Source: Elusimicrobiota bacterium
Lineage (GTDB): Bacteria > Elusimicrobiota > Elusimicrobia > UBA1565
Direction of reading: 5' to 3'
NCBI GenBank assembly: GCA_016196755.1
Contig: JACPXC010000066.1
Location: forward strand, 1-50,963
DNA: 50,963 nucleotides
The notes beneath the pieces were generated by a model. It did no database searches, had not been told where the DNA came from, and saw only the letters and a program-made list of their open reading frames with translations. Of this stretch, positions 1 through 50,963 are shown piece after piece. How positions within the stretch are numbered: position 1 is the first letter of the stretch; each line of letters begins with the position of its first letter. Both the position numbers and the translations under genes were made by a program.

Positions 1-31
1 CGCCCAGACCCTTCCGCCGTTCTCCGTTCCA

Positions 32-91
32 GATCCTCGAATTGCCGGCCGTTCGGCAATTCGAGGATCCACGCGCCCGAAGCGCGTAAAC
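32..91 (+). repeat. Two-hairpin repeat, left copy
   Basis: A perfect 16-bp inverted repeat (32-47 with 54-69, 6-nt loop) is followed after one C by a second perfect hairpin (ACGCGC at 71-76 with GCGCGT at 82-87, 5-nt loop) and the tail AAAC (88-91). A second copy lies in inverse orientation at 50891-50948. The spacing and the second hairpin are conserved between copies. The first stem differs in sequence but is perfectly paired in both. Function unknown. It could be a dispersed structured repeat, a transposon-end-like element or a terminator of a gene outside the window. Confidence 0.75.
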
Positions 92-151
92 TCCACTGTG
101 CCGGTGAACAACTCGCCCCCCAAACCCCGGGAACATGGAGGCCCCGCACCC

Positions 152-180
152 TTGACAACTGTACACTTGTACACTAAACT
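152..180 (+). promoter_or_regulatory. Sigma-70-like promoter with GTAC-N4-GTAC operator
   Basis: A consensus -35 TTGACA (152-157) lies 17 bp from a TAAACT -10 (175-180). Two copies of TGTACA (160-165 and 168-173) fill the spacer and form a near-palindrome, GTAC-N4-GTAC. This resembles the GTAC-N4-GTGC operator known for Pseudomonas putida LexA2. Its position between -35 and -10 would let a repressor block polymerase. The repressor's identity is inference. The site serves the RecA-like gene that starts at 207. Confidence 0.6.
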
Positions 181-206
181 CCCTCCATCACCCCTGGAGG
201 CTCAAA

Positions 207-734
207 ATGGTCCACACCGTCCTCGGCTCGTCCTGGCTCCCGTCCTGGTTCCTTTCCGCCCTCTGCCCCGCCCTCTCGCGCGGCATGAGCGTCCGCTGGA
301 TCGACGCTGGCCACGACTTCGACGGCCCCGGCCTCGACCGCACCGCGCGCTATAGCGGCGCCGACCCGCGCCGCGTCATGGGCCGCGTCCAGCTCGAGCG
401 CCCCTCAGACCCCTTCCAGCTCGAAGTCCTGCTGCGCCACGCCACCCTCAGAGGCGCGCCCACGGTCGTCTCCGACCCGCTGGCCCTCCTCTATGACGAG
501 CGCCTCCCGGAGGAGGACGCCAAGCGCGCCGCGCCGCGTCTCGCGAAGGCCCTAAAAGAGCTGCCCGCCGACTGCGTCGTACTCTCCGTCTCGCGCCACG
601 CCCCGCCTTCGCGGCTGGCGCTCGGCGAGGCCGTCCTCGCGGCGTCCGACCGCGTCGTCACGCTGCGCGAGGAAGACGGCCCCCTGAGCCTGGCCACGCT
701 CGGCTGCGAGGACCTTACCCTAGCGGCTTGCTGA
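207..734 (+). CDS. RecA/ImuA-like protein with degenerate Walker A
   Basis: This 175-residue protein matches the general layout of RecA-fold recombinase relatives. The segment VRWIDAGHDFD (about residues 28-38) corresponds to the usual WIDAGNxFD after strand 2, and RVMGRVQLERPSDPFQLEVL follows as in RadB/ImuA-like proteins. A Walker B-like strand is present (VVSDPLALLYDE, about 87-98). Where the family has GxxGSGKT/S, this protein has GSSWLPSWF, so ATP binding looks lost. The ATG has GGAGG 6 nt upstream and a strong promoter before it. Its 3' end overlaps the convergent gene by 15 bp. A role in DNA repair or the SOS response is inferred from fold and operator. No imuB or dnaE2 partner is in the window. 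Confidence 0.55.
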   Translation: MVHTVLGSSWLPSWFLSALCPALSRGMSVRWIDAGHDFDGPGLDRTARYSGADPRRVMGRVQLERPSDPFQLEVLLRHATLRGAPTVVSDPLALLYDERLPEEDAKRAAPRLAKALKELPADCVVLSVSRHAPPSRLALGEAVLAASDRVVTLREEDGPLSLATLGCEDLTLAAC

Positions 735-1382
735 CTCGAGCGTCGGGTCGTCCCTAAAGCGCACCGCCACGGCCGCGACGCCGTTCTCCACCCTCAATAG
801 TCCCGCGCGCGACAGATAGCCTTCGATGAGGCGGGTCAGGACCGGCCGGGCCTTCTCGCGCGCCGCGGCCAGAGCCGCCGGCTCCGAGGCGTCGCGCTTG
901 ACCGACTCGTAGACCTTGCTCTCCATGGCCTGCTCGAGAGCCCTGCCCGAGCGGTCGCGCAGACGGCCCCAGCCCGGCTCGACGACCGTGGCCTTGTCCT
1001 GCCAGAACAGCTCCGCCGAGAGGACGCTGACCGGCGGGAACTCGACGGCGAGTATCCGCGTGTCGCGGTCGAAGCGGAAGGCCACCGGCTCGGGCGCCGT
1101 GAGGTCGAGCGCGTAGTGCACGCGCCCCGGCACGGTCAGCATCGCCCGCGTCACGCCGAGGTCGAGTCCCATGACGTTCTTGGCGCTCTCGCCCGTCATG
1201 GTCTTCACGAGGTCCACGCGGGCCACGACCAATCTCAGGTCGGGCTGGACCTCGGCCAGGCCCGACACGAATTCGCGCACGCTCAGGCGCGAGGAAACCA
1301 GGTCGACGCGCGCGCGCCAGGCCAGGAGACCTCCCCCCGCCACCGCCGCCGCCAGCAAAGCACCCAAGACCCGGCCTTTCAT
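720..1382 (-). CDS. DUF4230-like membrane-anchored protein
   Basis: This 220-residue protein has an N-terminal hydrophobic segment (MKGRVLGALLAAAVAGGGLL), probably a single membrane anchor, with the rest outside the cytoplasm. The body fits the DUF4230 pattern: a beta-rich part (LRLVVARVDLVKTM..., a conserved DLGV, FPPVSVLSAEL) and a C-terminal helical region rich in Ala and Arg. The biochemical role of DUF4230 is unknown. I chose the ATG at 1382; an in-frame TTG at 1418 would add twelve residues before the hydrophobic segment. The gene is divergent from the secreted protein at 1484, with about 100 bases between them. Confidence 0.55.
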   Translation of the reverse strand: MKGRVLGALLAAAVAGGGLLAWRARVDLVSSRLSVREFVSGLAEVQPDLRLVVARVDLVKTMTGESAKNVMGLDLGVTRAMLTVPGRVHYALDLTAPEPVAFRFDRDTRILAVEFPPVSVLSAELFWQDKATVVEPGWGRLRDRSGRALEQAMESKVYESVKRDASEPAALAAAREKARPVLTRLIEGYLSRAGLLRVENGVAAVAVRFRDDPTLESASR

Positions 1383-1483
1383 CCCACTATAGATACGCTC
1401 GAAGCGTCCCAAAAGCAACAGGTCCCAGCCTCGGGGACCGGGGGGCCCAGAGCGGGGCGCCGGGGCGGTGCTACGATTGTGGG

Positions 1484-3037
1484 ATGCTGATCTCGATCCT
1501 GCTCGCTCTTGCCGCCCCCACCGCCGCCCAAAACCTGCGCGCTACCTTAATCACGCCCGGCGCCCCCTCCGTCACCGTGACCCCGGCTCTGACCGTCACG
1601 GCGCCGCGCCTGACCGTCGCCCCCTTGGCCCTGCCGGCGGCCAGCCTTACCCCGACCCTTCCCGCTCCAGCCATCGTGGCCGTCGTAGCCGCGCAGGCCG
1701 CTCCGGCCCCCCTAGCCTCCTTCGTCCAAACCCAGGCCGCGGCCCAACCCGCCCTCCAGGCCCTGAGCGTCCCCAACCCCTCGGCCTCCGGCGCCCACGC
1801 CGCCGGGGTCTCGCTCGAGGACGCCCTGACCGGGCGCAAGTCCATCGGCGCCGTGTTCGCCGCCCCGGTCGGCCCGGTCAACGGGATCGGCCGCTCGGAG
1901 CCCGCCGTGTCGGGCGTCTCCTACGCCAAGGACATCTCCGCCCGCCAGCGCGCCAGGCTCGACGAGAGCCTGCGCCGCCGCAAGGCCGGCTGGTACCGCG
2001 GCCTCTCGCGCATGGGGATCACGCTGGCCGGCCCCGAGTCCCCCAAGCTCAAGGTGGTCAAGGCCGAGACCCTCTCCTCGAAGGGGCTGGCCGCCGTCGT
2101 CGTCGCCGAGGCCTTCACCGTCGAGTGGAGCCAAGGCCGCACGCGCGGCGGGTCGTTCCGCGTCACCGTCCCCGCCAAGGACCCCGAGCCCGAGTTCCGC
2201 CGCCTGGCCGACCCCGCGGTGCCCGACGCCGCGCAGGTCGTGGTGCGCTTTAAGACCGGCGCCGCCGACGCCGACATCCGCGCCTTCCTCGAGTCGCAGG
2301 GCCTGCGCGTCATCTCCCGGGGCTACGACGGGACCTGGCTGGCCGGCGTCACCGGGCGCGCCAAGCCCGCCGCCGCGGCCAAGCGGCTCCTGAGCGACCC
2401 GCTGGTCCTCTCGGCCGCCGCCAAGCTCGCCGCCTTCGCCGAGGCCGACCAGGCCTTGATCGCCTTCCGGGCCGGCGCCGACGAGACCGCGCTGGCTGAC
2501 GCCCTCAAGCGCCACAAGCTCACCGTCTTGGAAAGGACCCGCGACGGGCTCTGGAGGGTCGGGACCCCGCAGGGGCGCGCCGACAAGGTCCGGGCGGCGC
2601 TGGAGACGGAGGCCGCCGTCCTCTACGCGCGGACCCTCAAGGCCGATTTCCCCGAGTCGCGCCAAGCGATCGTGACGCTGCGGACGAAAGACGAGGACGC
2701 GCTGCGCGCCTTCCTGCGCCACCATGGGCTGACCGTCCTGGACGTCTTGGGCGAGCGGACCTTCCGCGTGGCGGGGACGATCTCCGAGGACGCCGGCGTC
2801 GAGTCGGTCGTGGCGGTGGGCTCGCTGCCCGACGCCGCCGTGGACGCCGCGGCGGCCGGCGCCGCCTCCTACAAGGGACGCCCGTGGTCGGCGACCGAGT
2901 ACAACCTCAACTGGGCGCTCGGCTACGGGTCGCTGGCGCGCCTCGGCGCCAGCGCGGCCCAGTTGGCCCGCTACGAGAGGCTGACCGCCGAGGCGCCGGT
3001 GCGCGGCGGCGGCTTCAACCCTTGGTCGGGAGATTAA
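1484..3037 (+). CDS. Secreted protein with three prodomain-like repeats
   Basis: This 517-residue protein starts with a signal peptide (MLISILLALAAPTAAQ) and about 80 residues of Ala/Pro/Thr/Val-rich leader. Three related segments follow, at about 250-292, 321-365 and 391-433. Each has a strand of type VVVRFK or IVTLRT, a helix (DADIRAFLESQGL, ETALADALKRHKL, EDALRAFLRHHGL), the strand LTVL/LRVI, and a short GTWLAGV-like strand. This resembles the N-terminal prodomain of subtilases such as fervidolysin, but no Asp-His-Ser protease domain follows. The C-terminus has aromatic residues (YNLNWALGYG). Function is unknown; an inhibitor or chaperone for secreted proteases is conceivable. Confidence 0.6.
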   Translation: MLISILLALAAPTAAQNLRATLITPGAPSVTVTPALTVTAPRLTVAPLALPAASLTPTLPAPAIVAVVAAQAAPAPLASFVQTQAAAQPALQALSVPNPSASGAHAAGVSLEDALTGRKSIGAVFAAPVGPVNGIGRSEPAVSGVSYAKDISARQRARLDESLRRRKAGWYRGLSRMGITLAGPESPKLKVVKAETLSSKGLAAVVVAEAFTVEWSQGRTRGGSFRVTVPAKDPEPEFRRLADPAVPDAAQVVVRFKTGAADADIRAFLESQGLRVISRGYDGTWLAGVTGRAKPAAAAKRLLSDPLVLSAAAKLAAFAEADQALIAFRAGADETALADALKRHKLTVLERTRDGLWRVGTPQGRADKVRAALETEAAVLYARTLKADFPESRQAIVTLRTKDEDALRAFLRHHGLTVLDVLGERTFRVAGTISEDAGVESVVAVGSLPDAAVDAAAAGAASYKGRPWSATEYNLNWALGYGSLARLGASAAQLARYERLTAEAPVRGGGFNPWSGD

Positions 3038-3044
3038 TCAAGGA

Positions 3045-4631
3045 CTAGTCGGCCGAGCGCTTGGAGAAGAGGTTCTTCAAGTTGATCATCGGCTTGAGCT
3101 TGGAGATCCGCTTGAGCGTGTTCTCCTCCCCCCACCGATAGACCAAAGTCGTCTGCGCGAAGAGGCCGGGGGTGTTGCCGCCGACCACATTCGGGCCGTC
3201 GAAGAGCAGGAGCTGGCGGACCACGGTGTCCCACATCAGACCGTCGACCAGCCGGATGCCCACGCCGAAGGACAGGCCCACGCCGTCGGCCGTGCCGTTG
3301 GGGTCGGCGATCGCCACGTCGGTCTCGCGCAGGGTCTCGGGAGCCGAGCCGTCGCCGTCGCGGAGCCTCGTGCTCGACTCCGAGAAGATGTTCTTCTGGA
3401 GCCCGGCGCGGATGGCCAGGAGGTCCCAAGGCGTCGTCTCGATGGCCACGCGGATCGGGAACAGCAGGCTCCTCGAGCGCGCCAGGTCGGAGTGGTTGCT
3501 CGTGCCGGCCAGGACGTCGGTGAACTGGAAGCTCTGCTTGATGTAGGTGTGCTCGGCGCCGATGGAGGCCACCAGCATCGACTTATAGCGGTCGTAGGGG
3601 CGCACCCAGGTGAAGTCCGTGGCGATGAACTTCCGGACGTTGGCCCAGTAGCCGTTGCGGTTGGTCGTCAGCGCTCCGCCGTTGGCGCCGGTGCCCTTGA
3701 TCCCCGCCTCGGCCGTCGTGTCGGTGATGTTGCCGCGCAGGGTGACCGACCACAGGGACTCGGTCTCGTTGCGGTGGCCGAACTGGAACAGGCCGCCGGT
3801 GTTGATCATCGGCTCCGAGCGGATATAGCTGTTGGCGTAACCGCCCGAGGCGCGGCCTTCCGCGTACTCCATGTCGAAGTCGGGCAGGGAGGCGTCGACG
3901 ACCATGTGCATCCAGGAGTTGCGGAAGCCGTTCCAGCGCCAGCCCAGGCGGGTGTTGAACTCCTGCGAGAGCCGGTCGAGCTCCATGAAGCCGGGGTTGG
4001 CGGCCGTGGCCGAGTTCTCGAAGCGGTCGTGGCGCACCTGGCCGCCGGCGTTGCGCGCGTAGTTGAAGTGGACGCCCCAGTCCATCCGCCCCCAGGCCCA
4101 GGCGAAGATGGCGTCGACGTAGTTCTGCGGCAGGGCGATGTTGCGGGTCATGGTCGGCGAGCCCGTGATGGTCAAGGCGCTGGTCCCGGTGCCAAAGGGC
4201 CCCGAGGTCGTCCAAAGGCCGGCGGTATCCGCGGCCGCGTCGAGGCCGGTGACGCCGTTGACGCCGCCGGCCGCGATGGCGCCGCCGGGCATCGGCGTCG
4301 GCAAGGAGGTCGCCGAGGCGTTGAAGTCGTTGGTCTGATACGGCCGGCGCACGTAGAGCGCGAAGACCGCCGACTCGCCGATGCTCTTATGGAAGCCGCC
4401 CCACTGCGAGCCGGCCGTCAGCGCCGCGTTGTCGGCGGGCTGGGTTCCCATTTCGAAGAGGCCGAAGTCGGGGGCCGAGCGCAAGAGCGCGGGGTTTGTC
4501 CAGTGGTTGGTCTCGTCGTCGAGCTGCCAGTTGTCGAGTCCGAGGCTCAGGACGCGCGTCGTGGAGGCCGCGGCGGGCTGGGCGGCGACCAGGACGGCGA
4601 GCAGGGCGGCTAGGGGAGCGGTTTTCGTCAT
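3045..4631 (-). CDS. Outer-membrane beta-barrel protein
   Basis: This 528-residue protein has a signal peptide (MTKTAPLAALLAVLVAAQPAAAS). Its body alternates polar and aromatic residues (for example WGVHFNYARNAGG, GWRWNGFRNSW, LFAQTTLVYRW), as in transmembrane beta-barrels. The signature ALPQNYVDAIFAWAWG and the repeated Trp/Tyr strands suggest an outer-membrane channel or surface protein, but I recognise no specific family. The ATG at 4631 is preceded by GGAGGA, favouring it over the longer frame from 4652. It is convergent with the gene ending at 3037, only 7 bases apart. Confidence 0.6.
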   Translation of the reverse strand: MTKTAPLAALLAVLVAAQPAAASTTRVLSLGLDNWQLDDETNHWTNPALLRSAPDFGLFEMGTQPADNAALTAGSQWGGFHKSIGESAVFALYVRRPYQTNDFNASATSLPTPMPGGAIAAGGVNGVTGLDAAADTAGLWTTSGPFGTGTSALTITGSPTMTRNIALPQNYVDAIFAWAWGRMDWGVHFNYARNAGGQVRHDRFENSATAANPGFMELDRLSQEFNTRLGWRWNGFRNSWMHMVVDASLPDFDMEYAEGRASGGYANSYIRSEPMINTGGLFQFGHRNETESLWSVTLRGNITDTTAEAGIKGTGANGGALTTNRNGYWANVRKFIATDFTWVRPYDRYKSMLVASIGAEHTYIKQSFQFTDVLAGTSNHSDLARSRSLLFPIRVAIETTPWDLLAIRAGLQKNIFSESSTRLRDGDGSAPETLRETDVAIADPNGTADGVGLSFGVGIRLVDGLMWDTVVRQLLLFDGPNVVGGNTPGLFAQTTLVYRWGEENTLKRISKLKPMINLKNLFSKRSAD

Positions 4632-4662
4632 GTTTCCTCCGGGCGCCAGCATCGTAACAAAC

Positions 4663-5961
4663 TCATGAACAGTCGCGCTCGAAGGATTTCTCGTCGAAGG
4701 CCTTTCCCAGCCAGCCGGCCAGGACCCGCGCGTCGTCCTCGGCGCTCTTGAGGCAGACCGAGGCGCCCGGCGAAGGCGTCACGTCGAAGAGGATGCGGTC
4801 GCCCTCGAGCTTGGCCTCCCCGAGCTCGAGCCGGCCGGTGCGCCGGTCGATGAGCTGGGGACGGATCCCGCCCGGCCAGGGAGCGGGTCTGAGATCGCCG
4901 GCTGCGAGGCCCGGGACGATCTTGCGCGCCTCGGCCGCGAAGGCGCGCGCCCCGAGGACGGGCACGGTGTAGAGCGCGTTGCGCAGCGCGAAACCGCGCA
5001 CGGCCGGGTCGGCCAGGAGGCCCGCGGCGCGCAGGGCCAGAAGCGGGTCGAAGCGCGTGCTTTGCAGGAAACCCCAGAAGCTCCCCAGGTCGCCGCGCTC
5101 CAGCAAAGGGAGCACGCGCGCAGTGGGCCCGAAGCGCGTGATCTTGGGGTCGCTCAGGTCGGGGTCGCCGTGGACGGCCGCGAACGGGAGGCTGTCGTCC
5201 TGGACGGTATAGACCTTGCCCTTCAAGGAGCGCGGCGCCACGTAGAAATCGCCGGCCACCGGCAGGATGGCGAAGTCGCGGCCGTAACCGAGGCGGTGCG
5301 CGAAAAGGAGGCTCATGGCTCCCGCGGCCGCGACGACGGTCCGGGCCTCGATGCCCTGGGGCTCGAGCCGGAACAGCCCGCCTCGGCGCTCGACGGCGCC
5401 GACACGCCGGCCGAGGGAGACGTCGACGCGCTTGGCCGTGGCGCGCGCGTCCTCGAGGAAGGAGCCGGAGAGCAGGCCGAAATCGACCGCCGGGCCGTCG
5501 GGGGCCTTGAGGGCGGCCAGCGGCACGGCGGGATCTCTCTCCTCGACGACGGCCGGCTCGGCGGCGGCGACGCCGTCGCGGTCGAGGAGGACGAGGCCGG
5601 GGAAGACGGGCTTGAGAGCCTCGTGCCGGCGCTTGAGCAGCGCCACCTCGTCGGCGCCGACGCCGAGCACCATCTTGGGGCAGACCTGCCCGATCCCCGC
5701 GGCCCTCGTCCGCTCGAGGTAGCGCGCGACCCGGCTCGCGGCCTGCGCCACCCGGCGAGCCTTCTCGGGCGTGTAGTTGGTCTCGATGTCGCCGAAGTGC
5801 AGGGTCTGGCTGTTGGCCGTGCTCTTCGAGTTGACCTGGGCCACGGCCGCGTAACGCTCGACGAGCGCCACGCTGGCGACGTCGGTATAGCGGGTCAGGA
5901 CGTGCGCCAAGGCCGTGCCAGTGACTCCCGCTCCGATGATCGCCACGTCGTAGGGCGGCAC
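4663..5961 (-). CDS. mqo: Malate:quinone oxidoreductase
   Basis: This 432-residue flavoprotein is predicted to oxidise malate to oxaloacetate and pass electrons to quinone at the inner membrane. It opens with the FAD dinucleotide-binding motif VAIIGAGVTGTALAHVLTRY. The segment NSKSTANSQTLHFGDIETNY, followed by TPEKARRV, matches the Mqo subfamily known from Campylobacterota (NSKGTxNSQTxHxGDIETNYT). A family-typical C-terminal FAD/substrate region (PQLIDRRTG and TPSPGASVCLKSAEDDA) is present. The start is a GTG without a clear ribosome site. Another 2-hydroxyacid oxidase of the same superfamily is possible but less likely. Confidence 0.8.
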   Translation of the reverse strand: MPPYDVAIIGAGVTGTALAHVLTRYTDVASVALVERYAAVAQVNSKSTANSQTLHFGDIETNYTPEKARRVAQAASRVARYLERTRAAGIGQVCPKMVLGVGADEVALLKRRHEALKPVFPGLVLLDRDGVAAAEPAVVEERDPAVPLAALKAPDGPAVDFGLLSGSFLEDARATAKRVDVSLGRRVGAVERRGGLFRLEPQGIEARTVVAAAGAMSLLFAHRLGYGRDFAILPVAGDFYVAPRSLKGKVYTVQDDSLPFAAVHGDPDLSDPKITRFGPTARVLPLLERGDLGSFWGFLQSTRFDPLLALRAAGLLADPAVRGFALRNALYTVPVLGARAFAAEARKIVPGLAAGDLRPAPWPGGIRPQLIDRRTGRLELGEAKLEGDRILFDVTPSPGASVCLKSAEDDARVLAGWLGKAFDEKSFERDCS

Positions 5962-6036
5962 GCGGGGATGGTATCACAGTCCCTTGACAAGTCGATACTG
6001 CCCGGGCATCTATTAAGGAAGAGCACCCCCCGTCCC

Positions 6037-9000
6037 ATGTCCCCGCTCTTGCCGCCGGCCCTTCTGTGCGCGCTGCTGCTTTCCGCGGCCGCGCCCTCCC
6101 GTCTCGGCGCCGAAGAGCCGGAGGAGACGCCAGCGGAACAGCCCGCGCCCCCCGAGCCCGTTCCCGGGGCGGAACCGACCTTCGAACAGCTTGCCCGCTA
6201 CAAGCCCGACGCCCTGAGCGTATTCCTCGACCAGCATCTGCGCGGGCCCGCCCTCATCGGCTTTAACCGCTTCATCGAGCCGCTCGAGGACAGGCTGGCG
6301 GCCGGCCAGCCTCTCTCTCCCGCCGAACTCACCCTCTATCGGAACATCCTCGACAAGGTCGCCGAACGCATGGCCAAGCTCCAGGAGCGCGGCCCCGCCG
6401 GCGCGGAGGACCGGCTCGACCTGGGCTCCCTGCGCGCGCTGCACGAACGCCTCTCCGGCATCGGCGCGCTGCTCGCGCCGGGTTCGCTCCCCGGGACCGA
6501 CGGCCCCGCGGCACCATCGGGCTCGCCATCGAAGAGCCGCTTCCTGACGACAGCCCACGGCCGGCGCGCGGCCGGCGCCGCGGAGACCCTCGTGCGCCCC
6601 GGCCTTGCCCTGGCGGCGGACGGCGACCGCCTCCGCCCACCGGACGAGCCCGACCCCGGCGCCCGGCTCGCCGGAACGCCGGGGAGGAACACGGTGGTCC
6701 GCCCGGCCGCCGCCCCCTTGTCGCCGGACACCGTCCAAGTGCCGGACCTGCCCGCGTCACCGGCGGAACCGGCCGCCGACTCGAGCTCCTTGGCGGCGGC
6801 CGCCGACGCGGCGCTCGAAGCGCTCGTGGGCCTCTTCGTCGGCCTTCCCCCCGCCGCGCCTTCCGGGCCGTCGGTCCCCCTAGGTCACGACGTCGCCGCG
6901 CTGAGCCGGCATAGCCGGGAGGAACTCCTGGCCAGGCTTTCGTGGCTGACCGAGCGCATGCGGCCGGGCGCCGCGCCGGAGGCGGACGCGGCCCTGAGCG
7001 AGAAGCACGCCGGCGAGCGCGCCGCCATCGAGCGGTTCCTCTACGGGCATCTCGGCGACACGACGGCCAGCCCCGGTCAAGGCCAGGCCGCGGAGGCCTT
7101 CGCGGCGGACCTCTCGGCGGACAGACCAAAGGCGCTGGCGGCGTTCATGCGCCTGCCTCCCGAACGCCGCAACGAAATCCTGCTCGGCCTGTCGCAGTCC
7201 GAATTCCGCTCGCTTGAATGGGGGCTGCAAGGGCTCGACGAAAAGACCTCCGCCGAACTCGCCGGCGCTCGAGCTGACTTCTTCGGGAGGCGGCGGAAGG
7301 CGCTCGCCGCGGACTCCGAGCTCAAGGACCTGGAGGCGCGCCTCGCCGCGGCTCAGTCCCTGCGCTCCACATCGGAACGCAACGCCTCCGACGCATCCTC
7401 CGCCGCGTACGAGGCCTACAGACAGACCTGGGACTGGTGGTTCAAGGACTGGAGCCGGGCGACGGAAAGCCGCGGCTACTGGGCCAATGACGCGCAACGG
7501 GAAGGGGGGCGGCGGGCGGCCGAGGCCGCGGCGCCGCACCAGGCCGAGGCGCAAACCCACGCAGCCGAGGTCGCCCGGCTCGAGGCCGGCATCCGGGCGC
7601 GCGTCGACCTGCTCGGGCGATCTCAGCCCGGCGAGGACTCGGACCCCCGCATCGCCGCCCTGCTCGAGACCCAGCGCCTGGTCCAGGCGACGTCGGCCGG
7701 CCTGCCCTCGGCCCTGCTCGGCGCCGAGGCCGCCCGGAACTGGCTGGGCATGAGCGGGGCCGAGCGGGACGGCGCTCTCCCCGGGCTCAAGCCCGTGGAG
7801 CTGGCCATGCTCGAGGCGCAACTGCGGCGCCTGCCGGCGACCGAACAGACCAAGGCGGCTCTTGCCAGGCTCTCGCTGGCCAGGCTGCCGCCGCCGCTCT
7901 ACCAGCTGTTCCGTGAGGACGCCGCGCGCGACGCCCCGGCCGTGATGGCCTTGTCGCCCGAAGAGCTGACCCGGGAATGGGCCGCCTGGGACCTCGGGCA
8001 AAGGACCCGGGCCCGGGAAGCCGAGGTGCAGCGCAAGCTCGACGCTTGGCTGGCCGCCAATCCGCGCGCCCAGGCGGAGGTGCAGGGGATGATCCAAGCC
8101 GAGCGGGAGCGCCTGAGGGCCCTGCTGCCCGAAGCGGCCCGCGCGGGGTTCGCCGAGCACTTCAAGCCCGTCGTCCGTTGGGACGAAGAGGGGCGAGCGT
8201 CCGTCGTGTTCGCCGCCAGCCCAGAGCTCAAGACCCTTCATTTCCGCCAAGCCCTGGCCATAGGGTTCGTGATCGGCGGCAACGGCGACGAGGGCTACAC
8301 CTATAAACGGCATGTCGCCTTCAGCCGCCCCGAGACCGACGCCGAGGCGCTGGCGTTCTACTCTATGGTCGGCGGCCGGGCCCCCGAGGAGTTCGTCGTC
8401 AACAACTCCTGGTCCGGAGGCCTCGAGTCGACCTACGACGAGACGAAGCTCATCGTCGGCATCCCGGCCCTGGGCGGGAGCCTGCTCCGCCTGGGGGTCC
8501 AGGGTACGCTCAAGGCGATGGGCTACGGCGCCGGGTTCGGCTTGGGGCTGGACGCGGTCGGCCAGGGCGCCGAGAACCTGGACTACCACCGCAAGCATGG
8601 GGAATGGCTCGGCTACGACCCCGGACGCGCCGCGCGCTCGACGGCCCTGGGCGTAGCGCTGGGTCCCTTCGTCGTCGCCAACCCGACCGTCCTCTACCCC
8701 ATGGGCGTGGCCGGTGTCTACAACGCGGGGCAGCAGGCTTACGCGGGCAACTACTGGACCGCGGCGGCCGACCTGGGAACCTCCGCCTTGGCTTTCTATG
8801 GCGCGCGCACGGCCCTGCGCGGGCCGCGTCCGCCCAAGGCGGCCGAGCCGGCCGCCGCGCCCAAGCCGGCGCTGAAGCCCCCGGGACCGCTCGGGCGGGC
8901 CTTCCTGAGCTACAACCTCGCCGTGAGCAAGCTGGTCTACCGCTTCACGGGATACGGGATCCTGCCCAAGGGCATCGGCAGCAACGGCCGCGGACAGCCG

Positions 9001-9641
9001 TCCCTCTTCTTGGAGCGCACGTCCTCCGACTTCCTGTCCATAGGCGTCCACAACACCTACGATGCCGCCTCGAGAAGGGCCCTCATCAAGGCCTTCCAGG
9101 AATTGACCTCTCCCAAGACTGTGGCTGCCCTGCGCCTCGGCCAGCCCGGCGCCCCCGCCGGCTTCCGCGTGGTAACCGAGGTCCCCGAGCTGGTGGCTCT
9201 AGCCAGGCGCCACGCGGCGGAAGGGTGGAAGGTCCAGCCTTACGAGACCGTCAGCAGGGGAGACGCCTTCCAGCACTGGGCTCAGCACCCTTTCTCGGGA
9301 ACGGCCCGCGTCGTCGGCCGCCTCTTCGGCATGCGCCAGGACCCGCGCTACGTCGTCTCACGCGACTTCAGGCCCGGGCCGGCCTCCTCCGCCGGCCCCG
9401 ACGTCCCGCCTGCAACGAGGCCGAGGTCCGCGCCTTCTCGCAGGCCCTCGAGCCGGGCATGAAGCTCAAGATGGAGGACGGCTTGGTCGGCGGAAAGGCC
9501 GCCTGGCACCTGCATCTCTACAGCTCCCGAGGGACCAGGGCTTGGGGCGGCCACCACGTCATCGTGAGCGCGGAGGCCGTCGCCGCGCTGCGGGCCCAAG
9601 CGCCTTCCAACGTGATCCTAGGCGCTCCCCGCGCGCAGTAA
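6037..9641 (+). CDS. Giant secreted protein of unknown function, frameshifted
   Basis: The ATG at 6037 begins a signal peptide (MSPLLPPALLCALLLSAAAP); a TTGACA-like site lies at 5984. The reading frame runs 1,141 residues to 9462. However, its last 25 or so residues are low-complexity Pro/Arg/Ser, while the -1 frame from about 9405 reads a protein-like sequence (ACNEAEVRAFSQALEPGM to VNV-free end ILGAPRAQ) that stops at 9641. A one-base indel near 9395-9415 would join them into about 1,200 residues. The body is mostly helical: charged coiled segments at roughly 400-640, then a Gly-rich hydrophobic region (about 800-950) that could insert in a membrane or be toxin-like. No known domain is recognised. 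Confidence 0.55.
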
Positions 9642-9647
9642 TAAAGG

Positions 9648-9679
9648 AGAGACCCCGCGCCTTTCGGCGCGGGGTCTCT
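9648..9679. terminator. Bidirectional terminator hairpin
   Basis: A perfect 14-bp GC-rich stem (9648-9661 with 9666-9679) with the loop TTTC lies between the convergent ends of the giant secreted gene (stop 9641) and the cold-shock gene (stop 9705). It could terminate both. The T-run after the stem is short. Confidence 0.8.
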
Positions 9680-9704
9680 TGCCAGACTCTATCCCGGTCG
9701 GGAT

Positions 9705-9905
9705 TTAGAGGGGCTTCACGTTCGCGGCGCGCGGTCCCTTCTCGGACTGCTCGACGTCGAACTCGACGGCCTGGTTCTCGGCCAAGCTCTTGAAGCCGGA
9801 GGCGATGATGCTCGAGTGATGGACGAACAAGTCCTTCGAGCCGTCCTCGGGCGTGATGAAGCCGAAGCCCTTCTGATCGTTGAACCACTTAACTTTGCCT
9901 TTCAT
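9705..9905 (-). CDS. Cold-shock protein, CspA family
   Basis: This 66-residue single cold-shock domain protein is a single-stranded nucleic-acid binder that acts as an RNA chaperone. RNP1 is KGFGFI (residues 12-17) and RNP2 is LFVHHS (26-31), with the family start [10 protein letters not shown]. Length is typical of CspA proteins. The 5' region to the divergent gene at 10044 is 138 bases, long enough for the structured leader common in this family, but I did not identify one. Which csp paralogue it is cannot be told from this sequence. Confidence 0.95.
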
Positions 9906-9996
9906 TTGTTTTCTCGTTACTGCGGGTAAGCTTTTTAATTTAGCGGCGACGACCGACCGGTCAGGAGTATGAGTCTTGAGGGTTCGTGTGGATCGC

Positions 9997-10024
9997 TTTG
10001 CTCTAGCCTACGTGGTCCTATTAT
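9997..10024 (+). promoter_or_regulatory. Promoter of yceH-like gene
   Basis: TTTGCT (9997-10002) and TATTAT (10019-10024) are separated by 16 bp and lie 20 bases before the ATG at 10044. The -10 is close to consensus and the -35 is weak. Confidence 0.4.
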
Positions 10025-10043
10025 AGCAGTAGAATAGGCCATT

Positions 10044-10625
10044 ATGACCGAACTAAATGAGATCGAAGCCCGCGTCCTGGGGTCGCTGATCGAGAAGGCG
10101 TTCTCGACCCCCGACCAGTACCCGCTGTCCTACAACGCCCTGGTCAACGCCTGCAACCAGAAGACCAGCCGCGACCCGGTGATGAACCTGGAGCCCGAGG
10201 CGGTAGGGACGGCCGTGGCCTCGCTGGTGGAGAAGGGCCTGGCCGCCAAGCTCATAGGGGACCGGGTCCCCAAGGTGGCCCACCGCGCCGAGGGGCTGGG
10301 CGCCGGGGAGAGCCCCGAGGTCATCGGCACGCTCGGGCTCCTGCTCCTGCGCGGGGCCCAGACCGCCGCGGAGATCCGCGTGCGCACCGAGCGCATCGCC
10401 CAGTTCCCGAACACCGAGGCCGCCGAGGCCCAGCTCCAAAAGCTGGCCGCGCATCCTTCCGGGCCCTTCGTGGCCAGGCTCTCGCGGGGGCGCTACCAGC
10501 ACCTGTTCTCGGGACCGGCGGCGGAAGCCGCCTCCAGGGCCTCGGAGGCGGCCGACCGGCTGGCCCAGCTCGAGGCGCGCGTCGCCGCCCTCGAGGCGGC
10601 CGTTCAGGACCTACAGACGCGCTAG
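10044..10625 (+). CDS. yceH: YceH family protein (DUF480)
   Basis: This 193-residue protein has the YceH hallmark opening (LNEIEARVLGSLIEKAFSTP, then DQYPLSYNALVNACNQKTSRDPV), which forms the first winged helix. A second winged-helix region follows (EVIGTLGLLLLRGAQTAAEIRVRTERIAQF), then a C-terminal coiled coil (about 160-193, heptad Leu/Ala) seen in many members. The family is widespread; its molecular role is unclear and a DNA- or protein-binding function is assumed from the fold. Its end overlaps the convergent metallopeptidase gene by 15 bp. Confidence 0.9.
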   Translation: MTELNEIEARVLGSLIEKAFSTPDQYPLSYNALVNACNQKTSRDPVMNLEPEAVGTAVASLVEKGLAAKLIGDRVPKVAHRAEGLGAGESPEVIGTLGLLLLRGAQTAAEIRVRTERIAQFPNTEAAEAQLQKLAAHPSGPFVARLSRGRYQHLFSGPAAEAASRASEAADRLAQLEARVAALEAAVQDLQTR

Positions 10626-12296
10626 GCCGGCGGCCGCCGCGCGCCGCGCCTGGCGCTCGTCCTCGCTGGAGCCTCGCGTGCCGGCCCACGTCCCGACGCT
10701 CCGGCGCAGGTCTGCGCGCATGGCATCGGTCAACGGCAGGATGGTCAGCGCCTGCATCAGCGCGTCCATCCACGCCGGGCCCCGGGTCAGCGCCAGAAGT
10801 GGTTCGACGCTGGGCAAGCGCTCTTGGAGGTAGGAGGCCAAGCGCTCGGCGGCGCGCGGCGAGGTCAAGGCCAGGCGCAGCAGCATGGTCAGCGACCCGG
10901 GCGACTTATGGATCGGGAGCAGGACGTCGGGCTTGCGTGTGTTCAGAAGGCGCTCGAAATAGCGCGACATCGCCTCCGGCCTCACCAAATCCAGCTCGGC
11001 GGCGGCCGAGTCCCGGAGCTCCGGAGCCAGCGGGGCCCCCACGGCGACATGGTTGGCCAGGCCGATCCAGGCTTCCCAACGCCCGCTGGCGCGCGTGAAG
11101 ACCTCGGCCAAGCGCGGCTCCCCGCCCGAGAGCATGAACACAGGATGGTCGAGCGGCACCCCCTGCAGGCGCTCCACGGCGAGGCCGTCTAGCGTGCGCA
11201 GCATGGCCTCCTCGCCCCCGGTCTTATAGACGCGGTGCCAGAAGCGCAGGGTCCCCTCGGTGTAATGCGTACGCTTTCTCAGCTCCGAGAAGCGGCCGCG
11301 CTTCCAGGCCTTCAGGTCGGCGACCTCTCCATCGCTCAAGCCCAGCTCCTCCCGGGAGGCCACCGCCTTGTCGATCATCAAGAGCTCGAGCATCACGGCG
11401 AAGCCCTCGTTGACCGCGTCGAAGGCGGTGAAGGCGTTGGTCGAATCGCGCCGTGAGCCCGTGCGCGCGTAGAACAGCGCGTGCGCGTACTCATGAAAAG
11501 AAGTCACCAGGCGCATGAGGCCCGGGTCCATCGACGGGGCGGCCTCGAAGGGGGTACCGCCGCGCGCGGGCTCGACGCCGGGGACCGGCAGCACCGGCCC
11601 CTGGAGGGCGATCTCCCCCCGGCCGCGGGCCGACAGGGCGAAATGACCATCGATGGACTTCCCGGCCGTAAACGACATGGTCATCGGCAGGGCCAGATAG
11701 AAGGCCGGGAAGAACCGGGCGTAGAGCCGGCGAGTCTTGGCCAAGGTGGCACGCAGCTCCCGCTGCGCCGGAGAGTCCGGGCCGCGGTCCGTCCGTACGG
11801 CCTCCGCCGCGGCGGGAGCCATCCCGCCTCCGGCTCCCCCGGCCGCGCCCGCGAAGAAACGCTCGAGGTGGGCGGCCTGGCGGGTGCCGCCGCGCGCCGC
11901 ACCCTGCTGGGATAGCGATGCCGCCAACCCTGTGACGGCGGCGCGCGCCTCCAGACCGGACGCCTTCTGCTCCTCAGCTGCCGCCGTGAGGACGGCGGCG
12001 ACGGCAGGGTGCGCCGGGGCGGCGATGGCCGAGGCCGACGGGACCGGCGCGGGAGCCGGCACGGGCGCGACGGCCTTAGGCAAGGTCGAGACCGGACCGA
12101 GGCCGGCCTTTCCCGGGCCGGTCGCAATCAGGGCCGGGGCGAGGGAGACGGGCCGGACCGACCCCGCGCCGGCGCTCCCGCCGACGGCCGTCACGGGTGG
12201 CGCCACGGGGACGACCCGGAACTGCGCCCAAGCGGGCGCGGGGACGGCCGCGGCCGCCATAGCGGCGGCCAGGGCCGAGGCTAGGAATCTTCTCAC
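10611..12296 (-). CDS. Secreted HExxH metallopeptidase-like protein
   Basis: This 561-residue protein has a signal peptide ending AWAQ, then about 90 residues of Pro/Ala/Val-rich leader. The catalytic-type motif is H268-E269-Y270-A271-H272 (FHEYAHALFY). NEGF follows, with E297 placed 25 residues after the second His, as the third zinc ligand in gluzincins. The region after E297 is helical (VMLELLMIDKAV and onward), with a long C-terminal helical domain. The GTG at 12296 starts the signal peptide; no clear ribosome site is seen. Substrate unknown. A secreted or periplasmic zinc protease is the best reading; no named family was recognised. Confidence 0.65.
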   Translation of the reverse strand: MRRFLASALAAAMAAAAVPAPAWAQFRVVPVAPPVTAVGGSAGAGSVRPVSLAPALIATGPGKAGLGPVSTLPKAVAPVPAPAPVPSASAIAAPAHPAVAAVLTAAAEEQKASGLEARAAVTGLAASLSQQGAARGGTRQAAHLERFFAGAAGGAGGGMAPAAAEAVRTDRGPDSPAQRELRATLAKTRRLYARFFPAFYLALPMTMSFTAGKSIDGHFALSARGRGEIALQGPVLPVPGVEPARGGTPFEAAPSMDPGLMRLVTSFHEYAHALFYARTGSRRDSTNAFTAFDAVNEGFAVMLELLMIDKAVASREELGLSDGEVADLKAWKRGRFSELRKRTHYTEGTLRFWHRVYKTGGEEAMLRTLDGLAVERLQGVPLDHPVFMLSGGEPRLAEVFTRASGRWEAWIGLANHVAVGAPLAPELRDSAAAELDLVRPEAMSRYFERLLNTRKPDVLLPIHKSPGSLTMLLRLALTSPRAAERLASYLQERLPSVEPLLALTRGPAWMDALMQALTILPLTDAMRADLRRSVGTWAGTRGSSEDERQARRAAAAGLARL

Positions 12297-12405
12297 GACG
12301 CTAGAGGATAGCCCGTCCGGCTCGCGGAGACCTGGGCCAACGGTCCCAGACGGGGACGGCCAATAGGCGGATAGCCCCGGACGGGGCTTGGGCGGCCAGA
12401 TCGCG

Positions 12406-13224
12406 TCAGGGACCGGCCAGCTCGAAGAGCCGCTCGCGGCCCTCGAGGTATATCCCCAAAGGACTGACCCCGGGCCGGCCGTCGGGGACGGGCAGGCCGC
12501 GCGCGGCGAAGTACGCTTCCCAGAAGGCGCGCGCGGGGGTGCCCTCGCGCCCGAAGCTCATCGGCCGAGGCTTGAAAATGCCGGCCTCCTCGAAGAGGAC
12601 GCTGATGAGCCGGGAGCAATAGAAGCCCGGCCCGTCCCATGCCATGTCGCCGTCGTAAGGCCGCCCGGCCAGGCTCTTGGCCTTGGCCGCGGCGGCCCGC
12701 CCAAGCGCGCGCCACTCGGGCCGCAGCCGTCCCAGGTAATACCCGCCCGGCTGGCCTCGGCCGCCCGCCACCCTGGCCAGGAAGAAGCGCAGGGGGACCC
12801 TCGACACTCCCCGACCGGGCCAGGCTTCCCACACGAACGGGACGCCGTCCTCCACCTCGACGACGCCGGAATGGTGCAGGCGCACCCCCTCCCCCCCGAA
12901 TTGCTCGAGCGTGGGGTCGGCGATGGCGTCGTAATAGGGGCCTCGGCCGAAATCCAAAAAGAGGATGTCGCCCGACTCCACCTTCGGCAGCTCCCGCGCG
13001 GCCGCGCTCGGCGCCGGGACGGGGCGGACGGCGACCGGCGCGGCCCGGGGGCCTGCCGGCACGGCCCGAGGGAGCGTGAGGTTCACGGAGACCGCCAGGG
13101 ACGGCCGGAAAGGCTCCTGGAGCGCCAGGCCGGCGATCGGGGCCAACGGCCGGGAAGGCGCCGGCAATAGGCGCGTCTGCCCGAAGGCGAGGCCGACGCC
13201 GAGGCCTAGGACGAACAAGGTCAT
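12406..13224 (-). CDS. Secreted YiiX/NlpC-P60-like cysteine hydrolase
   Basis: This 272-residue protein has a short signal peptide (to AFGQ) and an Ala/Pro/Val-rich leader (to about residue 78). The core begins ESGDILFLDFG, has a candidate His in RLHHSGVVEV (H117/H118), and ends with the Cys motif GFYCSRLISVLFEEAG (C203). GDILF early, His-Ser in the middle and Cys late is the circularly permuted papain-like order of the YiiX/YaeF group of the NlpC/P60 clan. These enzymes cleave amide bonds in peptidoglycan or lipid substrates; the substrate here is unknown. It lies 18 bases after the redoxin gene on the same strand and may share its transcript. Confidence 0.65.
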   Translation of the reverse strand: MTLFVLGLGVGLAFGQTRLLPAPSRPLAPIAGLALQEPFRPSLAVSVNLTLPRAVPAGPRAAPVAVRPVPAPSAAARELPKVESGDILFLDFGRGPYYDAIADPTLEQFGGEGVRLHHSGVVEVEDGVPFVWEAWPGRGVSRVPLRFFLARVAGGRGQPGGYYLGRLRPEWRALGRAAAAKAKSLAGRPYDGDMAWDGPGFYCSRLISVLFEEAGIFKPRPMSFGREGTPARAFWEAYFAARGLPVPDGRPGVSPLGIYLEGRERLFELAGP

Positions 13225-13242
13225 CGCCGCGGTTTGGCCGGA

Positions 13243-13851
13243 TCAGTCCGCGTACTTGACCGAGCAGCCGTAGGGCTTGGTCGTCCTCTTCTTCACCTTC
13301 TTGCCCGCCAGCACGGCGTCGAGCGCGCCGGCGACGTAGTTCTCGGCCGAGGCGATCGACGCGGGGTCCGACGACGAGTCGGAGTCGATGGCGCCGTTGT
13401 AGCGCAGGACGCCGTCCTTGTCGACCACGTACATGTGCGGGGTGGTCTTGGCCCCGTAGAGCTTGCCGAGCTTGCCCGCCGGGTCGAGCAGCACGGCGCT
13501 CGGCGACGCGCCCGAGGCCTTGGTGTCCGCGTCGGCCTCGGCGCCGGTCACGTGGCCCTGCTTGCCGTCGGCCGACGAGACGACCGACAGCCAGACCACG
13601 CCTTTCTCGGTGTAGGCCTTCTGGAGCTTCTGCATGTTGCCGGCGCCGTAGTGCTTCTTGACGAAGGGGCAGCCCTTGTTGAGCCACTCGAGCACGACGG
13701 TTTTCCCTTTGTAGTCAGCCAGCGCGACGTCCTTTCCGGCGCTGTCCTTCGCCGTGAAGGCGGGCGCGGCCTTATCCACCCTAGGGGCGGCGAAGACGGC
13801 GGCCGGGGTCAGCGCGACGATGAGCGACAGAGCGGCGATGCGGGTCATCAT
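13243..13851 (-). CDS. Periplasmic thioredoxin-fold (redoxin) protein
   Basis: This 202-residue protein has a signal peptide (MMTRIAALSLIVALTPAAVFA) and an AhpC/TSA-type thioredoxin fold. The active-site region is WLNKGCPFVKKHY, with one cysteine rather than CxxC. The cis-Pro region is AKTTPHMYVVD and the C-terminus carries a second conserved-looking Cys (PYGCSVKYAD). This GCPFV...YGCSVKY arrangement is typical of a secreted redoxin subgroup. I chose the ATG at 13851 because AGGAGG lies 7 nt upstream; the TTG at 13857 is less likely. It starts 2 bases after the dsbD-like stop, so the two are probably translated together. Confidence 0.8.
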   Translation of the reverse strand: MMTRIAALSLIVALTPAAVFAAPRVDKAAPAFTAKDSAGKDVALADYKGKTVVLEWLNKGCPFVKKHYGAGNMQKLQKAYTEKGVVWLSVVSSADGKQGHVTGAEADADTKASGASPSAVLLDPAGKLGKLYGAKTTPHMYVVDKDGVLRYNGAIDSDSSSDPASIASAENYVAGALDAVLAGKKVKKRTTKPYGCSVKYAD

Positions 13852-13853
13852 GG

Positions 13854-15875
13854 TCAATCCTCCTTTCTCAGCCCCTCGGCGAGCAGCCCGGGGGTCAAAA
13901 CGGTCGGCAGCAGCTTCGGCGGCCGGCCCTGCCGATAGACGGCGTAGACCGGGACCCCGGCCCTCCCCAGCTCGGCCAGGGCCGCCGTCACGTCCGCGTC
14001 GCGCTCGGTCCAGTCGGCCTTAAGCAGCGCCAACCCGGATTCTAGCAGGACGGCGCGCCCTTTCGGGCTGCGCAGGACCACGCGCTCGTTGACCTGGCAG
14101 GTCACGCACCAGTCCGCCGTGAAGTCGACGAACGCCCCGTTCCCCGCGGTCGCCTCTTCGAGCGCCGCCGGCGAGAAGGGCCGCCAGGGCAGCTCGGGGG
14201 GGCCCGGCCGCAGGAGCAGAGCCGCCGCCGCGGCCGCGGCCAGAGCGGCGCCGCGCCAGGCCCGGCCGCCGCGGCTCCAGAGCCACCAGACCAGGCCGGC
14301 GGCGCAGGCGACCCAGGCCGCCGTCCCCACCCGTGGCGCCTGGGCGCGACGCGCGAGGATGCCCGCCAGCCAGGCCGCCGTGCCGAAAAGCGGGAACGCC
14401 AAGCCCTGTTTGAGCGTCTCCATCCAGGCCCCGGGGCGCGGCAGCAGGGCAAGCAGGCCCGGCCGGGCGGCGAGGAGCGGGTACGGCAGGGCCAGTCCGG
14501 CGCCCAGCGCGGTGAAGACCGCCAGGGCAGCCGCCGGCGGCATCGCCGCCGCGGCGCCCAGCGCCGCTCCCATGAACGGCGCCGTACACGGCGTGGCGAC
14601 CACGACCGCCAGGCCGCCCGAGGCGAACGAGCCCCACAGCCCTCCGTCGCGGCCGGCAAGGCCGCCCAGCCGGGTCAGGCCGGCGCCGAGCTCGAAGGCG
14701 CCCAGCAAGGCCGCGCCCATGACGATGAACAGCAGGCAGAGTCCGCCCACCACGGCGGGCGACTGAAGCTGGAAGCCCCAGCCCAGGCGCTCGCCCTGGG
14801 CGCGCAGGACCAGGAAGACAGCGGCCAACGCCCAGAGGAAGACCATGACGCCGGCCGCGTAGGCGGCGCCGTGCGCGCGCGCGGCCTCGGGCGAGCCGCC
14901 CGCGCGCTTGACGAAGCCCAGCACCTTGAGCGAGAGGATCGGAAACACGCAGGGCATGAGGTTGAGGAGCAGGCCCCCCGCGAACGCCAGGAGCAGAGCC
15001 TCGACCAGGCGCGGCGCGGGCGGCGGTCCGGCGGGGACGTCGACCTCGTAGGCTTCGTTCCCATCGACGACGAAAATCCCCGTCAGCCGCGCCGGGAGCG
15101 CCTCGGTCTCCTCGGCCAGCGGCAGCTCGAGAACGAGGGTCGCGCCGAGGGCGGCGGGCGGCGCGGCCGCGGCAAAGACGCCTCCTTCATAAGGGAAGAA
15201 CTCGGCGCTGGAGGGCGGGGCGCGTCCCTCGGGGACTGAGAGACGCAGGGTCAGCCCGCGCGCGGAGGCGGAGGACTCCGGACGCCACGCGGCGCCGGAG
15301 CGCGGATAGCGCCCCTCGGCGCGCACGGCGACGGCGGCCCAGTCGGGGTTTGCGGCCGGGCGAGCGGCCGCCAGAAGGGTCGCCGACAGGTGCGCCGAGG
15401 CCGGCAGGCACTCCTCCTGGCAGACCAGCCACTCGGCATCGAGACCGATGCGCAGCGGCCCTTTGACGTCCGGCGCCAGCGTCAGCCGCACGGTGAGGAT
15501 CGCCTCGCCTTCCCAGCCGAAGTTGGTCAGCGGGCCGGTCTTGAGCCGACGCGGGAACGGCCAGCGCATGTCCCCGACCGAGACGCCCTCGGGCAGGCGC
15601 CAGCGCAGGATCGGCGCCGCGCCGGAGTCCCCGGAGTTGCGCCAGTAGGCGTGCCAGCCCGGGTCGGGCGAGAGGATGAGGGCGGCCTCCAGCGTCGAGC
15701 CCGGAGCCGCGGCGGTGTTCGAAAGAAGGAGGGCTGCGGAGCTGTGCGCGGAGCGCACCGGTCGCGGGGCCGCGGCGGCGCCGGAGGCCGCGACCGACCG
15801 AGCGCTATCGCGAGGAAGTGCCGCCTCCGAGGCCATGGAAGCGGCCAGCAAGAGCAGGGGAATCGTCGAGACCAT
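13854..15875 (-). CDS. DsbD-like thiol:disulfide interchange protein
   Basis: This 673-residue protein has three parts. A signal peptide precedes a periplasmic beta-rich domain (about 40-270, with WLVCQEECLP) like the DsbD/ScsB alpha domain. An eight-helix-type membrane domain (about 285-560) carries Cys in NLMPCVFPILSLK and ATPCTAPFMG, as in CcdA/DsbD. A C-terminal periplasmic thioredoxin domain has C590-V-T-C593 (ADWCVTCQVNE). It should carry electrons from cytoplasmic thioredoxin to periplasmic thiol proteins, plausibly including the redoxin encoded next. It begins 3 bases after the EamA-type permease stop. A suppressor-of-copper-sensitivity (ScsB) variant is equally possible. Confidence 0.85.
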   Translation of the reverse strand: MVSTIPLLLLAASMASEAALPRDSARSVAASGAAAAPRPVRSAHSSAALLLSNTAAAPGSTLEAALILSPDPGWHAYWRNSGDSGAAPILRWRLPEGVSVGDMRWPFPRRLKTGPLTNFGWEGEAILTVRLTLAPDVKGPLRIGLDAEWLVCQEECLPASAHLSATLLAAARPAANPDWAAVAVRAEGRYPRSGAAWRPESSASARGLTLRLSVPEGRAPPSSAEFFPYEGGVFAAAAPPAALGATLVLELPLAEETEALPARLTGIFVVDGNEAYEVDVPAGPPPAPRLVEALLLAFAGGLLLNLMPCVFPILSLKVLGFVKRAGGSPEAARAHGAAYAAGVMVFLWALAAVFLVLRAQGERLGWGFQLQSPAVVGGLCLLFIVMGAALLGAFELGAGLTRLGGLAGRDGGLWGSFASGGLAVVVATPCTAPFMGAALGAAAAMPPAAALAVFTALGAGLALPYPLLAARPGLLALLPRPGAWMETLKQGLAFPLFGTAAWLAGILARRAQAPRVGTAAWVACAAGLVWWLWSRGGRAWRGAALAAAAAAALLLRPGPPELPWRPFSPAALEEATAGNGAFVDFTADWCVTCQVNERVVLRSPKGRAVLLESGLALLKADWTERDADVTAALAELGRAGVPVYAVYRQGRPPKLLPTVLTPGLLAEGLRKED

Positions 15876-15878
15876 GCT

Positions 15879-16757
15879 CTATCCTACCAGCGCCGCCATC
15901 CCGGCGGCAAAGAATCCGAAGGCGGCCACAAGATGCGCGGAGGGCCTACGCCGCTCGACGGCGCACTCCAGCGCCGAGGCGAAGGCCGTGCTCGTGATGG
16001 TCACGCCGGATACCGCGGCCAGCTGGCCATGTTTGATGGCGGCGAGGTAGAAAAGCAGGGAGGCATAACAGCCGATGAGCGACCCGACGGTCACGAGGAG
16101 CCGGTCACGGCGGCCCAGCGCCTTGAAGCGGCTCACGAAGCCCAGCGGCTTGAAGCGAGAGTAGGCCGCGAAGAAGGCCAAGGCGCCCAGAGTGCGGTAG
16201 AAGTTCCCCTCCACGGCTTGCAGAGCCGGCACCGCCTCGAAGCAGGCGCGGGTCAGGAGGACCCCGCCGGCGTCGAGCAGCATCCCCGCCCCGGCGGCGG
16301 CGAAGGCCGCGGTGTTCCAGTGCCCCTCGCGCCGGCGCCCCTCGTCGGAGACGGTGGCCAGGCAGAGCATGAAGAGGACGACGGCCAAGCGCTGGCGCGC
16401 GTCGAGGGTCTGACCCAGGAAGAAATGCGCGAGGAGCCCCAGAACGACGGGCTGGAACGCGAAGATCATGAGCGTGCGGCCCGCGCCCATGCGCGCCATC
16501 GCGGTGACGAGGAACACGTCGCCCAAGCCGAGGCCGATGGCCCCCGAGACGAGCAGTCCGGCCAGCGGCGCGCCCTGGAGGCCGAGCCAGCCGCTCGTCA
16601 GCGTCACCGTGGCGGCGAACGCCCCCGCCGCGAGGAGCGCCTTGTAGGCGTTGACCCAGGCCGGCGAGGTGCGCCGCGCGAAGCGCGCGTAGAACAGCGA
16701 GCCCACGGCAAAGCAGAGGTTCGCCGCCAGCGCGAGATAGGTCGGGTTGTAATCCAT
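15879..16757 (-). CDS. EamA/DMT-family permease
   Basis: This 292-residue inner-membrane protein has about ten hydrophobic helices in two EamA-like halves. The first starts at YLALAANLCFAVGSLFYARF and the second at about residue 150. Helix-loop motifs such as GLGLGDVFLVTAMARMG and the C-terminal ITSTAFASALECAVE fit the drug/metabolite transporter superfamily. Substrate unknown. The start codon is directly preceded by a strong hairpin (16759-16786) and has no free ribosome site. It is upstream of dsbD-like and redoxin genes on the same strand, 3 bases apart. Confidence 0.8.
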   Translation of the reverse strand: MDYNPTYLALAANLCFAVGSLFYARFARRTSPAWVNAYKALLAAGAFAATVTLTSGWLGLQGAPLAGLLVSGAIGLGLGDVFLVTAMARMGAGRTLMIFAFQPVVLGLLAHFFLGQTLDARQRLAVVLFMLCLATVSDEGRRREGHWNTAAFAAAGAGMLLDAGGVLLTRACFEAVPALQAVEGNFYRTLGALAFFAAYSRFKPLGFVSRFKALGRRDRLLVTVGSLIGCYASLLFYLAAIKHGQLAAVSGVTITSTAFASALECAVERRRPSAHLVAAFGFFAAGMAALVG

Positions 16758-16758
16758 G

Positions 16759-16786
16759 GGGGCCCGGGAGCCGCCTCCCGGGCCCC
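16759..16786 (-). promoter_or_regulatory. GC-rich hairpin abutting a start codon
   Basis: A perfect 12-bp stem (16759-16770 with 16775-16786, 4-nt loop) lies between the btuB-like stop (16797) and the permease ATG (16757), ending one base before that ATG. It holds the only ribosome-site-like GGGAGG in the gap. It may end the btuB-like transcript, or reduce translation of the permease. Confidence 0.55.
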
Positions 16787-16796
16787 ATTCTAGGAT

Positions 16797-18917
16797 TTAG
16801 CGGGAAACGGCCGCGCGGGCCAGCTCCAGCGCGTCGACTCGCGGCCGCCGCGCGGTCCTCTTGGAGCCGTCGGTGCCCCAGCGCCACGACACCGTGGCGT
16901 TGAAGCCAGCCCCCGGAGCCGGCACGTAGAAGCGCTGAGCCCGGCCGGACAGGGAGGACAGAATCGCACGCGACTGGTAGCGCGCGTCGGTGATGTTCGT
17001 CCCGCGCAGACCGAAGAGCCAGGCCCCGCGCTCGGCCATCAGCCCGAGGTTCGCCGTGCAGTAGCCCGGCAGCTGGTCCTCGTTGTTCGCCTCGTCGCCG
17101 AGGATGATCTGGCTGCCGACGCAGATGGCGTCCGACGATAGACGCCAGCCCGGGGCCGGTTTGAAGGCGACCTCGAGCGTGCCCCGATGCTCGGGCACCA
17201 TCGGCAGCGTGTCGCCTTTGTTGACCACCTGGTTCGGGCTCGAGGCCTTGAACATCGTGATCTGTGAACCGAACTCGGCCCGCGTCCAAGCATGGCCCAC
17301 CTTGGTCTCCCAGCGCTCGCCCTCCCAAGCCACCGACGCCTCGCTGCCGAAGCGCCGCGTCTTCGGGAGATTCACGTTGCGGCCGAACGCCCCCACGGTC
17401 TGGTCGTAGTAGATCTCGTCGACCGCGTCGCCCCGGAACACCGCCGCCGCCACGGTCCACTCTTCCACCGGCTTGCCCCGCAGGCCCGTCTCGTAGGTCT
17501 TCACCTGCACCGGGTTGAGCAGGGCGCCGTTGCCGGCGCCCAGCGGCGTCAGCTCCAGGGCGGTGGGAGCACGGAACGCCTCGGCGTAGGACGCATAGAG
17601 CGTCCAGCGCGGGTCGGGGTTGAAGTTCAGGCCGATCTTCGGCGAGGTGCGGTGATAGGCGGTGCGTTCCTTGAAGATCGCCGTGAAGCTGTCCACATGC
17701 TCATAGTCGTAGCGGTTCTCATCGTAACGGACTCCCGCGGTGGCGCTCAGGCGCTCGGGGACGAGGTCGACGGAGGCCTGCGCGAAGAACGCCGATGAGT
17801 CGTCGCGCACCAGACTCCGGCTGTCGAAGCCCGCCGAGAAGGACTCGGAGGCCGCCGCGCTGCGCCCGCCTTCCGCCCCCGCCGTCAGCGAGTAGGCCCG
17901 GTCCAGAGCCGTGCCGGCGCGCGAGAGCTGCACCGTGACGCCGCGGGAGTTCATGTTGGAGAGCGACTTCGACAGCGTCGTGCGCCCCTTGTTCTGCGGG
18001 GTGTCCTCGCGCCGGCCGCGGAAGTTGGCGTTGGCCGAGAGCGAGAGGTCATAGGGCAGGGCGCGGCGCGCCTCGACGACGACCATGTCGAGGTGCGAGA
18101 CGGTCTCGACCTTGGACACGTTCTGGGTCGGGTCGGCGGCAAGCTCGGGGCCGGTGATGGACCCGCCCATTCGCATGCGGTCGGCGGCGCGCTCGTAGGA
18201 CACCGCCAGGTCGGTGGCCGCGTCCGGACGCCAGCCGGCCTTGACCCGGGCGGTCTTCACGTCGCCCTCCGAGTGCTGGCGCCAGCCCTCCTCTTTCTCC
18301 TCGGCGACGTTGAACCGCCAATCGAAGGAGCGCACCGTCCCCTGCGCGGAGGCCCAGCCCTTGCGGTTCTGGAACGCCCCGTAGCCGGCGCCGGTCTCGA
18401 CGGCGACCGACTCGCCGCGCCCGGCGCGGCGGGTCGTCACGCTGACGACCCCGGACAGAGCCCCTCGGCCGAACAGCGTCGCCGGACCCGGCAGCACCTC
18501 GACGCGCTCCACGTCCGTGAGCGGGATGAGCTGCCAGTTGATCTGCCCGAAGTCGGGCTCGTTGACGCGCGTTCCATCGACGAAGACCGCGGTGGCCGGC
18601 ACGGGCTGGGCGTTGAAGCCGCGCATGTCGAGCGTGGGCTGGAAGGCGTTTCCGTTGGCGTCGAACATGTTGACGCCCGCGATGCGCCCCAGGAGCTCGG
18701 GCAGGGAACGTGCCCCGGAGCGCTCGATGGAGGCGCGGTCGATGACGGTCACCGCCCCGGGGACGCGATCCTGGGTGATGGGCGCGTCGGACAGGCGGTT
18801 GGCGCCCATGACCGGCGAGCGCCAAGACTCCGAGGCGACGGTGAGGACGGGCGCGGCTTGGGCGGATGACATGGAGAAGGCGAGGACGACGGCGACGACT
18901 GGACGATAGCGGGGCAT
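16797..18917 (-). CDS. btuB: TonB-dependent receptor, BtuB-like (cobalamin uptake)
   Basis: This 706-residue outer-membrane receptor has a signal peptide (to SSAQA) and an N-terminal plug (about 48-160: PGAVTVIDRASIERSG, LPELLGRIAGVNM, DMRGFN, VFVDGTRV, VERVEVLPGPATLFG, GVVSVTTRR). A 22-strand-type barrel follows, ending in an aromatic-rich strand (FNATVSWRWG) and an extra basic tail. The cobalamin riboswitch directly upstream is the reason for assigning vitamin B12 or another corrinoid as substrate; plug and barrel alone would not say. Transport would need TonB-ExbBD encoded elsewhere. A ribosome site GGGAGGGAG lies 4 nt before the ATG, inside the riboswitch expression platform. Confidence 0.8.
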   Translation of the reverse strand: MPRYRPVVAVVLAFSMSSAQAAPVLTVASESWRSPVMGANRLSDAPITQDRVPGAVTVIDRASIERSGARSLPELLGRIAGVNMFDANGNAFQPTLDMRGFNAQPVPATAVFVDGTRVNEPDFGQINWQLIPLTDVERVEVLPGPATLFGRGALSGVVSVTTRRAGRGESVAVETGAGYGAFQNRKGWASAQGTVRSFDWRFNVAEEKEEGWRQHSEGDVKTARVKAGWRPDAATDLAVSYERAADRMRMGGSITGPELAADPTQNVSKVETVSHLDMVVVEARRALPYDLSLSANANFRGRREDTPQNKGRTTLSKSLSNMNSRGVTVQLSRAGTALDRAYSLTAGAEGGRSAAASESFSAGFDSRSLVRDDSSAFFAQASVDLVPERLSATAGVRYDENRYDYEHVDSFTAIFKERTAYHRTSPKIGLNFNPDPRWTLYASYAEAFRAPTALELTPLGAGNGALLNPVQVKTYETGLRGKPVEEWTVAAAVFRGDAVDEIYYDQTVGAFGRNVNLPKTRRFGSEASVAWEGERWETKVGHAWTRAEFGSQITMFKASSPNQVVNKGDTLPMVPEHRGTLEVAFKPAPGWRLSSDAICVGSQIILGDEANNEDQLPGYCTANLGLMAERGAWLFGLRGTNITDARYQSRAILSSLSGRAQRFYVPAPGAGFNATVSWRWGTDGSKRTARRPRVDALELARAAVSR

Positions 18918-19062
18918 TTAGCTCCCTCCCACGAGGAATCAGGGAGCGGAGTCGACCGGACTCATCCTCCCGGAGGAGGCATCACCGTTGCGGGGCAGTC
19001 CCGGGGTCTCACCGGGTTCCTCTGCCACTCCCTGGCCGGGACTCTCGTCCCGGTGAAGGGAC
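18918..19062 (-). ncRNA. Cobalamin riboswitch
   Basis: On the minus strand the conserved core is present: a GGAACCCGGTGAGACCC-like segment, GGACTGCCCCGCAACGG (the B12-box region, about 18980-18998), a GC-rich variable stem, and GAGTCCGG before the 3' closing stem. Downstream, + strand GCTCCCT (18921-18927) can pair with AGGGAGC (18941-18947), covering the ribosome site of the receptor gene. This points to control of translation rather than termination. Cobalamin binding should repress the receptor gene. Confidence 0.85.
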
Positions 19063-19068
19063 TTTAAC

Positions 19069-20625
19069 TTAATTCGAAGGCTCAGTGAAACGCGCGTCGA
19101 TGTAGGGCGGCGACGAGCCGTCTCCTCTATAAGAAGTCGCCAGGGTCCCACCACGGCATACGCGCGGATGAGCGTGGAGGTCGAAGATCAAAGGGATGTC
19201 GAGCATGCTCTCGCCGTGGACGACCTCGCAGACCCCACGGCGTTGGGCCTCCGCGAAGAGCTCCTCCTTGGGAAGGAAGTCGTAGGACTTCTCACGGTGC
19301 CAGCCCACGCGGAACCGGAACGGCGAATGAACGGAGGGCGACAGGAGCGCCGTCCAGAACATGAGGTGGAGGGCGACTCCTCCGACCGCCGCGGCGGCCA
19401 GGACAGGGCGGCGCCGCGCCGGCGGCAGGCGCGGCCAAGCCGCGGCCGCCGCCAGGAGGAAGAGGTGGCTAAGCAGGATGTAGTAGCGGATCGAGCTTGT
19501 GTTCCTAAACAGGATGAACACCGCGGCGTAGACGACCGGCAGGACGGCCAAGAGCGTCTCTGCCTGGCTCTCCCCGCTTCCCGCGCCGTCGAGGCGCCGC
19601 ACCCCGCGGCCGAGGACGGCGGCCAGGAAGAGGGCCGCCCAGGCGTAGAGGAGGACTTCGACGAAGCCCGGCAGGCGCCAGGAGGCCAGCCGCGCCAGCA
19701 CCGCTACGCCGGATTGTATTTGGATGAGCGCCACCCAGTGGAACCAGAAGGCGGCCGCGAGCAGGGCGAAGAAGGCCCGCCGCGCCCAGGCCGCCGCCTC
19801 GGGGGCGCGCGGATGGACGAACAACCCGGCCAGCGCCGCGCGCCAGCGCGGGGCGGCCTCGAGCGCGGCCACGGCCGCGAAAGGCAGCAGGCAGAACGCC
19901 GCCAGGAGCGGGACCCGGAGCATCGGCCAGGAGGCCTCGGTCAGCAAAGGCTTGACGGCGAAGAGGATGAGGCAGGGCCCGAGGTTCACGAGCGCCGCCT
20001 GCAGGAGGTCCAGCCAGCGCTCGCCGCCCTCGCGCGCGTGGAGCGCGGCGGCGGCGCCCGCCAGCGCCAGCGGCAGCGACAGGAAGATGAAGTGGTTCTG
20101 CACGCCGATGAGGCTGGCGGCGAAGAGCAGCAGGGCCGGCCCTCGGCGGCCGCCGTCGAGGACCTTGAGCGCCGCGGCGACGCAGAGGCCGAGGAGCAGA
20201 GGCTGGAGCGCATAGACCTCCCAGGCCACCCGCGACTTGAGCACGACGATGGCCGAGGACGCCGCCAGCGCGCACCAGGCCAGGCCGGCGCGCGGCCCGG
20301 CGGCGCGGACCGCGGTCCGCCACAGGACCAGCCACGCCGCGACGTTGAAAAGCGCTCCGGGCAGGCGCAAGGACTCCACGCTGACTCCCCAGCGGCCGAA
20401 GGCCGACTTCACGAGCCACGGGTAGAGCGCCCCCGTGTAGGTATTCATCTCGTGCGGGGTATAGAGGCCGCGCTCGCGCAGGCGCAGCGCGAAGAGGCCG
20501 ACCCAGGCCTCGTCGCCGTGCAGGCCCGGGAAGTCCTGCAGGCGTGTGAAGAGCGACGCGGCCATGACGGCCAGGATGACGAGCGCCACGGCATCGGCGG
20601 CGCGACCCTCCTTCTTGGATTCCAC
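19069..20625 (-). CDS. GT-C membrane glycosyltransferase, ArnT/PMT-like
   Basis: This 518-residue protein has about eleven hydrophobic helices. The first external loop carries GLHGDEAWVG (about residues 35-44), whose Asp-Glu pair matches the catalytic motif of GT-C enzymes that use polyprenyl-phosphate sugars (ArnT, PMT_2 and glycosyltransferase family 39-like). The C-terminal part is soluble and would lie outside the cytoplasm. The acceptor, such as lipid A, protein or a surface lipid, cannot be told. The start is a GTG at 20625. It is divergent from carA with only 26 bases between. It precedes the riboswitch and btuB-like gene on the same strand. Confidence 0.7.
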   Translation of the reverse strand: MESKKEGRAADAVALVILAVMAASLFTRLQDFPGLHGDEAWVGLFALRLRERGLYTPHEMNTYTGALYPWLVKSAFGRWGVSVESLRLPGALFNVAAWLVLWRTAVRAAGPRAGLAWCALAASSAIVVLKSRVAWEVYALQPLLLGLCVAAALKVLDGGRRGPALLLFAASLIGVQNHFIFLSLPLALAGAAAALHAREGGERWLDLLQAALVNLGPCLILFAVKPLLTEASWPMLRVPLLAAFCLLPFAAVAALEAAPRWRAALAGLFVHPRAPEAAAWARRAFFALLAAAFWFHWVALIQIQSGVAVLARLASWRLPGFVEVLLYAWAALFLAAVLGRGVRRLDGAGSGESQAETLLAVLPVVYAAVFILFRNTSSIRYYILLSHLFLLAAAAAWPRLPPARRRPVLAAAAVGGVALHLMFWTALLSPSVHSPFRFRVGWHREKSYDFLPKEELFAEAQRRGVCEVVHGESMLDIPLIFDLHAHPRVCRGGTLATSYRGDGSSPPYIDARFTEPSN

Positions 20626-20630
20626 GCGGC

Positions 20631-20645
20631 GATTCTAGTAGAATC
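20631..20645. promoter_or_regulatory. Palindrome between divergent genes
   Basis: GATTCTA-G-TAGAATC is a perfect 7-bp inverted repeat in the 26-base gap between the divergent GT-C gene and carA. A regulator-binding site or a shared AT-rich promoter element is possible. Nothing else supports a specific factor. Confidence 0.35.
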
Positions 20646-20651
20646 TCCTCG

Positions 20652-21811
20652 ATGGTGGACACGCCCGCCCTGCTCGTGCTCGAGGACGGGACTGTTTTTT
20701 CCGGGCGCTCCTGCGGGGCCTCCGGCGAGCGCTTCGGCGAGCTGGTCTTCAACACCGCGCTGACCGGCTACCAGGAAGTCCTGACCGACCCTTCCTACTG
20801 CGGCCAGATCGTGGTGATGACCTACCCCATGATCGGCAACTACGGCATCACCGCCGCCGACCACGAGTCGCGCCGGCCCTACCTCGAGGGGTTCGTCGTG
20901 CGCGAGATGTGCAAGCATCCCTCGAACTGGGAGTCGGTGGAGTCGGCCCCGGCCTTCCTCGAGCGCTCGGGCGTGCCGGCCATCGAGGGCATCGACACCC
21001 GCGCGCTGACCCGGCGCCTGCGCGAGCGGGGCGCCATGCGCGGCGTCATCTCCACAGTCGACCTCGACCCCAAGAGCCTGCTGCGCAAGGTCCGCCTCTC
21101 GCCGACGATGGCGGGGCTTGACCTGGCCTCGCGGGTCACCTGCGAGGCCTCCTACCCGTGGGACGAGGCCCTGCCCGACGCCGTGCGCGGCTGGCCCCTG
21201 CCCTTCCCGCTCAAGCCCCACGTCGTCGTCATGGACTTCGGCGTCAAGCGCGGCATCCTGCGCAGCCTCGTCTCGCTGGGCTGCCGCGTCACCGTGGTGC
21301 CCGCGCTGAGCTCGGGTGAGGACATCCTGGCCCTGCGCCCAGACGCCGTCCTGCTCTCCAACGGCCCCGGCGACCCCGAGCCCTTGAAGGAGCCGATCGC
21401 GGCGATCCGGCGCCTGCTCGACGCCCGCCTGCCGCTCTTCGGCATCTGCCTGGGCCATCAGCTCCTGGGACTGGCGCTCGGCGGCAAGACCTACAAGCTC
21501 AAGTTCGGCCACCACGGCTCGAACCACCCGGTCAAGGACCTCTCGACGGGCCGCGTCGAGATCACCTCCCAGAACCACGGCTTCTGCGTCGACCTCTCGA
21601 GCCTCCCTAAGGAGGCCTCGACGACGCACGTCAACCTCAACGACGGCACCTCGGAGGGGCTCGCCCACTCCCAGCTGCCGGCGTTCTCGGTCCAGTACCA
21701 CCCCGAGGCCTCGGCCGGCCCGCACGACGCGCGCTATCTCTTCACGCGCTTCGGGAACATGCTGCTCGAGCGCATGGGCGTGCGCGCCGCGGCGCCGGAG
21801 CTGAGGGCGTA

Positions 21812-21812
<1 letters not shown>
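20652..21812 (+). CDS. carA: Carbamoyl-phosphate synthase small subunit
   Basis: This 386-residue glutaminase subunit hydrolyses glutamine and passes ammonia to CarB for carbamoyl phosphate, used in pyrimidine and arginine synthesis. The N-terminal CPSase domain begins [11 protein letters not shown] with the conserved [17 protein letters not shown]. The class I amidotransferase domain has [10 protein letters not shown] with catalytic Cys266, and YHPEAS with His350 and Glu352. Length is normal. The ATG at 20652 sits shortly after a CTCC-rich gap and lacks a strong ribosome site. The TAG stop shares one base with the GTG of carB, implying coupled translation. Confidence 0.97.
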
Positions 21813-25054
<3,242 letters not shown>

Positions 25055-25087
25055 CAACAATCTGGGCCCTTGGCCCCGGAGAGACCT

Positions 25088-25100
25088 AGGCCTTCGGCCT
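25088..25100 (+). terminator. Weak hairpin after carB
   Basis: AGGCC-TTC-GGCCT forms a short 5-bp stem 33 bases past the carB stop, followed by CATTT. The stem is short and the T-run poor, so it is only a weak terminator candidate. Confidence 0.25.
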
Positions 25101-25137
25101 CATTTGCCGGTCTTACCTTGCGCTTACCCTCGGAGGG

Positions 25138-26064
25138 ATGGCTCACACGGCGCTCTTGGCCGCGCTCCTCGCGCTATCCGCCCAAGCCGAGAACCGCGTA
25201 GAGTACACCGCCCCGCCGCCCGAGGCCCCGGGCCGGTTCGAGGCGGGCAGCGCGGCGTCCCTGAGCGTCGAGACTGACAAGCTCAGGGACGCCCTCGCCG
25301 CTCCGGGGGTCGGCAACGGGGAGCTGCACGGCCGGGCCGCCGCCCTCTTCGGCGGGATGACGAGCGTAGACGGCCCCACGGTGGCCGCCCCCCAGCTCCG
25401 CGGCTGGGAGAAGCCCGACCGCGCCAGCCAGGATTCCGTCGACAGCATGATCAACCGCTCCGGCCGCACCATCGCCGCCGCCAAGTTCAAGGCCTCGGCC
25501 GACGCCCCGCCGCCGCCTGAGCTCGAGGAGGCCTGGCAGTACGGGCGTCAGATGCGCGCCGACGGCCTCTCCGACTACGACCGCGCGGGCGAGCTCTCCT
25601 CGGGGATGCTCGGCGTCTACCTCTTCGGCAAGGTCGCCGCCGTAGGGATCAAGTTCCACAAGGACTTCCAGACCATCCAGCGCTGGATCGGCGACGAGCT
25701 GGCCGCGGCCACCTCGATCCACGAGTCCGCCCACGCCCGCGACCACGCCCAGGGAGCGCTCAACGCCATGGAGGTCAAGAAAGGCGAGAAGCAGGCCTTC
25801 GAGACCGAGTTCAAGTACCTGCGCTTAGTCGACCCCACCGGCCAGAAGCTGTCCTGGGCCCGGGTCAACTTCTGCTCCCCGGACTCCGCCGCCCCCAAGA
25901 TGGTCTGCGACTACCTGACCCACCTGGCCCGCATCTCCTGGCACGGCGAGACGGGCGACTGGGACGGGCTGGTGTCCGGCCTGGGCTACCGCGACCGGAC
26001 CACGGACCCCTTCGCCCACCACCACGACGACGAAAGCGAGCACGGCGAGCACGACGGGCATTAG
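25138..26064 (+). CDS. Secreted HExxH protein with His-rich tail
   Basis: This 308-residue protein has a signal peptide (MAHTALLAALLALSAQA). The motif H195-E196-S197-A198-H199 (SIHESAHARDH) is followed by KQAFETEF, where E222 is a possible third zinc ligand 23 residues after the second His. The C-terminus is His/Asp/Glu-rich (AHHHDDESEHGEHDGH), a likely metal-binding tail. It resembles small secreted zinc peptidases but no named family was recognised, and the motif may be structural. GGAGGG lies directly before the ATG. It shares the HExxH feature, but little else, with the metallopeptidase at 10611. Confidence 0.5.
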   Translation: MAHTALLAALLALSAQAENRVEYTAPPPEAPGRFEAGSAASLSVETDKLRDALAAPGVGNGELHGRAAALFGGMTSVDGPTVAAPQLRGWEKPDRASQDSVDSMINRSGRTIAAAKFKASADAPPPPELEEAWQYGRQMRADGLSDYDRAGELSSGMLGVYLFGKVAAVGIKFHKDFQTIQRWIGDELAAATSIHESAHARDHAQGALNAMEVKKGEKQAFETEFKYLRLVDPTGQKLSWARVNFCSPDSAAPKMVCDYLTHLARISWHGETGDWDGLVSGLGYRDRTTDPFAHHHDDESEHGEHDGH

Positions 26065-26112
26065 CCCCGCCCCCCGTCGAGAGCCCCGCCAAAATGATAA
26101 CATGGCGGTTCT

Positions 26113-27558
26113 ATGGGAATTTTAAGAAGTCGTGAAGAGCTACTACCCGTCACCTGCGCCGTTTTGAAGGAGACCGAGCGCGACTCGTTCTTCAACGACA
26201 TCCGCCGCAGCGCCAACGGGAACATGGACCGGGTCGCCAAGACGGTGGGCGTGCCGGTCAATATCCTGCAGGACTGGGTGAACGGGGCCACTAACGTCCC
26301 CTACATCGCCCTCCAGCGCCTGGCCTCCGAGTTCAGCGTGGAACTGCCCACGGTGACCGAGCTGCGCCGGGAGTTCCAGCAGATGACCCAGGCCGTGGCG
26401 CCCAAGCGCCCGGCCGTCCGGATGCCCTCCCACCCCGGCCCGGTCGGCGGGGCCGGACGCGGTGAGGCGGGGCGGGGCGAGCCGCGAGCGCGCCGCGACG
26501 GTCCGCGCGTGTCCGGCGGCAACGACTACGAGCCCTTGCGCCCCGAGGCGCCCGTCCGGCGCGAGCGCCCGGCGCGCCCCGAGCGCGGCAGCCGCCGCCG
26601 CGGCGAGAAGAAGGACCGCCCGGCCAAGCAGGGGCAGCCCAAGCAGGAGCGCAAGCAGCCCCAGAAGGGCCAGCGCCAGCCGGCGCGGCCGTCCCGGGCG
26701 CCGCTTCCTTCCGGCCCGCGCGTCCCCAAGCTCTCCGCCGAGGCCGCCTATTGGGCCGGCGCCGTGTCGGCCGCCGGCCGCCGCGACGGCGACATCCTGG
26801 TGCTCAGCGCCGACCGGCGCCTCGGGCAGAACTACGCCGCCATCTGGTCCTCGCGGACCTTCGAGCTCTTCGGCGTGCGCCCCGACCTGTCGTTTACCGC
26901 CGACGAGCTCTGCCAGGAGGCGCGCCTGCCGCTGGCCGGCCTCGAGGACTTCGTCGGGCGGATGGACCTCAAGCCCGAGGCCGCGCGTCCGCCGGCCCCG
27001 CGCTGGGTCTGGTCGAACCCGGACTGGAAGAAGTCCTTCCTCAAGGGCTTAGTCGACGCCTCGGCCGAGTTCATCCGTGAGCCCGAGGTAGTCATGAACC
27101 TGGCCCCGCTGGGCGAGCCCCTGCGCCGCTCCGCCGAGAAGCTCTTCGCCTCGGTGGGCTTGGCGCCGCGCGTCAACGAGGACGGGACTCTCAGCCTCGC
27201 CGGCGCGGAGACCGTCGAGAAGTACCATACCGCGGTAGGCGCCGACAACATGAAGCTGCGCGACCAGCTCAAGGCGTTCTTTGGCCGCGCCGGGGCCTCG
27301 GAGGCCCCGGTGGCCCCGATGCCGCCGGTGGCGCCCTTGCCCGAGACGACGACGGCGGAAGGGACGCAGGCGCAGACCTCGGCCGACAAGGCTCAAGAGC
27401 GCGGCCGCGGGCGGCGGCGCCGCGGACGCCGAGGCGGGCGCGGACGGCGCGCGGCTCAGGCGCCGGCCCAGCCCGGACAAGCGGCGCAGGGCGCGCCGGC
27501 CGATAGCCCCGCTCCCGAGCCCCACCAGCCCACGGAGGGTCAACCCCCGGAAGTCTGA
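26113..27558 (+). CDS. HTH protein with degenerate LAGLIDADG domain
   Basis: This 481-residue protein has an N-terminal helical domain (about 17-75) with helix-turn-helix character (MDRVAKTVGVPVNILQDWVN). A disordered Arg/Lys/Pro-rich linker follows (about 95-205). The domain at about 208-395 looks like a LAGLIDADG homing-endonuclease fold: motif 1 is AYWAGAVSAAG (212-222) and motif 2 is FLKGLVDASAEF (309-320). Motif 1 has lost its acidic residue and motif 2 keeps D315 in DASA. The C-terminal tail is Arg/Gly-rich (RGRRRRGRRGGRGRR). It is probably a nucleic-acid-binding protein that no longer cleaves DNA; this is inference from motifs. tRNA-Ser follows 18 bases after its stop. Confidence 0.5.
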   Translation: MGILRSREELLPVTCAVLKETERDSFFNDIRRSANGNMDRVAKTVGVPVNILQDWVNGATNVPYIALQRLASEFSVELPTVTELRREFQQMTQAVAPKRPAVRMPSHPGPVGGAGRGEAGRGEPRARRDGPRVSGGNDYEPLRPEAPVRRERPARPERGSRRRGEKKDRPAKQGQPKQERKQPQKGQRQPARPSRAPLPSGPRVPKLSAEAAYWAGAVSAAGRRDGDILVLSADRRLGQNYAAIWSSRTFELFGVRPDLSFTADELCQEARLPLAGLEDFVGRMDLKPEAARPPAPRWVWSNPDWKKSFLKGLVDASAEFIREPEVVMNLAPLGEPLRRSAEKLFASVGLAPRVNEDGTLSLAGAETVEKYHTAVGADNMKLRDQLKAFFGRAGASEAPVAPMPPVAPLPETTTAEGTQAQTSADKAQERGRGRRRRGRRGGRGRRAAQAPAQPGQAAQGAPADSPAPEPHQPTEGQPPEV

Positions 27559-27575
27559 GGTACGATTTACATCCA

Positions 27576-27665
27576 GGAAGGGTGCGTGAGCGGTTGAAAC
27601 GAGCACTCTCGAAAAGTGCCAGGGATGCAAGTCCCTCGTGGGTTCGAATCCCACCCCTTCCGCCA
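27576..27665 (+). tRNA. tRNA-Ser (anticodon CGA)
   Basis: The 90-base class II tRNA has a 7-bp acceptor (GGAAGGG with CCCTTCC), anticodon stem GCACT/AGTGC with loop CTCGAAA (anticodon CGA, reading UCG), a long variable arm as expected for serine, T-arm GTGGG-TTCGAAT-CCCAC, discriminator G and an encoded CCA. Confidence 0.97.
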
Positions 27666-27677
27666 GTTTGAGGCATC

Positions 27678-28112
<435 letters not shown>

Positions 28113-28163
28113 CATAGCCGTCATGGCTTGCCGGGGGCGCCGGGGCTATCCTATGTTTTCCAC

Positions 28164-30002
28164 ATGCGTCTCTCCCTGCGCCTCTTCCTGAGCTTCGCCG
28201 GCGCCGCGGCCGTGGCCGCGGCCGGCTCCCATTGGCTCCAGCCCGACTCTCCGACCCAGCGATTGGCGGTCGAGGTCGTGCTCTTCGCGGGGGCGGCCGT
28301 CTGGCTGGTGCGCTCGAACGTGCTCGGGCCCATGGACCAGATGGCGGCCTGGATCAAGGCCGTGCGGGTGGGCAGCAGCGCCCCTCCGGCGCCCGTCGCC
28401 GCCGGCCTCCTCGGACCGCTGGCCAACGAGGTCTCTCGGCTGGGCAGCTCCCTAGCCGCGGCCAAAGCCACAGCCGAGGAGGAGACCCGCCTGCGTGTCA
28501 ACGCGGCGGCCCTCTGGACCCCCCAGCGCCTCAAGGAGGAGATGCGCCGGGTCCTCGACGGCCGGCCGCTCGTCGTCGTGGCCAACCGCGAGCCCTACAT
28601 GCACGTGCGCCGCGGCCGCGAGATCGAGGTGGTGACCCCGGCCAGCGGCCTGGTCACCGCGCTCGAGCCGGTGCTGCTGGCCTGCGGCGGCACCTGGGTG
28701 GCCCACGGCGGCGGGGACGCGGACCGCGACACGGTCGACGCCGACGACCGCCTGCAGGTGCCGCCCGACAACCCCAAGTACGCCCTGCGCCGCGTCTGGC
28801 TCACGAAAGAGGAAGAGGACGGCTACTACTACGGCTTCTCCAACGAGGGACTGTGGGCGCTCTGCCACATCGCCCACAACCGACCTTCGTTTCTACCCGA
28901 GGACTGGGCGCACTATCAGGCGGTCAACGCCAAGTTCGCCCAGGCCCTGCTCGAGGAGATCAAGGACGCCCGCGAGCCCTGCGTGCTGATCCAGGACTAC
29001 CACTATGCCCTATTGCCGCGGCTCATAAAGGAAGCCCGCCCCGATGCGCGCGTCGGGGTTTTCTGGCACATCCCCTGGCCCAACCCCGAGGCCTTCGGCA
29101 TCTGCCCCTGGCAGCGCGAGATACTCGACGGCATGCTCGGGGCCGACGTACTGGGCTTCCACGTCCAGGCCCACTGCAACAACTTCCTCGAGACCGTCGA
29201 TGGGGCGCTCGAGTCGCGCATCGACTGGGAGCGCTTCGCGGTCCAGCGCCTGGGCCGCACGACCTTGGTCAGGCCGTTCCCGATCAGCGTCGACGTCCCC
29301 GAGCCGGGGACCCTCGGCCCCAAGCCCGACCGCGCGGTTGTCCTCAAGGAGGTCGGCAGCCGCGCCGAATTCCTCGCCGTCGGCGTCGACCGGGTCGACT
29401 ACACGAAGGGCATCGTCGAGCGCTTCCGCGCCGTCGAGCGCTTCCTCGAGCGCAACCCCAGCTACATCGGGCGATTTACCCTGGTCCAGATCGGCGCGCC
29501 GAGCCGGGTCCAGATCAAGCGCTACGGGGACTTGAACGTCGAGCTAGAGGCCGAGGCCGTCCGCATCAACGCGCGCTTCACGGCCGGCGGCTGGAAGGCC
29601 ATCGTCCTGCGCCGGCGCCACCACAGCCACGAGGAGATCCGGCCGTTTCTGCGCACCGCCGACCTCTGCATGGTCACCTCGCTCCACGACGGCATGAACC
29701 TGGTGGCCAAGGAGTACGTCGCCAGCCGCGACGCCGACGACGGGGCGCTGATCCTCAGCCGCTTCACCGGCGCGGCCCGCGAGCTGACCGACGCCCTGCT
29801 CGTCAACCCCTATGACCTCGACCAGACCGCCGACGCGATCCATTACGCCCTGGAGATAGCGCCGGCCGAGCGCGCGCGGCGCATGGCGGCCATGCGCAAG
29901 ACGGTCCGCGAGCACAACGTCTATGAATGGGCCGGCAAGCTCATCTCCGAGCTGGCCCGGGTCAAGGTCAGGGACGCGGGGAATGTCCACTCTCTGGTAT
30001 AA
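28164..30002 (+). CDS. otsA: Membrane-anchored trehalose-6-phosphate synthase
   Basis: The 612-residue protein has two hydrophobic segments (about residues 4-22 and 36-56). A HAMP-like amphipathic linker follows (about 57-115), then a GT20 domain from [13 protein letters not shown]20 motifs include [50 protein letters not shown] and [14 protein letters not shown]. It makes trehalose-6-phosphate from UDP-glucose and glucose-6-phosphate. The N-terminal membrane/HAMP module is unusual for OtsA and suggests it sits at the inner membrane. I chose the ATG at 28164, where the hydrophobic segment begins. The 3' end overlaps treS by 20 bases. Confidence 0.85.
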
Positions 30003-31605
30003 GGACGCGGTCTTCTACGAGGTCCCGGTCAAGTCGTTCTACGACTCGAGCGGCGACGGTTTGGGCGACATCAAGGGCCTGAGCGAGAAGCTCGACTACC
30101 TCCAACGCCTGGAGGTCGACTGCCTCTGGCTGCTGCCGATCTATCCCTCCCCGCTCAAGGACGACGGCTACGACATCTCGGACTTCACGGCGGTGCGCGC
30201 CGACTGCGGCACGCTGGCCGACTTCGACCAGCTAATCGCCGAGGCCCACAAGCGCAACCTCAGGGTCATCTGCGACCTCGTGCTCAATCACACCTCCGAC
30301 CAGCACCCCTGGTTCCAGGCCGCGCGCCGGCCGGGCAGCGCCAAGCGCGACTGGTACGTCTGGTCCGACGACGACCAGCGCTACAAGGGCGCCCGAGTCA
30401 TCTTCACCGACAGCGAGCTCTCCAACTGGACCTGGGACCCTCTGGCTAAGGCCTACTACTGGCACAGGTTCTTCAGCCACCAGCCCGACCTCAACTACGA
30501 CAACCCCGAGGTGCGCGCCGCGATGCTCGATGTCGTGCGCTTCTGGCTGGGCCGCGGGCTCGACGGCTTCCGGGTCGACGCCGTGCCCTACCTCTTCGAG
30601 CGCGAGGGCACCTCCTGCGAGAACCTCCCCGAGACCCACGCCTTCTGCAAGGAGTTGCGCGCCCTGGTAGACAAGGAGTTCCCCGGACGCCTGCTCCTGG
30701 CCGAGGCCAACCAGCGACCCGAGGACCTCTGCGCCTACTTCGGGCAGGGCGACGAGTTCCATATGGCCTTCCAGTTCGCGCTGATGCCCCGAATCTTCAT
30801 CTCCCTGCGCCGCGAGGACCGCGCCCCCATCGTCGAGGTCCTGCACGGCACTCCCGCCATCCCCGACACCTGCCAGTGGGCGCTGTTCTTGCGCAACCAC
30901 GACGAGTTGACCCTCGAGATGGTCACCGACGAGGAGCGCGAGTATCTGCTCAAGGAGTACGCTAACGACCCGCGCATGAAGGTCAACATCGGCATCCGCC
31001 GCCGGCTTGCCCCGCTCGTCGAGTTCGGCCGTCGGCGGCTGGAGCTCTTGGCCTCCCTCATCATGTCCTTGCCGGGCAGCCCGGTGCTCTACTACGGAGA
31101 CGAGATCGGGATGGGCGACAACATCTACCTGGGCGACCGCAACGGCGTGCGCACGCCCATGCAGTGGAACGCGGACCGCAACGCCGGCTTCTCGCGCTGC
31201 GAGTCGGAGCGCTGCTTCGCCACGCCGATCGTCAACCCGCGCGCCCCCTACCAGGCGGTCAACGTCGAGAGCCAGGAGCAAACCCCGAACTCGTTCTTGA
31301 GCTGGATGAAGCGCATCATCGACCTACGCCGCCGCCACAAGGTATTCGGCCGCGGCTCGATCGAGATCCTGGAGCCCGAGAACCGACGCATCTTCGCCTT
31401 CCTGCGCGTCTTCGAGGACCAGCACATCCTCGTGGTGGCGAACTTCTCGCGCTTCGCCCAACCGGTGGGGCTGAACCTGCCGGCGTACAAGAACTGGACC
31501 CCCATCGAGATGTTCGGCCACACGAAGTTCCCGCCCGTGGGCGAGGGGGCATACCCGTTGTCCCTCGGGCCGCACAACTTCTATTGGTTCAAGTTGGAGC
31601 GATAA
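29983..31605 (+). CDS. treS: Trehalose synthase (maltose-trehalose isomerase)
   Basis: The 540-residue GH13 enzyme interconverts maltose and trehalose. It opens [20 protein letters not shown] and keeps the GH13 catalytic triad: D199 in DGFRVD, E241 in LLAEAN and D307 in NHDEL. The sequence after D307 (TLEMVTDEE, then [17 protein letters not shown]) is specific to TreS. It has no fused maltokinase domain, so a Pep2-type partner, if any, is elsewhere. Its ATG lies inside otsA, and its stop is 4 bases from the stop of the convergent otsB. Confidence 0.92.
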
Positions 31606-31609
31606 GCGA

Positions 31610-32347
31610 CTAGTCTGCCTTGGCGAGCCGCTCCAACAGCCTCGCCACGACCTTCGTATCCCGCGCCCGCCAGCGCGCCTTAGACGCTCCTTGCCCGACC
31701 TTCACGCAGAGCGCCCGCGCCCCGAGGGTGCGGAACCCCTCTTCATCATTAGTGTCGTCGCCGATGAAGACGGTCACCGCGCCGGGGGCGAGCCGCCGGC
31801 GTGTCAGCATGATGGCGTCGCCCTTGTCCCACGGCAGGCGGGTGCGGATCTCGAAGACCTTCTTGCCGGGGGCCAGGCGCAGGGTCGGCTCCTCGCGCAT
31901 GCAGTCCATGAGGCTGGCCCCCAGGCCCAGCGCGGCGGTCGGACTGCGCACGGCGCGCACGTGGACGCTCAACGACCAGACCTTGTCCTCGACCCAGGCG
32001 CCAGGGACCGTCGCGGCCAGTGCCGAGGCCCGCCGGACGACGCGCCTCAGCGCGGCGCGCAGGGGAGGGAGGCCGGGATGGCGCCAACGCAGGCCCGGGC
32101 CGGCCACGTCTAGGCCGTGGTTGCCCGCGTAGATGAGCTCGGGCAGGCCGACCTTGGGCTGGAGGGTGGAGAGGGCGCGTCCGCTGGCTATGGCGACCAG
32201 GACGTCGGGGCGCGCGGCCAGGCGCTCGAGGGCGCGGCGCGCGGCGGCGGGCAGGCGGGCCCGCTCCGGGCGGGGGGCCAGCGGCGCAAGCGTGCCGTCG
32301 AAGTCGACCGCCACGAACAGGCGATAGCCGCCCCAGGCCCGGCTCAT
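31610..32347 (-). CDS. otsB: Trehalose-6-phosphate phosphatase
   Basis: The 245-residue HAD-family phosphatase removes phosphate from trehalose-6-phosphate. Motif I is FVAVDFDGTLAPL (Asp pair at about 14-16), motif II is the Ser in AIASGRA, and the last motif is FIGDDTNDEEGF. A cap-type insertion with a basic strip (KKVFEIRTRLPWDKGDA) fits the OtsB family. It completes the otsA-otsB route although it lies on the opposite strand from otsA. Its ATG overlaps the mgtE stop as ATGA, so it is translated with mgtE. Confidence 0.9.
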   Translation of the reverse strand: MSRAWGGYRLFVAVDFDGTLAPLAPRPERARLPAAARRALERLAARPDVLVAIASGRALSTLQPKVGLPELIYAGNHGLDVAGPGLRWRHPGLPPLRAALRRVVRRASALAATVPGAWVEDKVWSLSVHVRAVRSPTAALGLGASLMDCMREEPTLRLAPGKKVFEIRTRLPWDKGDAIMLTRRRLAPGAVTVFIGDDTNDEEGFRTLGARALCVKVGQGASKARWRARDTKVVARLLERLAKAD

Positions 32348-33705
32348 CTCAGCAGGACGGTAGCCACGGTCAGGTAGGTCGTCGTGCTCACCATGTCGGC
32401 GATGCAGGTGATGAGCGGGGCGGTGGCCGTGGCGGGGTCGATCTTGAGGCGGTGGAACACGAACGGCTCGAAGGAGCCGATGGCCGCGGCCGTCGTCGTC
32501 GAGACGGCCATGCCGATGCCGATCACGGCGCTAAAGCCGAGGCCCAAGGTCGAGCCGTAGATCATATAGGAGACCCCGGCCATCACGCAGCCGTAAAACG
32601 AGCCGAGCAGCGCGCCGACACAGGTCTCCTTGAAGCAGACCCGGCTCATGTCGGACATCTCGACCTCGCCGGTGGCCATGCCGCGCACGATGATCGTGGC
32701 GGTCTGCGCCCCGACGTTGCCGCCCATCGCCGCGATCAGAGGCATGAAGGAGGCCAGGGCGATGACGTGCGTGAGCACCGGCTCATAGTGCTGGATGATC
32801 CGCGAGACCAGGATATAGCCCGCGCAGGTAGCCAACAACCAGGGCGAGCGCACCCAGGTCATGCGCCAGACCGGCTCGTCGAGCAGGCCCGCCCGCGTGC
32901 CGGCCATCTTGGCGATGTCCTCCTCGGTCTCCTCGGCGGCGACCTCGTCCATGTCGGCGTCGAGCACGACGCCGAGGATGCGTCGGTCGCGGTCGACCAC
33001 CGCCGCGCAGGGCAGTCGGTAGCGGTGGAAGATGCGCGCCGCCTCCTCCCGGTCGAGCTCGGGGAGCATGGCCTGGGCCTGCGCGTCCACGAGCTCGCCG
33101 ACCGGCATATCGGCGGGCGCTACGACCAGCTCCTTGAGCGTGACGGTCCCCAGGAAGCGGTCCCCGGTGTCGACGGCAAATAGCACGTCGAGGTAGGTGT
33201 TCTCGATGAGCCGCAGGCGGGTCGAGGCCGACACGCGCGAGAGCGCCTCGCGGCAGGTCCAACGCGGCGAGACCGTCAGGTAGCGGGTGCGCATCAGCGC
33301 CCCGACCGACTCCTCGGGGTAGGAGGCCACCTCGGCCGCGCGCGCGCCGCCCGAGCCCTTGCGCAGGATGGCGTCGAGCTGGCGCACCAGGGGCTTGGGC
33401 AGTCCGCGCAGGATGCGGCCGGTCTCGGCGGGGTCGAGGTCGGCCACCAGCTCCTCGACGTCCGGGACCTTCAACGCGCCCAGGAGCTCCTCCTGGTGCG
33501 CGGGGTCGAGCTCCTCGAAGAGCTGCAGGGAGCGCTGACGCGGCATGAGGCGGAACAACACCGGGCGCTCCTCGCGGTCGAAGTGGTCCCAGCCGTCGAC
33601 GAGGTCGACCGGGCTTATCTCCTTTAACGCGGTCCGCAGGGAGACGAACTCCTTAGCGGCCAGGAGCTCCTTCAAGTCGGAGAGGTACATCTGGATGAGC
33701 CGCAC
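32344..33705 (-). CDS. mgtE: Magnesium transporter MgtE
   Basis: The 453-residue protein has the MgtE layout: an N-terminal superhelical domain (about 1-125), a CBS-pair domain (about 130-260, with SVGALMRTRYLTVSP), a plug helix, and five transmembrane helices (about 285-453) with MAAMGGNVGAQTAT-type pore motif (PLIAAMGGNVGAQTATII). It conducts Mg2+ into the cell. The start is a GTG; an in-frame ATG lies at 33690. Co-transcription with otsB would link Mg2+ supply with trehalose synthesis, since OtsB needs Mg2+; this link is inference. Confidence 0.93.
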   Translation of the reverse strand: MRLIQMYLSDLKELLAAKEFVSLRTALKEISPVDLVDGWDHFDREERPVLFRLMPRQRSLQLFEELDPAHQEELLGALKVPDVEELVADLDPAETGRILRGLPKPLVRQLDAILRKGSGGARAAEVASYPEESVGALMRTRYLTVSPRWTCREALSRVSASTRLRLIENTYLDVLFAVDTGDRFLGTVTLKELVVAPADMPVGELVDAQAQAMLPELDREEAARIFHRYRLPCAAVVDRDRRILGVVLDADMDEVAAEETEEDIAKMAGTRAGLLDEPVWRMTWVRSPWLLATCAGYILVSRIIQHYEPVLTHVIALASFMPLIAAMGGNVGAQTATIIVRGMATGEVEMSDMSRVCFKETCVGALLGSFYGCVMAGVSYMIYGSTLGLGFSAVIGIGMAVSTTTAAAIGSFEPFVFHRLKIDPATATAPLITCIADMVSTTTYLTVATVLLR

Positions 33706-33757
33706 GGAGGCATCATACCAAACGCGCCGAAGGGCCCCTCCCGTCGAGGGATGACTT

Positions 33758-33766
33758 TGATATAAT
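33758..33766 (+). promoter_or_regulatory. Extended -10 promoter
   Basis: TGATATAAT is a perfect extended -10 (TGN-TATAAT) 34 bases before the ATG at 33800. No good -35 is seen 17 bp upstream, as is common for extended -10 promoters. Confidence 0.6.
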
Positions 33767-33799
33767 GTCCTTTGGACGGGAATGTATCATGGGGGCCGC

Positions 33800-34732
33800 A
33801 TGAAGGTAGGCGTCATCGGCGGGTCGGGCTTCATCGGGTCGCACGTGGTCGACAAGCTCGTCGACGCCGGCCACGACGTCACGGTCTTCGACATCATGAA
33901 CCCGCATCGCTCGGACGTCCGCCACATCATGGCCGACATCCTCGACCCCGGCCGCACAACCCTGGCCTTGGCCGGCGAGTACGACGCGATCTACCTCCTG
34001 GCCGCGGTGGCCAACGTCAACGACGTCTACCACATCCCGGTCGAGTCGGTGCAGACCAACGTCATGGCGGTCGCCAACGTCCTCGAGGCCTCGCGGCGCA
34101 CCGGCGCCAAGCGCGTCATCCTGGCCTCCACGGCCTGGGTGTACGGGATGTCCGACCGGCCCGAGGTCGACGAGGAGACCCCCCTCTCGGTCAACTCGGT
34201 CAACCACGTCTACACCGCCTCGAAGGTCTCGGCCGAGATGCTCTGCCACTCCTACTCGAAGCTCTACAAGCTCGACACCACGATCCTGCGCTACGGCATC
34301 CCCTACGGCCCGCGCGCGCGCATGGGCACGGTGCTCGCCACCTTCGTCAACCGGGCGATGCGCGGCCAGCCGATCGTCATCCAGGGCGACGGCTCGCAGT
34401 GGCGCAGCTTCGTCTACGTCGAGGATTTGGCGCTGGGCAACGTCGCGGCCCTGCAGGACGCCGCCAAGAACGAGACCTTCAACCTCGAAGGCACCGAGCG
34501 CACCACCATCCGCCAGATCGCCGACAAGGTCCAGGAGTTCTTCCCGCATGCCGACATCCGCTACGTCGACGCCCGCGCCGGGGACCTGGCGCCGAAGATC
34601 GTCTCCAACAAGAAGGCCTTCGCGCGCCTGGGCTGGAAGCCCACGGTAGCCTTCAACGACGGGGCCGAGGCCTACATCCGCTGGGCCCAGCGCAGCCTCG
34701 AGGCTCAGAAGAAGCCGGCCCTGGCCGTCTAG
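33800..34732 (+). CDS. NAD-dependent epimerase/dehydratase (extended SDR)
   Basis: The 310-residue protein starts with the Rossmann motif VGVIGGSGFIGSHVV. The extended-SDR active site is present: Ser/Thr in LASTAWVYG, and Tyr-x-x-x-Lys in YTASKVSAE. RYGIPYGPRAR and the sugar-side motif WRSFVYVEDLA fit UDP-glucose 4-epimerase and dTDP-glucose 4,6-dehydratase relatives. It should change a nucleotide sugar, which one is unknown. I prefer the ATG at 33800 (GGGGG 4 nt upstream) over one at 33782 because the motif then starts at the N-terminus. It lies next to surface-glycolipid genes, but convergent with them. Confidence 0.85.
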   Translation: MKVGVIGGSGFIGSHVVDKLVDAGHDVTVFDIMNPHRSDVRHIMADILDPGRTTLALAGEYDAIYLLAAVANVNDVYHIPVESVQTNVMAVANVLEASRRTGAKRVILASTAWVYGMSDRPEVDEETPLSVNSVNHVYTASKVSAEMLCHSYSKLYKLDTTILRYGIPYGPRARMGTVLATFVNRAMRGQPIVIQGDGSQWRSFVYVEDLALGNVAALQDAAKNETFNLEGTERTTIRQIADKVQEFFPHADIRYVDARAGDLAPKIVSNKKAFARLGWKPTVAFNDGAEAYIRWAQRSLEAQKKPALAV

Positions 34733-34768
34733 GCCGGGCGCCTTCATAACCCCATCGAAGCCCGGCAC

Positions 34769-34787
34769 AGCGGGGCTCCGCCCCGCT
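34769..34787. terminator. Convergent-end terminator hairpin
   Basis: A 7-bp GC stem (AGCGGGG at 34769-34775 with CCCCGCT at 34781-34787, 5-nt loop) lies between the stops of the epimerase (34732) and the MFS gene (34786), including the last bases of the latter. It could end transcription both ways. Confidence 0.5.
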
Positions 34788-35892
34788 AGAGCAGCCAGGC
34801 GGCGAGGCCGGCCAAGAGGCAGGCGGCCGGCAGGAGCGCCGCGGCCGACGGCGAGGCCGCCTCGGCCGTCCAGCCCATGGCCTGGTGGCCCAGGCCGAGA
34901 GCCACGACCATCAACGCGTAGACGAAGGCCAAGGACTCGCGCAGGCGCGCCCCGCGCTCGACCGACACCCGCGTGATGAGCAGCGGGAACAGCGGCCCGA
35001 AGAGGGCCCCCGCCAGCCAGAACCCCCAGGGGCTTCCGGAAGCCCCAAGCAGGGTCCCCGCGGCCCCGCCGACGAGCCCCAGGGGCACGAGGACGCGCTC
35101 GGCGCCCGGCCGGACGAAGGCGGCCGAGGCAACGCGGCCGGCGGCCAGGGCCAGGAAGAAGCCGCTCAAGACCCGGCCCGCTTCGGGCAAGCCCATGCCC
35201 TTGGCCGTGAGGATGGCGACCATCCACATCGAGGTCAGGACCTCGCCGAGGACGTAGAGCGCCACGACGGAGGCCAGCCGCCATGGCGCCCCCGCCGGCG
35301 CGGCGGCGTCCGTTCCCAAAGCCGCGGCGCGGCCCCCGGGCAGGACGGCCGTGGCCGCCAGGAGCAGGGCCGGCAGGAGCGCCGGCGCGGCGAGCAGGGC
35401 CATCGGCCCGCCGCCGGCGCGCTCGACGGCGGCGACGTAGAGCGGCGGGAAAACGCAGCTGATCCCGTAGAAGACATGCAGGAGGCTGACCACGCGCGCC
35501 CGGCTGGAGGCCGGCGTGGCGCGCATGACGAGCAGGTTCGAGCCCATCCCCAGCCCGCCGTTGCCGGCCCCCCAGAGCAGGCCCGAGACCGCCAGCGTGC
35601 CGAGCCCGGGAGCGGCCGCCGCCAGCAGCATGGCCGCGGCCTGCAGTCCCGCGGCCAGCGCCACCACCGCGCGGTCGCTGAGCCCCGAGAGCGCCCGCAG
35701 CGCCAGCAGGTTGAAGGCCAAGGAGCCCACGCTGCCTGCGGTCAAGAACGTCGAGAGCCGGCCGTAACCCGAGGCGAAGCGCTCGGCCAAGAGCGGCAGC
35801 GCCGGGGCGCGCAGGCTGTCGCAGAGCGAGGAGACGACGAGGCAGCCGAAGCCCAGGACTAGGAGACGGACGGCGTCTCGCGATTGTGCCAT
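34786..35892 (-). CDS. MFS permease, last gene of glycolipid operon
   Basis: The 368-residue protein has about eleven to twelve hydrophobic helices with a central break (about 175-190), as in major facilitator permeases. Motifs such as SSLCDSLRAPALPLLAERF and GAGNGGLGMGSNLLVMRAT fit MFS families that handle sugars or lipids; no substrate can be assigned. The ATG at 35892 lies within the preceding gene, overlapping its end by 34 bases. It is the fifth gene of the overlapping HpnI-HpnK-EamA-EamA-MFS operon, so it probably moves a product or precursor of that pathway. Confidence 0.75.
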   Translation of the reverse strand: MAQSRDAVRLLVLGFGCLVVSSLCDSLRAPALPLLAERFASGYGRLSTFLTAGSVGSLAFNLLALRALSGLSDRAVVALAAGLQAAAMLLAAAAPGLGTLAVSGLLWGAGNGGLGMGSNLLVMRATPASSRARVVSLLHVFYGISCVFPPLYVAAVERAGGGPMALLAAPALLPALLLAATAVLPGGRAAALGTDAAAPAGAPWRLASVVALYVLGEVLTSMWMVAILTAKGMGLPEAGRVLSGFFLALAAGRVASAAFVRPGAERVLVPLGLVGGAAGTLLGASGSPWGFWLAGALFGPLFPLLITRVSVERGARLRESLAFVYALMVVALGLGHQAMGWTAEAASPSAAALLPAACLLAGLAAWLL

Positions 35893-36266
35893 GAACCGTA
35901 GAGCAGGGCGACCCCGGCGGCGATGAGGACGATGCCGGCCCAGCGCACCGGCCCGACCCGCTCGCCGAGGAAGACCGCGGCGGTCAGCGCCACGAGGATG
36001 TACTCGAGCGCGTTGAGCGGCAAAGCCCAGCTCACTTCCGACCAGGACAGCACCGCCAGCCACAGGAGATAGTTGGCCAGCTCGAGGAGTATCCCGCCGA
36101 TGACCCAGGGGTTGGCGACCGCCGCGGTAAAGAAGGCCCACAGGGAGACGGGGTCGAAGGCCTCGAGCGAGCCCACCGCCTGCATCCCCTTCGAGAGCGC
36201 GACGTTGCCCGCTCCCGCAGCCGCGATGGCCACGAGCATGACGACCAGGACCCTGGCCTTCACCAT
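35859..36266 (-). CDS. 4-TM EamA/ArnF-like protein (second of pair)
   Basis: This 135-residue protein has four hydrophobic helices. It shares with its neighbour the pattern SKGMQAVG...P, then ANYLLWLAVLSWSEVSWALP, LNALEYILV, FLGERV and GIVLIAAGVALLYGSWH. This is a half-size DMT fold, as in the ArnE/ArnF heterodimer that flips undecaprenyl-phosphate-aminoarabinose. The two tandem genes may likewise form a heterodimer. The ATG at 36266 lies inside the end of the upstream gene by 7 bases. Its target lipid is unknown. Confidence 0.7.
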   Translation of the reverse strand: MVKARVLVVMLVAIAAAGAGNVALSKGMQAVGSLEAFDPVSLWAFFTAAVANPWVIGGILLELANYLLWLAVLSWSEVSWALPLNALEYILVALTAAVFLGERVGPVRWAGIVLIAAGVALLYGSWHNRETPSVS

Positions 36267-36634
36267 GAGCCCATCACGCAGGCCACCCCGCCCGAGATGA
36301 GGCCGATTCCCAGCCAGCGCCGGACGGCCACGCGCTCCTTGAGCCACCAGGCCGCCAAGCCCGCGGTGACCGCGTACTCGACCGCGTTCATCGGCAGCGC
36401 CCAGCTGACGTCGGCCCAGGACAGGACGATGAGCCAGAGCATGAAGTTGGCCATCCCGGCCATGAGGCCCAGGAGCACCCACTTGTTAGAGACGGCTCCG
36501 AGCCCGTAGCGGAGGAGCGGCCCCGGGCGGCAGTCCTCGAGCGGGCCCATCGCCTGCATGCCGCGGCTGGTCAGGACGTTGGAGAGGCTCGAGGCCAGCA
36601 CGGCGATCCAGATGAAGACGGTGGCGCGGATCAA
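36260..36634 (-). CDS. 4-TM EamA/ArnE-like protein (first of pair)
   Basis: This 124-residue protein has four hydrophobic helices and is a paralogue of the next gene: SRGMQAMGPLED, MANFMLWLIVLSWADVSWALP, MNAVEYAV and WLKERVAVRRWLGIGLI line up closely with it. The shared WSxVSWALPxNAxEY is a DMT-type hinge. It starts with TTG, overlapping the deacetylase TGA stop as TTGA. Half-size DMT pairs usually form heterodimers, here probably flipping a deacetylated glycolipid; that step is inference. Confidence 0.7.
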   Translation of the reverse strand: MIRATVFIWIAVLASSLSNVLTSRGMQAMGPLEDCRPGPLLRYGLGAVSNKWVLLGLMAGMANFMLWLIVLSWADVSWALPMNAVEYAVTAGLAAWWLKERVAVRRWLGIGLISGGVACVMGSW

Positions 36635-37467
36635 CGCACGGCCTCGGCGAAAGCCATGCGGCGGGCGCCGGCGCGCTCGAGCGCCTCGCGCACCCGCGGG
36701 GATAGGAGGGCCGCGAGCTCATCGGCGTGGCGGTAGTCCGGCATCTCCTCGGCGAGCACGCCCTTGGTGGCCGTGGCGGGATGACAGTAGACCTCGGCAA
36801 CGCCGTCTCCAAGGCGCGCGGCCACCCGCAGCCAGGCCGCCTCGTCCATCGCGCCGGTCTCGAAGAGGCCGTGGAGCTCGTCGTTGACGGCCAGGCCCGC
36901 CGCGAGGAAGCGCCGCCGCGCCAGCGCCGTCCACGGGGCCATGACGGCCGCCGTCAGCGCCCCGGCGGCGGTCATCCCCCGCCAGGGCTGAGCCGGCACC
37001 CGCACGGCGGGGACTCGGAACTCCGCCGCCAGGCGCGCGGTGATCGCGGCCACGGTCGGGTGGATGTGGAAGTGGTTGTGAGCGTTGACGTGGTCGAAGG
37101 AGAGCCCGGTCCCCGCGAAGCGCTCGAACTGGGCCCGGCACTCGGCCTCGGCCTGCGAGCGCGCTCGCGCCGAGAAGAAGATCGCCGCGCCGATGAAGGC
37201 CATGTCCTCGCGCAGACGGCCGCGCGCGTCGACGAGGTCCGGGATGCGTTCCGGAGTCAGGACCGGCCGGGCGTGGACCAGACAGAGGTGCAGGCCGACC
37301 TTGAGGCCCGGGGCGGCCTTTGCCAGCGCCACGGCCTCCTCCCAGGCGGGGGCCCCGACCATGAGGCTGGCGGCGGTCAGGATGCCGCGCCGGTTGGCCT
37401 CGACGACCGCGGCGTTGACCTCGGGGCTCAAGCCGAAGTCGTCGGCCGTGACGACGAGCTTTGTCAC
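36631..37467 (-). CDS. HpnK-like lipid-linked sugar deacetylase
   Basis: The 278-residue protein is of the YdjC/ChbG/HpnK carbohydrate-deacetylase family. The metal site is LVVTADDFGLSPEVN (D9, D10) and AHNHFHIHP (H130, H132, H134); a further catalytic-looking Asp/His pair lies in YCHPATATKG. In hopanoid producers, HpnK removes the acetyl group from the N-acetylglucosaminyl lipid made by HpnI. The gene follows the HpnI-like gene by a GTGA overlap, as in hopanoid clusters. A different N-acetylhexosaminyl-lipid is an alternative substrate, since no squalene-hopene cyclase is in the window. Confidence 0.8.
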   Translation of the reverse strand: MTKLVVTADDFGLSPEVNAAVVEANRRGILTAASLMVGAPAWEEAVALAKAAPGLKVGLHLCLVHARPVLTPERIPDLVDARGRLREDMAFIGAAIFFSARARSQAEAECRAQFERFAGTGLSFDHVNAHNHFHIHPTVAAITARLAAEFRVPAVRVPAQPWRGMTAAGALTAAVMAPWTALARRRFLAAGLAVNDELHGLFETGAMDEAAWLRVAARLGDGVAEVYCHPATATKGVLAEEMPDYRHADELAALLSPRVREALERAGARRMAFAEAVR

Positions 37468-38594
37468 GGCCCCATCTCGACCATGGTATTGCCCTTGAGA
37501 CGGAAGGCCCGCCCCTTCCAATGCACCGTGCGCCCGGAGAGCGCCGCGAACCACGTGGCGAGGCCCGCCAGGTCTCGCGCAGGCAGCAGCCACAGCGAGC
37601 GCAGGCCGTCGGAGTCGCCCAGCAGGACGGCGTTGACCGCCGCGGTGGCTAGGCGCAGGGCCAAGGTAAGGATGAGCACCGCCGCCCCCTCGAAGCCCCC
37701 GAAGAGCCAGTACAGGAAGGCGAACGGCACGCCGCGCACGGTCCAGGTGAAGAAGAAGCCCGCCGGGCTGGCCGCGCGGGTGTTCTGGTCCCAGTAGACC
37801 TGGTGGCGCCACCAGTCGCGCCACGAGCCCAGGTCGACGCCGGTGCGCGCCACATGGGGGACGAAGGCGATCTTGAGACCGGCCTTGAGGACCGCCACGC
37901 CTAGCTCGAAGTCCTCGACGAGGGTATGGGCCATGGGCTCGAGGCCGCCGATGCGCTCGAGGGTGTCGCGGCGCAGGGCCTGCGACGCCCCGGGGCAGGC
38001 CGGTGAAGCCCCGGTGACGGTGGCGAAGATCATGGCCGGGACGAACTCGACGTTGAGCGACAAGAGCTCCAGACGCTCGAAGACGCCGCGCGGGCGCCAG
38101 GCCCGATAGACCGTACAAGAGACGCCGACGGCGGGGTCGGCCAGCGGAGCGGTGACGGCGCGCAGGTAGCCCGGCTCGAGGCAGACGTCGGCGTCGGAGT
38201 AGACCAGTACCTCGCCGTCGGCGCGCTTGGTGGCGTTTAAGATGTTGCAGAGCCGGCCGTTGGGGCCGGCGCAGGTCTCGTCGAGGACGACCTTCACGCG
38301 GCCGGGGCGGCGCTCCCTCATGCGCTCGGCCAGGGCCAGGGCCGGGTCATCGGGCCTCTGTAGCGCGAAGACGACCTCGTAGTCCGGATAGTCCTGCTCG
38401 AGGGCGCTGGCCATGTTCTCCTCGAGGCCGCTCTCCAGGCCGCACAGCGGCTTTATCAGCGAGACGCGCGGCAGTCGGGAGGGGGCGGGCGCCGCCGGGG
38501 TCCGGCGCATGAACCACCAAACGGCGCCGACCACCAGGAGCCAATAGACGCCTGAGCAGAAGACCGGGACCAGGAGCGGAAACTGCCAGGCCAT
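37464..38594 (-). CDS. HpnI-like membrane glycosyltransferase
   Basis: The 376-residue GT2/GT21-type protein has one N-terminal helix (PLLVPVFCSGVYWLLVVGAV), a cytoplasmic GT-A domain with SLIKPLCGLESGLEENMASA, the DxD-type VYSDADV, and a VEDFEL acceptor motif. The basic WRHQVYWDQ follows, then two or more C-terminal helices. This is the layout of the ceramide-glucosyltransferase-like HpnI family. HpnI adds N-acetylglucosamine to bacteriohopanetetrol in the hopanoid pathway. It is the first of five genes in a fully overlapping operon. The exact acceptor lipid is not established from sequence. Confidence 0.8.
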   Translation of the reverse strand: MAWQFPLLVPVFCSGVYWLLVVGAVWWFMRRTPAAPAPSRLPRVSLIKPLCGLESGLEENMASALEQDYPDYEVVFALQRPDDPALALAERMRERRPGRVKVVLDETCAGPNGRLCNILNATKRADGEVLVYSDADVCLEPGYLRAVTAPLADPAVGVSCTVYRAWRPRGVFERLELLSLNVEFVPAMIFATVTGASPACPGASQALRRDTLERIGGLEPMAHTLVEDFELGVAVLKAGLKIAFVPHVARTGVDLGSWRDWWRHQVYWDQNTRAASPAGFFFTWTVRGVPFAFLYWLFGGFEGAAVLILTLALRLATAAVNAVLLGDSDGLRSLWLLPARDLAGLATWFAALSGRTVHWKGRAFRLKGNTMVEMGP

Positions 38595-38632
38595 CGACGA
38601 GGAAACGATGATAGCAGTTTAGGGGGACGAGC

Positions 38633-41629
38633 CTAGCCGGCGTCGTCGGGGGCCCAACCCATCGCCTGCAGGCGCTCGCCCGAGAAGAACTCCTCGGCGG
38701 TGGGCAGGCCCTCGGGAGGGCGCTTCGGCACGTAGGGCTTCCAGCCGGCGTCGAAGAGCATCTTGAAGTAGGCCCTGAAGAAAGCTACGTCGGCCTCGTC
38801 GAGCGTGAAGCTCACGTTCTCGTAGGAGTTCTTCTCGGCGTTGGCCGTATAGTTGAAGGACCCGGCGCCGAGCATCTTGCCATCGATGATCACGAACTTG
38901 TTGTGGGTCTTCTCGAAGTAGACGTTCTCATACGGGTTGGGCCCGGCCAGTATGCGGACGTCGAAGCCGTGGTAGGAGAACCAGTCGTCGAGCTTCATGA
39001 GCTTGGACTGCATGCGGTCGAGGACCAGGCGGACCTCGACGCCCCGCTCCTTGGCGGCCAAAAGCTCCTGGGCGATGCGCACCGAGTAGAAGCTGAACAT
39101 CGCCACCTCGACGGAGACCTTGGCCGCGGCGATGGCCTTGACGATGTTCTCCTCGATGAGTCCGGCCGGCGAGAACGCCTGGCGCGGCAGCTTCGTCCCG
39201 TTCAGGTCGATGGCCAGGTCCTCGTCGACCGGCGCGCCGGCCGGGCGCTCGCCGGCCCAGTCGTGCTCCTCGGCCTTGTCGAGCGGCTGAGAATAGGTCC
39301 GCATGAAATCCCAAGCCTTGCGGTAGAAAGCCACGCGCTCGGACTCGTCGGCGAACTGGATATGCTCGAAATGGTGGTACTCGGCGGTGTAGGCCCAGTT
39401 GTAGGAGCCGTACTCGATGAGCTTTCCGTCGAAGATGGCGATCTTGTTATGCATGATGCCCGGCAGGCGCGTACCGCGCAGCACGGTGGTGTCGAACTCG
39501 TCGAAGAGCGCCTGGATCTGCGGATTGCGCACGCGCACCTCGCCGTTGTGGCGGTTGCCCTTCGGGAAGGCCTGATAGTACTCGACGATGGCGCGCACCT
39601 TGACGCCGCGGGCCTTGGCGCGGCGCAGGGCCTCGACGACCTCCTGAAGGTTGAATTCGTAGAGCGCCAGCTCGATGGACTCGGCGGAGGCGTCGATGGC
39701 CTTGATGAGGAGCTGCTGGACCGGGTGGACGGGGCGCACGGCCGACGAGGGCAGGGTCTCGCCGTTGAAGTTCAGGGTCCGGGCCTCGGGCAGCGGGCCC
39801 CACTGCGGCCCGGGCGGCAGGGGCTGGGGGACGCCGCGGATGCTTTCGAGCGCCTGCTCTTCGTTCGGCAAGGTGGGCTCGGAGGCCGGCGGGATGTGGC
39901 GCTCGGCCAGGCGCGACTTGAACATGTCGTCGAAGTAGGCGGCGAACGAGGCCGCGTCCTTGGCGTCGTCGAGCAGGTAGAGGCCGTCGAAGTTGGTGAC
40001 GACGGCGCTGACGGTCCAGTTGGTCGAGCCGGTCAGGACCAGCTTGCCGTCGAGGATAGCCAGCTTGTTGTGGGCTTTCTCGAGGATCTTCGGGCCGTCG
40101 GGGTTGGGGCCGGCCAGGGTCTTGATGGGGATCTTATGGTAGGCCAGCCAGTCGACGAAGGGCTTCATGAAGTCTTCGGGCGCCTGCGAGCGGTCGACGA
40201 TCATCCGCACCTTCACGCCGCGGTCCTTGGCGGCCTTGATGGCCCGGACCATGGCCGGCGAGGTCAGCGTGAACATCGAGATGTCGATGGTCTTCCTGGC
40301 GGCGCCCAAGGCCCGGATGATGGTCTCCTCGGCGAGCTTGTCCGGCGAGAAGGCCCAGGACGGCAGGACCACGCCGTTGAAGTCGATCGACGGCGCGAGG
40401 TCTTGGGGGGGCCGCCCCGGGATGGTCTGCGGCCAGACGTGCTCGCGGGCCTGCGCGAAGGGCACGCTCATGGCGCGCATCCAGTCCCAGTAGGCCTGCA
40501 GACCGGCGATGCGCTTCTTGTCATCGGTGAAGACGAGGTTCTCGAAGTGGTTGTTCTCGGAGGAATAGGACCAGTTATAGGACCCGAACAACGCCAAGGA
40601 GCCGTCGAACACCGCGAACTTGTTGTGGGCGATGCCCCACTTCTCGCCGCCGCGCAGCAGGGTGACGTCGAAGCCTTCCTCGTCGATGAGCGACTGCATC
40701 TCGAGCGGGCGGCTCGGCCAGTAGCTCGAGTCGTCGCGCTTGACCGGGAAGGTGTGGCCGAAATCGACGACGACGCGTATCTTGACGCCGCGGTCGCGGG
40801 CCGCGCGCAGGGCCTTGAGGATCTCGCGGTTCTTGAACTCGTAGAGCGAGATGTCGATCGAGGTCTTGGATGCGTTGATGGCGGCTATGATCAGCGGCTC
40901 GATGGGGCGGTCGGGGCGGAAGGCCACCGACGGGAGTTCCGTGCCGTTGAAGTTCAGCGTCCGCGCCGGGTAGACGGGGTCGGCGACCGGTGCGGGCGCC
41001 TCCCTCTTCCGCCCCTTGCGGGTCGGCGGTTTGCGGCGCGCGGCCTCGGCCTCGGCGATGTCGTCGGGCTCGGCCGCCTCGGCGTCGAAGAGCGAGAAGT
41101 TGAGCCCGGCCTTCTGGCTGAAGAAGGCCTCGGCCTGCTCGCGCGAGTCGCCGGGCGAGGCGTCGGACTTCGGCGCCTCGGCGTCGGAGCCCAGGGCGGC
41201 TAGGCCCGGGCGCTCGCGGCCTGCCTGCTCGTCGCCGGCGACGGCGTTGACGGCGGAGCGCAGGCCCTCGCGCATTGAGACGGGGGTCAAGGATTTAGAC
41301 GCCGCGGCCGTCGGCGCCGCGAAGGCGGCGGGCAGGGCGCTCGGGGCCGCGGCCGCCGCGCGGACGGCGGGGGCGGCACCAGGGGTGAGCGCCGGCGTCG
41401 GAAGAGTGGGCGTCAGCCCGGCGCTGAGGCGCGGAGAAGCCAGGGACGCGCCGGCCGTGGGCGCCACGCCGGCGGCTCCGACGGGGGCGGGCACGGCCGA
41501 GACGACGGGGGTGGCGCGGACGGCGCCTACGACCTGGGCTAAGGCTGAGGGCGGGAAAGCCACCAGCCATGCGGCGGCCAGAGCACCGAGGCGGGTCGGC
41601 CAGCGCCTTTCGGCCTTCATCCAGCCCAT
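38633..41629 (-). CDS. Secreted protein with four phospholipase-D HKD motifs
   Basis: The 998-residue protein starts at ATG 41629 with a signal peptide (to SALAQ) and an Ala/Pro/Thr/Val-rich leader to about residue 120. Four PLDc_2-like domains follow, each with HNKxxxxD: H335 (HNKFAVFDG), H520 (HNKLAILDG), H727 (HNKIAIFDG) and H909 (HNKFVIIDG). Each is followed by GSxN. PLD enzymes normally pair two HKD motifs per active site, so this may hold two. Substrate (phospholipid, nucleic acid or other phosphodiester) is unknown. The long upstream extension of the frame overlaps the divergent PAP2 gene and is not used. Confidence 0.8.
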   Translation of the reverse strand: MGWMKAERRWPTRLGALAAAWLVAFPPSALAQVVGAVRATPVVSAVPAPVGAAGVAPTAGASLASPRLSAGLTPTLPTPALTPGAAPAVRAAAAAPSALPAAFAAPTAAASKSLTPVSMREGLRSAVNAVAGDEQAGRERPGLAALGSDAEAPKSDASPGDSREQAEAFFSQKAGLNFSLFDAEAAEPDDIAEAEAARRKPPTRKGRKREAPAPVADPVYPARTLNFNGTELPSVAFRPDRPIEPLIIAAINASKTSIDISLYEFKNREILKALRAARDRGVKIRVVVDFGHTFPVKRDDSSYWPSRPLEMQSLIDEEGFDVTLLRGGEKWGIAHNKFAVFDGSLALFGSYNWSYSSENNHFENLVFTDDKKRIAGLQAYWDWMRAMSVPFAQAREHVWPQTIPGRPPQDLAPSIDFNGVVLPSWAFSPDKLAEETIIRALGAARKTIDISMFTLTSPAMVRAIKAAKDRGVKVRMIVDRSQAPEDFMKPFVDWLAYHKIPIKTLAGPNPDGPKILEKAHNKLAILDGKLVLTGSTNWTVSAVVTNFDGLYLLDDAKDAASFAAYFDDMFKSRLAERHIPPASEPTLPNEEQALESIRGVPQPLPPGPQWGPLPEARTLNFNGETLPSSAVRPVHPVQQLLIKAIDASAESIELALYEFNLQEVVEALRRAKARGVKVRAIVEYYQAFPKGNRHNGEVRVRNPQIQALFDEFDTTVLRGTRLPGIMHNKIAIFDGKLIEYGSYNWAYTAEYHHFEHIQFADESERVAFYRKAWDFMRTYSQPLDKAEEHDWAGERPAGAPVDEDLAIDLNGTKLPRQAFSPAGLIEENIVKAIAAAKVSVEVAMFSFYSVRIAQELLAAKERGVEVRLVLDRMQSKLMKLDDWFSYHGFDVRILAGPNPYENVYFEKTHNKFVIIDGKMLGAGSFNYTANAEKNSYENVSFTLDEADVAFFRAYFKMLFDAGWKPYVPKRPPEGLPTAEEFFSGERLQAMGWAPDDAG

Positions 41630-41734
41630 GGTACCGGCAAAGACCCCCGCTACGTAGGGGCGAAGGGCCCAACACCCCCCAGGCAAGCGGCCCAAAGCAG
41701 GCTGGGCCCAAGGAAGGGCTTCTTCCTTCTTTAT

Positions 41735-42358
41735 ATGATGGGCCCCGTGGAGCCCTTCCTGGCCTGGCCGGAGAGCAAGGTCCTCAAGAGAAACATCGCT
41801 CTTTCCCTCGTCCTGACGGCGCTCTGGCTGGCGACCTACGGGGCGGCGTCGTATATCACGGGGCTCCACGAGACGCGCTGGCGCGTGCACATGGATTGGG
41901 AGCTGGGCATCCCGTTCCTGGCTCCGTTCGCGGCGGTCTACATCTCGATCAACCTGCTGATGCCGCTGGCGCCGTTCATCCTTCGGACGGAGGAAGAGTT
42001 CCTCCGGCTCTACAAGGCGATGCGGGTCGAGATGCTCGTGGCGGTCGTCTTCTTCCTGCTCTTGCCGGCCAGGCTCATGTTCCCCCCGCCGGTCGTCGAG
42101 GGCTTCTGGGCGCCGTTCTTCAGATTCGCCGACGTCTGCAACCTGAACCACAACCTCCTGCCCTCGCTCCACGTGGCCTTCGCGCTGACCTGCGCGGCGG
42201 CATACGCGAAGAAGCGCGGCCCGCTCGGGAAGACGCTGTTGAAGTTCTGGGCTTGGTTGGTCTGCGCCGCCACCTTATTCACCCACCAACACCACGTCGC
42301 CGACGTCGTCGCCGGCGCCGCGCTGGCCTGGGGCGTCAACCGGCGCTATCTCGTATAA
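41735..42358 (+). CDS. PAP2-superfamily membrane phosphatase/transferase
   Basis: The 207-residue protein has about five hydrophobic helices. The PAP2 signature is NLLPSLHVAFAL (about 139-150) and FTHQHHVADVVAG (about 180-192), the latter with the catalytic His/Asp. The first motif has PSLH rather than PSGH, as in inositol-phosphotransferase/AUR1-type relatives. A basic first domain is not obvious. It acts at the membrane on a lipid phosphate or diphosphate; the substrate is unknown. It is divergent from the PLD-like gene, and the next gene begins 6 bases after its stop. Confidence 0.75.
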   Translation: MMGPVEPFLAWPESKVLKRNIALSLVLTALWLATYGAASYITGLHETRWRVHMDWELGIPFLAPFAAVYISINLLMPLAPFILRTEEEFLRLYKAMRVEMLVAVVFFLLLPARLMFPPPVVEGFWAPFFRFADVCNLNHNLLPSLHVAFALTCAAAYAKKRGPLGKTLLKFWAWLVCAATLFTHQHHVADVVAGAALAWGVNRRYLV

Positions 42359-42364
42359 TCAGCC

Positions 42365-42679
42365 ATGGCCGCAGTCCCCGAAAAACTCGAGAAGGTCCGC
42401 GACGAGATGTTCCGCATCCGCTGGGAAGGCGGCCATGTCAGCGAGTTCCCGTTCCGCTACCTGCGCCAGAACTGCCGCTGCGCCGCCTGCCGCGACGAGT
42501 TCACGGGGCGGATGATCCTCGACCCGGAGAGCGTGCCGAAGGACCTCAAGGCCTCGAAAGCCGCGCTCGTCGGGAACTACGCGCTGGCCTTCGCCTTCAG
42601 CGACGGCCATGGCTCGGGCATCTACACCTTCGAGGCCCTGCGCGAGATCTGTCCGTGCTGCGCCAAGGCGCAGGCTTAA
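42365..42679 (+). CDS. DUF971 (GBBH-like N-terminal) protein
   Basis: The 104-residue protein matches the DUF971/gamma-butyrobetaine-hydroxylase-like N-terminal domain: FRIRWEGGHVSEFPFRYLR, CRCAACRDEFTGR, then VGNYALAFAFSDGHGSGIYT and LREICPCC. Stand-alone copies are common in bacteria and often lie near iron-sulfur assembly genes; their function is not settled. Cysteines are probably metal ligands. It is likely co-transcribed with the PAP2 gene 6 bases upstream. Confidence 0.85.
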   Translation: MAAVPEKLEKVRDEMFRIRWEGGHVSEFPFRYLRQNCRCAACRDEFTGRMILDPESVPKDLKASKAALVGNYALAFAFSDGHGSGIYTFEALREICPCCAKAQA

Positions 42680-42732
42680 TCGGCTGGGACTTCGGGCCCT
42701 CGCCGCGAGAAGCTGGGCCTGCTGTCATCGAC

Positions 42733-45700
42733 CTATGGCTGAAGGGAATGGGACGCTGCCTGCGCGGCCTCATCGCGCGGCGCGCGCTCGTTCGAGCGCC
42801 CGAACCGCAGATAGAACGCCGGAAGTACCAGCATGTTGAGAGCCGTCGAAGAGAACAGTCCCAATAGGATGACCATCGCCATGGGAGTCTGGATCTCCCG
42901 ACCGGGCTCACCGCCGCCGATTGCCAGGGGCAACAGCGCGAGCGCGGCCGTGAGCGCGGTCATGAGGATCGGTGACAGACGCTCCAGCGCGCCGCGCTCG
43001 ACGGCCTCGTGGAAGTCCGCGACTCCCTCCTGTTCTCGCAGGTGGCGGATGTGGGAGATGAGCATGATGCCGTTTCGCGTGGCGATGCCGAAGAGCGCGA
43101 TGAAGCCGACCATCGTGGCAATCGAGATCACGCCCCCGGACTGGAAGACTCCCGCGACGCCTCCGATCAGCGCGAACGGCAGGTTGAGCATGATGAGCAG
43201 CACGTCCCGGACGGACTCGAACGCGGAGTAGAGCAGGAACCCGATGCCTAGCACCACGGCCAGGCCCATCCAAATGAGTCTTGCCGACGCGGCCTGTTGG
43301 GCCTCGAACTGTCCGCCGTATTCGATGAACACTCCTTGCGGAAGTTTGACCGACTGCCTAACACGCGCCCCGATGTCGTCGACGACGCTCTGAAGATCGC
43401 GGCCTTCGACATTGCAGGAGACGACCGCCTTGCGCTGAACGTTTTCGCGGTCGATGAGGTGCGGGCCGTTGGTGCGCGTGATCTGAGCCAGCAGGCGCAG
43501 CGGGATCTTCCCCCCCGAGCTCGTGTCGAATAGCAGGTTTTCGATGGGACGCACGTCGCCGTCGGCTTGGACATCGGAGCGCACTAGGAGGTCGAAGGGC
43601 ACGCCGCCCTCCAGGACGCGAGAGACGACCTTCCCCGCCAAGGCGGTCTCCAGGGTCTCGGCGGCCTCCTCGGGCCGCAAGCCATGGCGGGCCAGGGCGG
43701 TCCGGTCGAACTTCACCTGAAGGATCGGGATATTGGGCTGCTGCTGGAGGATGAGGTCGACCACGCCGGGGACTTGATTCATCACGTCTTTGACCTGCGA
43801 TCCGACCCGGCGCAGCTCATCTAGGTCGTCGCCGAAGATCTTGACCGCGAGGTTGGAGCGGCTTCCGGAGAGCATGTGGTCGATGCGATGGGAGATCGGC
43901 TGGCCGATCTCGACCTCCACGCCCGGGATCTGCGAGAACACGTGGCGCATCTCGGTGAGGAGCCCGGGCCTGTGGTGGCCCTGATCGGTCAGGGTCACTT
44001 CCCATTCGGAGCGTTCCACGCCCTGGGCATGCTCGTCCTTCTCCGCGCGCCCCGTGCGGCGGGCGACGTTGCGGACCTCCGGAAACGACTTCAGGGCCTG
44101 GTCGATCCGGCCGGCGATCTTGTCGGACTCCGCAAGCGACACGCCGGCCAGCGTCGTCGCTCCGATCGTCAGCGTCCCCTCGTTGAACGAGGGCAAGAAC
44201 GATCGGCCGAAGAAGGGCAGGCAGGCGAGGGATGCTCCGAGCAGCAGGAGAGCGACCGACGCGACTCTCCACGGATGGTTCAACGCCGTGCCCAATAGCG
44301 GGCGGTAGCCCGTCTTGAGCTTGCGCACGAGCCAAGTATCCTCCGGGCGCGACAGCGCCCGGCTCTTGGGCAGGAGCAGCGAGCATAGCACCGGCGTCAC
44401 CGTCACTGCGACGATCAGCGAGGCGAAGAGCGCGGTGACGTAGGCGAAGCCGAGCGGACGAAGGAGCTTGCCTTCCAGCCCCGGCAGGAAGAAGAGCGGA
44501 GTGAAGACGAGGAGGATCACCAAGGTCGCGAATACGATGGACGATCGGATCTCCTGGCTGGCCGAAAGGACGATCTCCATGGCCGGTTTTCGCTGCCCTT
44601 CGGGCCTCAGTTTGTTCTCGCGCAAACGGCGGAAAACGTTCTCCACGTCGACGACGGCGTCGTCCACGAGATCGCCGATGGCGATAGCCATGCCGCCCAG
44701 GCTCATCGTGTTCACCGTCGCGCCGGTCCAGCGCATGGCGAGCAACGTGGCCAAAAGCGACAGCGGTATCGCGGTCAGGGTGATCAGCGACGCCCGGCCG
44801 CTGGCGAGGAACGGTATGAGCACCAGGATGACCAAGAAGCCGCCGTCCCTCAGCGCTTCGAGGACATTATGGACGGCCACCCGGATGAAATCAGCCTGCC
44901 GGAAGATGTCGCGCTCCAGGATCATCCCGGCGGGCAGTCCCTGGGCGATCTCATCGAGCAGCGAGTCGAGGCGGCGAGTCAGTTCCAGCGTGTTCGCGTC
45001 GGGCTGCTTCTGGACGCTGAAGATCACGGCGGGCTTCCCGTTGAACGCCGCCGTGCCGCGCTTGAAGGCCGGCTTGATGGAAACCGAGCCCACCTGCTCG
45101 ACCAGGATCGGCACTCCGCGCCGCAGCGAGATGACCGTCTTGCCGATGTCCGAGACGGACTGGACGCGCCCGAGGCCTCGGATGATGTACTCCTGCCCCT
45201 GCTCGGTGTAGATTCCGGCCGACGCGTTGCGGTTGCTCGCCGCCAAAGCCTCGGTCACCTCGCGCCATGTGATGCCGTGGGTCTCGAGCTTTCTAGGGTC
45301 CACCCGCACCTGGAACTGCTTCTCGTCGCCGCCCAGGACGACCACCTGCGCGATGCCCGGCAGGGCCAGCAGCCGCTTTCGGACATTCCATTCCGCGACG
45401 GTCCGCAGGTCCATGGCTCCATGCTGGTCCGAGCGCAGCGCGAGGAAGAGGATCTCGCCCATCACCGAGGAGATCGGCGCCAAAGCCGGGGCCTCGGCTT
45501 CAGCGGGAAGGCTCGACTGGACGAGCGCTATACGCTCGTTGACGATCTGCCTGGCCCGGTAGATCTCCGTGCCCCATTGGAATTCCGCCCAGACCAGCGA
45601 GATGCCCGCGGCCGAGGAGGAACGGATGCGCCGGAGGCCCGGCGAGCCGTTAAGCGCGGTCTCGATGGGGAAAGTGATGAGGGTCTCCACTTCTTGGGGC

Positions 45701-45867
45701 GCCATGCCGTGCGCCTCGGTCACGACCGTGACGGTGGGGGCCGAGACGTCCGGGAAGACGTCCACCTCCATGCGCGCCGCCGTCCACAGGCCCGCGCCCG
45801 TGAGAAGGCAGGCGAGGAAAAGAACGACGGTCCGGTTGTTGAGCGAGCCCGCGATGAGATGTTGCAT
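42733..45867 (-). CDS. Heavy-metal RND efflux pump, CzcA/CusA family
   Basis: The 1,044-residue inner-membrane pump has the RND layout: TM1 near the N-terminus, a large periplasmic domain (about 35-330), TM2-6 (about 335-540), a second periplasmic domain and TM7-12. The TM4 region reads GGMAIAIGDLVDDAVVDVEN, with the acidic residues of the heavy-metal (HME) branch. It exports metal from periplasm or cytoplasm with its adaptor and outer-membrane partner, at the cost of the proton gradient. Metal specificity (zinc, cobalt, copper or silver) cannot be assigned. It is the last gene of a three-gene efflux operon, 4 bases after the adaptor gene. Confidence 0.9.
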   Translation of the reverse strand: MQHLIAGSLNNRTVVLFLACLLTGAGLWTAARMEVDVFPDVSAPTVTVVTEAHGMAPQEVETLITFPIETALNGSPGLRRIRSSSAAGISLVWAEFQWGTEIYRARQIVNERIALVQSSLPAEAEAPALAPISSVMGEILFLALRSDQHGAMDLRTVAEWNVRKRLLALPGIAQVVVLGGDEKQFQVRVDPRKLETHGITWREVTEALAASNRNASAGIYTEQGQEYIIRGLGRVQSVSDIGKTVISLRRGVPILVEQVGSVSIKPAFKRGTAAFNGKPAVIFSVQKQPDANTLELTRRLDSLLDEIAQGLPAGMILERDIFRQADFIRVAVHNVLEALRDGGFLVILVLIPFLASGRASLITLTAIPLSLLATLLAMRWTGATVNTMSLGGMAIAIGDLVDDAVVDVENVFRRLRENKLRPEGQRKPAMEIVLSASQEIRSSIVFATLVILLVFTPLFFLPGLEGKLLRPLGFAYVTALFASLIVAVTVTPVLCSLLLPKSRALSRPEDTWLVRKLKTGYRPLLGTALNHPWRVASVALLLLGASLACLPFFGRSFLPSFNEGTLTIGATTLAGVSLAESDKIAGRIDQALKSFPEVRNVARRTGRAEKDEHAQGVERSEWEVTLTDQGHHRPGLLTEMRHVFSQIPGVEVEIGQPISHRIDHMLSGSRSNLAVKIFGDDLDELRRVGSQVKDVMNQVPGVVDLILQQQPNIPILQVKFDRTALARHGLRPEEAAETLETALAGKVVSRVLEGGVPFDLLVRSDVQADGDVRPIENLLFDTSSGGKIPLRLLAQITRTNGPHLIDRENVQRKAVVSCNVEGRDLQSVVDDIGARVRQSVKLPQGVFIEYGGQFEAQQAASARLIWMGLAVVLGIGFLLYSAFESVRDVLLIMLNLPFALIGGVAGVFQSGGVISIATMVGFIALFGIATRNGIMLISHIRHLREQEGVADFHEAVERGALERLSPILMTALTAALALLPLAIGGGEPGREIQTPMAMVILLGLFSSTALNMLVLPAFYLRFGRSNERAPRDEAAQAASHSLQP

Positions 45868-45870
45868 AGG

Positions 45871-47160
45871 TCAGTGCAGGTGGGACGGCATCGCGCTGGT
45901 AGAACCCGCCAGGCGGATATTGAAGCCTCCGCGCGTGACGACGCGCTCTCCGGGCTTGAGGCCTTCGAGGACTTGGACCCTATCGCCTTGGCGCAGGCCG
46001 AGCTTGAGCGCCCTGCGCTCGAAGGTCTCCCCTTCGGGCTGAACGTACGCCGTGGGCTGGCCGGCATCGTCGATGATCGCTGAGGCCGGCACCACGACGC
46101 CGGCCGCCGTCTCGCCGGTCAGGATGTCGACCTGGCAAGTCATCCCGATGCGCGCCAAGCCCTTGGAGTTTGGCATCTCGAACACGAAGGGAAGCGTCCG
46201 CGTCGCGCTGTCGAGCGTCCCGCCCGCGCTGACCAAGGTTGCCTCGTGCCGGGCCGCGCCCGGCAGTTCCACGACGGCCTTCTTGGCGCGGCTCACCCTA
46301 GGTAGGTCCGCCTCGTAGACCCGGGCTTCGACCCAGACTTTGGACAAGTCGAGCAGAGTCACGATCGTCTGCCCGGCTTCCACCGGATCGCCCGCGCTCA
46401 CATGCACCACCGCCACGACGCCAAGCCGGTCCGCCTCGATGGAGCGGGTTCCGGCGGCGGTCGCGATCCGGGCGAGCGTCTGGCCCGCCTCGATGGATGC
46501 CCCCAAAGTCGGCAGCGGTCCTTCCACCGAACCGGCGGCCGGGGCCTTGATCACCCGGGCGTCGTGCGTCGAGGCCCGAATCGTGCCGGGAACGCTTACG
46601 GTCAGCGGAAGGCTGCCCTGCTTGACCCAATCGGTCGCGAAATCCGCCTGCCACTGCTGCTCCTTTAGGAAGGGTATGCCCTCGCTGGCCGCCTCTTTTT
46701 GTTCCTCGGCCTTCTCCGAGCCGTGCACTTCGATCTCTCCCAGTTCGTGGCGATCCTTCCACCCGGGAGCCTGGATGACGAGCGTCGACTGATAGTGTCC
46801 CGGCTTCTCAAGGGTGACGGTCGGTTTGAAGATGCCCGGCCGGGAAGGCTTGGAGACGGAGAACGTCCTCTTCCCCTCAGGAGTGACGACGATGACCTCC
46901 ACGACGGCTTGCTCAAGCGGCTTGAAGTCCCGCAGGCCGGTCAGATGCGCGAGGAACTCCGCCGGTTCCCCGGGACTCAGATGCGGGTACTCGAGGAACA
47001 GCTCCGTCCGAGAACTCCAACGGGTGACTAAATGGCCGCTCTTCTCTTCGTGAGCGTGAGGATTCGCGTCATCGCCGTGATGGTCCTCTCGCGGCCCTTT
47101 CTGGCAGGCCGCCAGCGTGAAAGCGAGGAGTGAAAGGCACGCCAGGAATCTGTTTTTCAT
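45871..47160 (-). CDS. RND periplasmic adaptor lipoprotein (CzcB-like)
   Basis: The 429-residue membrane-fusion protein has a lipoprotein signal (LLAFTLAAC, Cys19 as lipidation site). A His-rich stretch follows (DHHGDDANPHAHEEKSGH), a likely metal-binding tail. An N-terminal domain (about 50-150) precedes the usual barrel-sandwich/lipoyl halves (VIKAPAAGSVEGPLPTLGAS and DRLGVVAVVHVSAGDPV) and a beta-barrel. It joins the inner-membrane pump and TolC-like channel. The ATG overlaps the upstream TolC-like stop as ATGA. Confidence 0.88.
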   Translation of the reverse strand: MKNRFLACLSLLAFTLAACQKGPREDHHGDDANPHAHEEKSGHLVTRWSSRTELFLEYPHLSPGEPAEFLAHLTGLRDFKPLEQAVVEVIVVTPEGKRTFSVSKPSRPGIFKPTVTLEKPGHYQSTLVIQAPGWKDRHELGEIEVHGSEKAEEQKEAASEGIPFLKEQQWQADFATDWVKQGSLPLTVSVPGTIRASTHDARVIKAPAAGSVEGPLPTLGASIEAGQTLARIATAAGTRSIEADRLGVVAVVHVSAGDPVEAGQTIVTLLDLSKVWVEARVYEADLPRVSRAKKAVVELPGAARHEATLVSAGGTLDSATRTLPFVFEMPNSKGLARIGMTCQVDILTGETAAGVVVPASAIIDDAGQPTAYVQPEGETFERRALKLGLRQGDRVQVLEGLKPGERVVTRGGFNIRLAGSTSAMPSHLH

Positions 47161-48377
47161 CGCAGGTCCTCCAGTCTCGCGCCGCTTAGGCGCTCCAAGA
47201 GCAGGTCCGCCTTCTTCGCTTCGAAAGCCAGTTCGAGGGTCCTGAGGCGTACGGCCAGGCTCGCGCGGTAGGCGTCCAGTATCTCGAGCAGCGTTCTCCG
47301 GCCTTCCAGATAGGACGTTCCGACCGTCCGTTCGAGCCGCTCGGCTTGGCGGAAGGCGGTCTGCTCGTAACGCTGGGCGAGCGCTCGCCTTTTGGCGGCG
47401 ATTTCGTGCTGCGTCCGCAGGAATGCGGCGATCTCAAGGCGGAGCTCCTCGCCTCGCGCCGCCGCGCCTTTTTGACGAGCCTTCTCGGCAGCCGCGAGTG
47501 CCTGCCCGCGGTTGAAGATTGGCAGCTCCAGGGAGAGCCCGGTCACGAGTCCCGAGCCGCTTCGTCCCGGCTCATCGATCGACTTGCGTCCCGCCGCGAC
47601 CTTCAGCGAGGGTATCCAAGCCCGCTCGGCGCTGCGGCGCAGCACATCCTGTTTGAGGCGGCGCCATTCGAGCGCCGACAGATCGGAACGGCTATCCGCC
47701 TTCGCTGAGAAGCTCTCGAACCTCGGGAGGTCTCCCTCAGGGGGCAGCGCGCCCGAGAGCTTGACGGGCTCGGTGGAGACCCCGAGCAGTTGCCGCAGCG
47801 CGGCATCGGTCTCCAGCCGGTGCAGCTCGGATTCTTCCAAAGCGGCCTCGGCTTCCGAGACCTCGATCGCCAGGCGGAGTTGATCCTGCACGTCCGCGCC
47901 TCCCCGGCCCTGGATGGCTTGGGCGAGGGAGCGCATTCGGCCTAGACCCTCTCGGAGAGCCCTGGCTTGCTCCTGCGCCCACAGCGAGGCGTAAAACGAC
48001 AGGCTGAGCTCATTCTCAAGCTCAAAGATCCGGCGTTCGACAAGGCCTTTCTGTTCCTTGAATCCCAGGTCGGCCGAGCGGCGGGTCAGCCCGTATCGGC
48101 CGCTGATCGAGAGCGGCAGGGCGAGCGTCAAGGACTGCTCGGTGGAGGCTCCTCCGCCGGCGTTGACGCGCTCCCGGCTCCATTCCAGTTCGGGGTTGGG
48201 GTAGAGGCGGCCGCCGCGGCGCTCGGCTTGCGCGGCTTCAAGCTCGGCCGCAAGCGCCTTGAGGGCCGGGTTGCGCGCGCGGAACGCCGCGAGGGCGTCC
48301 TTATCGGAAAGGACGTCTTCGGCATGGGCGAGGCACGGCAACAGACAACAAATGACGGCGAGACGGAATCGTGGCAT
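47157..48377 (-). CDS. TolC-family outer-membrane efflux protein (CzcC-like)
   Basis: The 406-residue protein has a signal peptide (to LAHA) and two repeats of long amphipathic helices typical of outer-membrane efflux proteins. These include NPALKALAAELEAAQAERRG in the first and ARLAxYEQ-type segments in the second (ALAQRYEQTAFRQAERLER). It forms the outer-membrane duct of the metal pump. It is shorter than E. coli TolC but normal for CzcC. Downstream adaptor starts inside its stop. Confidence 0.85.
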   Translation of the reverse strand: MPRFRLAVICCLLPCLAHAEDVLSDKDALAAFRARNPALKALAAELEAAQAERRGGRLYPNPELEWSRERVNAGGGASTEQSLTLALPLSISGRYGLTRRSADLGFKEQKGLVERRIFELENELSLSFYASLWAQEQARALREGLGRMRSLAQAIQGRGGADVQDQLRLAIEVSEAEAALEESELHRLETDAALRQLLGVSTEPVKLSGALPPEGDLPRFESFSAKADSRSDLSALEWRRLKQDVLRRSAERAWIPSLKVAAGRKSIDEPGRSGSGLVTGLSLELPIFNRGQALAAAEKARQKGAAARGEELRLEIAAFLRTQHEIAAKRRALAQRYEQTAFRQAERLERTVGTSYLEGRRTLLEILDAYRASLAVRLRTLELAFEAKKADLLLERLSGARLEDLR

Positions 48378-48412
48378 AAAGCTCCAGGTAAACGCAGACG
48401 ACGTGCGGCGTC

Positions 48413-48823
48413 TTAGGCGTTTACGGGCGGGGCTCTGTTGCCGTGGGAGGCGGCGTCGGAGAGGGACCGGCTGAGGCGGGGTGGGTCTAGATCGAGAGCA
48501 ACGATCCAGCGGCGAGCGATGAAAGCCGACGCCGCGCGGGGCAACATGGGCTGCAGTAGGGTTGTCTTCGCCGCTGCAATGACCACGGGACCGGCCAAAA
48601 CCGCCATCTCGTGGCTGCAGGAATCCTCAGCAAGAGGTTCATGGTCCGGGTCTTCGGGATCGTGGCTGTGCCGGGTGGAAGGTTCGCCGTGATGCGAGTG
48701 AAGCTCGTTCGGATTGATCTCATGCGCTGCGCGATGAGCGGCCGACGCAGAAACCGCCCAACAGGTCGCCCAGCAGCCCATCAGCCAGGGCAGCAACATG
48801 AGTGCGGACCACTTCCTTCTCAT
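48413..48823 (-). CDS. Small secreted His-rich protein before efflux operon
   Basis: The 136-residue protein has an N-terminal signal-like segment (MRRKWSALMLLPWLMGCW, then SASAAH). A His/Asp/Glu-rich part follows (ELHSHHGEPSTRHSHDPEDP), and the C-terminus (SHGNRAPPVNA) is like small DUF2946/CopL-type proteins that sit before metal-efflux operons. A periplasmic metal binder or sensor is likely. It starts at ATG 48823 and is 35 bases before the TolC-like gene. The frame from TTG 48832 is not preferred. Confidence 0.5.
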   Translation of the reverse strand: MRRKWSALMLLPWLMGCWATCWAVSASAAHRAAHEINPNELHSHHGEPSTRHSHDPEDPDHEPLAEDSCSHEMAVLAGPVVIAAAKTTLLQPMLPRAASAFIARRWIVALDLDPPRLSRSLSDAASHGNRAPPVNA

Positions 48824-48849
48824 CGTTCGCAATGGGATACCGTGCGCAA

Positions 48850-48878
48850 AGTCTAGCAGGAATAAACTGAATCCGCAA
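48850..48878 (-). promoter_or_regulatory. Promoter of metal-efflux operon
   Basis: On the minus strand TTGCGG (48873-48878) and TAGACT (48850-48855) are 17 bp apart and lie 27 bases before the ATG at 48823. Both boxes are weak matches. No clear regulator palindrome was found in this 198-base divergent gap. Confidence 0.4.
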
Positions 48879-49021
48879 ACTTAGGGCCTGCGTTCAGCGG
48901 AGTTTTCAGCGAGCTCATAGCCTCCATATCGCGCGTTCCCTGCCGTGACGCTCCACCATCCTGTTGGCAGGAAAATTGATTCCATGGGTGATGAACGTCG
49001 GACGCAAACGAGGAACGAACC

Positions 49022-49753
49022 ATGCTGAAAATCCTTCTCCCCTGCTTCGTCTTCTGCTTCTTCCTCGAGCGCCTGATCCCCGGCTGGAAGCTCCCCGCCG
49101 TCAAGACGTGGCCGCTCCGGGTCATCGTCGTCAACATGGTCCAGCTCGGCGTCGTCACCTTCGCCGGCCTCACGTGGGAACGCTGGCTCTCGTCCTGGTC
49201 GGTCTTTCACCTCTCGGACCATGTCTCGCCCCTCGCTGGCGGCATGATCGCCTACTTCATCGCCACGTTCCTCTTCTATTGGTGGCACCGCTGGCGCCAC
49301 ACCGTCGATTTCCTCTGGCTGGCGTTCCATCAGATCCACCACAGCCCGCAACGCATCGAGGTGATCACGTCATTCTACAAGCACCCCCTCGAGATGACCG
49401 TGAACTCCATCATCGGCAGCCTGCTCGTGTACACGTTCCTCGGGCTGAGCGTGTCCGGAGGGGTGGTCTATACGCTCTGCACCGCGCTGGGCGAGTTCTT
49501 CTACCACACCAGCGTGCGCACCCCGCGCTGGGTCGGCTTCTTCTTCCAGCGGCCGGAGATGCACCGGATCCACCATCAATACCGGAGGCACAAGAACAAC
49601 TACGGCGACATCACCTGGTGGGACATGATGTTCGGGACCTACGAGAACCCGCCCGAGTTCACGGCCACCTGCGGATTCGACGATGAGAAGGAGCAGCGGC
49701 TGTTCTCCATGCTCGCCTTCAACGACGTGCACAAGCGGGCCGCGTCCGGCTGA
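49022..49753 (+). CDS. Sterol desaturase/fatty acid hydroxylase family protein
   Basis: The 243-residue membrane protein has about four hydrophobic helices and the histidine clusters of the diiron fatty-acid hydroxylase superfamily: HRWRH (about 89-93), HQIHHS (about 103-108) and HRIHHQ (about 181-186). It would use oxygen to hydroxylate or desaturate a lipid. Substrate unknown; its location next to glycolipid and lipid-phosphatase genes does not prove a link. AGGA lies 7 nt before the ATG. Confidence 0.8.
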   Translation: MLKILLPCFVFCFFLERLIPGWKLPAVKTWPLRVIVVNMVQLGVVTFAGLTWERWLSSWSVFHLSDHVSPLAGGMIAYFIATFLFYWWHRWRHTVDFLWLAFHQIHHSPQRIEVITSFYKHPLEMTVNSIIGSLLVYTFLGLSVSGGVVYTLCTALGEFFYHTSVRTPRWVGFFFQRPEMHRIHHQYRRHKNNYGDITWWDMMFGTYENPPEFTATCGFDDEKEQRLFSMLAFNDVHKRAASG

Positions 49754-49759
49754 CGGCCG

Positions 49760-50764
49760 TTAAGGGGTCCGCAGGGCTTCCCGCAGCTCGGCCCCGAGGC
49801 GCGCGGTCACCTTCAGCGCGCCGTCGTAGTTCATGTGATTGCCGTCCAACCGCCCCACCCCTTCCTCGGGATACTTGAAGACATAGTCCGCGTACTCCAA
49901 GCCGTACGAAGACCAGTCTCCCGTCAGCACCCGGACCCGCGGCCCGGCCTTCGAGCGCACCATCGCGGCGACGGCGGGACCGAAACACGCCGGGACACCG
50001 CGCTCCATGGTCGGGGTCTCGGGCGTGATGAACACGATGACCCTCTTGCTCACCTTGACCAGGGCGGCCAGGGTTCGGTCCAGGTCGGCGGAGGCTTTCG
50101 CCATGTCGCACACCGCGTCGCCGTCCTTCCATAAGTGCGGGTACGCCACGGGAGCGAGCGCGGCCAACCTCGGCAGGAGGTCGCGGCGCTCGAACGCCTC
50201 GATATCGGCCGTGACCCCCCAACCCCCGGGGACACTATCGACGCGAAAGCCCTCCACCAAGCCCAGAGACGCCGACCCGAGCGACAAGTGTCTCAGGAAG
50301 CGCCTCGCCTGGCTCTGATCGACCAGCTCGTTCCAATCCAGACGCGGCCCTCCCCGAGAGTCGCCGATAGTGGGCAGAGTGACCGTATCCTCGGCGTCTG
50401 GAGAGGAAGCCAGCCCGGTCCGCGCCCCGTTCCTGGCGCTGTAGCCGAGGATCGTCACCTCGGTCTTGGAGCCGCGCGACGACATGGCTTTCGCGCTGGC
50501 CCGCACCTGGTCGCCGCGCATGTTCGAACGCGTCAGGAACAAGACCTTCGGCGACCGCAGCCCGGAAAGGCCGCCCAAGGTCGAGGCCACCAAGCCCGAG
50601 TAGACCTCGGAGTTCCCGATCGCGACGATGTCGGCCCCGTATCGCCGGTAGACCTCGAGGCCGCCCTCCCACGAATTTGAGACGCAGGCCCCAGGGTCCA
50701 GCGCCCCGACCGGCGGAGACAAGAGGGAAGAATTGAACTTCCTCGCGAAGTAGAAGTCCCACAT
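49760..50764 (-). CDS. SGNH-hydrolase-like protein, possibly 5'-truncated
   Basis: The 334-residue protein carries an SGNH-type Ser motif (VAIGNSEVYSGL, about 47-58) and a late Asp/His motif (RLDGNHMNYDGA, about 308-319), as in AlgX/AlgJ-like acetyltransferase or esterase families. There is no signal peptide or membrane anchor at the annotated ATG. The same frame reads about 23 protein-like residues upstream (NPELFEALFPGYADSRRDDA), down to a TGA at about 50836. So the true gene may start further upstream and be broken. It may O-acetylate or deacylate a polysaccharide; this is inference. It ends 6 bases from the desaturase gene. Confidence 0.5.
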   Translation of the reverse strand: MWDFYFARKFNSSLLSPPVGALDPGACVSNSWEGGLEVYRRYGADIVAIGNSEVYSGLVASTLGGLSGLRSPKVLFLTRSNMRGDQVRASAKAMSSRGSKTEVTILGYSARNGARTGLASSPDAEDTVTLPTIGDSRGGPRLDWNELVDQSQARRFLRHLSLGSASLGLVEGFRVDSVPGGWGVTADIEAFERRDLLPRLAALAPVAYPHLWKDGDAVCDMAKASADLDRTLAALVKVSKRVIVFITPETPTMERGVPACFGPAVAAMVRSKAGPRVRVLTGDWSSYGLEYADYVFKYPEEGVGRLDGNHMNYDGALKVTARLGAELREALRTP

Positions 50765-50890
50765 TGCGTCATCCCGCCGGCTATCCGCGTAGCCGGGAAA
50801 CAGCGCCTCGAAGAGCTCCGGATTCGTAACTGCTCAGGTCGCCAGGTCCCCGGCATCCTGAACCGGACGCCCTGCGCCGTTGACGGAGCC

Positions 50891-50948
50891 GTTTACGCGC
50901 CTCGTGCGCGTGGCTTCGAGGATTGCCGACGGAGGCAATCCTCGAAGC
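50891..50948 (-). repeat. Two-hairpin repeat, right copy (inverted)
   Basis: On the minus strand a perfect 15-bp stem (50948-50934 with 50927-50913, 6-nt loop) is followed by one C, the hairpin ACGCGC/GCGCGT (50911-50906 with 50900-50895, 5-nt loop) and AAAC. It matches the left copy at 32-91 in layout and in the second hairpin, with different long-stem bases. It points into the window. It lies about 127 bases upstream of the SGNH gene start. Confidence 0.75.
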
Positions 50949-50963
50949 TCCTCCGCTTGAACG

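Follow-up and report, generated by a model that had tools for sequence, protein, structure and literature searches.

The steps of hopanoid aminosugar synthesis by the hpnI-hpnK-hpnJ cluster of Burkholderiaceae and Alphaproteobacteria are outlined in a passage of PMC12583986 that cites Schmerk et al. 2015. A similar three-step logic, in which an N-acetylhexosamine is placed on a lipid, deacetylated and flipped, applies to the GpgSDF operon of Pseudomonas aeruginosa (PMC12713373) and the HexSDF operon of Clostridioides difficile (PMC10128005), each of which encodes a glycosyltransferase, a deacetylase and a predicted flippase and has been proven up to the deacetylation step. With respect to transporters, the Escherichia coli arn operon groups two paired half-size SMR proteins (ArnE and ArnF) with the GT2 enzyme ArnC and the deacylase ArnD. 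In the NaxD pathway of Francisella, a YdjC-family deacetylase acts on a lipid-linked N-acetylhexosamine carried by undecaprenyl phosphate, and the product is destined for lipid A. In the literature searched, no protein has been assigned to the inner-membrane crossing of polar hopanoids (the RND protein HpnN is credited with outer-membrane delivery only), no paired mini-transporter of the SMR/Eam type had previously been linked to a hopanoid aminosugar pathway, and nothing on the topic of Elusimicrobiota hopanoids was found by title and abstract.

The locus described here lies in a 50,963-nucleotide stretch of DNA (the window) from an uncultured Elusimicrobia bacterium and shares features with each of these systems. 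Like the hopanoid cluster, it encodes an HpnI-family glycosyltransferase and an HpnK of the same clade, to which a predicted flippase gene is joined in Burkholderiaceae as well; unlike that cluster it lacks HpnJ, its HpnI is divergent, and a pair of EamA proteins stands where the cluster has UPF0104/LPG_synthase_TM. GpgSDF and HexSDF differ from it in glycosyltransferase family, deacetylase annotation and acceptor, and their flippase is MprF/UPF0104-like. The arn operon differs in that ArnT has no counterpart in the block, and NaxD, compared on its general description, matches in deacetylase family and not in carrier or destination.

Organization of the locus

The block comprises five minus-strand genes with junction overlaps of 4, 4, 7 and 34 bp. 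Recomputation from the sequence reproduced exactly the coordinates and all four junctions of the five-gene overlapping operon proposed in the initial annotation. The genes and their neighbors are as follows.

33782-34732, plus strand: NAD-dependent sugar epimerase/dehydratase, convergent neighbor kept beside the block (Epimerase 172.5 bits)
34786-35892, minus strand: MFS-like permease, accessory, 368 aa, 34-bp overlap with eam2 (MFS_1 26.4 bits, below cut-off)
35859-36266, minus strand: eam2, half-size (4-TM) EamA/SMR protein, pair member 2, 135 aa, 7-bp overlap (EamA 34.0 bits)
36260-36634, minus strand: eam1, half-size (4-TM) EamA/SMR protein, pair member 1, 124 aa, TTG start, 4-bp overlap TTGA (EamA 35.0 bits)
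36631-37467, minus strand: hpnK, YdjC-family deacetylase, 278 aa, GTG start, 4-bp overlap GTGA with hpnI (TIGR03473 330.5 bits; YdjC 238.6 bits)
37464-38594, minus strand: hpnI-like glycosyltransferase (GT21/GT2 family), divergent block-type HpnI, 376 aa (TIGR03472 293.5 bits; Glyco_transf_21 110.5 bits)
38633-41629, minus strand: secreted-looking protein with four PLDc_2 domains, ending 38 bp upstream of hpnI (PLDc_2 298.8 bits over four stretches)

The cut-offs applied were 232.6 bits for TIGR03473 (HpnK), 310 bits for TIGR03472 (the HpnI equivalog), 28.2 bits for EamA and 33.4 bits for MFS_1. Of the two enzyme names given initially, HpnK is therefore upheld by its profile score, whereas HpnI falls short at the equivalog level. 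The block genes are real, since homologues at 60-83% identity occur in unchanged order in other genomes of the window's genus. Epimerase homologues (72-90% identical) adjoin the block in four further genomes, and a homologue of the PLD-repeat gene also lies directly upstream of hpnI in L008. As this gene is on the same strand and only 38 bp upstream of hpnI, the transcript may extend beyond five genes and include it.

A conserved four-gene core

Across a survey of 341 Elusimicrobiota genomes, covering this phylum only, the Eam pair and the block-type HpnK were found in an identical set of six genomes from two families, and were adjacent in all six. The paired Eam form was never encountered apart from hpnI-hpnK, and the order is not unique to this contig; these were the two points on which the initial annotation had let its proposal stand or fall. 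The conserved core is hpnI-hpnK-eam1-eam2, a unit made up of glycosyltransferase, deacetylase and ArnE-type pair. Single half-size Eam relatives are present in nine other genomes, with unrelated neighboring genes where examined. A scan of genome contigs with a single HpnK query returned only two close relatives. Weak Eam1 relatives were matched in thirteen plasmid records, and the one examined, from Acidisarcina, has no hpnK neighbor; among the matches listed, no plasmid record is shared between HpnK and Eam1.

The five-gene order envisaged at the outset proved too broad by one gene, the MFS permease. Its assignment is weak (26.4 against 33.4 bits for MFS_1), and a PDB sequence search with it returned nothing useful. 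Its start inside eam2 is backed by the three same-genus homologues, which share a conserved MxxxRD start. Its link to the block is confined to the window's genus: the block of genus g10 lacks it, and other genomes of the family encode homologues in the absence of a block. We therefore rejected it as a core member, find its first suggested role as the export component of a complete pathway unsupported, and regard it as a genus-level accessory without an assigned role.

HpnK and the hopanoid pathway

The block HpnK clusters in our tree with Burkholderiaceae HpnK (support 100/99), and its YdjC catalytic motifs (TADDFG, H60, HxHxHxHP and HPA) are invariant. The initial annotation reasoned that the lipid might not be a hopanoid, as the window holds no cyclase. 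The same genome, however, encodes SHC (712.5 bits) and HpnH (493.9 bits), both above cut-off, in one island with HpnA (449 bits) and an HpnG-like protein, on a different contig from the block. The suggested genome check thus recovered the cyclase and an HpnG-like protein, but not HpnJ, for which the best profile match was 106.2 bits against a cut-off of 577.6 bits. HpnJ is absent from G001 and G002 as well, and HpnN did not exceed its cut-off in any of 16 genomes.

Further evidence comes from the block-bearing genomes G017, G034 and G043, in which the block HpnK is the sole YdjC-family match. Among the genomes of the same genus that lack the block, 15 of 16 have another YdjC-family match, which in those examined (G041 and G020) is the hpnK of a canonical hopanoid locus. 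The corresponding hpnJ-hpnI-UPF0104-[hpnK] locus of G017 and G034 is syntenic gene for gene with that of G041 and G020, with hpnK alone missing. Because hpnK has been cleanly lost from an otherwise intact hopanoid locus in two block-bearing genomes of a genus related to that of the window, the block HpnK probably serves hopanoids. The hpnK exchange represents one event in one clade.

The divergent HpnI

All block HpnIs score below the TIGR03472 cut-off, and the block-type branch in our tree has a length of 1.48 changes per site. The SDxD and ED motifs are retained. Elsewhere, the block HpnI reads YW-DQNTR, as opposed to RW-xRTIR/F in all other HpnIs compared, and HQVYW rather than HxxRW, such that the RW of the Q/RxxRW motif is missing; it also reads GPNGR in place of GxNPK, and so is without the NPK-type motif common to canonical Elusimicrobiota HpnIs. 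Given the sub-threshold scores, the long branch and the absence of the RW and NPK motifs, the acceptor or donor of the block HpnI may differ from that of canonical enzymes. G017, G034 and G043 each also carry a canonical HpnI, which makes the block enzyme dispensable in these genomes for the known hopanoid step. In the window's genome, the next-best HpnI match reaches 107.8 bits, and none besides the block enzyme is strong.

The Eam pair and a putative flippase slot

Eam1 and Eam2 are paralogues with 48% identity (alignment A1). The initial view of them as ArnE/ArnF-type paralogues stands in part: a profile of the pair matches E. coli ArnE (hhalign 96.5%, E = 9.9e-10) and finds no match to ArnF, and the curated cut-offs are not approached for ArnE (25.8/27.5 against 92) or ArnF (18.8/19.1 against 99). 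ArnE/ArnF proper was accordingly rejected as an assignment, while the family relationship to ArnE holds. PDB sequence searches with the pair returned nothing useful. An AlphaFold model of Eam1 (pLDDT 87.7) has four long helices and one short one, in keeping with a predicted four-helix SMR fold; its best fold matches are SMR transporters, the top nine PDB matches being EmrE or Gdx-Clo at TM-scores of 0.51-0.75, with E-values of only 0.07-0.93.

At the center of TM1, an Asn rather than a Glu is invariant (12 of 12) and aligns with a Gln of ArnE; lipid SMRs often have Asn at the corresponding position (PMC9574504). TM3 carries an invariant Glu-Tyr where ArnE has Asn-Phe. The TM3 Tyr switch is not preserved, as the Tyr of the ArnE AYP aligns with the Leu of ALP and a conserved Tyr follows seven residues on. 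The K/R bias across the six genomes is -7 to -8 for Eam1 and -2 to +1 for Eam2 (-7 and about 0 for the window's proteins), which is not clearly opposite.

A UPF0104/LPG_synthase_TM gene adjoins hpnK in Burkholderiaceae and in canonical loci, with a 4-bp overlap in two Burkholderiaceae records, and the Eam pair therefore occupies a putative flippase slot. The idea that the pair simply takes the place of UPF0104 was nonetheless rejected, since genus g1 (G000-G002) keeps a UPF0104 homologue elsewhere that is related to the hopanoid-locus protein, and G017 and G034 keep the copy in their canonical locus.

Proposed pathway and alternatives

From the gene content, order, conservation and family membership observed, and from the genome's hopanoid island, we infer a pathway that we consider slightly more likely than not, in which an aminosugar hopanoid is made on the cytoplasmic side and flipped outward by an SMR-type pair encoded where other loci have a UPF0104/MprF-like flippase candidate. 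Specifically, HpnI would use a UDP-sugar to place an N-acetylhexosamine on a hydroxylated lipid, for which a bacteriohopanepolyol (for example, bacteriohopanetetrol) is the likeliest candidate; HpnK would remove the acetyl group to leave a cationic aminosugar; and Eam1 and Eam2 would pair as an SMR-type heterodimer to carry the lipid over the inner membrane. With HpnJ missing, the pathway in the window's genus would end at the glucosamine stage, short of the cyclitol ether.

The block might instead act on a lipid other than a hopanoid, with HpnI glycosylating phosphatidylglycerol, diacylglycerol or a ceramide-like lipid before deacetylation by HpnK and flipping by the pair. The block would then be a functional parallel of GpgSDF or HexSDF, since operons with a glycosyltransferase, a deacetylase and a predicted flippase do act on PG and glycosyl-diradylglycerol (PMC12713373, PMC10128005), and both the altered motifs of all block HpnIs and their presence beside canonical HpnI in three genomes would fit such an acceptor. 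Nevertheless, GpgS is a GT4 enzyme and not HpnI-like, the block has a hopanoid-type HpnK, which stands in for a canonical hpnK lost beside an intact hpnJ, and a hopanoid island is present in the window's genome, which has no second strong HpnI match, so that we consider this reading unlikely. The resemblance of glycosyltransferase, deacylase and ArnE-type pair to arnC-arnD-arnE-arnF raises the further prospect of an Arn/NaxD-like route in which undecaprenyl-phosphate-hexosamine is made to modify lipid A or a different envelope glycan, and the carrier lipid is flipped by the pair. This appears improbable given a glycosyltransferase that is HpnI/GT21-like and matches ArnC only partially (135 columns), the hopanoid-type HpnK, and the lack of a recognizable ArnT-like terminal transferase in the block.

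That the pair is an SMR-like exporter of small molecules or ions, merely traveling with hpnI-hpnK, seems very improbable. The EamA/SMR superfamily is broad, and the single half-size relatives with unrelated neighbors would suit such a role; the paired form, on the other hand, keeps strictly to hpnI-hpnK in the 341 genomes, its closest named relative is ArnE, and TM1 has Asn in place of Glu.

Returning to the aminosugar hopanoid pathway, we advance only tentatively the fuller proposal of an SMR-type heterodimeric flippase dedicated to aminosugar hopanoids, replacing or working beside a UPF0104/MprF-like protein, along with a divergent HpnI that makes an undescribed hexosamine hopanoid or related polyol lipid. 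In the Eam pair, the block supplies a small flippase candidate with a genetic link to the deacetylase, suited to expression and assay. Set against UPF0104 in sister loci, the pair provides a natural comparison in which predicted flippases of two unrelated types would handle a single kind of lipid. Finally, the block suggests that glucosamine hopanoids are produced without cyclitol ethers in some Elusimicrobiota, a point that bears on how hopanoid biomarkers are read.

A conserved four-gene unit

The initial annotation described five overlapping genes for an aminosugar lipid as one unit. These genes and their neighbors, a PLDc_2 gene and a convergent epimerase gene, are as follows:

34786–38594 (−), hpnI, hpnK, the half-size EamA/SMR paralogues eam1 and eam2, and an MFS gene
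38633–41629 (−), four-domain PLDc_2 protein, signal-like at its N terminus
33782–34732 (+), NAD-dependent sugar epimerase/dehydratase

The positions of the five genes and their overlaps of 4 (GTGA), 4 (TTGA), 7 and 34 bp are exact, and homologues in the same order are present in two more genomes of the window's genus, with the MFS start codon conserved inside eam2. The naming of HpnK (330.5 bits against a cut-off of 232.6) and of both EamA proteins was confirmed, whereas HpnI, although near its family, falls under the equivalog cut-off (293.5 versus 310 bits) and the MFS protein gave only a weak match under the Pfam cut-off.

Across 341 Elusimicrobiota genomes, surveyed with a profile of both Eam proteins and a profile of HpnK, paired strong Eam matches (181–205 bits) were observed in exactly six, and strong HpnK matches (486–503 bits) in the same six. 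Beyond these, Eam matches are single genes of ≤109 bits, and the HpnK score falls to 236 bits. The six comprise three genomes of the window's genus (G000, the window's own, G001 and G002) and three of another family (G017, G034 and G043). Because hpnI, hpnK, eam1 and eam2 are adjacent in all six (the G001 and G043 contigs end inside hpnI), while the MFS gene follows them in the window's genus only, the conserved unit is hpnI-hpnK-eam1-eam2 rather than the five-gene set. Related MFS genes (212–242 bits) occur in four other family members that lack the block. Five of the six genomes have the sugar epimerase gene beside the block in convergent orientation.

The PLDc_2 gene shares its strand with hpnI and stops 38 bp before it; since a homologue lies in the same place in locus L008 (3107–6040), the PLDc_2 gene may be the first operon gene in the window's genus.

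Relation to hopanoid synthesis

With respect to the lipid, the absence of a cyclase from the window was noted, but the same genome encodes squalene-hopene cyclase (SHC) on contig C61, in a run of genes for FPP synthase, an HpnG-like protein, HpnA, HpnH and SHC, the last three each over its cut-off. HpnJ is absent from this genome (best match 106 bits, cut-off 577.6), as it is from G001 and G002. A second, distant YdjC-family deacetylase gene (about 112–125 bits) lies near an epimerase-like gene at G000:C13:133649–134350 (locus L119, 8635–9486).

Many relatives in the order carry a different, canonical locus, hpnJ-hpnI-UPF0104 with convergent hpnK. In G017 and G034 this locus is gene-for-gene syntenic with that of G041 and G020, except that hpnK alone is gone, with no remnant detected:

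L090 3927–4895 (G017), canonical hpnJ-hpnI-UPF0104 locus without hpnK
L094 9498–10469 (G034), canonical hpnJ-hpnI-UPF0104 locus without hpnK

The pattern resembles a natural exchange of genes between this locus and the block, whose HpnK is the sole YdjC-family match in G017, G034 and G043 (the G043 contig ends inside hpnI, and the hpnK gap itself is not visible there). The block is missing from 16 genomes of the same genus; another YdjC-family match is present in 15 of them and, in the two checked, G041 and G020, is the hpnK of the canonical locus. As HpnJ requires a deacetylated product, the block HpnK most simply serves hopanoids in these three genomes. The argument is strong in logic and weak in number, as it involves one event in one clade. 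In the HpnK tree, the block proteins cluster with Burkholderiaceae HpnK (support 100/99).

In the hopanoid locus of G005 (L098, 9280–10428), a CDP-alcohol phosphatidyltransferase-domain protein is inserted between hpnI and UPF0104; genes of similar length occupy that position in G007 and G009.

A different acceptor or sugar must be weighed against this reading. The branch leading to the block HpnI is long (1.48 changes per site), and every block HpnI covering the motifs has HQxYW-DQNTR, in contrast to HxxRW-xRTIR/F in canonical and Burkholderiaceae HpnIs, and GPNGR where the canonical type has GxNPK. Moreover, G017, G034 and G043 possess a canonical HpnI besides that of the block. The block HpnI may therefore act on an additional acceptor or transfer another sugar. 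The sugar may also be other than plain glucosamine, because in three of the five genomes the convergent epimerase gene overlaps a putative DegT-type aminotransferase gene.

The Eam pair as a candidate flippase

Window Eam1 and Eam2 are 48% identical, and the proposed ArnE/ArnF likeness holds for E. coli ArnE (98 columns, 96.5%, E = 9.9e-10) but not for ArnF, to which the pair profile gave no match. The confident Eam1 model (pLDDT 87.7) has SMR transporters as its nine best PDB matches, all with modest E-values. An Asn in TM1 is invariant in all 12 Eam sequences; according to a review (PMC9574504), lipid SMRs often carry Asn and not the central Glu. A TM3 Glu-Tyr is also invariant and, by inference, could bind a cationic sugar. 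The K/R biases (strong in Eam1, −7 to −8; near zero in Eam2) would fit a fixed antiparallel pair only partly. In family f3, two genomes have single half-size EamA genes, unrelated to hpnI-hpnK, that directly overlap a gene for an alpha/beta hydrolase (L105, 7349–7738; L106, 5749–6168).

In the canonical Elusimicrobiota loci, as on two plasmids of Burkholderiaceae, the neighbor of hpnK is a UPF0104/LPG_synthase_TM gene, and the predicted flippase of GpgSDF and HexSDF is of this same type. Judged by gene neighborhood, the Eam pair occupies the slot of this predicted flippase. Clean replacement is ruled out, as the window's genus retains a related UPF0104 gene elsewhere. An HpnI/HpnK hopanoid paper (PMC12583986) mentions neither EamA nor a flippase, which, drawn from open-access literature only, is weak evidence of novelty.

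In the mechanism that we propose, HpnI would glycosylate a polyol lipid with an N-acetylhexosamine, HpnK would deacetylate the product, and Eam1–Eam2 would flip the deacetylated lipid; in the window's genus, the product would remain an aminosugar hopanoid.
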